The position numbers and the translations under genes are program-made. This document shows positions 1 to 64,000 of a stretch of 64,000 bases of DNA, piece after piece (position 1 is the stretch's first letter; every line of letters begins with the position of its first letter). The DNA comes from Bolinopsis microptera (taxonomy: Eukaryota; Ctenophora; Tentaculata; Lobata; Bolinopsidae). Where the stretch lies: positions 19,744,103 to 19,808,102 of the forward strand of contig NC_087072.1 in assembly GCF_026151205.1 (NCBI RefSeq), in the 5' to 3' direction. The notes below the pieces were generated by a model. That model was not told the DNA's origin. It saw nothing but the letters and a program-made list of their open reading frames with translations, and did no database searches.

Positions 1-492
1 TAGTCTTCTACTGCAGTAGATATACTCCATGTACTTATAAGACTCTGAAATCGCGCGAAATTTTTAAAACCGCGCGAAAGTTTGACACGTGCACTTATAC
101 ATTATTGTATCTGCGTACTTTTCCGCAGTATTTTAAAAGTACGTACTTGTACGATACTTTGAAAAGTACGTATGATACATACTTCTCATCTTAGGCCTAA
201 ACAATATAGAGCTGTATTTGCAGCAAATTTTTAATTTATTGAAGCTTTGAAGGATAATCTGGTAATGTGGTAAAGGTATGGCGCCGACGAGATGGGCGAC
301 CACTTTTTCCATTGATATCTTTGTGGACATCATTCCTATGTGTTTGACCGTTAACTGTAACATTTACATAGCTTACAAGGAATTGTAGAGGGTTTGAGAC
401 GATCGTCACAATTTTGTGGTATTTATAAGATTATATTCTGTATTTTTTAATCGAAGAAACAAGCCTGATTTAAAACCACATTATATCAGTTT
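1..492. other. Upstream region, no gene seen
   Basis: No convincing coding sequence. There are scattered short motifs such as a repeated CGCGCGAAA near 53-77. An in-frame TGA at 466-468 precedes the receptor ATG at 493, which supports that ATG as the start. Promoter elements are not obvious. Confidence 0.5.
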
Positions 493-1677
493 ATGTTTAT
501 AGCGATGTTTGAAGTCGGCAACATAACAGAAATCAGGGACATCATGCCCATCCTCGGGATGAGTACACCTTGCTGGGGTTTCCTCTGTTTCTACAATGTT
601 TTTGTAGTGGTCGGTGGCATTGTCGGCAACTTCATCATCCTCAACTCTTCTCTTATCCACCATGCCATCAAGTTTGATAAGGTCACCCTCCTGTTTGTAC
701 ACAATCTGGCGGTAGCAGATCTGGTGATGATCCTTCTGATCTACGTGCCCATGTTGAGTTCTCTCGTGAACAGAAGATGGGTCCTGGGGGAAGGGATCTG
801 CTGGTTTGTAGGGTATTTCTTTGGGGTACCCATAGTATACGAGGTGCTATCAGTCTTCATTATGTCCGGTAATTTAAATAAACACTGTATAAGTATTGAT
901 TAATTGTATTTGTAGCAGTTATGATTTATTGATTCCTATAATATTCATTAATAATCAATAATCACATGGATGATCATTGGTAACACCATTCATAGTTCGT
1001 ATTACTTTTAAGTCGAAATACAGTCTAATAAACAAATATCAGTTTACAGATTTTGCCTGATTATGCGGAGTAAACGCATAAACGAAGATACGGCCGTGAA
1101 GGCTGTTAAGATTTTCCTGGCAGTTTTGTTGGTAACCTTGGTAGGATTCCAACTGTACACCGCGGTGGTCGGCTACCCACCCTTCTTCAAGCCTGATCTC
1201 CTCATCTGCATGTCTGGCGTCTACAAAGCTAAAGACACCAACGGAACCCTGCTCACCGTCCTCAATCTGGTGCTTACAGTTGTTCCCGTTATCTCTATGG
1301 TTCTTCTCAATATGGGTTTAGCAGTCAAGCTGTGCCTGCACGGAGCTAGAGTGAAGAGGTCTGTTCCTAGACGGACCTTGGTTGCGCTAGGAACAGTCAC
1401 CTGGTGTTTTGCTGTGTCTTACAGCTTCGTTATCGGTCACCTAGTGTTGGAAAAGGTGACCGGTCAGATGCCGTGGTACGAGTTGACGATGATGTACTTG
1501 CTCGGAGGAAATGTGTTGTGTAACCCGGTCATCTATTTTGTTACCAACAAACGGTTCAGGAACTTCGTCATTAAGGGCAAACTGAGGTCCTTGGCTGTCA
1601 GTATTTCAAGGGATACGAGGAGCAGTAAGAGTCAGAGTAATGCAGAGAAATATTCAACGGAGAATGAACCAGGATGA
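493..1677 (+). CDS. Rhodopsin-family (class A) G protein-coupled receptor, two exons
   Basis: A seven-transmembrane receptor of unknown ligand at the plasma membrane. Exons are 493-868 and 1043-1677, joined by a 174-bp phase-1 GT-AG intron, giving 336 residues. The short N-terminus has one N-glycosylation site (NIT). TM1 carries the GN pair (GIVGN), TM2 has LAVAD, and TM3 begins at a conserved-type Cys (GICWF). The splice falls exactly at the end of TM3, where the DRY motif belongs, and reads SVYRF, so Tyr replaces the acidic residue. TM7 has NPVIY, followed by a basic amphipathic helix 8 and a Ser-rich tail suited to phosphorylation. TM6 lacks the usual FxxCWxP signature. Fold assignment is secure; I cannot name a ligand family. 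An in-frame upstream stop supports the ATG chosen. Confidence 0.9.
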
Positions 1678-3247
1678 ACAGAAATTTAGATAATGTTCAG
1701 GTAGGCGGATAGTGCCAGAACATATACACAATACAAGCCGAAAAGAAAAGAGCATAAACAAGAATGGACATTTCGGCTGTTACAATCAACAACCTCGAAT
1801 TAATGGGACTGCTTATTGTGTTGGAGAACTTATGACTATGTTTATAAAACATTATGACATCGTGACGGGGGAGGAATCTCTCCTGGCTAAGTAAATAGTG
1901 GTTTTTCAAGAAGCTAGCTGATAAACTGTTTAGAAAGTCTGCTCAACGATATAGTAAGGCAATGACATTTATCAGGAAGATAGTGAGATTTGAACTCTGA
2001 TAAAAACAGTCATAGATCTCTCTATCAGAGGGGAAAGAGGATTGGAAAAGTAGTAGTGATGTTAAAATAGCATATTTTGACATAGACTTAGAGCCTGTTA
2101 TAGTCTGTACATTGAATTTGCTATGGGCTCCATATATTGTGGAGCGGATTTTTGTATAAAAGAATTCTGGTCAAATTTTTAGAATTTGTTCTGTTTTATT
2201 TAATTTCTTGTTTGATTTGAAAATTGTTCAGGGTATCTGACCTGGGAAATGACGATTGCAGAAATTATTTGTGTATATTGTTTGAACTTTGAATAACTTC
2301 TATTCACTTGTTAACTTTAGAGTTTCATTTTTTAAAAGAGATGATTGAATTTATTACAGACAAATATTCAAACTCGGTGAAAAATGCGATCAAAATTAGA
2401 TGAAAATCATTCCATTGCACAGTTGAATACCAAAAAGTTTAAGAGTACACAATTTGTATTTAATCATTAATGTGATATTCAGTGTTTTTTCAGAGTCTCC
2501 AATATGGCACCTTGATCAGATTCAGCTGCAACTAGGTTATGGTTGATACCAGCATAAGTAAGGCATTCCAGCAACCATTACACTTGTTGAGTTGTAGTTG
2601 TATCCCACAGTTTGAGTTGCTTTTCCAGGAAAGCCAGTAACCGCCACTTCAGCCTTGCAGATGATCAGTAAGCTTGCACTGGTCGTCACATTTCTCTCCA
2701 TTCTCTTTGTGGATTACAGAATTGGCTGCTGATCCCTTTCTGCCATCAAGCGCACTATAGCATATAGACACACTAATTGTTATGATTTTGACAACAAATC
2801 ACTGAAACTTGAAACTGCAAACCTGGCCTGCTCCCAGTTACATAATATTAATTAACGATAAGCTTACACAATAATTTATTGACATTGGTTGGATCTTCAA
2901 CTCAACAAAGTCACTCATGAAACAAGAATCTTACCGTAACTATAGTCAAATATAATCCTACGCATGACGAAGTAACTGTAAATTAGATATTTGTTTGCAA
3001 TTGACTAATTTTTAGCCACGCAAACGTGTGATAATATTAGTATCGGTTCCCTTCAGGCGTATCTTGCTATGCTGACAATTTTATTAAATCGGAGCTCATG
3101 ACGTTATGTAATAAACAAACCAAAGTCAAATGATCTTCTGTAATGATTTACCTTGTGGTTACCTTGAAATAATAAATAGCCACATAATATCAATCAATTC
3201 ATAATTCGTCGGTTTAACTTGTCAACTAATATTCAAATCGTATCGTG
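1678..3247. other. Intergenic, no gene seen
   Basis: About 1.6 kb of AT-rich sequence between the GPCR and the next gene. It should contain the receptor 3' UTR and the upstream region of the Ser/Lys-rich gene. I see no convincing exon or repeat structure. Confidence 0.4.
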
Positions 3248-6200
3248 ATGGAGGAAATTAAGGATTTCCTGAAAGGTGACTCTTCCTCCTCTTCCAGCTC
3301 CTCTTCCAGTTCGGGTGATGATACTCTTCAGAACTACTCGGGTAATGAAGAAGAGAAGATCCAGAAAAGGAAGACTAGAAGAGACAGGAGACAGACTGAA
3401 CGCAGGGCGCTCAGGGAGAAAAGGAGGGCTGAAAAGAAAGCGAAAAAAGAAAAAGGGTCAAAGGACGGGCCAGAATCACAAATCATCCTCGAAAGTAAGC
3501 ATTTTGCTATTAATCGACGTAGATTGTAAATTAAAATATGATTATTTACAAATAATATTGCCCTACAAAATATAAAAATTCCTGCGAATGCGTAAAAGTA
3601 AAACGAATATTAGAAATTAGAAATATTAGAAATTGGTAATAGATTCAGTGTTTTCAGGTATCAGTATTTTTATGGAAAGCGTGAAGCTAATTTAATTATT
3701 GTGAAGGTCATCTTTAAGACTATGTTACTACTACTAGTGTTATACTGGTGTGATGGTACAATTATGATCACACCACAGTACGTTAATTCGATGAATTTTA
3801 ATGGTACAATTTTGCAAAATTAACTGCGCAACTACTAGCGAACATTTTACTTGTAGTTGTTTTAACATGGTGTTTCTCTCGAACGTTCTAAAAACTGCTT
3901 TTAGCGGACAAATAAATTCCGGCCCGCCTAAGAAGATGTGGGGGTTATATTAGGAGATGTGGGGGATATATTAGGAGATGTGGGGGTTATATTAGGAGAT
4001 GTGGGGGATATATTAGGAGATGTGGGGGTTATATTAGGAGATGTGGGGGATATATTAGGAGATGTGGGGGATATATTAGGAGATGTGGGGGATATATTAG
4101 AGATGTGGGGGTTATATTAGGAGATGTGGGGGATATATTAGGAGATGTGGGGGTTATATTCGGAGATGTGGGGGTTATATATTAGGAGATGTGGGGGTTA
4201 TATTAGGAGATGTGGGGGATATATTAGGAGATGTGGGGGATATATTAGGAGATGTGGGGGATATATTAGGAGATGTGGGGGATATATTAGGAGATGTGGG
4301 GGATATATTAGGAGATGTGGGGGTTATATATTAAGAGATGTGGGGGATATATTAGGGGATGTTGGGGTTATATATTAGGAGATGTGGGGGTTCGGCTGAA
4401 TTGTTTCGCCAATGTATTATAGGTCGTGGTTGCTTAGTGATACACTGATATAGCATGCTTTCATTCGAGGCTAAATTTGTCTTTTATTTCTCTCTCATTA
4501 ATCTCTTAATATGGCCATGATCATTTTTAAATGCTTTATTTATCTCTGCCCTTGCAAAAATTCCAAATTCCAGCAATGATTCAGTGAAGCTGTACAGTAA
4601 AAAAGTTTTGCGGCTGGAAAAGTAGATGAAACTATCAAGTACTTGCAAGTTTGCACGGTAGAATTTGCACACTAAACAATCTATTTATAAAAGTAAACTC
4701 ATCGATTCCGCATGAGGGCGCGAAGGGTTTGGTATTTCTGAGCAAAATTTTGAGTCCCGGGTAGATGTCTAAAACTCATAAAAGTTCCTAACAGCTATTT
4801 TGAATGTAGTCCTTTGCTCACCGCACCAGAACTACTTAGGAGAATGGAGAGTAACTCTGGAAGATTGATAATCAGGAAGATTGATAAACATATTTCATGA
4901 AAATTCAACGAGAGGCGCCACTTTGAGTCGCTGAAAGCATTTTTGAATTTATTTCGGCAAGATCTGACAAGCGCCATTAGCTATTTAAGTTTTAACTGCA
5001 CCGTGAACATTCGGAGTAACACTAAGATCAACGGTTCGCCGACATGTTAAACCTTTTATTAAATATATCATAGCCATCAAAGTAGAGTAAATATTAAGTA
5101 AGTAGTCTATTTGTCGACAGGGTTAAAGTAACAACTTATTTGTTATTTATTGAATACTACTAGTATTATAAAGTAATCGCTAAACTCCGCTAGTATCATA
5201 CTTTTGGAGTCAAGTAACTACAGGCTATGAGACTTGAATATTATAAAGCTAAAGATATAGTGGGTAATATCTGTATCTGCATTCTGTATTTTTATCTGTA
5301 TCTGTATCCTTTCTTACATGTCCTGTCACCTGTCACTATTGCATGGAAAATGAAGATAATCGAAATAATATGAATGCATATAAGGTGGTACGTGGAAAGG
5401 TATAATGTATAAGTTTATTTTCAAAAACTTGTGCTGGCACAAATAAATATTAATAAAATAGTACATCAATAGCTTAACTGCAAGTTTTAACTGTGCTGAG
5501 TAGGAATAGAGCCAAAAGACACTTTCATGGTTTTCTTCGAAATTGTTAAAAGTATTGTTATAACCATAACATAAAATTAAAACATTAACTACTGAGTATC
5601 ATGATTTCAAGGGCCAAATATTGTTGCTTTGGCCAATTGGTGTTACAGTGTCCCTAAAATTTATTTCACTCGTTCAATTTTCATTTTTTATGACATCCCA
5701 AAATCTTTTAAGCAGATTAAATAATATCATAAATTAAGAGGCAGTGAAACTAGCGGGCTGCAGTATTGTAGTATATGATATTTTTTGTGGATTCACTTTA
5801 AAAGTTTTTCCTGGAAAAGGTGTTGATTTCAATTATTATAGAGAAATATATTTACTTCCAGCTTTTCTAACCACTTATAACATATTAGGTCCTGAACCGT
5901 GCTCGAAAGAACCAGAAATGTCAATTTGCGGAGGTGAGTGCATTGTCAATCTGGTGCAGAATTATTTTAATGAATTTAAAAATAGAACAATAGATAGGGC
6001 ACACCTTCTTTTGGGCGAGCGTGCTAAATCAATCTACACTCGATCTTCGAGATGTTTCTAAAAGGGCCCCTTTTAAATGATTAATCATCGTCTTCTTTTG
6101 GGTTCCCTAGACGAGGGAGAACATGCAACATTTTTTGGAAAATATGCTTTGAGGAATGAATTCTAGTATTGAGGAGTGTAAATTTTGGGGGAATGAGAGC

Positions 6201-7932
6201 ATATTACTATTGAAAGGGATTTTGCAACCCTTGAATAGCTTAGGTCTGCACCCCTGAATAGTTGATTTCCCTACCGGAACCTTTTCAATACCTACATATA
6301 TTATTAATATTAGTGCTGTCACGTTTAAAACAAAGATCGAGTAAAATGATAAATTAGGTAACAGAGACGATTGAATCATGATTAGTGACCGTCTGGGTTT
6401 GAACTTCACAACATTTTCAGGTCCAGAATCGTGTTATCAAGGTGAATCAAAAGCAGACTATGAAGTCGAAATTGTAGCAATTTGCGCAGGCAAGTGTTTG
6501 GGAATTAATAAGTTGAAATCCCACTTTATGATTAAGTAAGACGGACCTTGGAAGTCAATTGTATCTGTATCATTTTTATTTTATTGGACAATTTTAACAT
6601 ATTAGGTCCTGAACCGTGCTCGAAAGAACCAGAAATCGCAGTTTGCGGGGGTTTGAAAGAATCAGAAATCTCAGTTTGCGGGGGTTTGAAAAAACCAGAA
6701 ATCTCAGTTTGTGGAGGTTCGAAAGAACCAGAAATCTCAGTTTGCGGAGGTTCGAAAGAACCAGAAATCTCAGTTTGCGGAGGTTCGAAAGAACCAGAAA
6801 TCTCGGTTTGCGGAGGTTCGAAGAACCAGAAATCTCAGTTTGTGGAGGTTCGAAAGAACCAGAAATCTCAGTTTGCGGAGGTTCGAAAGAACCAGAAATC
6901 TCAGTTTGCGGAGGTTCGAAAGAACCACAAATCTCAGTTTGCGGAGGTTCGAAAGAACCAGAAATCTCAGTTTGCGGAGGTGAGTGCATTTGAGAAAACC
7001 AACAAATTCAACTGCTGGTGTGGAATAATTTTAATGAATTGAATTAATTAAAATTATAAATTAGGTGACAGAGACGATCGAATTATGATCGGCGACCAGT
7101 GGGTTTGAACTTCACAACATTTTCAGGTCCAGAATCGTGCTATCAAGGTGAATCAAAAGTAGACCATGAGGTTGAAATAGCAATTTGCGCAGGTAAGTGT
7201 TTCGAAATTATAATAATAAAATTCCACATTTAGTAAGACGGACCTTGGAAGTCAATTGAATCTGTATCATTTAAAAAAAACTTGATTTAACATTGAAGCC
7301 TTTATAACACATTAGGCCCCGAAGTGCAGGATTACTACGTGGAGGAGACCGACTGTCACGTCAAGGAATCCGACCTGGAACACTGCGGAGCAATTGAACT
7401 GGGCCATCATGTTGAGAGTACAGACAACGAAATGCACTTGGTCGGACACTCAACCTGCGGAGAAGTTGTGGGGCAGCCAGGATATACAGAGACGGTGACC
7501 TACAGCCAGTGCGCTGGCGAAGGAGAGGTTGTGGTTGTGGAGAGTCATAGCGGGCATCATAGACATGCGATGAAGGACAAATTGCACGGGATGAAAACAA
7601 GAGTTGACCATTTCTTCCATAGAGGACACCATGACGATCAACATCATGGTGATGAACACCATGACGACCAACACCATGGTGATAAACACCATGGAGACCA
7701 CCACCACCACCATGACAGTCATGACCACCATGATAGAGAGCATGATCACGATTCTGACGGTGGCGAAGACGAGCACCACAGCTTTTTTCACAACATGAAG
7801 GGAAAAGTAGATCATTTCTTCCACAGAGATCATGGTCACGGTGATCACCACGAAGAACATCACCGTGAAGAACATCACGGTCATGGAGAAGGTGACCATC
7901 ATGACCATGGTCATTCACAGGAACAGCCATGA
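3248..7932 (+). CDS. Unrecognised Ser/Lys-rich, Cys-repeat and His-rich protein, six-exon model
   Basis: I do not recognise this family. Proposed exons: 3248-3494, 5889-5933, 6421-6489, 6606-6979, 7127-7192, 7316-7932; every junction is phase 1. Exon 1 encodes an acidic start, a run of eleven serines and a very basic Lys/Arg segment. The middle exons encode short modules that start with Gly-Pro-Glu and carry one or two Cys ([15 protein letters not shown] and [10 protein letters not shown] types). The last exon encodes about 205 residues with Cys-containing spacers, then two copies of a KxxVDHFFHR-like motif separated by long His/Asp/Glu runs that could bind metal ions. No signal peptide is visible. 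Exon 6606-6979 is an expanded array of 374 bp and breaks the frame; without it the model is 1,044 bp and closes in frame (347 residues). The intron after 6489 starts with GC (G|GCAAGT). Linkage of exon 1 to the rest is inferred from matching phase and order. Confidence 0.6.
3935..4391 (+). repeat. 21-bp G-rich minisatellite
   Basis: About 21 near-identical copies of a 21-bp unit (GGAGATGTGGGGG followed by ATATATTA or TTATATTA), with occasional 2-bp length variants. The unit is a multiple of three, so the stretch looks open in frame, but it has no other sign of coding. It lies in the first intron of the six-exon gene model. The strong strand asymmetry (G-rich top strand, runs of five G) could favour G-quadruplex or R-loop formation. 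Confidence 0.95.
5875..7315 (+). repeat. Tandem duplication of a two-exon cassette (about 0.7 kb each)
   Basis: Two successive blocks carry the same order: acceptor ending CATATTAG, exon starting GTCCTGAACC, donor GGAGGTGAGTGC, then an ACAGAGACGAT stretch, acceptor TTCACAACATTTTCAG, exon starting GTCCAGAATCGTG, and a GACGGACCTTGGAAGTCAATTG stretch. Block 1 runs about 5875-6592 and block 2 about 6593-7301; the last exon then begins after a third copy of the same acceptor (TTATAACACATTAG). Introns and exons are both conserved, so the duplication is recent at the DNA level. Confidence 0.85.
6606..6979 (+). repeat. 33-bp coding minisatellite within an exon, one base short
   Basis: A first 45-bp unit equivalent to the single-unit exon at 5889-5933 is followed by ten more 33-bp units ([11 protein letters not shown] type, one Cys per unit). 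Eleven units should give 375 bp; the exon is 374 bp because one A is missing in the AAAG of the seventh unit near 6821. After that point the intended reading frame is lost, though the shifted frame also stays open. The same splice donor as the single-unit exon closes the array. Confidence 0.85.
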
Positions 7933-8765
7933 TGGAGGTCATGACGGTGGTGGTGGCGACTATGGAGGTTGTGGTGATTGATAGGTAGAAAAAATGAAAT
8001 CACCTAAATTTGGCTTCACAAATGACCTGTTTAGAACGTAGGACAGCTTGACAATTGACATTTATTTGTTTCATTATGACAGACAGATTATTAATCGCAA
8101 ATGCAAATTACTTTCGTTATAAGCTAATGATCTAATATCAATAATATATTAATTATATTCGGTAAATCGTATAAATATTACAATGATGAAGAAACAATTT
8201 TGTTTGCTAATTGTTTGTCTGGATATGAAATTTTCCGGTATTAGAATTTAGGGCCTGAATAATCGAGCTTCGGTTGCAGCATTGTTTACAATCCGTCATT
8301 AACACTCTCAGACACTGGATTCAGGAATGTAAACGTTTGATCTGTAGCAACTGGTAGTTCTAATTCGGTCGACAAAAGGTGATACTCAGCGGCTTTTTAT
8401 TTCTCGGAAACGCTTTACCTCAAAAATTCAATTCATGTCTCTCAATTGAATCAGTAGGAATACAATCGCTCCATTTACTGCACATGTTTGGAAGAGAAGT
8501 GTCGGTATTGCACTATAGTATAAAAGTGTTGTCCTGCACGTAGTAAACACGCCTGAAGTACCAAAGTGTCCAATGATCAATCAACCCGGAAAATGATGCA
8601 GTGTTGGCAGTACTGCGGAGGCCAGTTCCACGTGACCGGGAACACAGCAGAACATAGTGGACCGTGAAACGGCAGCAGCAAGCCACGTGAGCCAGAGCGG
8701 CAGAACAGCAACACAATCGACTCCGAGATCAAAAGCTGTGGACAACGTGATCCACCTTCCGTGAG

Positions 8766-8770
<5 letters not shown>

Positions 8771-8804
<34 letters not shown>
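8771..8804 (+). repeat. (GA)n microsatellite
   Basis: An almost perfect AG/GA dinucleotide run of about 17 copies. It creates long Ser-Leu open frames on the other strand, which I regard as artefacts. Confidence 0.95.
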
Positions 8805-8809
<5 letters not shown>

Positions 8810-9485
8810 AGCACAGTTCATAACAACACATGGTCACGTCACACTTCACACTTCGGTTAATCTCAGTGAACCGTGAAAAGGGGCCAGCTTAAGAATAGAA
8901 CAATAATTTGAACAACATTGAACGTGAACAAATGTAGCGTACTGTAAGTGTATGTTATGTACATGTATTTCATTAAAAGCTGTTCCGGGAGGAAAACAAA
9001 CCAGCTTACTTAAAGTTATTTCTAAAATTCTATTAAAAACAAATGTTATTTTTACCCTGCACTGCTTTGAGGAGCGGCTTTTTAACGATTTTAATCGAGT
9101 TAGAAAACCCCAATTAAAAATCCGTGCTGCAGCGTTACTTTACTGTAATCTAGTAGAATGAAGCAAGCATTTCGACTACCAAAGTTGGGTCCACGAAAGA
9201 TATCAAATGGGTCGGTAATCTACGCACACACACACGCGCCACTCAAAAGGAACATACCGCTGACAAATTCAGCGACAGTGAAGTAATGTTTCCCCCTTCA
9301 GCAGCTGTTACACCGTGTCAAGGTGCCAGGAGAGTAGCAGAAGCAGCAGCTCATAATGATAAGTACAGAAGGAAAAGGTAGTAAACAAGAGCTCACGTGT
9401 TACAGTGGTAGTGTGGTGTGATAAAGAGCTGCAGGGCTCGCTCACCCGCTCTCACTGTCTACTGCCCGTTTTACGTCTGGTGCGC

Positions 9486-9670
9486 ACCTTGTTTAGCAGT
9501 TCTTAGCTGTACTTACTGAATACTGAGACCTTGTTTAGCAGTTCTTAGCTGTATTTACTGAATACTGAGACCTTGTATAGCAGTTCTTAGCTGTACTTAC
9601 TGGGACCTTGTTTAGCAGTTCTTAACTGTACTTACTGGGACCTTGTTTAGAAGTTCTTAGCTGAACTTAC
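9486..9670 (+). repeat. Diverged tandem repeat, 34-48 bp units
   Basis: Five successive copies of a block around ACCTTGTTTAGCAGTTCTTA followed by GCTGTACTTACTG. The first two copies carry an extra AATACTGAG spacer and the later ones do not. Weaker relatives continue to about 9830. No coding role is seen. Confidence 0.8.
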
Positions 9671-9847
9671 TGGTTAATTGAAAACCATTTTTGCAGTTCT
9701 ATGAGCAGTTTTAAACTTACCGAGACCCAGCTGTACAACTTACTGATGACCAAATTAGCTTCTCTCAGCTGTGCTTACTGAGACCTAATTTGGTAGTTTT
9801 AAGCTGCTGCTGCGTAGTGCGTACTTACAGTTACTAAGATCTAGCTT

Positions 9848-9907
9848 ATGGCAACCGTAATTCTCATCGCAATCATCACCCTCTCGACAGCTAGCAGAGA
9901 AGGACAA
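9848..9907 (+). CDS. Candidate signal-peptide exon, isolated
   Basis: An ATG opens a 20-codon hydrophobic stretch (MATVILIAIITL, then small residues and REGQ) that ends in a plausible donor, CAA|GTGAAT. If unspliced, the frame stops at 9968-9970 after 40 residues. It resembles a first exon encoding a secretion signal, but I found no convincing downstream partner exon, so this may be chance. Confidence 0.2.
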
Positions 9908-9970
9908 GTGAATACCGGGGGTTTCAGGACCTACTTACTGACCTTATCCACTAGGTGTCGAGCGACATGA

Positions 9971-12900
9971 CGGAGGTGATTAAAACTGCCGTAGTGTCAA
10001 AGTAGCGCTCTGTAGTCACTATCTAGTCATCATCTAGTCACTGTGTCCGGTCACTCCGGCCATTACGATAGCTTATCAGCTCTTGAACGCCTCTTAGGAA
10101 GAGTGTGTCCCAGCTTTTACAATCTATATTTTATACTGTAGAGTACCACATTATGCTGGTGACTAGTGAAATTTTCCTTTAATGCTGGATGGAAATTACA
10201 ATAATGTTTACTCATTTTCTATCAATCTAATTCCAATTATGTTTATTAGCGCCTGGTATGTGCTATCTTTTATTGCTCCTATTCCACCTATTTCGTTCCC
10301 AAAATTGAGCTCCAGTTTCATGTTCTTCCATCAGATTAGGTCCCCTTCTGAATTGCATTTCCCCTTAATGGAACTCTGATAAGATATAGCTCTTTAAATT
10401 ACCAAAGTAAAGGAAAAGGTGCAGCTCTTGGGAAAGCCAAGGAAAAGATTCCAAAGCCATGGATATTGTAATAATCGATGATTGATTATAAAGAAGTTGT
10501 AACTTGTAAGTAATTTCTTTTACATAAATAATTTTTTTACATCAATATTTAATAATAAGTATTTATATTTTCCAGTGCACTAATATTAAACTAATTTGTA
10601 ATGTAACATGTTAAAAAATCAGTTTAATATTATAGCACAAGTACGTATAAGTATTTAATAAGGATTACTATTTACTTCATTACACTATAACATAGTAACT
10701 TAGTCATCCTTATTAAATACTTACAAGTTGAAGTACGTTAACTTTGTTATTTGCTCTAGCTCTGCTGTTAGTTTGCTGTCACATTTGTTTGAGGGGTTAA
10801 ATGAGAAACAGAGGAAAGTGGATATTTTTCCTCGTAATTTAAGGCCACCCTTGATCCAAAAAAATGGTCAACCCAGTTGAACTTGAAGCCAAGGGTGGCC
10901 ATATGGCCACATCTGCAGAGGCGTGGTACCAGGTACACAACTTACGTAATTCATGGACTGGAGTTTGAAATGGGATGACTCGTTGATATTATAAGTACAA
11001 CACTTTGCTGTGGAAACGTTGTGAAACCTCTGATTTCTTGAGAACTTTTTGCAGCGGCTCGGAAGGTTATTGTTAAGTGCTGACAGTTTTTAACTGCTTT
11101 GTTTCATATCTCGCGGCATTTTGTATTATAGCTAGCTTGACGTATTCACAAAGTATCATTCGCCTAGTTTTTGTATTTATAGCGAAAAAAGTCATTTTAA
11201 TTTCAACTTCACGTTTTCTTTACACTTACAGCCATTAATTACATTTCGTGCAGACCCCATAGACCAAGCTGACAGCTTGCTGCTAATTTTTGGGGCTGTA
11301 TGTGGAATTCCTTCGGTCTAGAAGAAAATCTAAACTCTGTAAGCGGTGACATTGCGTACGTGTTATTAATTGAGTTTTCCGTTTTCAGTTTTGGCGTAGG
11401 CATATGGAACTGACCTTTGAAGTACGCGGCCTAATATATTCTTTTAAGTCTTCGTTCCACGAATCGTCGGTACAGTATGATTTATAAAGAACATGATTGC
11501 ATGTTTATCCTTATTTCGACTAACGTCTAATTCGAACCCACCCGCCTGAATTTCTGTGGCTGAACAAATTTCAAAATTTTAAATATTTGTACTCATCAGA
11601 AAATATTAAACAGCCTTATTTAGTAATCTTGACTTATTCACTTCGTTCAAAAATGTCACGCATTCCGTCGCATATGCTTGAAGGTTGATAACGTTGGTTT
11701 TCTAATTCCTCCACTTTACTTTTTGGATGTTTATTCGAGTACGGATCGACTAGTAGTAGTACCCTAATTTTGTTAGGACCAGGAGGGCTTAACCACATGC
11801 ACAGTAAAATTTATTAATTTGTCATCACGATTAAATTTAGCATTTTTTTCTTAAAAGAGAGCTGGAAGTGAGAGGGCCCAGATCACAAAACCTTGGTCGT
11901 GTAATGAGAGGTAGCAGAACAGCTGACAAGCCGAATAATTTAAAAATTTTACAGGTTATAAAAATTTTACAGGTAGGTACTAAAACCATCAAAGTTGAAG
12001 CAGATCAATTCCAAATAATCATTCAAGCACTAAAAAATGCATGTGTAATACTTATGGAAAGCGTGTCACAGTCCTCTACTTAGCATCCAGCTCACAGTAC
12101 TTATTACTAATCTGACAATGTGGTTTTGCGGTTTATTTTTGCGGCAGCTGCTCGACCGCCGTGACCCTCGTTTTAACAGTCTAGATAACTCATAACTGTA
12201 ACTTCGCCTGCACGCATACAGTTTGAGTGCGGACATGCCAGTGAAGGAAGTATCGAAGGAAGGTTCTTGCTCGGCCATTACATGTGATAGTTCAAATCAA
12301 ACAGTTTTTAAAGACACATGATTTTCCTGCAATACGACAATCGGACAGCTTTGTTGTGGTTTCGTTCGCTTGTTGAAGAATGTCGGAGGAAAGTGGAAGA
12401 TGGCGTATCGTGAGGAAGGGCACGTTTGACTAACTCTAAACACTGTATTGACGATTCTATGTCCATTGAATTTGATGTACCGTTATCAGTTCACATGATC
12501 CAGAGAGCGATCAAGACTTCAATACGGCAAAGAAAATTTACGTATGCTTCACGTTTGTTCTAGAAAATCTATTTTTCAAATAAAAGCAGGAGTGTCGCGG
12601 GACAAGGCAAGTTAAGCTTTTTATTTGCGGTCAATAGTTTAAATAGGAGCTTAGTATCGTTTGCTTATCAGCTCGGAATATTATGACGATCACGAATATT
12701 TCAAATAAAAAAGCTTTGTATGTAATTTATCTGGTGTCCAGTTTGTCCAAGTATATGACCATATGTCACTGCATATGTTACCGCGCTACCAAAATAGGCT
12801 GAATATTTTAACAAAGCCCGTAGGGAGAATTCTACTGGCCGTTGAGTCTTGACAGGGCCGAGGACAACAGCTCCGAGCTGCATTACTGTCAATTGTCATG

Positions 12901-14606
12901 TATGTGACAGGGAAGGGGAAGACCAGTAACTGTTTTAAAGTCGTTAAGATGTGATCCGCTTTTCTTCCAATGTTGCTCTAGTTAATACTTGCTCTTCCCT
13001 TCCATTAGCTCATCGACCAGAAGTACTGCTGGCCCTGGCAAGCTGGTAATTAGCAGCCTTTTAACAACCGACACGAGCAGAGTGCATCGTTTTAAGTGAA
13101 CCAAACCGTCTCATTGCCAGACTAAAAGCTGTATAAAGCAGATAGCAAAGTCCTTAAAATAGAGTACATTATCTCACTATCTTGCCGGCAGAACCCATGA
13201 TCAGTGTTAAAATTAGTTTCTGGTCCTCTTTATACTTTTATCGGCGATCGACACATTGATATTTTCATTTCTGTTGTTAACAGCAGTTATAATGTGATAA
13301 AAGCCCTGTCCTTTGACTGGACATATCATTATCATAGCTTAATATAACTTAGTAATTTTTTAGTTCACTTAAAGTCTAAATGCCCTGCTTTAAGTACGTG
13401 CTTAGTTTGATTCATTTATTTATTTGTTTGTTATTCTGGTTTCCTTGTGTGCACGCCCCAGGCACAGGTCATTGAGGTTAGCATTTGTCACTTGTCCGGC
13501 GACAAAGGTCATCTACCCAATACCCAAAATGTGGGACCTAACCAGAACTAGGTGCTAGGTCACTCCACTTAACAGCTATCGCATTTCTTGCATATTTTGT
13601 TGCCACTGATGACCAGGAGTGAACGTGGTAGCGAAGATGGTCCGGTGTAGGAGGTTCAGCACAAAACTTTTTCCCAGACGGTAAACACTTTTCCCGGGCC
13701 TGAGTCACAACAGTCACCAGGCAGAGCTGGATATTAGGGGTGCTGTCCGGGCCAGGCTAACGCACCACATTCGACCCCCGCTTTGATAGTGATACAATTA
13801 CAATTTATGAAATTAAAAACAGATGCTCGAAAGAGACAGTACAAAGGGGGGCGAGTTCCGGCCTGGGCCGCCTAATCTTACATCACACCTTCCTCCTTCC
13901 TTTGTACGATCTCTTTCCTAGACAAAGGATTTGATTAGGTCTCTAATAAATAACATTTAAGGAGGAGCACAAAGATCGTTAAAGAAGACAAGTGATTTAG
14001 CTTTTGGCCGCTGGTACTTGATGCTATTTCACCCGATATTTCTGGTTATTCCACGGAACTTTCGGCGAAGGTCCAAGTTCATCCTCATTTCAATTAGCAG
14101 CCCGGAGAGCAGGTATTCAGGCCAGCTGCTGGCAGCCCCACTTCAACCATGGTTCATCCACTCGTGATCCCGTTAGCCAATAACCAGGACAATTTTGTGG
14201 GTAGTATAAATTTAGGGACCACTCGCCGACTCTCTCCAGAGGTTTGTTGTTCATTTCGATCGTCGACGTGTTCCGTACCTACCTTTTCTAGTAGTAGTGT
14301 CCTGTTTCCTTCCTGGAATGTTTGAATTGACATGTCGATTGTCAAAATAGATGACAATTGACGCAGGCCCCTGTAACGAAACCGGGCATCCAAATTTATA
14401 AGACGCACTAAATTTAACTCTTTTTATACTTTTATATATGTTGGCAAGTAGCCTGGCGATACTGAACTGATTCGCCATTACTAGGCACGAGTATTATACA
14501 GGCAGGGGTATATAGCAAGAGTCAGGACCACCAAGTACAGGCCGACCTCTCTCACAATGTTTTAAACGGTAGTAGCTGTTGGCAGCTAGTAGGACGTTAA
14601 ATCACT
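9971..14606. other. Gene-poor region
   Basis: No supported gene. Near 10842-10905 there is an inverted pair GGCCACCCTTG / CAAGGGTGGCC. The block about 13440-13900 is more GC-rich than its surroundings and may be an old repeat, but I could not find ends or internal promoter boxes good enough to name it. Confidence 0.35.
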
Positions 14607-14732
14607 ATGTTGCCCGAGTACTGCTGCTTTGTTTCGCTTGTAGGTGTAGAACCTTCTGAAACTGTGGAAATTGACGTTCCTGACGAGTTGTTGGTATGCG
14701 GAGGATATTTTCGGCGGATCCTCAAAAACACG
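14607..14732 (+). CDS. Candidate isolated coding exon
   Basis: An ATG at 14607 or an acceptor ending GCTTGTAG at 14643 opens an exon-like stretch with a low-hydrophobicity acidic segment (EPSETVEIDVPDELL) and then CGGYFRRILKNT, ending at a donor ACG|GTAAAA. Composition looks coding in this frame, and the open frame closes soon after the donor. I do not recognise the family and see no partner exons, so it could be a gene remnant or a fragment of a repeat. Confidence 0.25.
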
Positions 14733-14819
14733 GTAAAATCTTTATCAGTCTGACGTTGTGTCACTCAACACTGGTAGGAGAGTGGCATGTGAAACACGTG
14801 CAAGCAGGATGAACCTACG

Positions 14820-14963
14820 ACCTGTACCCAGCGGTAACATCTTCCCAACCTAGACACAAATTAATTGGGGTGGGATTTGGGAGATGTTTGTGCCAGGCCA
14901 CCCGGCCTTCTTCGTAGGGTAGGATTGAGCTAGAATAACAATAACCATCTGCAGGGTACAGGT
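14820..14963. repeat. Short sequence bounded by 10-bp inverted repeats
   Basis: ACCTGTACCC at 14820-14829 is matched by its complement GGGTACAGGT at 14954-14963. The 124 bp between are GC-richer than the flanks. This could be a tiny MITE or a structured element; no clear target-site duplication was seen. Confidence 0.35.
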
Positions 14964-16712
14964 TAATTTGAAGGGCGATATGGCGTACCGGCAGGTGGCA
15001 CGTAGCAAATTTCATTTCGTGGAATTTCCTAACAATTTGATACTTATAACTCGAATATATTGTAGATATGGGTATTAGCTTGGCATATGGCCATAACTCC
15101 GGGCATCTTTTGGCTAGGTGAGCATGACGTTACCTAATTCATTACAGGGTTCTGTCTATTTTACTAAACTATGTTGTATTGTTGTAGGTCTCATCTTCAC
15201 TGAACTTCATTTACTTATATTGATAGTAGTATTGATATCAGTTTAAAGTCACAATAAGTCACGTAAAATTATTATCTTTTACTGTGGTTTAGAAGTCTAG
15301 ACCGCTTATAAAATCGAAATGTTGTCGAATACAGTTCGATTTTATTGTATTTTTATTTAACATATTCCATTTAACAATGTATTCCATTCAACATACTGGG
15401 CCGATATTATTGTTATAAAAACGGAGAGACAAATTAGTGGCCGAATGTTTTAAACCCCATAATCGTGTCAAGAATAAATTGAGTGAAAATTGAAGATGGA
15501 CAAGTCTTGACACGTTATTTCTGCAGCTGTTAAAGTGTCATAAATACCTTGTCGACATGATCTGATAAAACTCCTCCTATATTTACTCTCATTTTTCTTT
15601 CAAAAGCTCGATCTGTTACCAGGGAAAGTTTGCAAGCTTTCAGTTATAATTAATTTCTCGTAAAAATTAAAGTTCTCTAACAGTTTCCTACTAATGACTG
15701 TTCCACGTACTCGACAAGTTTAATGCTGGTCGTCATTTGGCCAGCTACCTCAACGAAGTCCACGTGTCTACCATTTTCGGCCTGCTTTGATCTGATCTCA
15801 GTTGAATTCTCTACGTATCGAGGTAGCGGTGCCAGTAGTCATTGACAAGGCCGCATATCCCCAGCTTGCTCAACTAATTTAGCTGATCCTGTCCAATATT
15901 TCTGCCTGAATGTCGCAATCTTCGCTGTTATATAAAGTTGCTGCTGCATGGAGCCACGGTATTGCACCATTTAAAATCAAAGGGATATTTAATATTCTCT
16001 CGGCATACTGCTCCCTACCACGCACACCATCTTGTATCACCACAAAACTGACATTTCTTTCTGATATACCAATAATATTTGACCCTCTGCAAAGTAAGGT
16101 TGATAGCGACATCACGTGACCCCCGCCATTTGGAAGCATGCCAAGGCAATAAGATTCCTTTCATCTGACAGCTCAATGACTTTACTTTCTGATTATGTTC
16201 GAAATTTGAAGCATCACCGGGCCAGTTCCATAGCATCACAAAACATTGGTCACGGTATATCTCTCGGGCTTCAGTACGTGGCGACATTTCCCGACGCGAT
16301 CAACACGTCATGCGTCAACTCCGTTTAAAGTTGACCGTCACCAAAAATTTGGACTGTTTTTAAGTAGGCTTCAGGCCTAGTAAAGTCCTCAGAGACACCC
16401 CTTTTATGGTAATTCTTCATGCATACAACGGGATTGAACAAATTAGATAGAATCCCACAAATTAAGTAACATCTTTGCTTAGGATAGATGAGTCTTTACG
16501 AATTCTAGACATGTTTAGGGATTCCAGACATATCTCAGCTTTCAGCTAATTTTGTCGTAAAGATCATAAATTCATCAAACGGTTAAAGTCACCACAATTG
16601 ATTTTTGAACCGAGGTCAATTATTTGGGTCAGCGGTCAATTTATTCGATTATTTCGCCCTTTGTTTGAAACTTTTCTGACAATTTCAGGACGTTTGACGT
16701 CTAAGTTTTTTT
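14964..16712. other. Gene-poor region upstream of the NC1 gene
   Basis: No supported gene. Around 15879-16290 both strands carry overlapping open frames of 60-90 codons in relatively GC-rich sequence, possibly an eroded mobile element or gene fragment. None has a recognisable motif or a paired splice structure. Confidence 0.35.
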
Positions 16713-16765
16713 AGCTCTCTTCCGCTCTCTCTCGCTCTCTCTCGCTCTCTCTAGCTCTCTCTCTC
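16713..16765 (+). repeat. (CT)n-rich microsatellite
   Basis: A CTCTCTCTCG/A repeated run immediately upstream of a TATA-like stretch and about 140 bp before the NC1 gene ATG. Confidence 0.85.
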
Positions 16766-16776
16766 TATATATATAA
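16766..16776 (+). promoter_or_regulatory. TATA-like element upstream of the NC1 gene
   Basis: TATATATATAA lies 129 bp upstream of the ATG at 16905, next to a CT-rich tract. It is a reasonable core promoter candidate, inferred from position only. Confidence 0.35.
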
Positions 16777-16904
16777 GTACATACCACATGTTTCCAATCG
16801 TCAGTTTTGAATTCCTATATATAGTTATGGCAGTTGTACGTCGATGACTTGACCTGTAAAAATCGTTCGACCAAGTATTTTGCCACTAAACTCACTAAGT
16901 AATT

Positions 16905-19896
16905 ATGCTCGTCAATAAATTGTACTCTTCACTCAGAAATACAGCTATGTTTTTGTTGCTGATCAGCGCCGTTTTGGGTGGAGTTTACGGGATCATGGAC
17001 CTGAAGGACGCTCAACAGGATACTTCCTACGACAACAAGTATCCATACCCGCGAGAACCACGCAGTGGAACCACGGCTGGAGGTGAGACTTGTATCTGAT
17101 TTTATAGTTTATTCCACCATGAATAGTGTATTAACTCATTTGCCGTTAGTCTCGTGCATGACGTGCCTAGTGAAACAGCAGCGTTGTATTCTAATCTTAA
17201 AATTATCGGATAATATCTTGTTGTCTGTAATCGTTACTTTAACTGCTCCATTTTTGCGGATTTAATATTAATCAGCTCATGAGTCACGTAAGAAATTGTG
17301 CTTTTGCAGAATTTATTGCTTCGTTAATGTTACTGTTATAGCTGTTTAGTGTCTATAAATATGTATTTATACTAATATGAATATCCTATAGTTCTATTCT
17401 CTCTAATATCCTACCCAATAGATTATGTTTTGTTGCATAATGGAATTATATACAATAATGAAATTCAAATCCAAGACTGAGCTGTAATAATCCACCGACA
17501 AGGGTAGAAGTAGATTTGAATGTCTATATTCTGTGAATACCTGGTAACTAAGCTATAGCATTAGCTATAAAAACTAATTACTTCAGATTTCCGAGTGCTG
17601 GCCAGACTAGCACTACTGGAGAACAAGATCGAGGGAGTTGAAGCTGACTACGGATACGGCAAGATATTCGCCATGCACCTCCAGTCTAACGAGACACCCG
17701 TGTGTCCAGTGGGAACCTTCAAGCTCTGGGTCGGATACTCTCTTGTCAAAGCTTTCGTGAGTCTGCCCTTATAATCTTGTCTAGCTAAGAATTAGGAAGA
17801 ATGTTTTTAAAAAGTGGTGATGATGTTTATGTCATTATTCTTGATTTGATTTGATTTTAGCCTCATCTTATCGTATTTTAGTATTTCGCCTTAAGTCTGG
17901 TCCCATTAAACTCTGAGGGACATGATATCGTCTAGTCATCTAATTTGGGTATCGGCTTCAAAATATTGGGACAATAGGACGCCGGGATATGTATTTAAAT
18001 GTGGCAAAATCATTACTAATAAACTATAAATTCAGACTGAGTTGCCATCCAAACAAAGTATCTTATCTTAGTTATAAGAAATATTCGCACCAGCCACCAA
18101 GCATCATATTAAGATTCATGAATTTGGTTAGTCATTTGGGTCAGATGAATTTGGCTAAGCTGCAGAAACCTATTGCATCGTACTTGAGGAGCTATTTCCA
18201 TTAAGGGAATGGATTACTTCATGAAAATGGCTCCATAAAACTATCACGCCAGAGCTTACAATTCCAGAAATGGTTTTAACTGAGGATTCATCACGTACCG
18301 TTCGTGCAACAAGGAATGAAGGAACCAGAAATTGAAATGGAAATGAAAAAAAAACTAATTCAACCTTTATCAATTAAACAGACCGTAAATCGATAAAAGT
18401 GGGAGAATTAATTAAGCGGAGTAATTTGATACATGTAGAAATGGGAGGGGATTGGGTCCTGGCTCGGGTAACATGATCAAGATCCGATTAAAATGGATTG
18501 GAATTCTGGGTATTTAACAAACTATTTCTAGAGACATAACACATCAAATACTCTAGGACGGTTCTGGATACATAGATCTGTCAGACCCTGGCTCCTGCAT
18601 GAGGAAATTTGATCCTGTACCTCACGTCCTGTGTCGTGGAAGAAAGTGTAGACTCAGAGGAAACAACTGGAAATCAACATGGCTTTGGAACAGGTATTGA
18701 AAATCAACATCTTGAATTTTCCTGATTCCAGCATATTCCGCCGAGCAAAACTTTTCAATTCTTCAAAAACTATATCGTACTGAAATTGTAAAACATAAAC
18801 TTAAAGTTTCCTTATCCTATTCTCTATTTTTCAATGAAAACTAAGAAAATTAAACCTACAGGAACCCCCACAATCGTAACGGAGAGATAATGGCTAGTCG
18901 ATGTAGCGTCTGTGAGAGCGCCAAGACTCTTCTCGTCGTCCACTCTCAGAACGAGACTGTGCCAGACTGTCCCATGGGATACACCTCTCAACACTTCTGG
19001 TCCGGGTTCAGTTTCATATCGGTTAGTTCGGACACTCAGTTATCATGTTAATGATCTTCGACTCCAAATTGCATGGCAATTGGCAATCCTTGTATTTTGA
19101 TAATTCCGATAACCACTATCATAAATCATTATACATGCGTGTACATTGTACAGTGTACATACTAAACTGAACAAAGATAACGCGCTGTCTAGCGTTAAGT
19201 ATAGTCAATCTCTAAAAAGTTCTCATACATCATACGTCTTATTATAATACCGTAAAAGTATAAAAACAGTCAATTTTTCAGGCTGGTCAGTCTGGAAAAG
19301 TGAGTCTCTCCTCGATTGGCAGCTGTCTCCCTTACTTCGAGTCCTCTCCCTTCATTGAATGCAACGGTCACAACGAGTGCAGGGTTAGTTCCATTTCAAT
19401 AAATATTTTCTATTTTTCAGTCAAGTTTTATGATTTAGGAGTAGCTGGATTAATTCCTGATTCAATAGTTTGATGCTTATAAAAACATAGGGCACGTTGA
19501 TGTTATGTGGTCTATAATTTTAATAAAGATAGTGCACATTTTTTCTCCGATTCAAGAAAAAAAACCACTTACTACTTAGGATTAGGAACACTTGGGGTGC
19601 CACATTTTGCTTAACAAAATAAAAATGAGAAAAATTAACACTTAAACCTATCGAGGTTAAATTTAACGGAGTCATAAACTATTCTTCATCTTTATCAACA
19701 GGTGGTTCAAGCATCCAATGTGTGGCTGAGAGTGGCACACAAGGAAGGAGGAAAGAACACCCACTCTCGGGATACAATCAGTGCCAAGGAAGCGTGGAGG
19801 AAGATCAGCAGATGTCGGATCTGTGCTCTGTACACCCCAACCTTGTGGCCGAGGGACAGGCACCCCATCGGTGAGGAGCATAACGGCTTCAAATAG
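16905..19896 (+). CDS. Secreted collagen IV-type NC1 domain protein without a collagen helix
   Basis: Exons 16905-17082, 17587-17756, 18557-18693, 18862-19021, 19282-19383, 19702-19896; the model closes at 313 residues. Exon 1 encodes a signal peptide (core MFLLLISAVLGGVYG; a second in-frame ATG at 16947 would start exactly there) and a short Tyr/Pro-rich linker. Exons 2-6 encode a complete tandem C4 (NC1) domain. Half 1 has CPVGT, LWVGYS, GSCMRKF, VLC, and SRCSVC; half 2 has DCPMGY, GSCLPYF, IEC, NEC and SRCRIC. All twelve structural cysteines are present. NC1 domains normally trimerise and network collagen IV in basement membranes. There are no Gly-X-Y repeats in any exon, and the linker between signal peptide and NC1 is only about 55 residues. 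Sponge spongin-type short collagens are the nearest comparison I know, and those still have a helix. The role here is inferred to be extracellular matrix. Confidence 0.93.
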
Positions 19897-21302
19897 GGCG
19901 GACACTTGTAGGACATTTAGGAACTGATACTAGGATTCTCTAGGACTATATCTTTTGATAGGCCTAACTAGAAGTTCGAAATTTAGGCCAGATCATAGAC
20001 CAGAGGCGCAACACGCCATGTTGGCATAACAGTGATTTTAAAGTTGCTATAATGCTCCCTGAATAGAGGCCAAAGTATGCTGGTGTAATGTATGCTATGA
20101 AAAAAGGTGTTCAGAATTTTAAGCTTCCCCGAGTATGACTCGGAGCCACGCACGATCTTGACTTGTTATTTATATTAGTAACGTTTAGTAATTTATATGT
20201 TTTGAAATCTCAATAGGTGTAACATAGTAGTTTAAAATTAATTATACGGTGGATTTATTTACGAATTTCTTCATGTGTGACTGACGATCACTGTAAATTA
20301 AACTTGTGAAGGCCTGCTTGAGAAGCAGGTCAATTTTTAGAGGTCTTTGAAAATGAGAGCAACGATTTAAAATTATGCAATTACTATGATGTTGCACATG
20401 AAGAAAGTCGAGTCACTCGTAATATAAGAGTTTTACGCTGTAATCGTTCTGGCCTTTAAACGAGTTCATGGTCATGAGCGTATAAATTTGAACAGTTTTC
20501 TATCAAGTCCGAAGCTATGAATGAAAATGCCTACCGTTAATGACTATTTTACGACCTATTTTCATGAAATTCCATCCCTAGTTTTAATAGGGCTATTGAT
20601 TTGCTATGATATGCAATGCTGTTATTTTTGTAACCTTATAGGTTCTCGAAATTTCCCCTTCCCTGTATAATATTTGTCTGGATGTTTCGTAAGTTTAGTT
20701 AGAGTTTTATTTGCTATGCAGCCGTATTCAAAGACTTGAATTTGAACTGATAGAAGACTAGAGGGACAATTCGTACAATTTTGTTCAGCTCATTCAAAAT
20801 AATAATTCCAAAATTCAAAGCTGAAATCTTCCCTTCAATAATTCTCGACTTCGATCAATTCAACTCAATCTTGCGATGTATTTAGCGATATTTTAACCTT
20901 CCCTACCCCCTTCACCTCCCACAATTCTAATAATTTAGTACAATTAGTATTTGTAAACGATTTTCTTAAATCACTAACATCGTGATATTATATGATCTAT
21001 TCAAATTGTGTTTTAAACCTAATAACAAAGTGTTTGATTAGTTTTACATATCAGAAAAGGGCGTATTCAATTAAAACATTGGCCATCTTATATAAGTCCC
21101 GTCTGTTTCTTCTAGACACGTGTTTAAGACAACTGAAAACGAATCACAAGTATGAAAACTCCCTAAAAATGCACGGGGTCTGTATTTAAAAAACGTGACA
21201 AAGTCTGACAATTATATAATATACACCATCACCACACCTTTTGGACAGATCTTTGACAGAAAATCCAAAATTAGCTCCTGCAGTCGCGTAATACAAATGA
21301 GG
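19897..21302. other. 3' ends of two convergent genes
   Basis: About 1.4 kb between the NC1 gene stop and the integrin stop on the other strand. It should contain both 3' UTRs. No other gene or repeat was found. Confidence 0.5.
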
Positions 21303-24300
21303 TCACATGTTAAGCTCATCGCAGAGAGGGTTTCTAAATGCAAACTGAGCCTCGTCGTCCTCACTATCCTGAATGTACGGCTCAACAGCCAGATCATGGG
21401 AATCGTCCGTAACTTCGATGGTTACTCCGGGATTTTCTTGACCGTAAAATTCAGCGGGAGGTCTGTTCCGGTTAAAGAAGCCCACCTTGTAGAGGATGAT
21501 GACGATGAGGGAGAGGAAACACAGGCCACCTGTGATGGAGCCCACAATGATCCAGATACTCACTGGTCTAACCAAATCAGCAACTGCTATCACCTGAAGA
21601 GGAATAAGAACGGGCCCGGTTAAGCTGTTAGACGTCAGATCTGCTCCAGAGTCCTTGTTTGCGACCCACGCCCGGACGGATGCGTTGATCCGAATAGGTT
21701 CCTGAAATGTGAGCTCCCAAACGTAGGAAGTTAGCCTGATCCCCACAATGTCCTTAGTTAGTTTAGCTATGGTGCAGCTTATGTTAATGCAGTGCACATC
21801 ACGCCCGCACTCATAGGACACACGCTGAACAGTGTCTTCATCAGGTCGAGGGTCAGCTAGTAAGGAGTCCTGTATTTCTCCCAGTGTAGATGGTCGAGGT
21901 AATCGGGATGAACGTTTGGTCCTTTTTGTCTTACTAGCGGTGGGTACATTGTGGACATTCAGGAGGTCCACTTCGCAAACGATGTCGGTACTGGAATCAA
22001 CTTTATAAGGATAGATAAAATCCTCATTTTGAGTAGAGTTGAGAGCGAAGGGAACTTCAATTATCAACTCAAGATCATGCAGCTCACCCGGTCCGTAGTT
22101 TATAGGAAAGAATTGCGTTTCCAGAGCTCCACTTTTACTGATATCACTAACAAAGTTTACCTTCGTTTCTTTATCTCTTATCTAAAGTATAAGATGGGAA
22201 TTACATAAATTGCAAATTTGATTTTTCTATCGATATTTTTATTCTTATATCTTTATATACGGCCAAGATATTCCTTTATCACCTTAGAAGAATTTCTGAT
22301 AGGCTGAAACCAGATAAATACTCGTGTAGTTATAACCTACGGCTACAGGAAATTATTCGGGGTTTCAAGTATTTCTGACGTTATACTTTTGGCCTTTTTG
22401 GGGCTTCTCCACGAGCTGGATGAAATTAAACATCAGCTTTGTTGGAACAATCATTGGAAGCGAGATATGGCAACACGTGAACTATCTTCAATTATCTTAT
22501 TTTTTAAATGCTGATTTTTACGCGACACCCCGTGACGGTCACTGCGTAATACTAATTATCTGTACCAAGTTTTTAAAATGTCAACCAGAAATATCTCAAA
22601 CATATTTGTGTTTAATTTTCTCTGTGCCAATGTCAGAAGTAGAAAAATCCTGATTTTTTGACCTAATTAGGCTTCATTATACGTATCAAAGCCGTTTGAT
22701 AAAATCTTGAAACCTTGCCAACTTCCTGAAAAGCCATTATAGCCTGATGAATATAAGCATCAAGCACTGGCTGCTACAATAGGATACGAGTTGAGTCAGG
22801 CTCAAAATTCTATTCAATTATAAAATCTACCGTGGAGCAGTCCTTTAACATACCTCGAATGGAACTTTGTACCGGGAGGATGTTCCCTGAAGTTCTAACC
22901 GTGCTAGCCGTCTGAGGGTTATATTCTGTGTCATGACATTGTTGTCAGGGTGTTTGTCTTCACTGCCCTCTGTCACCAGTTCTGTTCGAATAATCACTTC
23001 TTTTGCACCCTGTTTTAAGTGTCGAGATTGTAATTTCAAGCAGGGTGAAAAGTAATAAAAGTTGGAGGATTGAACATGACAAATATTAACATTGTTAATA
23101 CTGATCAGTTACGAACCAAATTCTATTTCATTCACCTCAGCCTTAACTCCAGTAACTGAGTATTCCACAGAAAAGTTGAACTGTGTCTCATTGGTATCCA
23201 TCCGCTCATCCAAGCCACAGTAATAGTTCCCCTCCCTCACAGAGAAGGGGGTACATATCGACAGCTTCGTACCGTCTGCTCCTCTCACATTCTTAATGTA
23301 CATTGAAGCAGGCATGGTGATGAGAATGTGAGAACCGAAGGGTTTGCCCAGGGATATGTTTCTTGTGATACTGTAGTTGGACCAAATAAGTTCGTTGAAT
23401 CCCGGGTAGAGAACTCCAGCTCTAGTTCCGACCTCAGCCCTGATTAATTCCTCCGTGTTAAAAGTTATAAAACTGTGATTATAATTCCATATTTAGATTT
23501 TCTTCCATATTTAGAACGTTTCTCCTAGAGTAACACAATGGCGGCTTATGATATCTCACAAACGTAAAATCACCCCAGAAATCGTCAAAGTGCGTCTTAG
23601 AAGTCCTTTCAATCTCGTCAAAGTGCGTCTTATTAGTTTTTAAGAATTTATAGTTCAGGAATACTAATGATCTTATAGATGACGGATGACCAGGTTTTTA
23701 ATTTTTATTAGGAACAAGTCACCTCATTTACTGTCGATCATTCCAGAATAATCCACCCAACTTTTTGATAATAATCTTTGATCTTCGAGCTTTTACTCAT
23801 AATTTTCACACAATTCGGTTCTCATATTGACAGTCGTGTTGGAATAATATTGCGGTAAGTAAATATCTTAATGAATTATTACTTGAATATATTATGCATA
23901 GTAAAATCACTTAACACTACAAAATGACGCACTTGTCAAGGATAACTCCAGGGGATGCCAGTCTAAGGTCAGTTTCACAAGTAGCGTTAGCACATGCTGT
24001 TTTAATCTTAACCTGTAAAAAGAATTTTTAAACCATTAATGACAACAACCTGTTGCGCAAACAAAAGTATGATTTTTACGTCAGAGAGTATATTCTGGAT
24101 AAATTGAGCGGAAAGTCTTGATTTAAACACAAAACTGTTAAACTGAATGCTGTTCGGTTCTTTGAAATCCAGTTCTCTCGAATTGGAAGTGTCACTTCTA
24201 TTTCAGTATGTAATTGGTGATAAGTTGATATTTATAATAGCTGCTATTCGACCTGTGATATAGCGTAGGGATACCGAGAAACGTTCAGAGCCAATCTATT

Positions 24301-27300
24301 CTCGAATTTTAGGGAAGGGAGGACAGTAGCCTCTGTCTTGATGCTTATCAGCTGTGCAATGTTCGTTATCTCTTCCTGATAAGTTTTAAAACTTGATAAG
24401 AAAGGCGTAGAAATCAAAGTTTTAATACTAACGGTTTTAATTCCCAATCTTTGTTCGAGGTATAAGTATAACGAGAGTTGTGATTTTAAACTGAGGAAAG
24501 TTTAATCACAGTTCTAACGCTCAGCAGTTATCATGAAAAATTAAAGAAATTATCTATGAGAAACTAGTCAATTATCCTCAATTTCAAGATATCAAAAGAG
24601 CTCTAGAAAATGTGCTCTATATCCCAAGTTCCCTGTTACCTCGAGGAATATCTTCTGGTGACTGCACATTTCCTTCTCACTCCCGTACATATAGTCCGTG
24701 AAGTTCTCATGGACCACATAGGTTTTTTCTTCCGAAAATCGAACTCTCTTGGTGTAAATATCATTTTCTGTGTCCAAACTATTTGTAACCCTAATACCTG
24801 ACATCATGATGACAAGTGTAATCAAACATTCAGTTATTAAAAATACTTTTTTGCAGATATTGGAAAGATATTAGAAATAAATATTACTATTACTAAATTA
24901 GGCATAAGTATTAGCAAATTATGATTCTTGAATATTTCTTGAACATGTGAAGACCTACAACTGGTTATGTCAAAATTAGAACGATATACTTAGCAATTTT
25001 AAGTTTTCATGACGCTGTGAATATCACGTATGGAATGAAAAAACGTCAAGACACAATTAACGCCTAGAGTCTGGGAATCATTTTCCTATCCTAATTTACG
25101 CCTATAGATTCAGCTTTTTATCCTAAATTTGATAGAATAACTCACTGAATCCTCTGGATGCATCAACCTTCTGTCCCGGTTCTGGTAGATACTTAACACA
25201 GAAATGCAGATTAAAACAAGCAACAGTCACATTCTCATTGGGGCATGGGTCGTTCTTGTCGATCAGGTTGGCAGACATGTTTGGAAATGTCTGTTTTATG
25301 TCGATATTGATGATGGGCGCTGTTCTGCAATGAGTTGGGTGGCATCAATCACAAATGAGTGGGCTTCTTCACGTTATTATTGAAATTTATTTATGATGGG
25401 ATCAGAAAGAGGAAAAGGATACTTTATCACTTTATAAGTTGTTTGCTTCATTGAAAAAAAATGTTTATAACTAGCTGTGTATATGTAATTGCAGAAAATA
25501 CGTGTGATTCTCCATCGTGATATCTGATAATTTTTAATCTTTTAATTCTCCTCCCACATTTGATTGAGCTATTTCTGGCGAAAATCACGTGAGGAATAAA
25601 TTAGACGGAACGCTAATCTTCATTCCATAGAATCACTCAGAATAGAAAATTAGAATCAACATGTTTTGATGAATCAAAAGTTAAAAAGCAGCGGTTAATT
25701 ATAATTTTATCCATCTTTTGCTTCTATCAAGAAACAATGTGATGACTGATGAGGCGTAGACAGAGTACAGAGTACAGGGTGTTACAAGACTCGTGTATGT
25801 ACGATACCTGTAGATAAAAGCTTTATCGGAAGGAAAAGCACCTACTACCATATCTGGATACCCATTATCATCAATATCACTCCCACCACTCACACTGCTT
25901 CCGAAACCAAACAGTGGAGCCTTGGCTACAGGGAGAGGTGATATGATCTGCAAAAAAATCAGGCCTTAGAGTTAAAGTAAAGTTCCTGAAGGCCATATTG
26001 TATCAATGAAGAGGCCAGAGAGGCAGAAACAGTAACTTTTCTAGGACCTGTGAGATTTAACAACCTGAACAGGTTTACTGAAGGTTGTAAAGCCTTTTTT
26101 AGCACCCAGATAGATGTAAACCCTGCCAGCGTCAGGGGAGAGGTCTGATGGTGCACCCACTGCTAGGTCGTCTAGCCCATCCTTGTTGATGTCACCGAGC
26201 ACTGAGACAACAGCTCCAAATCTACTCCCTGGTCACACATTTTATATTGAGAATAGTGGATAGGCTGGATCTTGTGTAAGTCACCTTTGGTAATCGGAAG
26301 CTGTGTATAAATCTAAAGTCAAAGAAAAATAAGAGTAAGCAAGAACCTGATTTAAAGCCAGTTAACTGAGCTCGAGGAAAGGAAGGTTTACCGGGAGCAT
26401 ATTTGTTAACTTGATAGACGTAGATCTTCCCCCGGTCGTAGTCGCCAGATATGGTGGTGTCCGAGTGGGACGGTGCTCCGATTATCACCTGATGGTTTAT
26501 ATAAACAAGTAACAACCAACTAGTCCTGGTGGATATCTTTTATATAAATATCGAGATCATGTTTTGAGTTCGTGTAATGAACAAGCATGATTGCATACAT
26601 AGGCCATACGGGTAAATTCGTGCAGAATGTTGTGCTAACCTGAAGAGTAGAAAGTTTTGTGTATCCACAAGTTACAGAAGCACCAAAGTATGATCCAATC
26701 TGATGACCCATGGCAAATTGGGACGGGATCACTCCGTTATAAACAGAACCATAATACTTGATGTAGTCAACTTTACCCCGTATATTTTTGGATCGAGGAG
26801 CACTGACAAAGAGATACGTAAATTTATCTTGTTTATCATAGCACGAAGCCGAGGAGTAACCAAAGTAGTCGTAGGTCCGAGAAAATTTCCCGTCTATAGA
26901 TACGCTTTGCAGGGCATTAGCCCCAATTTTTGAGTCGTAGAACATAGTCCTTCCCTTCCAATTCTGGTATCCCACTCCACCGACAGCGAAAAACTCATTG
27001 TTATCGTATGAAGAAGATATCCCCGCGCTGCATCTGTGATAAGATTCAATTACACCTAAATCAAGACAGACTGAGTTGGAACCTGCAATCTATGACCAAC
27101 CTTTCACAACGTATCGAGGTTCCCAATAATAGTATTTCATATTTCCTGTTATGTACATTGTACATGATTATTGATAACTTACCTGTCTGAATCAACAGCC
27201 ATGTAAATACTGACACAGAGATCAGGTAAAAGTTTAGTTTTTCCGTCAGGTTTAATGATCCAACATCTACCTCTCATCCCTACCTCGTTATCTGTTTTCA

Positions 27301-27844
27301 TTATTCCTCTTTTTGTGTACCTAGGTGACAAGATCGTATCTAAAACATAGAGTAGGAGGATACTGGCACTTCTTAGATATCTTGGAAACAACACATTCTA
27401 CCACTGAGATAAGATGTCATATCTTAGAGACAATTTTCACTATTTTTATACAAAACAGACGTACCTGTGTGCACAGGTTACAGCAACAGAAGTGGTAGGA
27501 TCGACAGAGAGGGTGACACCAGTCCACTGCCCCTCTTTCACCTCATCCTTAACTTCCGGAATGTTGTCCACTATCACCTCCTTGCACTGATAACCACTAT
27601 CACCCTCACCACTACTGCAATTATACACTGAGCCCCAGCTTGCTCCGACAGTGCCGTCTTTAAGTGTGATGTTAGCTGTGGGGGCTCCGACCAGCACCCA
27701 TCTGGAGGCTCCAGACCTCTGGACAGCGGTGGAGTAACCGAAATATTCTCCGGGAGATTTTCCAGTTAGAGAAAGAGGGTCGAGGATGTCGATGTTGTAA
27801 GGATGAACTGTTATTATCAAGGCTAGATATATCAACAGAACCAT
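21303..27844 (-). CDS. Integrin alpha chain, no I domain
   Basis: Type I membrane adhesion receptor chain that pairs with a beta chain. Thirteen exons, 5' to 3': 27844-27465, 27320-27183, 27033-26640, 26488-26347, 26228-26065, 25947-25808, 25324-25146, 24797-24640, 24375-24253, 24012-23933, 23439-23136, 23009-22854, 22160-21303; together 1,072 codons with the stop. A signal peptide is followed by YNIDILDP and GEYFGYS, the standard start of the beta-propeller. Later FG-GAP blades carry calcium loops DINKDGLDD and DIDDNGYPD. There is no inserted I domain. Exons 7-12 hold the Cys-paired thigh and calf regions. Exon 13 contains a furin-like KRTKR site, a single transmembrane helix, and KVGFFNR, a variant of the conserved GFFKR that clasps the beta chain. 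The acceptor before exon 13 is weak. Ligand class cannot be read from sequence. Confidence 0.95.
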
Positions 27845-28095
27845 TAAAAACAAATTGGATTAATCTGGATCGGTCTAAATAGCAATGCGATTGTTCAGGA
27901 AATTTGTGAGCAGTCCCAGAACAAATATAGGTCAACTTCTTGACTACGAGTACAAGCAAATAAGTGCAATTTGAGACAATATGATACAGTCAGTATTATA
28001 TTGAATTACCAAAACTTGTGTGCTGTACACCCTTCAGCAGATATACACTGACACTAAAGAACCATGGATACATGTGATGTAAGCTGAGAGCTTAC

Positions 28096-28218
28096 CTGAC
28101 ACAATCTTATCAGTCTTTCCGTTTTTAGGGCAAGCATTTTTAAGTTCCACGAATTCTATCCATCCAGATATCGAGATTGTATCTTTCAGCATTTTTTGCC
28201 CGTTTTCAAAGCCTCTGC
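28096..28218 (-). CDS. Orphan coding exon, phase 1-1
   Basis: A 123-bp stretch with a good acceptor (CATGTAG) and donor (CAG|GTAAGC), open only in one frame, encoding about 41 residues with one Cys (ISISGWIEFVELKNACPKN). It lies 250 bp upstream of the integrin start on the same strand. Both ends are phase 1, so it could be inserted or skipped without frame change. I do not recognise it and cannot join it to the integrin reading frame, because the integrin signal peptide exon begins with its own ATG. It may belong to another transcript. Confidence 0.3.
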
Positions 28219-28428
28219 CTACATGCAACACTTACATCATATCATTTGCTAATATCAGGCATCAGACACACGCAATTGTGTTTTTACCTTTCACCTTTAT
28301 TATTAAGTTATTAGCCTGACCAGGATGTATGATCAGTTATATGTAGCTTATGTACGTGGTATTAAATAATAAACACTCTTAAGGTTTACTGATAACAAAT
28401 TAACAAAATCGGCTGATGTTTTTAAATA

Positions 28429-28947
28429 GTACCTTACAAGACATATTTATAACGTACGAAATGTGGCGGTTTTCCGAAAATTTCGCCATATTTTCGGACC
28501 GCCAAAATTTCGGTCGTCGTAATAGAATCCGTCGCATTATCTTTTAGCTTATTTCAATGACTGTGCCTTCACTGCTTTATTTTGTTTCTAAAAAGTAATA
28601 TCAAGTAAAATAAATAAATAAATTCTGGCATCTTGGGACAAATTATCACCACATCAATGACGAATTGAATGTCAAGCAATACAGTTTAAATTTGCATTAA
28701 AATACATGTATGTGCTAACATGAAAGTCTTACAGTCTTAATACAGACTAAGTTTGAACATGATTTTACCGAATTTCAGAAATTTCCTTATATATTACTGC
28801 TTACTGTCACAAAAAATGATGAAAAATACCCTTATTTTCTGTGACGTCCGAAATTTGACGGTTTTTGTTCAATTTCGCCATATTTTCGGACCGCCAAAAT
28901 TTCGGTCGTCGCAAATTAGTCCGTCACAAAAAAGTCTTGTAAGGTAC
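28429..28947. mobile_element. 519-bp MITE-like element with 14-bp terminal inverted repeats
   Basis: GTACCTTACAAGAC at 28429-28442 is perfectly inverted at 28934-28947. Inside, a 41-bp segment (AATTTCGCCATATTTTCGGA and on) is directly repeated at 28479-28519 and 28871-28911. No transposase frame is present, so it would be non-autonomous. A target-site duplication was not clear. Confidence 0.75.
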
Positions 28948-29194
28948 AGGAAAACCCATAATTTTCCCTTATTTTCTCGCACACCATATTGAATTTCTAT
29001 ATTAAATCAACAGTGCACTCACGGCAGTCGGTATGGGAAGTAATGCAATTCATCTATATTTCACTGCAACATTTTCTGGAACAAATTTCAGTGCTGTATA
29101 ATAAGGAGGGCTGTAATAATTGAAAAAGTTTGCATACTTTGTATTTGTAATTACTTCCATGATGGATTAACCTCCTCCGCATTTTTTTGCAGCT

Positions 29195-29284
29195 ATGGCC
29201 CCGATTTCAAATCATGATCACATTAAATCTGGAACACAATTGATATTTTCCACTTCAGCGGGTCAGTGCACAGCGTGGTGCCAG
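29195..29284 (+). CDS. Candidate short first exon upstream of the glutaredoxin gene
   Basis: An ATG opens 30 codons ending at a good donor (CAG|GTGAGG), with a Cys-containing end (GQCTAWCQ). The phase does not fit the first glutaredoxin exon, so if real it belongs to another transcript or to a non-coding leader. Weak evidence. Confidence 0.2.
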
Positions 29285-29664
29285 GTGAGGCTGATTGTAA
29301 TATAACACTGCCTCTACTGAAGTACAGATCTTGTTAGGGTTCCTCTCATTTAAATTTTAGAGGATCCACAAATTGGATATTTTTCTTTTATCGCGTTTCA
29401 ATCAGTGATGATTCTTTTTCCCGTAGACTGCCATAGGAATATGGCTATTTTGAAGCTATTTTGTGGTCCAATTGTAGAAGTTTGACTGCGATTTTCGAGA
29501 TTTAACGGTTCGATGAACAGTTATCGTTTAAAACATATATAATCGTTATTTAAGCTGGGTTCTAAAAGGAAGGCGGTCAGGGTTGTTCGAATCATAACAA
29601 CTTATAGACCCCTAATTTGTATATTATAAGATTTGATACCCCGCCAAATATCTACAACCCAGAG

Positions 29665-31942
29665 ATGACGTGGTTATCGGAAGAGATCGAGAAGTGTGTG
29701 GTCCTGCTCGTGGCTAAACAGAGGTGTGGTGACTGCGATGCTGCCAAACAGTACTGTCTCAAGGCAGGTTGGTCAGATTTGACGCCAAATTACCCAAACA
29801 ATGATCCAAATGATTGGTAAATTGAGAGATATTTAAAATGACTTGTCCGATACGAAACCGTAAATTGAATCACTCAACCGAACGAGTATTTCATCATATC
29901 AACAATAATTAATGATACTATAAATATCCGGCGCTAAAAGTAAAAAAGTTAAATTAGCATAATGAATACCATAGCACTGCTGACCATAATTGCTTGACCT
30001 CATGACCTCTAATTGGCCCTCAAGCTCCGCCCCCAAGGACTAAGATAATACCCGACAAAACGTGATGATCAAGTTATGAAGAAACGTGACAACATCACTT
30101 ACGATACATGTACAAAGTTCCGGGACATAGGCTTTACTTTGGGTGATCTATACCTGACGATCTTAATATGTGATTTAGTAGACCAAGACCTTGTCCTAAA
30201 GGCCTAGAGGCTAGACAGCATTAAAACTACAGACTCTGTCTGGGTCCTTGTTCTGTAGCTGCTTAATGTCCTGCACGGGGCTACCCGGCCATTCGAGGAT
30301 TAGAAATACGTAACCTTTAGTAACGGAGTTTCGGACGTTACGAAATAAGAGGGTTTCTAACACGACAACAATCCTGTTCATCCAGTTCGTGAGCTTTAAA
30401 AAGAGAAACAGCAGGAAATTTACCCTCCCGCGCAGGGTTCACGGAAAGCGAGATCATTATACACGAGGTCGGAATCAGAAGGGACGGAACAGAAATCCTG
30501 GCGGAAGCGGGAAAACTTACCAAGTCTACATCCTGCCCACTTATCTGGGTCAGGGGGAAGGTTAGAAATACTTTCACTTTCGTTTTTAGTTCGCTGTTAT
30601 CAGAGGATAGAGATTACGATAAAACGAAGAATAAAATACCAAGTAACAACTTTATATGGTATATGCACTAAGAAACCCCCTGACCCCTGTTCAAATTACT
30701 GTTACCATTGGTTACTCGCACGCGTTACATTAACAAATTATAATGGCTATGGGCAATGGATATAAGTTTTATGAAGACACGCCTGATATTGCGTTACCTT
30801 CAGCTTCGGTCTTCGGAACACACCCGGGTACACATGCATTGACCGTATAAGGAATAATCAGCGACTTATCTTCCCTACTCAGGTACTGGGCGGGTTGGAG
30901 GAAGCTAGGCAGGCCTGGTTTGACGGCACTCTACCTAAAGCTAAGTACGACATGGTTCTAGAACAGGCTGCCCGGGAGATGGTGGCTCACAGTGCCACTA
31001 CTAATACTCTGGTCGTGTTCAGTAAGAAGACCTGTCCACCTTGTACAGAGGTCAAGATCATGCTCGAAGAAGCTGGTACGTGTTTTCTGAAGTTTTAAGT
31101 TACGTAGCGTACTTAGCTGGCCCTGAAACTGAAAGGCTTTGAATACTGCCATGTGCGCTAATTATTGAATATTGAATTTTTTGCGATTTAAAACCCAAAT
31201 TACTTCAACAAACTTAAACACGTCACAGGTTTCACGAAGGAACAAACGAATGTTATCACCATTTCGGACTGGCCGTCCATGGATCACATCCAGGAGCATT
31301 GTAGACAGATAACAGGAGAGAGATGGACCCCCCGGGTCTGGATTAACGGCAAGGTACTTTTTATTTCGTTATATCTCAGTGTTACTGTTAGAGACGTTAC
31401 TTGTGGAAGTCGTCCAGTTGGAATATTATACTATTATAGGTGGCCTAGTGGTTAGAGCATCCGCCTTCTGCGCAGAAGGTTCAGGGTTCGATCCATTGGA
31501 TCTATGCGATCTCCTCAGCCGAATGATAGGAAACTTAATCGAGGGTTAAATGAGGAGGGGTACCTGTTAAAAGTTCAAGAAACTTCCTAGGATACCCCTT
31601 CAGTGCATACTGTAAAACATAGTACTATTAACTATTAATATTTGTTGAGTAAATTTTGGGGCCCAATGGGTGTCGATATATTGGCATTTTGCGGAATTTG
31701 ACATTTCACAATTCCTACAGTTTTACTATAATAGATATTTTACTCGTAGATTATTTTTTTTAATAGAATCGTATGATATTCTGAAGTTATTTTCCTATTC
31801 AACGTTCCTAGCTCATTGATGTCATATACTCATTACTCAGGCAATGGGAGGGATCAAAGAGGTAAAGCCCATGTTTGAAAATGAAGACCTGCACGCGCTA
31901 GCGGACAGTCTGGCAGGGAAATCGGGTCCGGTCAAGTTGTAG
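29665..31942 (+). CDS. Tandem two-domain glutaredoxin
   Basis: A thiol-disulfide oxidoreductase of the glutaredoxin fold that would use glutathione in the cytosol or nucleus (no targeting signal seen). Exons 29665-29767, 30436-30560, 30883-31075, 31229-31353, 31841-31942 give 215 residues. Domain 1 has active site CGDC and ends TSCPLIWVRGKVLGG; domain 2 has CPPC and ends WTPRVWINGKAMGG. These are the cis-Pro/GG glutathione-binding features in altered form (CP and TP). Both domains are split at the same two places: phase 1 before a GFT motif and phase 0 after GK. The exons encoding those middle parts are both exactly 125 bp. That shows an internal gene duplication. The start ATG lies just ahead of the first beta strand. 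Exon 4-5 intron contains a SINE. A polyadenylation signal AATAAA follows at 32150. Confidence 0.9.
31439..31620 (+). mobile_element. tRNA-derived SINE
   Basis: The 5' end reads like a tRNA gene: GGTGGCCTAGTGGTTAGAGC (A box) and GGGTTCGATCC (B box, near 31484-31494), spaced as in a tRNA. It continues with CTCAGCCGAAT and GAGGGTTAAATGAG, a pair shared with the SINE at 47.9-48.3 kb. The 3' limit is approximate; TACTATTA-like sequence flanks both ends. It lies in the last glutaredoxin intron. Confidence 0.8.
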
Positions 31943-32149
31943 ACACCCATAAGAGACAAGTCTAGAGGGATTGAATTATGTGAAAAGATTCGCTGAATTT
32001 TTCTTGATTGAGTGTTGATTAGTATTAGAGGTTTCAGAGTATTTTACCTTGCACGGATATAGAAACAAGTTTAAATGCAGATATTATTATTGGTAAAATG
32101 AATTTTCAGCTATCAATTTTATTATCGAAATGTATTTACATTTACTAAA

Positions 32150-32155
32150 AATAAA
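32150..32155 (+). terminator. Polyadenylation signal, glutaredoxin gene
   Basis: AATAAA, about 210 bp after the stop codon of the glutaredoxin gene. Confidence 0.5.
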
Positions 32156-32699
32156 AGATAAGTAGATCTATTTACACTTTACAGCCTAGCGATTCAGCAG
32201 CGTAGAAAGAAAATGAACGTATAAAAAGTGGTCAATAAGTTAAATCTATCCCCGGTCATCCAGAATGTTTAAAAAAATCTGATGCTTTTGCTCACGCCAA
32301 AAGAAGTCTGTTAGTGACAAGGACAAAGAGAAAATCAGAAACATGCTTCCAGCATTAGGCTGAACCTAGAAGGATTCACGTGAAAATGTGCATCACATCT
32401 CCACATGGAGCCGTCTGAACTATAAAGAGACGAAGACACATTGATTAATCAAGTCCAGATCTTGCTACATTTAAACTAGAGTCCTGTCCTAGAGGATATC
32501 ATCAACAAATACATCAAATAAACATCATGTCAAGAGAGAAGCGCTACGTCACGTGGTTAACTGGTTACGTCACGTGGTTACGTCACGGCTGAGGCGAGGC
32601 CGATGGATTAAGAAACTGTGTCTGGAATAAGGTTGATTACGGAACTCCATTCGAGGTTGTACTAGAGATCTGAAAAAATAAACTTCACATTCAGCCTTG

Positions 32700-32705
32700 T
32701 TTATT
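32700..32705 (-). terminator. Polyadenylation signal, NEK1 gene
   Basis: AATAAA on the minus strand about 170 bp after the NEK1 stop codon. It faces the glutaredoxin signal, so the two genes converge. Confidence 0.45.
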
Positions 32706-32874
32706 TTATTTCAAAAATTTCTGAAAAAAGTTTTGTAGAAAATATAAAGTACAACTTACAATTTAACTTGTTAATTGACAGATATTTAAATTTTCATGGA
32801 TATATTTATAAAAACCCACATACGATAGAAACAAACCAACAAAAATGAATAACAACAACCTTACCTGATCTTTG

Positions 32875-35800
32875 TCACGATTTATTCTCGGAGCAGAAAG
32901 CACTGTCAGCCATTACCAAGTGTAGGATAGCAGGGAAGAGGTGTTGAGCTTCACCGAGTAGAGCTGCCACTTTGTCTTGAACTTCCTTCTCGAACGAGAG
33001 ATCCTCATCATCGCTATCCTGCACTTTCTGAAATATTCAGAAATCTTAATAGTGCTGATATTTTATTGAAAGCTGAGTTGTGCCATTTTGGCGTTCTGGG
33101 GCATTTAAAATAAAATATATAATTTTTCCGGAAAATAAGAAAAGACATGACGTAGTAAAAAACTGTTGACGTAGAGGACCGACCTGTATAATATTGTAAG
33201 CCTGGATAAGGATCTCATGACCTATCCGCTTCTCCAGTGCCTCCCTGGACTGCTCTAACCGACCGAACACGCTCTCGTTCTCCCCAAAATTCTCGTCGTC
33301 TTGACAACTGTCGTCAAACTGGGGAGACTGACTCCTCTGTGAGCCTGGAAATGTTCTTTCTATCATCTCGAGTAAAATATTAGAGAACTTTTAGACATTT
33401 TCCGAGGATTGTTTGAGTAAAATCTTTCGCTATTTTTGGTTAACTGTTGACTAAAAAGATACTCACAATTTTTAGAGCTGTCTGCATCATTAACCTCATC
33501 ACTTTCGTCATCACTAAAAGGTGACTTGCAGGTCCCGAATGTAACGTCGTCATCGCCTGTAAAGGGGCATTCAATAAAGAGGCATTTTTAATGGGACGGA
33601 TTTTAAGATTCTGAGACTTCTAGGGATGAGATATTTCAGATATAATTATCTAAGACTCACTTGGCACGTCGTCCAGAACACTCTGCAAGCTCTTCACAAG
33701 CTCCAGGTATTCTTCTTCCTCGGAATCAGACTTCACTGTGTCCTCAACATCACTGTTGTTTTCATTTATCTGAGGAGAATGGACATAACCATTAGACGTT
33801 TTTACCTAAACTGTACTAAGTGTTCCGTTTTCCGTTTGGACCAGAAAAGCAACAGTTTAGACTGGGAAAAATAAAGGAAAAACTGTGGGCTGCCCTTACT
33901 TTTCCGACCTATTTTTCGGCTAAAACTTTGACAAAATTTCATCGGAGCCCAGAATTATTCTGCTATGTTCTGACTGAGACAGACTGGCGATCACTAACCT
34001 CTGCCTGATCGCTGCTACGAGAAATATCTCCCTTTCTCTGCGAGTTGGGTTTTATCACAATCTGAGGAACACCCACAGGGGTCTCGCTCATTGGCGTGTG
34101 GTATTCAGAGGCCTGGGTGCTAAACTTATTATGGGGAGTCCTCTCGATATCCTTCTCTTCCTCTTCAACTATGACCTCAGTTTCAAGTTCGACGTCTTCA
34201 TTGTCAGAGAGAGACGTTTTCTTGGCCTCATTGTCGTTAGCATCATTGAGGTCAGGTAAGGATACGGTACGAAGTTTTTGAACATCTGTGTCGAATGTGC
34301 CGGTCGCTAATAAGGCAAGTGTTGCCTCCTGTTCTTCAGATTGCAGTCTCGATAGGACCGACTTTGCATCTGCGGCTTTAGTAGGAGTTTGCACCTAAAA
34401 ATAGAACAAATTTTTAATAATCTTTCCTCAGAAAAATGTTGATAAACAAGTACTTGATAATCGAAATGTTGTGAACAATAGGCGTATTAAACGATTGAGG
34501 TCAATAAATTTGTGTTTGATAGTTGTGCTTGCAACAATAAAATGCAGATTGTGCAGCTTGCAAAAGCCACTCCGTACCACTGCACCACTTGAGACCTCTG
34601 ACCTTATAAATATAAGAATATATGAAACTGCAGGTGGCCGATCCGCCTCCTCCACTGACCTGATCAATAAATGAAACTGCAGGTGGCAGATCCGCCTCTT
34701 CCACCGGTCTCTTCAACGGGGACCCTGAGGGCATCACTTGACTTTCCTCGTCTGCATCATCTGTGTAGTCAGTGTGCTCTACTGCTACGGACTGATTATT
34801 ATCGGATCGAGAAGGTTCAGCAGGCTGTATGTCGCCAGATTTGTCCCATGCTCCCCCTGAAGAGTTAGGCCCAGTTACCCTGATACTAGCCCCCAAGTCC
34901 TCTACCTCCAAATCTGCATCCTCAACAACTTGGGACACCTGACAGGAGATTAGAATGAAAAATAAGATTCGAGAATCAAATTCATATGACGCACAATTTT
35001 CATATAATTTTTAATATTTTGTGGCTATTTGGTATAAATAAAGGTTCCTTAAAATGTATCGGAACTTGCCACTGAAATTACAAAGATCAGGCAACAATTC
35101 AATGCTATCAATATCCACTGACCTTGCTAGGGCTAGTGATTGTTTTAGATCCGGTGCTATCTTTATTAGATTTCCTCATCTTATTAGACTCGTTCAAAAT
35201 GTCGTCCATATGCTGGAAATTACCAATACCACCAAACAGATCGTTCTGTGTGGATTCAGGTGACACATCCTTCTTTTCTGGTATTGGTGGTTTAGCCACC
35301 GAAACGACTGGCTTCTCCGGCGATACTGTTGGTTTTGCTGGTGATACTATTGGTTTTGCTGGGGACACTATTGGCTTTGCTGGTGATATTGTTGGCTTTG
35401 CTGGTGATATTGTTGGCTTTGCTGGTGATATTGTTGGCTTTGCTGGGGACACTATTGGCTTGGCTTGAGATGTTGTCGGCTCATCCGGCAACCTCTTATC
35501 AGGACATGCGGATGAACTGGATGTATCTGAAAGTTCAAAATAGAATATTTATTGAAAACAGAAAAATAATTGATATCGTAATTGTAATCACGCATGACGT
35601 AATTCGATCTGTAAATCTAAGAAGCGCAGAGATAAGGCTTGGTCTGAAGCTAAGATGAGAAAATTTTCACCTGTATAACTGGTGACAATCAGCAACTAGT
35701 TTTGATGTTATATTTTGTTTGGTTTGATACACACGTGAAAATTACGCGCGAATAATAAATCGATCGAAATCTTGTTACACACGATGCTGACATCGCGACT

Positions 35801-38800
35801 TTGTATAGGCTTAAAGACAATGCCTGCTAGTAAAAAAGCTGAGCCGCACAAACCTGCGACTAAGTAGGTTCCTGGTAGAAGTGTTTTTGCGGAGAGTTTC
35901 TCAAACAGTTCATCCTGTTTGGGAGATTGCCACTTTTTCCTCTCTTGGTATCTGGGGGATATGAGTTCCTCATCATTCTTAGGAGCGCCCCATTTCTTGC
36001 GTTCCTTCCCAGACGAAGCGTCCTGATATTATAGGGTGTGTTCAATATTGAGGACAATTTAGTGGACAGTTTACAGTACCCGCGCTATTATAGCCTATAC
36101 TAATCGATACTCTAGCAGATCGACATTCAAATCGATTACAGCGAGTGTAAAGTGAATGATAATTTGCATTTGCCAAAACATGTGGAAGTAGAGATATAAT
36201 GCAGATTCAAAATCAGGAGGGAAACGTGCGAGAAACCAATGGCAACTCTCAAATTAACTAATGGCTGTAAAATTTACTCACCGACCCATCTGAATCCGGT
36301 TTACCGAGAGCATCTTTCCCGATGAAAACCACATCTGCCTGATTCTTGTCCTTAACAAAAGTCCCACTCCTCTTTTTGTCCTCCTTCACAACAAAAGCTG
36401 GCACATTTCTATCAACTTCTCCAGGTTCCTTAGGCATTATTTCTTCTTTTGGTATCTGTGGAGGCTGTTCTGTGTCAGTTAAAGCGTCCCCAGCCGTGAC
36501 ACATGACTCGAACTTATTGGCCACTTTGCTGGGCCTAATAGGCCTGTAATCAGGGCTGGGTTTGGGGGCATCGCTATTTCCCTGTTTGGCTGAGTTAGCG
36601 GGGTTATCTGATGATTTGGCAGGAATTTCGGGAGTTTTAGCAGGAATTTCAGGTGTTTTAGAGGGTGGAATTTCTGGAGATTTAGAAATAACAGGGCCTT
36701 CTTCTCTTCTCTTTCTCCGTTTTTCAAGCTGAGCTTTGAGTAGAGCGGCTTTCTCGTCGGCCTGTTTCTGGGTTATTTAAACACTTAGTTCACTGACACA
36801 TGACATACCAACATACCAAGACCATGTTAACTTCAGAAAGAATACATTATGTAAATTGCGTTTATCTTGATACCAGTAAAACTGAACGAATGACGAGAGT
36901 ATAACCTCAGTTTCAGATTACTCTTACAGAAAGTTACCTTCAGCGCAAGTATTTTCTTTCTCCGCTGTTCAGGATCATACTCCGATGGAGGTCCATCATG
37001 CTTTTGCTTATTATTTTGTCGTTCAGCGAAGTTATTCCTGGAATGCAGATGAAAGTCAAGCAGACATTATTTGTACATCGATACAAACTATTTTAAACAA
37101 GTATTGCAGTATATAATGGAACCTGATATGATTGAAATAATGAGAACACACTTTCTGATAGCGTCAAGTTTTTCAAGGTATTCCTTTTCCTTTTGATTTC
37201 GTCCAGGTATCGCGAATGGTGGACGGGGGTCACGATGGTTCATTGGCATTGCACTGCCTTCTACTTTAGGGGGGCCTGAAATAATCATTAATGTGTCGGC
37301 GAGCGTGATTCATCGGTTTGAAATTTATGGGCGATAAAGTTTATAGGAAAAAAAAGCCAACCGTTTTTGGCGGGATTAATCTTGTAGTTCCAGTCATTCA
37401 CAGCCCATGGTGCTTGAGCTGGTTCCCTCCGCTCTGCCGCGACCCGGTGCTTATTCGCCTCCGCTTCTCGCTTCCTGTTCAGGAACTCCTGGATAATCTG
37501 TTCCCGCTCATTTTCACTTACAACCGGTTTGTGGTCTTCATCACGTGTAACTCTGCAATTCAGGGAAAACATGATTAACAAAAGCAGATCTGCGAGTAAA
37601 CACTAAACAAGCGCACAATCCTTCTTGTAAAAGGCAATTGCAGTTTACATTTCAGCTTGCAGAGCGATGCATAAGATAGCTCAATTGTTTAACTTAGCAT
37701 TTTTTAGTTTCCCACAATAAGTTTTATATAACAAAGATAGCAATGTGCATGAGATTGGAGTGGGAATGTGAGACAGAACTTATTCAAGTATCTCCGGCTA
37801 GTTAAAGTTTTGCATGTCACTGATCTCTGATATTCTCTTAAACCAGTCCCAGTCCAGTTAGACTTTTAAAATCTGGGCAAAATCTGGTTGAAGTAAACAG
37901 GAACTGATTTTCACTTTATGGGCCACAAAAATAGGAATCAAGATTTATTAGGGTACCCACATGTTTTCTTTATCATCCAGTTTAGCTTTTTTAGGTTCTG
38001 GATCCACCATGTGACTAATCCAATCCTTCTGTGCCCCAATAGCATTCCTCATTAGCTGGGCTTTCTAAAAGTGCTTCTTTGTACATAGTTACTCAAATTT
38101 AGATAAATCCTAAATCTGGTTCTAGTAAATAATTTAAATTTCCAACAAAGGAGTAAAATACATCGCCCAACGCATAGCTAATCACAGCAACTTTCTAATC
38201 TGCTTTCTTGAACTGTTGATACCTTTTGTTTGTCCTGAAGTTCTGCCTGCTTGGCACGGACATCTTTTAGTTGTTTTTCTCTGTTCTCCAGATCAGCTTG
38301 ACGCTGTTTTCTCTTATCAATCTCGTCTTGTAAGTGCTGAGGGGAAAAGTTAAATGTTCTAACTAGTGATCTACCTGTTACAGCAGCTCGAGCAACGCCC
38401 AACGGTTACAATTTACATGAAGCAAGCAACATCATTTAAGGAAAAAGATGAATGGTAGCGACGGTTATCATTAATGAGAATATTATTAAACATGTTTGAA
38501 TCCATGCAAATGTAAGAGTACCTTATTTTTGTTGTTTCCGATATTTTTCCTGGCACAAACTTTATTCTGTTTAGGAAAAACCTGTTGATGTTTTTAACAT
38601 GCAAAAGATAGCTAATTTATAAGAAATTAACATTGATCACGTGCTTTTTTGCAGAAAATGATAAATAAATAGGCAAAAATGTTTAATCAGCCATACGACA
38701 TCATGCGAAATTAATAATACTTCAAAAAATAAGTTCCAAAAACAATCGAGTAACGGATCATGTCTTATTATAAAACTCAGCACCAAGTTTCAAACCTTCT

Positions 38801-41800
38801 CTCTCTCCATCCTCTCTTTCCTCTGTTTCTCTCTCAGTTCAGTGAGCTTTGCAGCTGCACTCTTCGGTCTCACTCCCGCATTTACTGCTCCGTAGATCTT
38901 TGCGGGATTGTGTCTCACAGCTGTAGAACAGGTAAGTGTTTTATAGGTAGGATAGCCCTGGCACTGCGAAAGCCACCCCTAGGGTGGTCATTAACCATCC
39001 TTACTTTCCAAATGGCCGATCTTGGCAGAAATCTTATAATTGCAACCAAATAAAATGGATCAACTTAATTTTTTCCACTAATATTTTGAAAATTGTCAGC
39101 TTGAAATTCTGGGTTTGATAAATCGATTGATTTTCTGTTTTGTTTTCTAATAGAGGAATGAACATTATTATAGTATGATTTAATATTCCCAATATTATTA
39201 TGATGTGTAATAACGTCAGTTCAACAGCTTAACAAGTCCACATTTATCACTACGTAACCACTAGTTATTACACATGCTTCAACGTTACGTCATGTTTACA
39301 TTAATAAGCATGTATTGATCAATAAGCTGTTCGTTTGAGAATAAAGTCACTGGAGAATAAAAATACTGGACTGTAGACTTGATTATTAGTTGGGAAGTGA
39401 ATCTAGAGCTAAAGAAGAAGGAGCATAACATTTTTGTTATTGTTACGACTTCAAAAGATGAAGAATTTCATTTCCTCATAGATCTTTAGTGTGTCCTTTA
39501 TCAACTCACCCGGTGGAGGACCGAATGCTGATTTAGCAGGATTATTCTTCTCTGGATTCTTCATTAGAACCATGTTACGGTGTAGAACTGTGTGACTGAA
39601 CTCCTCTTGGAGGATATCATCAGGTAGGAACTTCTTCACTCGCTCGAAAATGAACGGCATTCGCAGGATAGCATTTATCGAGGGACGAGCACTGAGGAGC
39701 GAAGTTTTACGTTTTAGACCTAAGCTCTATAGCAAGGAAACAGCGAATTGTGTGATAGTTTAAAATTATGAGATGATTCGAATGCTACATCAAATTTAGT
39801 AAAGACAAACATAAACAAAGATAAACATAAACAAAGATAAAATCAGACACAAAAGATGCAATATTGTCGATCATCTATAAAGTAAACCAACCTAGGAGCA
39901 CGTTCAAATAGTTTAGAGATAAGACCCCTGAGGTTCCTGCTGTATCTAGTACTGACGGGAGGGTAGTTTCCTCTAACTATCTTCATCACCAGATTCTTCA
40001 TGTTCCCCGCTTCAAAGGCGTGTTTTAGTGTGGCTAGCTCGTATAGCACACAACCTAGCGCCCACACGTCGCTAAAAGGGAATGTTAATGTTATATTCTT
40101 CATACCTCAACCAGTCATCTTGTTGGCCTACAGCAGCGACCATTCGGCCAATCATATGACCACAATTCGGTGTCACGTGTGATAACTAACTTATATCACC
40201 TCCCCAGCCACAGTGGTCTAGTCAGCTCGGTGGTCAATTAAAATATCAGTATTCAGTCGATAAGTTACTACACCATTCAAATAATCTATTCAAAATAAAG
40301 ATTAATTTGCGATTTGAATAATATCACTCATGCTCTTCTCTTGAAGAAAGAGGGCTCTCCAGGATCAGGAGTTTGCTCCACTTACCTCTTATTATTGTAT
40401 GGTCTATTCTCACAGATCTCAGGGCTGAGGTAGTAAGGTGTGCCAATACAAGTTCTAGCTAGCTCTGCTGTGTTACGCAGCACCCTGTCCAGATTATAGA
40501 TTAGATTTATTTGTAGTTGGGGGCGGAGGGGAGGGGGGGCGGGGGGCTAGTAGGTACATTCACTTATTCGTGCAACAAATCTTGAGGAAACCTAAAATGG
40601 TTTGTACACACACTTAACTTATATTAGATTTTAAACAGTACAGGTGTATACTGTATAACAATAAAACGAACTAACCTAGATATACCGAAATCTCCTAATT
40701 TAATGGTTAGTTTCCCATCAACGCTCGTTAGAAATATGTTCTGAGACTTGATATCCCTGTGTAGAATCTTACGGTCGTGCACGTGTTTGATAGCCAGACA
40801 AGTCTGTGCAAACCAATCCAAGATCTGAGGAGAAAGTTAGTAATGAAGAAGTAGACAAGAATCAAACTGAAACAATGGTTGATAATAGTAAACAGCATTA
40901 ATTTATTAATTCGTTCTGAGACATGTAAGCTGCTCAAGTGTGGATGATTACAAGCATAAATCTGAGTTTCGGACCTGTTCTTCGGAAAAAAGTTGACCTT
41001 TCTGTTGGTTTATTGTATTGAACATATCACCTCCTTCACAATAATCCATCACAATAGACAGTGACCCTGAAAGACGTGTTGTTATTAACAATTATTGAAT
41101 ATCACGCACATAACTTCATGAGACAAGTCTTCCCACGAGTACACACCACATAAAATAAACGTAACGTCACGTGACGGAGAATGATCTGAAAATCAGAGAT
41201 TTTGGCGGACATCAATACATTTTGTTAGATAATTCGAGTGATTTCCCAAAATTTCAAGTTGATTAAACACAAATTTTGGGAAATCACTTGAATTATCAAA
41301 TCAAACGTGTCTATAAACTTTAGAGTTCCTAGTTCAAAGCGTTCTCACTTATGGCGACAATAGTAAAAATCAATGAAATTTTGCGAAACTTTCAGAAATT
41401 CTAAGTTTGACCCATATCTATATTCTCTGATATATTTGTGAAATTCTGACACGAATTATTAAAGGATTGCGTGTGGGTAATTACTTTTGAGCCACCCTGT
41501 ATATATAAAGAAGGTACAGCCTTTCTTTAAAGACAACATGGTTGAGACTGAGTTTCCCAACATCTATTTACAGTTTTTTACTCCATTGATCACCAGCTGA
41601 GCTATTGTTCTCAACTCTACATTGTCATCCCCCGCAATATGTGCTTTTAAAAGGAGAGACATGATCGCCGACAAAAATATCAATTTTAGCACCATTTATC
41701 ACCTTTTCTCACATGACTGAGCTCTACATGGGGAGGCTATATCTCGCTGCTATATCTCGCTGCTGATACAATAAAATGATAAAACTAAAGATCAAAGAAA

Positions 41801-43772
41801 ACAAAAGAATAAAAATCGTTCCGGCTGGGGTTAAATACAAATTGATCATTTCAGCACTTTCAGTTTCTCTTTGCAAGTCTCTGCTCGATAAACACCTTGC
41901 ACTCGGGACTGGCTCCTGCAACGTTTCATTATTTTCAGTTTGGTTATAAAGCTCTACTTGGGACCTCAAGCTCAGGAGAATGGTTCATCTAAAGACGATA
42001 ACCACCCTCTTGAAGATAACTATCGCGCTGATAATATTTCCTGGTTCAAATAGCTGTTACAGCGAATACACTGTTGTAAATTCGGAACCCTTCCAAAAGT
42101 TCTCCCTACCTCCGGGGAACCAGTGTTGGGACTACTGTAAAGTTCTGGAGGATTGCCAAACTTTCATAATCTTACTGGACCAACTATCGGAGTGTTCATT
42201 GCACAAGGAAAGATTGAGTGAACTTGATTATCATACTGACTCAGAGTCGTTAGCTTTTATCCTAGATAAAAGATGTCTTTTCAGACGTTTTACTCGGGAC
42301 TCAGAGGAGACCATGAACAGGAGCCAGGAAACGGGGCTGGTTATCCAGAGTGCGGAAACAGGACAGTGCGTGGGGGTGAACATCACAGGATATGAGCGTC
42401 TCAACATCAAAAGAGCTATGGGATACCCACTGGTTTGGAGCTCAGCATGTGACCAAACCTGGGAGTTCAGGTCTGTGACGACCGACGGTCAGTCAGTTCA
42501 CTCTGGTTGCAAGAAAACAACAGTTCAGCTTAAGAACACCAATATTTGCATCACTTTGTTCATCTGGGTGGGGTTGACGATGCCTAAAGCATTCCTCAAT
42601 ACTTGTAAAACTGCGGAGGAAAAAGAGGAGCAAATATTGCTGCTCTGTCCCGCAGTGAGTGCTTTAGAAGGGGACGGGGTGTGGTCCCTGATGCAGTATC
42701 TTCCCCGATATAACTCCATCGCCCTAGTATCTCTTTTTTCCATCAATCGCACCACAACCCTGAACCGGGTCCGACTTTCTACTGGAAATGAACTAAAAGA
42801 TCCAACAGCTGCTTGTAGGAATGTAAAAGCAGAAAATGGGCGGGCACTGCTGGACGTGTCAGTCCCGGTATTCCTCCCTGGAGAGAGAATCACTGTAGAA
42901 TGCGATGAGGGATTCGGAGTGAGGGGTGACAAAGAAACTTATGACAACAGTTATATCACCACCTGCTCTGAGCACATGGATCTGGATCGGTGCTCTCCTC
43001 TACCTAAGAAAAGGGAACAGAGATGCTTTAACCTGGAGGATCTTGAGAGGAGTGAAACTAGTGACAGGGATCTTGGGACATTCTTGTTGGTTATTGTAGG
43101 GCTCACCCTATTTTTAGACCATTGATTGTTCATAAGTTTTGGACACGTGCACTTGTCTACTTTGAGTATGAAATCTTATATCAGACACGCTTTTTACATT
43201 TAACTTGATAGTTTCTTGTTCGGTATAAGTATACAAAATTCAAATTGAACACACATATTATTTGGAATGCAGTTTTTATAACTTTCAAAAATTATCCCGT
43301 GCTTGACTAAATAACTAAATAATTCTAGACCCAAAATATAATTTTAAATCAAATCAAACTGACCTTTCTCCTCAAAAGAATCCTGATAGGAGACGATATT
43401 GGGGTGGTTCATTTTGGCGAGCACACTCACTTCTTTTCTTGCCTCATCCTTTTCTTTCTGTGTCATCTGCAGATACATTTTGAGCCTTATTTCATTGTGC
43501 ATTATAATTATCTCGTTAAACCTTCGTCTGACAGTTTCCAGGTTTGTACTTATTTGATGTTGGATCAGTTAATGTATCAATAGGCTCATACATTTCCCCC
43601 GTAATATTATAATGAGAATGTGTGTTCAATTGCACCAATTTGATGAATAGCATACCTTTGATATTCCGATCTGTTTTATAACATATTTCTTTCCGTCACG
43701 TTTGCTCTTGACAAGAAGTGCTTTTCCAAAACTCCCTTCCCCGATGTGACGAATAACAGTGTACTGATCCAT
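32875..43772 (-). CDS. nek1: NIMA-related kinase NEK1
   Basis: Ser/Thr kinase linked in vertebrates to cilia, centrosomes and DNA damage response. Twenty-two exons, 5' to 3': 43772-43656, 43466-43364, 41066-40975, 40824-40676, 40484-40386, 40071-39892, 39691-39510, 38920-38796, 38336-38223, 38064-37961, 37552-37362, 37275-37152, 37037-36938, 36767-36282, 36022-35854, 35526-35123, 34938-34660, 34394-33999, 33769-33661, 33556-33467, 33344-33184, 33027-32875. They sum to 1,309 codons, close to the vertebrate size. Exons 1-7 hold the kinase: GEGSFG loop, VIK lysine, [22 protein letters not shown], and ARPSINAIL. Exons 8-14 are basic coiled coil. Diagnostic NEK1 features beyond the kinase are EEFLxRKRE-like [24 protein letters not shown], and the C-terminal LEKRIGHE...HLVMAD segment. 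Exon 16 has an SPAKP heptad array. Intron 2 hosts another gene. Confidence 0.96.
34622..34704. repeat. Duplicated exon edge, 34 bp at 49-bp spacing
   Basis: ATGAAACTGCAGGTGGC and the following bases to TCCAC occur at 34622-34655 and 34671-34704, differing at two or three positions. The second copy is the 3' end of NEK1 exon 17 ([11 protein letters not shown]); the first is just inside the intron and repeats the coding motif ([11 protein letters not shown]) downstream of the splice donor. Confidence 0.8.
35325..35465 (-). repeat. 21-bp coding repeat in NEK1 exon 16
   Basis: About seven tandem 21-bp units encode the heptad SPAKP(T/I)(I/V), with degenerate SPEKPV and SVAKPP copies at the downstream (C-terminal) side. 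Serines followed by Pro are possible proline-directed phosphorylation sites. Unit length keeps the frame. Confidence 0.85.
41945..41950 (+). promoter_or_regulatory. TATA box candidate for the nested gene
   Basis: TATAAA lies 30-35 bp upstream of the ATG at 41980. If it sets initiation, the 5' UTR would be only a few bases, so either the leader is very short or this is coincidental. Confidence 0.3.
41980..43125 (+). CDS. Intronless secreted or GPI-anchored PAN/sushi-like protein nested in NEK1
   Basis: A 381-residue single-exon gene lying wholly in NEK1 intron 2 on the opposite strand. An N-terminal signal peptide ([13 protein letters not shown]) precedes a Cys-rich region of PAN/apple style ([14 protein letters not shown], then SECSLH and DKRC). 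The middle, from [15 protein letters not shown] to TWEF, is loosely like a ricin-type lectin fold. Near the C-terminus, [14 protein letters not shown] resembles the start of a sushi (CCP) repeat with later Cys pairs. The last 17 residues are hydrophobic after a Ser/Asp-rich stretch, fitting a GPI-anchor signal or a membrane anchor. Potential N-glycosylation sites: NRS, NIT, NRT. Domain names are by pattern and tentative; extracellular location is well supported. Absence of introns could indicate retroposition, but no A-tail is visible. Confidence 0.8.
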   Translation: MVHLKTITTLLKITIALIIFPGSNSCYSEYTVVNSEPFQKFSLPPGNQCWDYCKVLEDCQTFIILLDQLSECSLHKERLSELDYHTDSESLAFILDKRCLFRRFTRDSEETMNRSQETGLVIQSAETGQCVGVNITGYERLNIKRAMGYPLVWSSACDQTWEFRSVTTDGQSVHSGCKKTTVQLKNTNICITLFIWVGLTMPKAFLNTCKTAEEKEEQILLLCPAVSALEGDGVWSLMQYLPRYNSIALVSLFSINRTTTLNRVRLSTGNELKDPTAACRNVKAENGRALLDVSVPVFLPGERITVECDEGFGVRGDKETYDNSYITTCSEHMDLDRCSPLPKKREQRCFNLEDLERSETSDRDLGTFLLVIVGLTLFLDH

Positions 43773-44126
43773 TGTACAACTAAGAGAAGCGTATCTGCTT
43801 TACTCGAATATGTGTATATATATTATATAAACGTAGTCTATCTATATATGGTGTTATTCTACTGCACCAGATATCATTCTCCCATCCTAGTTTAGGGTTA
43901 CAAATTAGCTGTGAAGTTAAAATTATTTGCAAATGATCACATTAACAACCATATAAGGAATAAAAGCAAAGCTAAGTTAATACACTGCGCAAGGCACTCT
44001 TTTGATGAGGTGAGGTATGGCTTAAGTTCAAGACGTTCACTATAACTCATCTCTAGTTTTTAACATCTGCCACCTGCGTTTATATATTGCCTCGAGAGTT
44101 GTTTGGACGGAATTATTGCTGCTGAA
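43773..44126. promoter_or_regulatory. Bidirectional intergenic region between NEK1 and the GT31 gene
   Basis: Only 354 bp separate the divergent start codons. TATA-like stretches occur near each: TATATATATTATATAA around 43815-43830 on the NEK1 side and TTTATATATT near 44079-44088 on the GT31 side. A shared promoter is an inference from spacing. Confidence 0.4.
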
Positions 44127-45035
44127 ATGGAGTTTCATCCCTTCACAAAGATTTTGATGGTGATATCCTTACTTTTAGCTGCGTTTGTATTCTTAACTCA
44201 AAGACCTGTTGTTATCAGGGAAGAACTCTCTACATCACCAAAGATTTTTTTAAACCTTGACAAATTGGCAGTGAAAAAAGAGAAGTATTTTGCAGTATTT
44301 TTGATACCGACACTGCCTGGTAAAGTCAAAAACCGGAACACAATAAGAGAAACTTGGGCAAATTTTACAGCATGGGCAGCATCCGAATATATAGAGGAAC
44401 AATTCAAAAACTTCAAAATCATGTTTGTAGTAGGTAAAATAACTAAAAAACCTTATTCAGAAGAGTTTTTGGAAGAAGTTTCAACCCACAACGACATTTT
44501 TATTGCTTCTAATTTGGAAGAACACAGAACTGTTCTCAAATACAAAGTTTTGTGGGGATTGAAACGTAGTCAGCACCTCTATGACTACAAGTTCTTAATA
44601 AAAACTGACGATGACATACTAGTGAATCTCCCGATTGTGTTGGAAAAACTTAAGTCAATGGATAGTCACATGATGTACGGTGGTGAGTGCTTCATGGAGT
44701 ATGGTGGATTCGACGGTTATCCGAAGTGGAGATATTGCTCTGGAGGAGGGTACATTTTATCATATGATATAATTTCAGCAATGTTAAAACTAGATGATGA
44801 AGTACACCAGGTTCCTTTCAGACCAGAAGACGGCTATGTGGGATGGTTGGTCTACAATGTAAATAAAAACTTGAACTTTTCATTAAAAGTACCTAAAAGA
44901 TTTACTCACTGTCTGAAAACATATGGCTATAAGTGTGGGGTTTATGATCATTGGTTTTATCATTTTGTTAACAAACCTGAGCAAATGAAATCATTATTTC
45001 AAAATGTTAATACTAATTCAATAGTTGAGTGCTGA
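44127..45035 (+). CDS. Beta-1,3-galactosyltransferase family (GT31) glycosyltransferase
   Basis: A Golgi type II membrane enzyme adding galactose or N-acetylhexosamine in beta-1,3 linkage from a UDP-sugar; donor and acceptor cannot be read. The chosen ATG gives 302 residues, with a hydrophobic signal anchor close to the N-terminus (ILMVISLLLAAFVFL), a short stem and the catalytic domain. Family motifs in order: RNTIRETWA, a FKIMFVVGK strand, the KYKVLWGLK helix, the metal-binding KTDDD, YCSGGGYILS, and EDGYVGWL (in place of the usual EDVYVG). A single exon is common in this family. It is slightly shorter than typical members, mostly in the stem. Head to head with NEK1. Confidence 0.92.
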   Translation: MEFHPFTKILMVISLLLAAFVFLTQRPVVIREELSTSPKIFLNLDKLAVKKEKYFAVFLIPTLPGKVKNRNTIRETWANFTAWAASEYIEEQFKNFKIMFVVGKITKKPYSEEFLEEVSTHNDIFIASNLEEHRTVLKYKVLWGLKRSQHLYDYKFLIKTDDDILVNLPIVLEKLKSMDSHMMYGGECFMEYGGFDGYPKWRYCSGGGYILSYDIISAMLKLDDEVHQVPFRPEDGYVGWLVYNVNKNLNFSLKVPKRFTHCLKTYGYKCGVYDHWFYHFVNKPEQMKSLFQNVNTNSIVEC

Positions 45036-45937
45036 TGTTTTGATGTAAGAATGGACCAGAGAGCATGGAGACTGGAGAGTTTTGCTTATTCCAATTTGAA
45101 CCATAATCATAAGTTGTAATTTATTCATCAAATTATATCACAGTTTATGATTTAAGCACAATATTAATTAAACATGATATTAAATATTTATATTGTTATC
45201 ACAATATGAAAAAACACATTGACAACTAATTAGAGAAACAAAATTTAGAGAAAGAAAAAATTTCTATCACTGGTATCAGATGCATGTCTATGGACATTGG
45301 ACATGAATGCTCCAAAACGAATTGAGATGGCTGAGATATGTGGGGATCTTAATTGACCCCAGATAGACCTATAAAATTACAATCCAATCAATTGTTCAAG
45401 CTTAAATTAACTGTTTAACCAAAATATGACCTTTATATCTAAAAATCATTGTCCTTTTATTTATATAAATGTTTAGGATGGATGTTGAGTAATATTTTTG
45501 TAATGAGCAGCTTCTAATTTAATTAGAAGATGCTTCTGGAGGGTTTGTTTGTTTGGGCCCGGACGGTGCCGGTGGTTCTAATGACCATTTACTAAAATAC
45601 ATAGATACAAAATACAATATAGTATAAATATTATAATCAGAAGTATTATAAATCCTATCCGTCCAAGTTAAACTTGAAGGGCGCTACACGCACGACGAAA
45701 ACTCCCTTTAATGTGAGCTGAAGTAGACTACTAGTAGTAGAGCTAGTAGCGCTTGAAATTGACAGAACTGAAAACGAAATCTGACAATTGTCGCGAAAAC
45801 TGACAGTTTTGTGTGCTCAAAGTGTCGAGAAATACTGACAGTGCAAGACTGGGCACACAAGAGTGAGTTAAAAACATCCTCCACACAACAAAAACTTGAA
45901 TACACTAATAATAATCAATTATTAAAAACACACAAGC
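45036..45937. other. Intergenic, no gene seen
   Basis: AT-rich sequence with the GT31 3' UTR and then the region downstream of the LINE ORF1. A LINE endonuclease domain would be expected here if the ORF1 belonged to a full element reading leftward, but none is visible. Confidence 0.4.
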
Positions 45938-46819
45938 TCATTCTGCAGTCTTATTAGTCTTATCAGTACTCTTTATAGCACCGTTTCTGATAAAGTGTAG
46001 CTTATCAGGCTGCTCAGTTACCAGTTTTTTCATGTCCCTGACGAGTTCTCTTTGCTTGGCTCTCTGTTCTGGAGATCGATCTGGGCTGATAAAAACAGTT
46101 TTAAACTTTTCCGTTGCTCGCAGGTTTCTCGATTTAGCGAGAATCTGATTAACAATTGTTGCACTTGCCGCAGTCACTTTAACTGGTCTCACAGCCTTGC
46201 CAGGTTTGAGCTTTCCGACTCTACTAGCTTCGATTCTGGGTTTCTCTCCGATTGCTGAGAACACTTCACTGACCACGGTGCTGAGCTCCTCATTGTCCTG
46301 CTCCGATAAACCAAAAATCATCAGATTTTTGTTTCGGTCTTCCTCCTGTACCACAGTTTTCACAGCTTTCTTGATCATTTCAGAACTGACAGGCTTCTGA
46401 GATTCTGGACAATTCGCCTGTAATACCGAGCTGAAGGATTGGAATTCAGCCTTGACAGACTCTCCGACTGACGATTTAACTGACGTCTGCAACGATTCCA
46501 ACTGTTCATTTTTGCAGGCTAGTAGTTCTGACTGCAGCTTAATGATGGTCTCCTGTGTCTCGAACATAAGATGTTTAACTGAGTTTGAGGCCATCTTGTA
46601 GTCCGTGGATACGACACCAGTAAACTCCTCCAAATATCTTAATGCATCGTGCAACAAGTCACACGCAGTGTTCTTGGTCATCTTCTTCACGCACGAAGGG
46701 GATAGTTGCTTCATTGCTGTGATCTCCATCTCGTACATAGCCTTACTGAGAAGTTCAACTGAGTCACCCCTTAACATGTTGATCTCCTTTTCACCATACT
46801 CGCTGGGCGGGATGGTCAT
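45938..46819 (-). CDS. LINE ORF1-like protein
   Basis: A 293-residue open frame with ATG at 46819. The N-terminal half is helical and likely coiled coil. After a basic segment comes RNKNLMIFGL, then a VGKLKPGK-type strand, KVTAASATIVNQIL, and FISPDRSPEQR, the pattern of RRM-like ORF1 proteins of CR1-type LINEs and their relatives. Those proteins bind the element RNA. No zinc knuckle is visible. The frame is intact over its length, but no ORF2 follows within 900 bp, so it is either a truncated insertion or a retained single ORF. A 20-bp tandem repeat and a fold-back element lie just upstream. Confidence 0.7.
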   Translation of the reverse strand: MTIPPSEYGEKEINMLRGDSVELLSKAMYEMEITAMKQLSPSCVKKMTKNTACDLLHDALRYLEEFTGVVSTDYKMASNSVKHLMFETQETIIKLQSELLACKNEQLESLQTSVKSSVGESVKAEFQSFSSVLQANCPESQKPVSSEMIKKAVKTVVQEEDRNKNLMIFGLSEQDNEELSTVVSEVFSAIGEKPRIEASRVGKLKPGKAVRPVKVTAASATIVNQILAKSRNLRATEKFKTVFISPDRSPEQRAKQRELVRDMKKLVTEQPDKLHFIRNGAIKSTDKTNKTAE

Positions 46820-46909
46820 GGTCGTGTAACACGGTGATACACAAACCACTGTAGCTGCACGTTACAATCAACAGAGATAAGCACTAAGATAAGAGAGTAA
46901 GAAAAGAGC

Positions 46910-47030
46910 AACGTATGCAATTAGTGTAATACTGAACTGAAACGTATGCAATTAGTGTAATACTGAACTGATTAGTGTAATACTGAACTGATTAGTGTAA
47001 TACTGAACTGATTAGTGTAATACTGAACTC
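46910..47030 (+). repeat. 20-bp tandem repeat
   Basis: Five copies of ATTAGTGTAATACTGAACTG, the first two separated by AAACGTATGCA-type spacers. The array ends exactly where the fold-back element begins. Confidence 0.9.
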
Positions 47031-47279
47031 AAGGGGGCCGGGGGGGTCTTCATCAAAATTCTCTCGAAATTGATTTTATAGTTGTTTCTTATAGTAAGGA
47101 GTGATATTTATCAGCTGCTTTTGATCCCATGGAAAAATATTGTTCCTAGCCGATATTATCGCTGGTCAAAGGTCAGCGCTCATGTGTAATTGTATTGCGA
47201 GAGCAATTTTCAATCGCGCGTCCTGAAAATCGAGTCTAACAAGAAATGCGGCCGCTTTTTTTTGTGCATGGCCGCTCAA

Positions 47280-47800
47280 TTTCCCGATCCGTGATGGCGT
47301 ATTTTATCATTTTCTATACAACCTGAGGACCCCAGTTTTTACTGTTTATAAGTATGCAGATATGGCGAAGTGACAGGCCGAGCGCCACCAAGTTAATATA
47401 ATTCCATATTGAATTTGAAAATCGTGTATATTTTTAAAAACCATATGCTTATTGTTTATGCACCCGACACGGATGTGTGCAAAATAGTATAAGTAACTCA
47501 AAATAATAATAGTATGCTATCAATTAGTGCCTAGTGGGATATGTACATGGTGAAATTAACAATGTACTTGGTCAGTTCAGCGCCGCGCGCCAACAATTAG
47601 CTGATTCGGATTATTCAGCAAAATAACTTTGCGCAGGTAGTCACGTGGGCGATTACAGTGTACGTGTGCAGGCAGGTACGGTCGCTCGCACGCTCGCAGG
47701 TACGGTCGCAAAGCTACCATATACAAAAAAAAACCTCGTTCGCTAACCCTTGTCCTTGACTCTTTTGTGCCTTCGGCACTTTGAGTCATGGATCGGGAAA
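47280..47800. mobile_element. 521-bp insertion with 15-bp inverted ends
   Basis: TTTCCCGATCCGTGA at 47280-47294 is inverted at 47786-47800 with one mismatch. It sits inside the left arm of the fold-back element at the point where arm matching stops. It contains one copy of the dispersed CTGAGGACC / GGCGAAGTGACAGGCC family. Confidence 0.65.
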
Positions 47801-47939
47801 AAATCTATCTTCTCCTACATTTTTGAAGCAATCACCCTGAAACTTTCAGGATATTTTTTAGGGATCATTTAGAAGAAAAGTATTGAGCCGAATTTGGGAG
47901 ATAGGCCTCAGAAATTTTTTTAATTTTTTTTATCTCACA

Positions 47940-48276
47940 CTTATTTTACTTCGGAGTATTCCAACAGCCACATTGTTACACAAGTGTAACTAGCCAATTA
48001 CAGGAAGCCGAAGGATTTAATTAGGCCAGTGACGGTTAAGGTAGTGTGTACCATACTTTCTTTGCCCAAGACTTCGCTGCAATGGACAGCTTCTCATTTA
48101 ACCCTCACACACGATTTCTCGAATATTCGGCTGAGTATACCGGGGGCTGCATAGACCACTCAGGATCTTTAGCTGAATGTCGACGACACTCACCCCACGA
48201 CTAGGCAGGCAGTGGGTTTCGAACTCGCAATCTCACGATTACAAATCCGATGATTAACCAACTACGCTACCTGGCC
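47940..48276 (-). mobile_element. tRNA-derived SINE
   Basis: On the minus strand it starts GGCCAGGTAGCGTAGTTGG (A box) and has GAGTTCGAAACC (B box, 48215-48226), then CTCAGCCGAAT and GAGGGTTAAATGAG as in the SINE at 31.4 kb. The tRNA head differs from that copy. The 3' part runs to a T/A-rich stretch near 47910-47940; that limit is approximate. It is inserted in the left half of the fold-back element. Confidence 0.8.
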
Positions 48277-48279
48277 GTT

Positions 48280-48349
48280 ATTCGATTTTGAAAATCTTGG
48301 ACCTCATTTTTTGTTGATTTTTTCAGGTCCAAGATTTTCAAAATCGAAT
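48280..48349. repeat. Perfect 25-bp hairpin at the centre of the fold-back element
   Basis: ATTCGATTTTGAAAATCTTG and five more bases at 48280-48304 are perfectly inverted at 48325-48349 around a 20-base T-rich loop. It adjoins the SINE 5' end. Confidence 0.9.
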
Positions 48350-48683
48350 AAAAAAGGTCTATCTCAAAATTGGGCTCGACACCTATCTTCTAAATGATCC
48401 CTAGAACATATCCTAAAAGTTTCAGGGTGATTGCTCAAAAAATGTAGGAGAAGAAAGATTTTTAGACTCGATTTTCAGGACACGCGATTGAAAATCGCTC
48501 GCACAATACAATTACACATGAGCGCTGACTTTGACCAGCAATAATTTCGGCTAGGAACAATATTTTTCCATGGGACTAAAAGCAGCTGATAGATATCACT
48601 CCCTTCTATCAGAAACAACTATAAAATCAATTTCGAGAGATTTTTGATGAAGACCCCCCCCCCCCCCCCCCCCCGGCCCCCTT

Positions 48684-50039
48684 AATACTCATCATATTGT
48701 GTTTATTACATTATAACCATTGATATACACAGCTGTGGATTGCGCACAAGGCCGCTGCAGCGGTGCTGTGAGTCAGGAGGGGTCACATGACACTCAACCC
48801 ACCCAATTTGACACTTCAATTGTTGTTACTAATTATATCGATCAGTTATATATAATGTAGAAATCTATACTTACACACATCTTCTGGATATCTCTGAAGC
48901 AAGGAGATCATTCTATGATATTAAAAAATAATATAATAATAGTTTAAACTTTTAGATTATGAAATTTAAAAATTTAGAATAAAGTAAAGTAAAGTGAAGT
49001 AAAGTAAAGTAAAAATTATGACATAACATCATCACACATAACATTTAGAATACAAGTCAAGTTAATGAAATATTTTTAGAATAACTTCACTTCTGTTTTA
49101 GAATTTTTATTTAATTTTGAATTCATTAGTTTAGGCTTAGTGCCGTCATTTTAATGAGTGACTAGCACCGCGCTGATATTATTATTAAATCTAAAATAGC
49201 TAATAATTTAATAAATTATTAACAGGCCCCTTAACGTGGGCAATAATATACGCTTTATAAATTATATAAACAAATTGCAGTCTATTTTTCCAATGTTGTT
49301 AAGTGTCTCTTTAGATCTGTTTTGGTGTTTTGTGGGAGTTCCCACATTTGTTGGTTGAGAATGCTCAACATAACAAACATGATGCTTGACTGCTTTATTG
49401 ACCCGGACAGGCACCGGGGGCAGACATCCCAACACCAGTGCATTGGGACATAGTGTTGGTCTGCTTCAGGACGTGTTAGATCCTAGAGAAGCCGCCATCC
49501 CCTCTACTGCTTTAGCTCAGCGGCAGCATGAGCCCTGGTTTCCTGCCACATTGGTACCTCTGAAAGTACAGAAAAGTAGTGGATTTCGGGGTCCAGGATC
49601 CTCCCTCTTTAATCTTTATGGTGGTGTTATTTCTCTGAGATGTTTGCAGAGTCTTTATTTTATGATCTTTCTAGTTTAGTTGGATAAATCCTGGAGAGCA
49701 TCATTTTGACCTGATAGAAATTTATGATTGAGATGAATTTTAGAGTAGTATACAGTAAAAAGTGTATTTTACATAGCATAATCTAATTTTCATGAGCATA
49801 TCTAATTTTCATGAGTTTATTATCGGATGTTCAAGGTTAACTATGTTTATTATGATATTATTATTCATTGTAATATGGCAATAAAATTTAAATTTTGTTT
49901 TACTTAAAATTTGTTTTACTTAGTGACAGAACAACTTAAAATGCACAGGTGTGCCACGAAAACAAGTAAGTATACAAGAAAACCTGAAAAGCAATCCAAA
50001 TTTAGGTTCCAACTTCCAAACCATGGAAAAATTGTAAAG
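48684..50039. other. Intergenic with a pentanucleotide repeat
   Basis: Contains a (AAAGT)n run at 48981-49015. A more GC-rich block at about 49386-49580 with no gene motif may be an old repeat. From about 49917 the sequence may already belong to the LINE fragment that follows. Confidence 0.4.
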
Positions 50040-50640
50040 ACTTGATACTGCGTAAGGAGTGGTCTAACACTGTAACTAATAAGAACCCTGGTGGTAATAT
50101 TTTGCTCTACCAAGTATTTAGTGATTATCGTAGGATGCTCAAAGCTATCATTAAAGCTGCCAAACGTTGGCATTACTGTAACGAAATCCTAAACAACTGT
50201 GAAAACAGCAAGAAAACCTAGCAAATTATTAACGAACTTAGGGGCAAGAAAAAGAGGAAAACCAACCCCCATTTATCATTGATAACCAAAGAATAGTTGG
50301 TAGAAGAGCCATCACTAATGGATTCAATGCTTGGTCTCTATTGCACCCAAGCTGAATGAGACACTAAATGATCTATCTCATGGCCTGCCTATGTTACCCA
50401 TGAAAAATTTCTATGACTTCCTGAATCCGATAAATGAAAAAACTATTAGGCTAGAAGATTGCTCCTCGAAAGAAATATTGAAAATCATAAGCGAGTTTGA
50501 AAATGGTTAAACTAGTGACATTTCCATATTAGTGTAGTAAAAAAATTGTCTTTTCTCGATAACTACCGTCCTATCTCCACACTGTCCGTCTTCGGTAAAC
50601 TCTTTGAAAAGCTCACATATTCTAGAATATACGAATTTGT
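50040..50640 (+). pseudogene. LINE fragment, ORF2 linker and start of reverse transcriptase
   Basis: A plus-strand frame reads LRKEWSNTV, YRRMLKAIIKAAKRWHY, then a stop inside a KKT-stop-QIINELRG block, the linker between endonuclease and reverse transcriptase. After frame breaks it resumes with DNYRPISTL and FGKLFEKL, the first reverse transcriptase block. It ends before the palm motifs. Broken by at least one stop and frameshifts. Confidence 0.75.
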
Positions 50641-50676
50641 TAGCTCCAAGGCACAGGAGGAGCTAAGTGCAAAGAA

Positions 50677-50832
50677 ACTGCCACTAACTGCTACTAACTG
50701 CCACTAACTGCCACAAACCATGCCACTAACTGCTACTAACTGCCACTAACTGCCACTAACTGCTACAATCGCGCCCACGCATTTGCGCGCGACAGTAGCA
50801 GTTAGTGGCAGTTAGTGGCAGTTAGTGGCAGT
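50677..50832. repeat. Inverted arrays of the decamer ACTGCCACTA
   Basis: About nine ACTGCCACTA/ACTGCTACTA units at 50677-50766 are followed, across a 28-base GC-rich spacer (CGCGCCCACG...TTGCGCGCGA), by four inverted units at 50795-50832. The last three to four units can pair as a hairpin. Confidence 0.9.
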
Positions 50833-50934
50833 TTTTATGCGCGTCGGGATTTCAAATCGAGCGCTCATCAATTTTTATAATAGCAAGTCCGCAGCGTTTA
50901 GAGCTGCATTGTTGATTACTGGGCCGCGCTCACA

Positions 50935-51010
50935 GCTCGGCCTGTCATTCCGCCGAATCTCTATTCATTAATGAACATGATAGCCTGAGGTCCCCAGGTA
51001 ACATTGTTGA
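50935..51010. repeat. Dispersed repeat family, copy 2 of 3
   Basis: Blocks GCTCGGCCTGTCATTCCGCC and AGCCTGAGGTCCCCAGGTAA, about 30 bp apart. Related pairs occur at about 47320-47390 (inverted) and 55630-55765. Confidence 0.55.
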
Positions 51011-53143
51011 CTAAACCAAACTGTGCACGTTGCGCTAGATGTCAAATGTTGCATATAGCGTATACGTTTTTTAAAACTATTTTTTATTTGATTTGACTTA
51101 ACTTGTAGTAAACGGTCGGCCGTTTTACAACACGTCAATATGACTGCTTGTGTTACTGTTAGTTTCGACATTAAATATTTTGTTCTCGCATGAGTATATG
51201 AATGTTTGATATGAATTATGAAATAAGATGTAAGAAGTCGTGTATTGTGTAATAGATTCAGAAAACTCGTAAATGTGCAAGTATATGAATATTTATATCA
51301 TATCCATTAAATTATAATTATATTCATGGGACCAGCAAAAGCTCACAGTTAACAGCATTTATTTTTATTTATGATAAGATGATAAGTTCGTTATGCATGA
51401 GCAATTTTTAATTTAGTTCGTATCAGGCTAGGAGTCTAGTAATCAAGTTTTATTTGTTAATAAAATAAACTTCTCTACGGTATTAGGTAAACTAGGAAAG
51501 AAAAATTTTTAGGAAAGAAAAATTTTTATTTACCACAAATAATCAATACATAATGCAAATGTTATATTCATAAATAAATTCAAATTTCAATTTCAAACAC
51601 ATATACAGTACGCCGCGCACACAGCCACAATTTAAAATTGTTCAGAAATTCGTAGGTCAGCTGTAGGCGCCGCGCACAGGATCTATTTAATTGTTAACTT
51701 ACAATTACATGTCACATTTCTTAATTACTAGAGCCAAAATTTCAGAAGCAAAATAATTTAAAAGATATTTCTGTCGTTTACTCAGTACAGGCCGTGAGCA
51801 CTGCGATCTAATTAATATAATAATGGAGAGATTCCAAAAAACCGCGCGCTCGTTATTTATTGTGATTAAATTGAGTGCGCGCCACTGTGAACAGCAGTAC
51901 CGCTCAAGCATGAATTAGTACTGAGCGGTACGCAGTTCTGCGTGAGGCGTAGACATTTGTAGCACACGTTTCATTCAACTAATCCATTAATCCATGTGAC
52001 ATGTACAATGTAATTATATTAAAGCAAAAAGAGTATTAATTTTAGTAATAATTGACGTAAACATATGTGTTTAAATAACATCTATAATCTAGCGAGTTAC
52101 TAATACCGTTCGCGTTTGTTTGTATTCTTGATTATATATCTTTACACTAGCCTATATTATGATGGAGATATACATTATATAATTGCTCCAATATTCAACA
52201 CTGCTAAACAACAAATACCTACTCGCCCATCGATGAAGCAGTCGCCAAAACAAAGCTCAAAGTTAATATATCTTCGTACTTCGTTTTGGAAACTGTAGAA
52301 TTCCAATAAATAATTAGTGTTTCAATCGTGTATTCGATGGGCAAGCACTCGCCACTTGAGGCCGAGACAAACGGCACCAGCTCCGCCCCGCAACCGTGAA
52401 GTAAGGCGGGGTGGTGGTGTGCGCCGTTTATACGGCCCACAGCACGAGACATTTTGAGCTCCAAGACTTAAGACTATGAAAGTCCCGAATTAAACGTAGC
52501 GACTTACCATCGTCAGCCGTCAAAAATTTAGAATTTGTATGTTATAAACTCTACACCTGCTATCAGTCTAACATGTAATTTAGTTTGTTATTGGCTAAAT
52601 TTTCAACTCGATTAAGCGATGCAGACGGATGAACTAGGCTTCTCCTCCGTCAAAAACACAATGAGAGGGGATTGTGGAAGGACACGAACACTATTCGTTA
52701 ACTCGTACCCCGGGTACCCCCTAGAACTGTGTCCCATCAGAGAGAGCCCATCACCCGTCAGATCGAAAACAGTGTTTTAGTTTTGATATATGCTGTACCA
52801 ATTACAATAAATGGTAAGTCAAGGCTGACGTTGGTAGCAAAGTATAAAGTGACACGTCACAACAAAATAACCACTACACACTACACACACTATACGCTAT
52901 AACTATTGTACACAGTACACAGTATAACTAAAATATGAAATATAAACAAGTTACAAGAGACAAAAGAGTTTACAGAAGAGTTTTACATCGGCTCAGCACC
53001 GCCAGGACATTGGCTATACACGTGGGTCAATTAGTTTGATTTGGTATGGTTCGACCGGGAAAGTGGTCGAAATTAGTGCTCTTAATGAGTCATCACTGTC
53101 GTCTGAATATTAGAGCGGGAACTTCCCAAGTTTCGGCCGACAA
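51011..53143. other. Repeat-poor AT-rich region without a gene
   Basis: No supported gene. A minus-strand frame at 52219-52452 (ATG at 52452, GC-rich first half) is open for 77 codons but has no recognisable motif. A perfect 18-bp direct repeat occurs near 51494-51530. Confidence 0.35.
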
Positions 53144-53184
53144 CGCGCGCGCATAGCATCGGCGCGCAATGCTATGCGCGCGCG
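53144..53184. repeat. 16-bp perfect CG-rich palindrome
   Basis: CGCGCGCGCATAGCAT at 53144-53159 is inverted at 53169-53184 around nine bases that are also CG-rich. It could extrude as a cruciform; function unknown. Confidence 0.9.
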
Positions 53185-53341
53185 TTTCAATATTGCTGAG
53201 TCATTCGGCGGTTGCGCTCAGCGTAACTTGGAAATGAGTTGTATGTTGTTTACCTAAATTCAAGCATGGTATTCATAGATAAGCTTGTCAGTCAGTAAGT
53301 GCTTAAGTGGGAATAACAGGCAAATGAATATCACTTCATAA

Positions 53342-54697
53342 TCAGAATTCAGTGAAATTTCTGTCACACCACTCAGTTCCATACCGGTTTTGAGCTCTTA
53401 GAAGTGACTGTTTAAGTAAATTCTTGACAGATCCGCATGTGGAGGTGAAATTTAACGGGCCAACTTTACGGAATTCGTTCCACAGCCATGCAGATTTATA
53501 AATAAATTGATTAGTTGGAGAGGGTGTAATGAACAGATTATCTTTCCTATTTGATATGTTGAATAAGTAGTATAACGAAATTGGTACTCGTGACTTAATG
53601 ATCTTAAAAAGTTCCATTAAACAACGGTATCGGTACAGGTTCTCTGTAACAAGTAATTCATGTTTTGTGAATAGAGGCTTAGTGGACTCTTTAACATAGA
53701 ATTCAGATCCTAGACGTTGAGAATTAATTGGTCTTGCTCTAGCACATGTCTTGAATTTGTCTACATAAGCTTCATAGTCTCCAAATAGAATCCTGATACA
53801 CTTCTTTTGAGTAATAAATAGTGGTTTTAACTGATTATTGGGAATACCTCCCCAGACAGAAATAGCATAACCTAGGTGTGATTCAAAGAGAGAATGATAT
53901 ATTTGTTTATATAGTGATTCTGGTAAGCATTTCTTAATACGGTAGATACGTCCACAAGCACTTCTTAGTTTCTTGTTGAGGGATGATATATGTGGTTTCC
54001 AGCTCAATTTATCATCCATGATTACTCCGAGAAACTTTGTCTGACTTACACGTTTAATTATTTTGTTATTAATGGACAAGTTTTGGCTATCTATATCGGC
54101 ATCTAATTCGTTATTATTACGTTTAGAGGGAGAAAAATACATGTAACAACACTTCTTTACATTAATGTGCAGTAGGTTAACTCCCATATACTTGTTTACG
54201 GCCTGTAGTACTTCATTAGCCAATTCATATGCTTTATTTCTCGAATCGGCAGCGACAAATATATTAGTATCGTCTGCAAATAAGACAAATTTACCCTTTT
54301 TAGTTATATTGCATATGTCATTGATGTACAGTAGGAAAAGTAGAGGTGCTAATACACTACCCTGAGGGACCCCGAATTCAACCGGTAATTCATCAGATTT
54401 GGTATCCAAAACGTTTACAAATTGTTTCCTATTAGACAAATAACTAGAGATAAGATTCAGAGCATTTCCTCTTATGCCATAGTTGTTTAATTTTGTAGTT
54501 AGTTTACAGTGGTCTAGAGTGTCAAAGGCTTTTGAGAGATCGATAAAGACCCCTAGGACATGTTGCTTTTTACTAATTAACGATTCTATATGTTCTACAG
54601 AGTAGTTCAGTGCATGGCTGGTGGAGTGTCCTTTTCTAAAGATAGATCGGAGCGCAGCAAAAAATTTAATAGCTTGTCCTGGACCGAATTCTACCAA
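53342..54697 (-). pseudogene. LINE reverse transcriptase, 5'-truncated
   Basis: A long open frame of about 450 codons on the minus strand without the endonuclease or the first reverse transcriptase block. Motifs in order: FRKGHSTSHAL, FIDLSKAFDTLDH, GVPQGSVLAPLLFLLY, FADDTN (catalytic DD), TKFLGVIMDDKLSW, and a C-terminal region with SHLGYAISVWGG and NLYRYRC. This is the CR1/Jockey-like non-LTR pattern. The frame is intact to a stop at 53342, so the insertion is fairly young, but it cannot be autonomous. Confidence 0.9.
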
Positions 54698-56391
54698 ATA
54701 TTATCACTACAAGTATAACACTTTTCGGATTTAGAAGGGTGCTGTCCAGACTATGAGTATGTTAACAGTGCGCGGTGATATGATTGAAGCTGAAGTCAGC
54801 ACTAAAAATTAAAGTAGATATTATTATTAGAAAATATATGAATTTGGGACAAAATAATTTACTATCGAAGTTGATTCACGATGTCAATCCTTCGCAGCTC
54901 GGTGAGGCACAGTGGTGCATCTCGCCGATCCATCTCTGGTTGCGAGAAGCATTATTTGATGCGCGCGCGACCCAGTAGTGCATCGCGCTACAACTATCGA
55001 AGGAAATAAATATTAACTTTTTGATAAGAAAAGCGATTACTAACTACAGTTACACAAACACTGCATGGCAATACGATTACAAATTGTTTATTAAATGTTA
55101 AATCCGGGTATCGCTATTAGTATTGTGCTATTGTGCCAAAATTACAATATTATATGGTCAATCGTAATCATTTGCAATTTGGAAGACCCCTTTGCTGATA
55201 TGTAAACGACCCCTTATATTAACTTGATTGTAGCAAACCGCGTGATGTTTATTGATCATCAGTTCGATAGGACGATAGTTATGAGAAAAGCTACAAAACT
55301 ACAATTTCCATAACCATTTTTATAACTAAACGCTTGATTGACGGTTCAGAATTTTATTTGAATAACAGGGCCTCCCACGGATTAAACAGTTTTGTGCGGA
55401 GAAAGAAGTGAAGAGAGTACGAAGCCAAAGAGTTCTCCGACAATTGTTCCAGCTAGCCTCACCGCAGCAACGCCAACAGCAAGCAGGGACTTATCCATGC
55501 AAGGCCCATGCAACCTATACAACGCTGACCCAGAATGGACATGCCACGGTACCACTATAATATTTGCTTTTATTCTCCTTGATTGCACTAGCAGTAGCAG
55601 AATTTGCTGCTTGTAATTCCTGGGCGTTGCTGAACCTGTCATTCCGCCCTATCTGCTATAGGCATATTTTTAATCGCCATAATATGTTCAATGTTAAATC
55701 AATGTGTTTAACTTAATAAATACAAAAGCCTGAGCGAGGTATACCGTTCCCAGGTAAATTCATCTTTGCAAGTTGAATTTGCGTTTCTGAAACCACTCTC
55801 TGCACTGGTAATTGTATTTAAAAGGGAACACAAAATGATGTACGTGACCAAAATTATTCCCCGCGCGACGCAATTAGATTCTCTTTCAGCATTAAGTTTC
55901 AGTTTCTGGGTAATTCGCGCGTAAAATCATATTTGCACGTGTGCGTTCCATGTTCTCAGAATTAGGCAACGGTAAGTTTAATCTTTAACTTTAACCGTTT
56001 TGAAACAGGTGCTGTTATTTCATGCTGGGAATCCCAAAAAGTGCTTGATCGGCCAGTTCATCATTGTGTCTTGCTAAATACTTGGTTAGTTTCATTATGC
56101 TTCGACTAATCATCACTGTTGGATTGGGGATGGTATTCAACTGTTGAGGGCCTACTGTAACAGCCATTGATACGCTTATAGTTATCAGACAGCAACTAAC
56201 TGATATCCAATGGGTCTCAGCCATAGAACAATACAGGCTCAACGGTGGCTCGGAAAAGTATAATCTTCATGGTCTTATATATGATTTTGGTCTATTAGAA
56301 CGAGTTTTAAGTGAAATATATCCTCCAGAGATGATTACTAATAAAAATAATACTTCAGTTCGTGAAACTGACTTTTTAGATATTTATAGTC
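54698..56391. other. Region with a dispersed repeat copy, no gene
   Basis: Includes copy 3 of the dispersed family (about 55630-55765: CCTGTCATTCCGCC and GTTCCCAGGTAA blocks). ACTATCGAAG occurs twice near 54858-55000 around a CG-rich stretch. Overlapping frames at 55382-55642 on both strands have no motif. Confidence 0.4.
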
Positions 56392-56394
56392 TTA

Positions 56395-56600
56395 GGCCCG
56401 TATTCACCAACCTTTAGGTCATACTTAAGCAGCGTTTTAAGTATGAGGTCGGACTTAAAAAGGAGTTTAAGTGGCAACTTTAAAAATGGTATTCACCAAA
56501 TTCACGATTAAGTGTCACACTTAATTTTTAAGGGTGACACTTAAAATCCCTTAAATTTGGTTAAGAGAACATATCTGGAGAGGTAGGGTTTCTTTAATTT
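56395..56600. mobile_element. Possible Harbinger-like terminus with hairpins
   Basis: TTA precedes GGCCCGTATTCACCAACC, which resembles termini and TWA target sites of PIF/Harbinger elements. GTATTCACCAA recurs at 56493. Inside are fold-back motifs, CATACTTAA/TTAAGTATG and AGTGTCACACTTAA/GTGACACTTAA. The opposite terminus was not found, so the identification is tentative. Confidence 0.35.
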
Positions 56601-57396
56601 TTAGTAACCAATTAATTAGAAATCTCTTGATTAATTAGGAACGTTCACAAAAAGTGAAGTGAGTTGTGTCCACATGATGTTTTGTCCACATGATGTTTGA
56701 ACAATACCGTGTAAGCAAACGTTTATGACGCTGGATGACTAACCTCCGTTGAATCTGAATGAAGTTGTGATATAGGATATACAATGGTTTTATATCATGG
56801 TTAGATAACTTAGCTAATACCGAATAATCTCCAGGAAGTACTATTTATGTAAAGTTAAAGATCTATCATCCTATAATTCTATCAGTTTATTACACATTGG
56901 GGTGTCTTATTACCAGTCTGATAAAGTAGTAAAGTGCAGTATGACACTACTTGAACACAGATTCTGAGCCAAGCATTGTGATGTCAAGGATACATCTCAC
57001 GTGTTGATAAAAGGTGTTACAAATACCTGAAATATAACGTTGAGTATTTGTGCAAGGAAACGGAGTAAAGTATAGTTGCACAATCGTAATGCAAACTATA
57101 AAATAATATTAGTACGGCATATGGGTGAAAGGAGGCGTTGGCAATAAGCCAATCTTCGCCTGGATTGCTGCTTGTTAGAAAATATTGTCTCGCCTCTCCA
57201 AAAAAAGAAAGCAGAAATTAGAAACCACAAAACAAGTTGCATATATAAAAACAACAGTTTTATAAGACTCAGTTCTAACTCTCTAATAGTAGTCCTCAAT
57301 GTAATCAACAACTTAACAGAAACAGAAATTTCTGAACAGTGTTAGCTACAATAATAAATACAATTCATATCTAGGCCACTTGAACGAACACCTATG

Positions 57397-57612
57397 CAAC
57401 AATAAGACAACAATAAGACAACAATAAGACAACATTAAGATAACAAACACCGATAAGACAACAAAATATGATAAAATATTAAGACTACATTAAGACAACA
57501 TTAAGACATCATTAAGACAACATTAAGACAACAAACTCATTTAAGACAACATTAAGACAAAAAATTCATTTAAAACAACATTAAGACAACAAACTCGTTT
57601 ATTAAGACTACA
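57397..57612 (+). repeat. Degenerate tandem repeat of ACATTAAGACA
   Basis: About fifteen copies of a 10-11 bp unit (ACAATAAGACA / ACATTAAGACA), interrupted by AAACTCATTT-type spacers. The complementary unit TTAATGTTGCC recurs at 62340-62375. Confidence 0.8.
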
Positions 57613-58195
57613 TTAATGCAAAAAAATGTTTAGAATATGTAATATACTTTAACCCGTTATATTATATATATATTATATTAATTAAATATATATATTATAT
57701 TAATTAAAAGTCGGTTTAATTTTCAATCCCTTCGGCCGGGATTTCACTGCCGCAGTTAAAAAGGGTAGGATTATTAACCCGCTGAGTCAGTAACACATAA
57801 TCGCATAATCAGTTTTCATGGATAATTAAGCCATTATTAGGCACTGCATTCCATTTTACTATATTTGTATAAAGCGAGACGACATAATCCGTGCCATTTT
57901 ACTGACACCACGGCATAAACTTTAACGCGACTTTCCGCAAAAACCGTAAAAGATATACAACTGAAACATTTTTGACTGGGTCAAATGCTTTAATGGCCTC
58001 CAAATCAATAGGAGTTTTAGAGCCCAAGATTTGGACCCCTCAAAAACGCGAATTAAATAGGTAATAATTATTTTAGTTTCTTGAGTCTTGACACCATTTC
58101 AGGTTTATACGGGTTCCTGCTAGTATAATACTTACGTAAATATATTATCTGAGTAACAAGATTTGAACTTTATTTAATTGTTTCAATTATGTAAT

Positions 58196-60150
58196 AATGG
58201 ATTACACAGGATTTACACAGGATTACACAGGATTACACAGGATTAAGGATTTACACAGGATTAAAATTAAATTATAGATCCATTATCATGGACCGTCATA
58301 ATTGTACAGAAAACGGTGGCAGTGAATATGGAGGCTCTGGTGATTTTGAGGAATTACAGTTGAGTAAGGAGACACAATTTCCATAAGATGGACTTTGAGA
58401 TTTGTTTCATTCACATTGATATTGCTTGAGTCGGTGATTTCAGTGCTTATTTCAATGAGTGGCATTTTAGAAAGATTTTTGACTAATTTCGACCTCTGTT
58501 TTGAATACAAGTCACATATGTAAAGAACATGTGACTCGTCTTCGATGGTCTCAACGCCCATACTTGATTGACACCAAGCACATAGTCTTGGCTCACGGGG
58601 TGTGTTGGAGTATCTGCCTTTTTCAATATGGAGATCATGGGCGCTGATTCTAAGTTTTGTGGTGCTATAACGACGAGAGAAGCCTTTGCACAAGTGTAAT
58701 TAGGGCTCTCGGTTGAATGTGTGTTTGATTGAGTGATAGAATGAGAGTTTAGAAGAATTAGATTTCTGATATTCCCAACATTTTTTAAATTGATTGGTTA
58801 GAGCTTTGACGATGTTAGGAATTCTATACTTTTTGCTGCATAGTGGTTTGATACATTGACTAAAATTTGACTGATTTTTGAGGGAGTCTTTAAATAATTT
58901 GTGATCACTTACAGGGTTGGGCTCGGCTTTGTTGGCTGCATTTGTATTGAGAATTCGGTGCGCGGTTACGTGATCTAGTTTGTAAATTTCACCTAGTTCA
59001 AGGAGTGGTTTTATGTATCGATACCAAGGTAAGTTTAGTGATTTTTGTTCTTTTACGGCTGCAGTTACAAACGAATTCGACTTTGATTTTGTATTTAGCC
59101 TTTTGAAGTAATTTAATGTTAAGCGAATTGATTGATAAATCAGAGGAATTCTCCCTGTTTCTCCCCATACACCTACATTTGATGCTTTACGATGGACTCC
59201 CAATGCCCATTTCAGGAATGAAATATGCACTCTTTCTTGCAGAGAGGCGCTGATTTTTTAAAAGTAAGTTTGTAGCGGTTGCTTCTGTCGAGTTAATCGT
59301 TTTGCAAAGAGATTTATTGATCGTACTAGTGGGTGTCCATATCGGAGCACCATATAATAGAATGGGCTTGATGAGAGAGTCGAACAGTGTAAGGAGTGCT
59401 TTAAAAGATAACTTTGAACGCATGACAACCCTTTTCAGGCCAAAAAATGCACGCATTGCTTTGGTTTTAAGGTTTTGTTGAGCGATCTGCACTTGACCCG
59501 ATTGATGAAGTTCAAATCCAAGGTAACAATAATTGTCAAAAATTTCAAGATTAGATCCGTTGAGTGTAAATTTGATGTTTTGTACGTCCTGTTTTAACGC
59601 TTTCTCACCAAAGATGACTGTTTGAGTTTTGAGTTCATTGATTTCAATGCCCCACTCCTTACAAAATTACCGAGAATATTAAGTTGCATTTGAGTGGTTT
59701 CTTGATCGAGTGAAAGGAGTATAAGGTCATCCGCCCACAGCAGGTGGCTAACAGTCATATTTGAAAGTACGGGGCAATTTGGAAAATCTAGGAGGCAGGA
59801 CATATCACTGAGAAAAACTTTAAAAGGGTCAGTTGAGGGTGGGTGACCTTGTTCTGTACCTTTACGTATCTGAAAGCGTTTACTAAGATGACCAGATAAT
59901 TTTATGTAAGCGTACGAGTTTGAGTACATATTTTTGAGGACATTGTAGAAATTTCCAGTTATGCCATTTTTTGCGAGTTTGAGGAAAAGGGCTTGACGGC
60001 AGACTGAGTCGAATGCTTTTTTAAAATCAACAAATACTGCAAATACAGGTTTCCCCTAAAGTTTATATTTTGAAGCTATAGTTTTCATGGTTAGTATGTG
60101 ATCGTGTTGAAGTACATATGTGATGGTTTTTTCTGCTCGATAAAGTTAGT
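58196..60150 (-). pseudogene. Broken LINE reverse transcriptase with microsatellite 3' tail
   Basis: Reading leftward: a reverse transcriptase with FVDFKKAFDSV (after a stop codon near 60056), RKGTEQGHPPSTDP, WADDLILLS (catalytic ADD), then a frameshift, PILLYGAPIW, another frameshift, and a C-terminal Cys/His region (LCAWCQ, ESHVLYICD). The element ends at 58196-58262 in tandem AATCCTGTGT units, a short-repeat tail typical of some non-LTR retrotransposons in place of poly(A). It differs from the LINE at 53.3-54.7 kb in sequence and motifs. Inactive. Confidence 0.85.
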
Positions 60151-60416
60151 TAACCTTTTAAACATTGTACATTGATACATTACAGCAATATTCAGATCGT
60201 TTCAATGTTATGATAGTACACACTCAATCCAGAAGAAGCTTTCAAATAGTAACGAAGAACGATCTCATGATATCAACAAACAGTAATAGAAGTAAGTTAA
60301 CATTGAGACATTACAGCAATATTCAGCAAGCTTTGATCAGATCTCTTACTCTATTCATTTTTGTTTGATTGTTGCTCGATATTATATTTTACTTGGCAGA
60401 GTAATTCTTAAAAGAA

Positions 60417-61958
60417 ATGACATACAGTGAAAATTACGTCCTGGTTGATAAAGACGACCAGCAACAAACAACTTGGACAAGGAATGATAAGATGTTGTTG
60501 ATATGTTGTCTCCTATGCGACTTTGCAGATGGAACAGAGATTGATTTGCCTGGTTGGTGTAACTTATTATTTTTGAAGTGAACATTTTCAATTTCTTTCT
60601 GCACATTGCACAAGCTCATTGCACATACCTTCCTTGTATTGAAAACATCACACCTACTCTGTAACACAAGCGAGCCGCGAGGAAGCCTGATAACCATATT
60701 TCCTCACGTATCAGGAATGTTAACTCAACAAGTTTCATGTGACATTGGAATATCTCATTGGAAAGAAGGATTATTGGATTGCATTCTGTTCTTCTCCTTA
60801 GCAGTTTCAGTTATGATTGCAGGACCATTGGCGAAAAGGTAGGGTCAAAGTATTTTTCTAGACGATTTTAACTGTAACCCTCAAGCTGCAGTGAAACATT
60901 TGCTAGTAGTAATACAGAAATTTGAAAAAATAGATTTAACGATATTGTGTTTCAGGTTTGAAAAACGGAAGATAATTTTAATCTCGCTATATCTGAGTGT
61001 ATGCAGTTTAGTTTTCTGTGGCATGGTTGCAAACTTTACAGCTCTTTTTCTTTCACGAGCCATACTTGGCTTTTGTTGTGGACTCAGATACACCATTCTT
61101 TATGTTTGGGCCGCTGACATAGTTTCCAATAAAGAGATTCTAGACAGAATTTTAATGATAACACACATTTTCTACACTGCCGGGTCAATGTGGTCGTCAG
61201 TGTTGGGGTTCCTACTACTTGAATGGATTGGATGGAGGAAGTTTCTACTTTTCTCGACATTGCCCGTACTCATTCCTCCGATCATCATGGTTCACTTCTG
61301 TGTAAAAGATATAAAAGGATCACAAATAGAAAGGTCAGAAGACGAAGCAGAACAGCAAGAAACAGTGACTGTTTCAAACTTTGCAGCTAGAACCACAAAA
61401 ATGGGGCTGCTCATTGCTTGTGTTACTTTTAATGGCTGGTTGACCACCCTCCTCGTTCCAGCGTTGATCCAGATGCTTAAGATCAATAAAGCAGGACCAA
61501 ACATTGATTGCTCAGTTGCCATGACTCAAGGGCCGGAACTCTTGTTACTGGCACTTGTTAACTTCGCAGGTATGCCCTCTGCATTCCTTATGCACTGGAT
61601 AAAAGACAAGATTGGATTTCGTAAACTGCAGGGGTTTGTTTCCCTAATATACGTAGCAAACTTTGTACTGATGCTCACACAACAAAACCTTGCGGTAGCG
61701 ATTTTAACTAACTTCATAACGAAGTTTTTGAACGGGATAATTGGTTTGGGCTACAGCTATGTCCTCTTCGACGTGAATTACTTCGGAACGTCAAACTTTG
61801 AAGTAGGTGCTAGCATCGCAACCGCAATGGGCTTGATTGGGGGGATGGCTGGGTCGGGCATGGTCGCATTTGCCTCCACATCATCTGTTATAATCACTGC
61901 TTTGGTGGTCAGTGTGGTTCAGGTGATGGTTGTTGTTTCTATGACAGAGGTTCAGTAG
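60417..61958 (+). CDS. Major facilitator superfamily transporter, SVOP/SV2-like
   Basis: A multi-pass membrane transporter of the sugar/organic ion MFS type; substrate unknown. The last exon is 60956-61958 with phase-2 junction to an exon ending at 60838 (AAG|GTAGGG). The first exon starts at 60417 with a polar N-terminus, then ICCLLCDFADGTEI, the TM1 start seen in SVOP/SV2-like proteins; its donor is near 60556 or 60558. The start of the middle exon is uncertain (about 60600-60663). TM2 begins HWKEGLLDCILFF, the cytoplasmic loop has FEKRK where GRR/GRK is usual, and TM4 has GFCCGLRYTILYVWAADI. A charged loop (SEDEAEQQE) separates the two six-helix halves. The C-terminus is short. About 440 residues, a little below the usual length. 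Confidence 0.8.
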
Positions 61959-62699
61959 CAATATCAAGCTGAATAGGTGAGCAGGTTAAATAGACAGAAG
62001 ACAGAAGGTGAGATAGAAAAGTGCTCAACACATGAGGCCAGGTTTCAAAATGAGGGAGTGGTCTGAAAGTCCTTTCCGAAACTTTCTTTAGTTAGATATC
62101 CCAGCCCTATTCAGAAGAATTTGTGATTAATTTATTGCTCTGTAAATTTGTATTTCCTGATAAATAATGAGACCTAATTATTTCATTTTCAGAGTTTTAG
62201 TCACAATTTCGTATTACTCTAACTCAGTTGATGAAGTAAAATATAATTTGACAAAGTAAAATATATTCGAAGAAATTGTGTTATACATAATTTGTTGCCT
62301 TATTTAGTTTGTTACTGATGTCTTAAACGAATTTGTTGCTTTAATGTTGCCTTAATGTTGCCTTGATGTTGTCTTAAAACTCACACTTAAAACGGATATT
62401 TTTAAGGTACACCTATATCAACCTTAAACTACAGACCTCCTACTTAAAATATTACTTTCACAGTTTACATACGTAGCAGTCACACATATACATCATGTGT
62501 TTGATATTTCCGACACGAGTTTTGATACTTTTGACCCTCACAAAAATTAAAATAGTTTGATGAGTAAATGTAATCGTTAAAATCTGAAGTTTATTATTTA
62601 TTATATACTAGTGCCGTGTGGAACAAAGAAAAACCATAGTGTTTCAAGAGTAAAAGTAGTAGTAGCGTTTAAAAACAATCTTAATAAAAATTATAAAAA
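61959..62699. other. Convergent 3' region
   Basis: Between the transporter stop and the stop of the minus-strand gene. Holds TTAATGTTGCC tandem copies (62340-62375) and TTAAG-rich sequence reminiscent of the block at 56.4 kb. No gene. Confidence 0.4.
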
Positions 62700-63163
62700 T
62701 TACGATAAATCCGTTATGTCTCCATTCTCAAGCTCCGCGAGAAGGCCAGCCGAGAAAGGCAGATCAGTAGAGGTGGCCGTTGGTACCAGGTTGTCCCTGT
62801 GGACCCTTAGAATCTCCAACCAAAGTTCGTGCCTTTCAGCCTGCTGCATTTGCATTTGCTGCATCTCAATTTGCTGAATTGCCAGAATCCCCATTCTTGC
62901 TTGATGAAGCTCTTCTGCCCGATCCTGCAACAGTTCTTCCCTTGGGTTGAAATGATGAGGTAGGAGAATTTCTCTGCCTCTCGTTCTTTACCTGCAACGA
63001 GGGTTTCCTCTTTGAGCTTGCTGGGATACCGATGCTCGAACTTGTTGCTGGAGTGCTGGGGCACTCTTGCTCCTCTTCGCCCAGGTTTATTACCTCTACA
63101 TCTGGTGAGGGGTCAGTATCTTTTAGACTCCCAAGGGTGGAGCCAGAGTCAAACTCATACTTG
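62700..63163 (-). CDS. C-terminal part of an unrecognised Gln-rich protein, two exons
   Basis: Two clean exons: up to about 63163-62992 and 62924-62700, joined by a 67-bp phase-0 intron. The first encodes an acidic linker (DPSPDVEVINLGEEEQE) and a Ser/Pro stretch ending KRKPSLQ; the second a helix rich in Gln/Met (IEMQQMQMQQAERHELW) and an acidic tail (LENGDITDLS). The pattern of acidic linker, basic patch and terminal helix resembles C-termini of Myb/SANT-like proteins linked to Harbinger transposons, but no DNA-binding domain is in the window, so this is a guess. An in-frame stop near 63168 limits the exon; an acceptor TCTCAAG borders it, just at the edge of a large palindrome. The upstream exons are beyond the window or lost. 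Confidence 0.5.
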
Positions 63164-63266
63164 AGAATTTAGTTAGCCATGATGCAGTGCATCATGGCTA
63201 ACTAAATTCTCAACTTTATAATATCAGTTGTGTGCATCAGATGCACACAACTGATACTATAAAGTT
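63161..63266. repeat. Two adjacent large palindromes
   Basis: Palindrome 1: 26-bp perfect arms at 63161-63186 and 63188-63213 with a single central G. Palindrome 2: 16-bp perfect arms ATCAGTTGTGTGCATC at 63223-63238 and inverted at 63240-63255 around one A, extended by AACTTTATA (63212-63220) and TATAAAGTT (63258-63266). The two overlap by two bases. Confidence 0.95.
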
Positions 63267-64000
63267 TTCAAATTTGTGTGTGGCGAAATTACCCTGATCT
63301 TCTGATCCCATTTGTTTGGCGAAGTTTGGCGCGAAATTCGCGCGCGGCTGGCAAAGTCACGCACGTGTATTGGCGAAGTTCGACTACATTTCTACTTCAT
63401 CCCGGCGATGTTACCCACAGCATGGCGATGTTACCCCGGCGACCAAATTGCCCATTGTAACACGCAGGCTAGAGCTAGATAAGTAAAATTGGCAGGTATA
63501 TTAAGGAAATATAATTGAGTTTCAAGTGGTATGGTGCTTAGCACCGAATATGGTATAGTTTCAGAATGGCGAAGTTACCCCGTATTGCAGGGTAACTTCG
63601 CCCTGATTTCAGTGGAACCAATCTAGCTAACTATTTATGCCTGGCTGATGTGGTTCATACGAAAACATTTGCTTTACCAATCCTGTTCATATGAGCTATA
63701 AACTTTTTCAAGTACTCGTGTCGTATTTTCTAAATAACATGAAATAGCTGTAAAACAAGGCCAAGTTCCCCCATTCTACGGTACTATATTTCATGTACAC
63801 ATCTATTTTCCTAACAGTTTAAGTTAAAGCCTAAAGTTACCGGTACGTGACCAGAACTGCATTAAGTGCACACGTGCGAATTTGATTTTACGCACGAATT
63901 AGTTTTAAATGTTAGACCAATTAGAAATTGATCTAATACACAACTTTACTTCTATACACTTCAGTGATTGGGCTGATGACTCCAGTGAAAGGGCTGGTGA
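63267..64000. other. Region with recurring GGCGAAGTTACC motifs
   Basis: TGGCGAAATTACC, TGGCGAAGTT, GGCGATGTTACCC and similar words recur at least six times between 63290 and 63605. The clearest is a hairpin with 13-bp arms, GGCGAAGTTACCC at 63568-63580 inverted at 63590-63602. No gene is seen to the window end. Confidence 0.6.

Follow-up and report, generated by a model that had tools for sequence, protein, structure and literature searches.

The NC1 domain is what starts the assembly of collagen IV, and a gene that encodes this domain with no collagen helix in front of it raises the question of what such a product does on its own, and from what kind of gene it came. One gene of this type lies in the stretch of Bolinopsis microptera DNA analysed here (64 kb, hereafter the window; GC content 38.6%).

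Gene structure and domain content

The standalone NC1 gene spans 16905-19896 on the plus strand in six exons and, according to the splice model, encodes a product of 313 amino acids (Table 1). These exon coordinates had been proposed in an earlier note on the same DNA and proved exact, with GT..AG borders in 5/5 introns and a joined frame that is open for 942 bases through to the stop codon. Two TATA-like matches (16766 and 16816) were found by pattern search in 16500-16905, upstream of the gene, and no initiator pattern was found in that interval.

Table 1. Features of the standalone NC1 gene, in window coordinates
Feature	Position	Strand	Description
TATA-like element	16766..16771	+	Candidate core promoter only; pattern match 139 bases upstream of the start codon
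Exon 1	16905..17082	+	Start codon, signal-peptide-like segment MFLLLISAVLGGVYG (visual), first part of the linker; splice model
Intron 1	17083..17586	+	504 bases, phase 1; longest Gly-X-Y run 1 in six frames
Exon 2	17587..17756	+	Coiled-coil-like linker FRVLARLALLENKIEGVE, start of C4a, sequon NET (residue 94)
Exon 3	18557..18693	+	C4a, in which G-N-N-W replaces the human S-R-N-D of the chloride-switch loop
Exon 4	18862..19021	+	Remainder of C4a, with the stretch ahead of SRC shortened; C4b begins, carrying HSQ and sequon NET (residue 192)
Exon 5	19282..19383	+	C4b; preceding intron matches a paralog intron in position and phase
Exon 6	19702..19896	+	End of C4b, 23-residue C-terminal tail, stop

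The Pfam search assigned a single family to the product, C4 (PF01413), in two stretches (E value 5.9e-42), and 12/12 of its cysteines align on the 12 of human alpha-1, in agreement with the complete tandem C4 and twelve structural cysteines that the note had described. Its relatives in the PDB comprise 13 distinct sequences, which are NC1 chains of collagen IV, and the single-NC1 chains 1m3d, 1li1 and 8tys match it with E values of about 1e-33 to 1e-36. Visual inspection of the N-terminus reveals a clear hydrophobic segment that resembles a signal peptide, as had been claimed, and if cleavage follows residue 29, a site chosen by eye, the linker between this segment and NC1 has 55 residues, the length that the note had given approximately. 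The tail beyond the last cysteine comprises 23 residues.

The proposal of a free-standing, secreted NC1 is thus right as far as can be read from the DNA, and such genes have been known in ctenophores since 2017. Fidler et al. (2017, eLife; PMC5395295, available text) reported an NC1-only gene in 10/10 ctenophore species examined, one of them a Bolinopsis, called it unique to the phylum Ctenophora, and gave predicted signal peptides for at least three, namely ML047918a from Mnemiopsis, pp_COL4_i from Pleurobrachia pileus and PBNC1_1 from P. bachei. These three are like the window gene in belonging to a ctenophore genome and in encoding NC1 only, with no collagenous part; where they have a predicted signal peptide, the window gene has its signal-peptide-like hydrophobic start, and no difference from them is known. 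The window gene most likely represents this standalone NC1 gene of ctenophores in Bolinopsis. Because Fidler et al. had reported such genes, the central claim of an NC1-only secreted gene is not new, and a literature search for standalone NC1 genes returned no other report. What is new here is the coiled-coil motif of the linker, the lost docking residues, and the two sequons together with the 23-residue tail; no discussion of the linker or of docking residues in NC1-only genes was found in the available text of PMC5395295.

Absence of a collagen helix

Gly-X-Y repeats were sought in every register of the six frames. The longest run was 4 in the whole window, 2 in 14.5-20.3 kb, 1 in intron 1 and 2 in the NC1 protein itself, and the same scan applied to 17 stretches carrying paralogs gave runs of 7 to 49, except for one (L006; 3). 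The claim that no exon carries a Gly-X-Y repeat therefore stands, and at the level of sequence the 17.1-17.6 kb intron, where skipped helix exons might have been hidden, holds none. A Pfam collagen search of the genome, in which 150 of 1332 candidates were scored, placed no match in or near the window among those listed, and the closest listed match on the same chromosome lies about 4.6 Mb from the NC1 gene. Missed helix exons were rejected as an explanation, since neither the Gly-X-Y scans nor the collagen-repeat search, among its 150 scored candidates, found any nearby. The long interrupted Gly-X-Y helix with an N-terminal 7S/NC3, by which a collagen IV is recognised, is not found in the product.

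Helical paralogs in the same genome

A search of the genome for C4 returned at least 48 exon matches, three in the window and 45 elsewhere, the latter being taken as 17 stretches. These correspond to at least 15 helical genes and an extra giant helix exon (L011), giving 16 units in which an NC1 starts. In 14/16 of the units the open frame that leads into HSQ (HSH in two) contains a Gly-X-Y run, and 10-28 residues separate the end of this run from the HSQ or HSH; the frames of L007 and L012 are too short for a run (18 and 13 residues, respectively), although runs of 46 and 18 occur in the stretches of these two. Among the C4 matches listed in this genome, no C4 gene other than the one in the window is without a helix. 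L006 was considered as a second NC1-only gene and rejected, as it forms the 3' half of a helical gene together with L018 and L005. The labels Group I-like and Group II-like, as used below, follow Fidler's chloride-motif criterion and the tree, and imply no orthology.

Some of the paralogs have peculiarities of their own. Several structural cysteines have been lost from the second C4 of L007 and L008, both of which are helical and Group I-like. L011 (C13:4157500-4160000) and L010 (C13:4151500-4154500) are tandem giant helix exons with open frames of 1746 and 1709 codons, and they may share downstream NC1 exons, because the upstream one ends in LWVG and no further NC1 follows before the next signal-peptide-like start. 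The collagen IV-like genes L009 (C13:12472000-12477500) and L012 (C13:4514500-4522500) lie about 8 Mb from each other and are nearly identical, a likeness that reflects either a recent duplication or an assembly effect.

The linker

Residues 61-78 of the linker (FRVLARLALLENKIEGVE) include five in-register heptad core residues, V63, L67, L70, I74 and V77, which take the core positions in alternation. Within this segment RLALLE, at residues 66-71, fits the trimer motif R-hxxhE, which is completed by R66 and E71 in register with the core; the register of the motif is Arg(g)-h(a)-x-x-h(d)-Glu(e) (PMC3653964, available text). When the 55-residue linker was shuffled, 15/200,000 shuffles did as well as the real one in motif and core, a figure that flatters the pattern because the pattern was chosen after the linker had been seen. 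The R-hxxhE motif occurs in 0/16 of the helical NC1-start units when the open frame is followed back from HSQ for up to 80 residues; in L007 and L012 this frame comprises no more than 18 and 13 residues, respectively. An AlphaFold model of exon 2 alone places a helix at its residues 3-14 with a mean pLDDT of 55, which is too poor to count, and the predicted coiled coil spans only about two heptads. Taken together with its heptad register, the R-hxxhE motif predicts a trimeric coiled coil and is no demonstration of one.

Docking residues, sequons and length of C4a

The residues at positions 64, 66, 76, 78, 175, 179, 187 and 189 are described as serving the chloride-dependent formation of hexamers (PMC6527180, available text). 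Based on the alignment, the window product has L, R, N, W, E, H, Q and S at the corresponding human positions, and Glu175 is the only one of the eight human residues that is kept; the chloride switch R76, D/E78 and E175 accordingly reads N, W and E. Both partners of the sulfilimine bond, Met93 and Lys211, are likewise absent, the former lying opposite a gap and the latter being replaced with Ser. Among the helical paralogs the switch trio is kept in 8/14 rows; the other rows include two with K-D-E (L016 and L017) and four Group I-like rows that have no R76, two of which are partial. The alignment also reveals that Viking of Drosophila likewise has no chloride switch, yet it is part of a hexamer, and Ctenophora are said to use a mechanism that does not depend on chloride (PMC10694668, available text for both). 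Loss of the switch is for these reasons no proof of a loss of docking.

Each C4 of the product carries one N-E-T sequon, directly after HLQ in C4a and after HSQ in C4b, the two being one residue out of register with one another. Sequons are present in 2/14 paralog rows and 0/4 reference rows, none of them at the places found in the window product. The C4a stretch from Trp-Leu to SRC contributes to the strand swap by which NC1 trimers are held together. It has 16 residues in the window product, versus 24 in human alpha-1 and 25 in L002, and is also short in the model of L013.

The product can thus be set against known proteins. It shares the tandem C4 and the 12 cysteine places with the NC1 of collagen IV (human alpha-1 and alpha-2; Cg25C and Viking of Drosophila), but has no helix, 7S, chloride switch or sulfilimine residues, and it differs from this NC1 also in the shorter C4a, the extra sequons and the tail. 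Arresten, canstatin and tumstatin, which are NC1 fragments released from collagen IV, are likewise free NC1 domains with no helix, but they are cut from a collagen, whereas the window NC1 is encoded as such. The spongin short-chain collagens are similar as short secreted proteins with an NC1-type end; they keep a short helix, as the note had stated, and are missing four collagen IV cysteines and HSQ (PMC5395295, available text). The window protein, in contrast, is free of a helix, has the full set of 12 cysteines and carries HSQ in C4b (HLQ in C4a).

Proposed role of the protein

Beside the gene structure, domain content, missing helix and changed residues observed above, we infer a coiled coil, a trimer, the lack of a hexamer and a role as ligand, as follows. 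The protein, in which a short linker joins a signal-peptide-like start to an entire NC1 of the collagen IV type, would be secreted. The linker would form a short parallel three-stranded coiled coil, which would hold three NC1 chains together in place of the collagen helix. Having no chloride switch, chloride-binding residues or sulfilimine partners, the trimer would stay soluble, with no head-to-head docking, and may act as a diffusible ligand of the matrix or of receptors on the cell surface. It would then be the gene-encoded counterpart of the fragments that in other animals are released from collagen IV by cleavage of its NC1. In Drosophila, entry of a helix-free NC1 trimer into the basement membrane shows that NC1 by itself is able to travel and to bind (PMC10694668, available text). 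It has also been suggested that the C-terminal tail of Viking may block premature hexamers (PMC10694668, available text), and the 23-residue tail of the window product could therefore act likewise. To this reading as a whole we assign a probability of about 0.5. That NC1 trimers may assemble unaided counts against the role of the coiled coil. If the reading is true, an NC1 devoid of both helix and docking residues separates the signalling role of the domain from its building role.

Of the two roles that the note had suggested, a soluble NC1 fits the lost docking residues, and a cap at the docking surface fits them less well. As a cap, the helix-free NC1 would join the collagen IV of the matrix by docking onto a trimer of collagen NC1 or by mixing into trimers, and would end or space the network. 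We consider this possible but doubtful. It has some chance because in Drosophila a single-chain, helix-free NC1 trimer is secreted and enters the basement membrane (PMC10694668, available text); moreover, Glu175, the acceptor of the switch, is kept, and the genome offers at least 15 helical C4 genes as docking partners. On the other hand, the product has kept none of Arg76, Asp78, Arg179, Asn187, Tyr189 and the two sulfilimine residues, and the two new sequons and the longer tail may crowd the surface.

A possible receptor for a soluble NC1 trimer is encoded next to it. An integrin alpha gene (21303-22181, minus strand; PF20806, E value 6e-12) lies tail to tail with the NC1 gene at a distance of 1.4 kb, and probably extends to about 27859, since the frame at 27446-27859 resembles by eye the start of an integrin propeller, although Pfam assigned no family to it. 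PF20806 was found at four places in the genome, one of which is that beside the NC1 gene, and PF08441, the second integrin model, at one place, elsewhere than this neighbour. That the two genes are neighbours was noticed only in retrospect, and their tail-to-tail arrangement means that they have no shared promoter. NC1 surfaces are said to bind integrins (PMC10694668, available text). It is conceivable, though we hold it rather unlikely, that a collagen IV gene exchanged its helix for a coiled-coil trimeriser and shed its docking chemistry, becoming a dedicated soluble NC1 signal, and that the neighbouring integrin alpha may be its receptor.

Origin of the gene

In a tree of 19 NC1 rows the window sequence has an end branch of 3.14 changes per column and is placed near bilaterian sequences; it does not belong to the starred group that 10 Group II-like rows form, and its highest identity is with human alpha-2 (39% over 205 columns). 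A tree in which all ctenophore rows were held together was not rejected (p-AU 0.161). In a tree of 30 single C4 domains, each half of the window NC1 is placed beside the bilaterian collagen IV halves of its own kind, with support of 75/35 for C4a and 92/93 for C4b, both unstarred. This second tree is weak, its bootstrap being unsettled and 2/14 C4b rows (L007 and L008) falling on the C4a side; holding all C4b together gave a p-AU of 0.311. Neither a position of the window outside all other rows (p-AU 0.107 for C4a and 0.166 for C4b) nor a position with the ctenophore rows (0.099 and 0.169) was rejected. Rooting by C4a versus C4b was abandoned on account of the unstarred support, the misplaced L007 and L008, and AU values that exclude nothing.

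By reading of the gene models, intron 4 is in phase 0 after the eighth residue from Trp, and an intron of that position and phase is found in seven paralogs (L002-L005/6 and L014-L016). L004 and L008 have an intron near the place of intron 2, but of a different phase, and no match was seen among the paralogs for introns 3 and 5. Shared introns were rejected as proof of descent, as 1/4 of the NC1 introns matches and the order of helix gain is left unsaid by such a match.

A canonical full collagen IV with C4-C4 was described in the filasterean Ministeria by Grau-Bove et al. (2017; PMC5560861, available text). The helix-bearing form therefore predates animals, and loss of the helix is consequently favoured, although not proved; we consider it more probable that a collagen IV gene lost its helix than that an NC1 from before collagen survived. 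The latter has been proposed in the Discussion of Fidler et al. (PMC5395295), where the NC1-only gene is presented as the forerunner of the collagen IV NC1, a gene that never had a helix. The window NC1 is indeed not grouped with the helical ctenophore genes, its best identity is with a human chain, and the outside placements given above were not rejected. This account fits poorly with the collagen IV of Ministeria, however, and also against it are the placement of the window halves inside the collagen IV halves, with unstarred support, and the position and phase that intron 4 has in common with seven helical paralogs. The trees lean against a forerunner and exclude nothing, and we regard it as unlikely. 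The published claim is in this way put to a direct test, for which the tree, the intron position and the linker are the features to trace in other ctenophores.

Decay of a collagen IV gene into a functionless remnant would agree with the very long branch and the lost assembly residues, but it is very improbable in view of a six-exon open frame with canonical splice sites, in which 12/12 cysteines and the HSQ of C4b are kept, even as the helical L007 and L008 have lost cysteines. Least credible of all is a collagenous isoform to which exon 1 is an alternative start, or to which it does not belong, being part of another gene: one paralog does have an intron of about 8 kb, but against this stand the short Gly-X-Y runs of the window and of intron 1, the in-frame GT..AG splicing of the signal-peptide-like exon 1 to exon 2, the TATA-like elements upstream of exon 1, and the NC1-only genes, at least three with predicted signal peptides, in ctenophore transcriptomes (Fidler et al. 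2017, available text).

Other features of the window

Two frames on the minus strand, at 53342-54700 and 58286-60055, resemble by eye LINE-type reverse transcriptases. A 33-base repeat in eleven copies, open on both strands, is located at 6620-6981. A single long open frame on the plus strand, at 44064-45035, contains a galactosyltransferase domain (PF01762; E value 5.2e-18).
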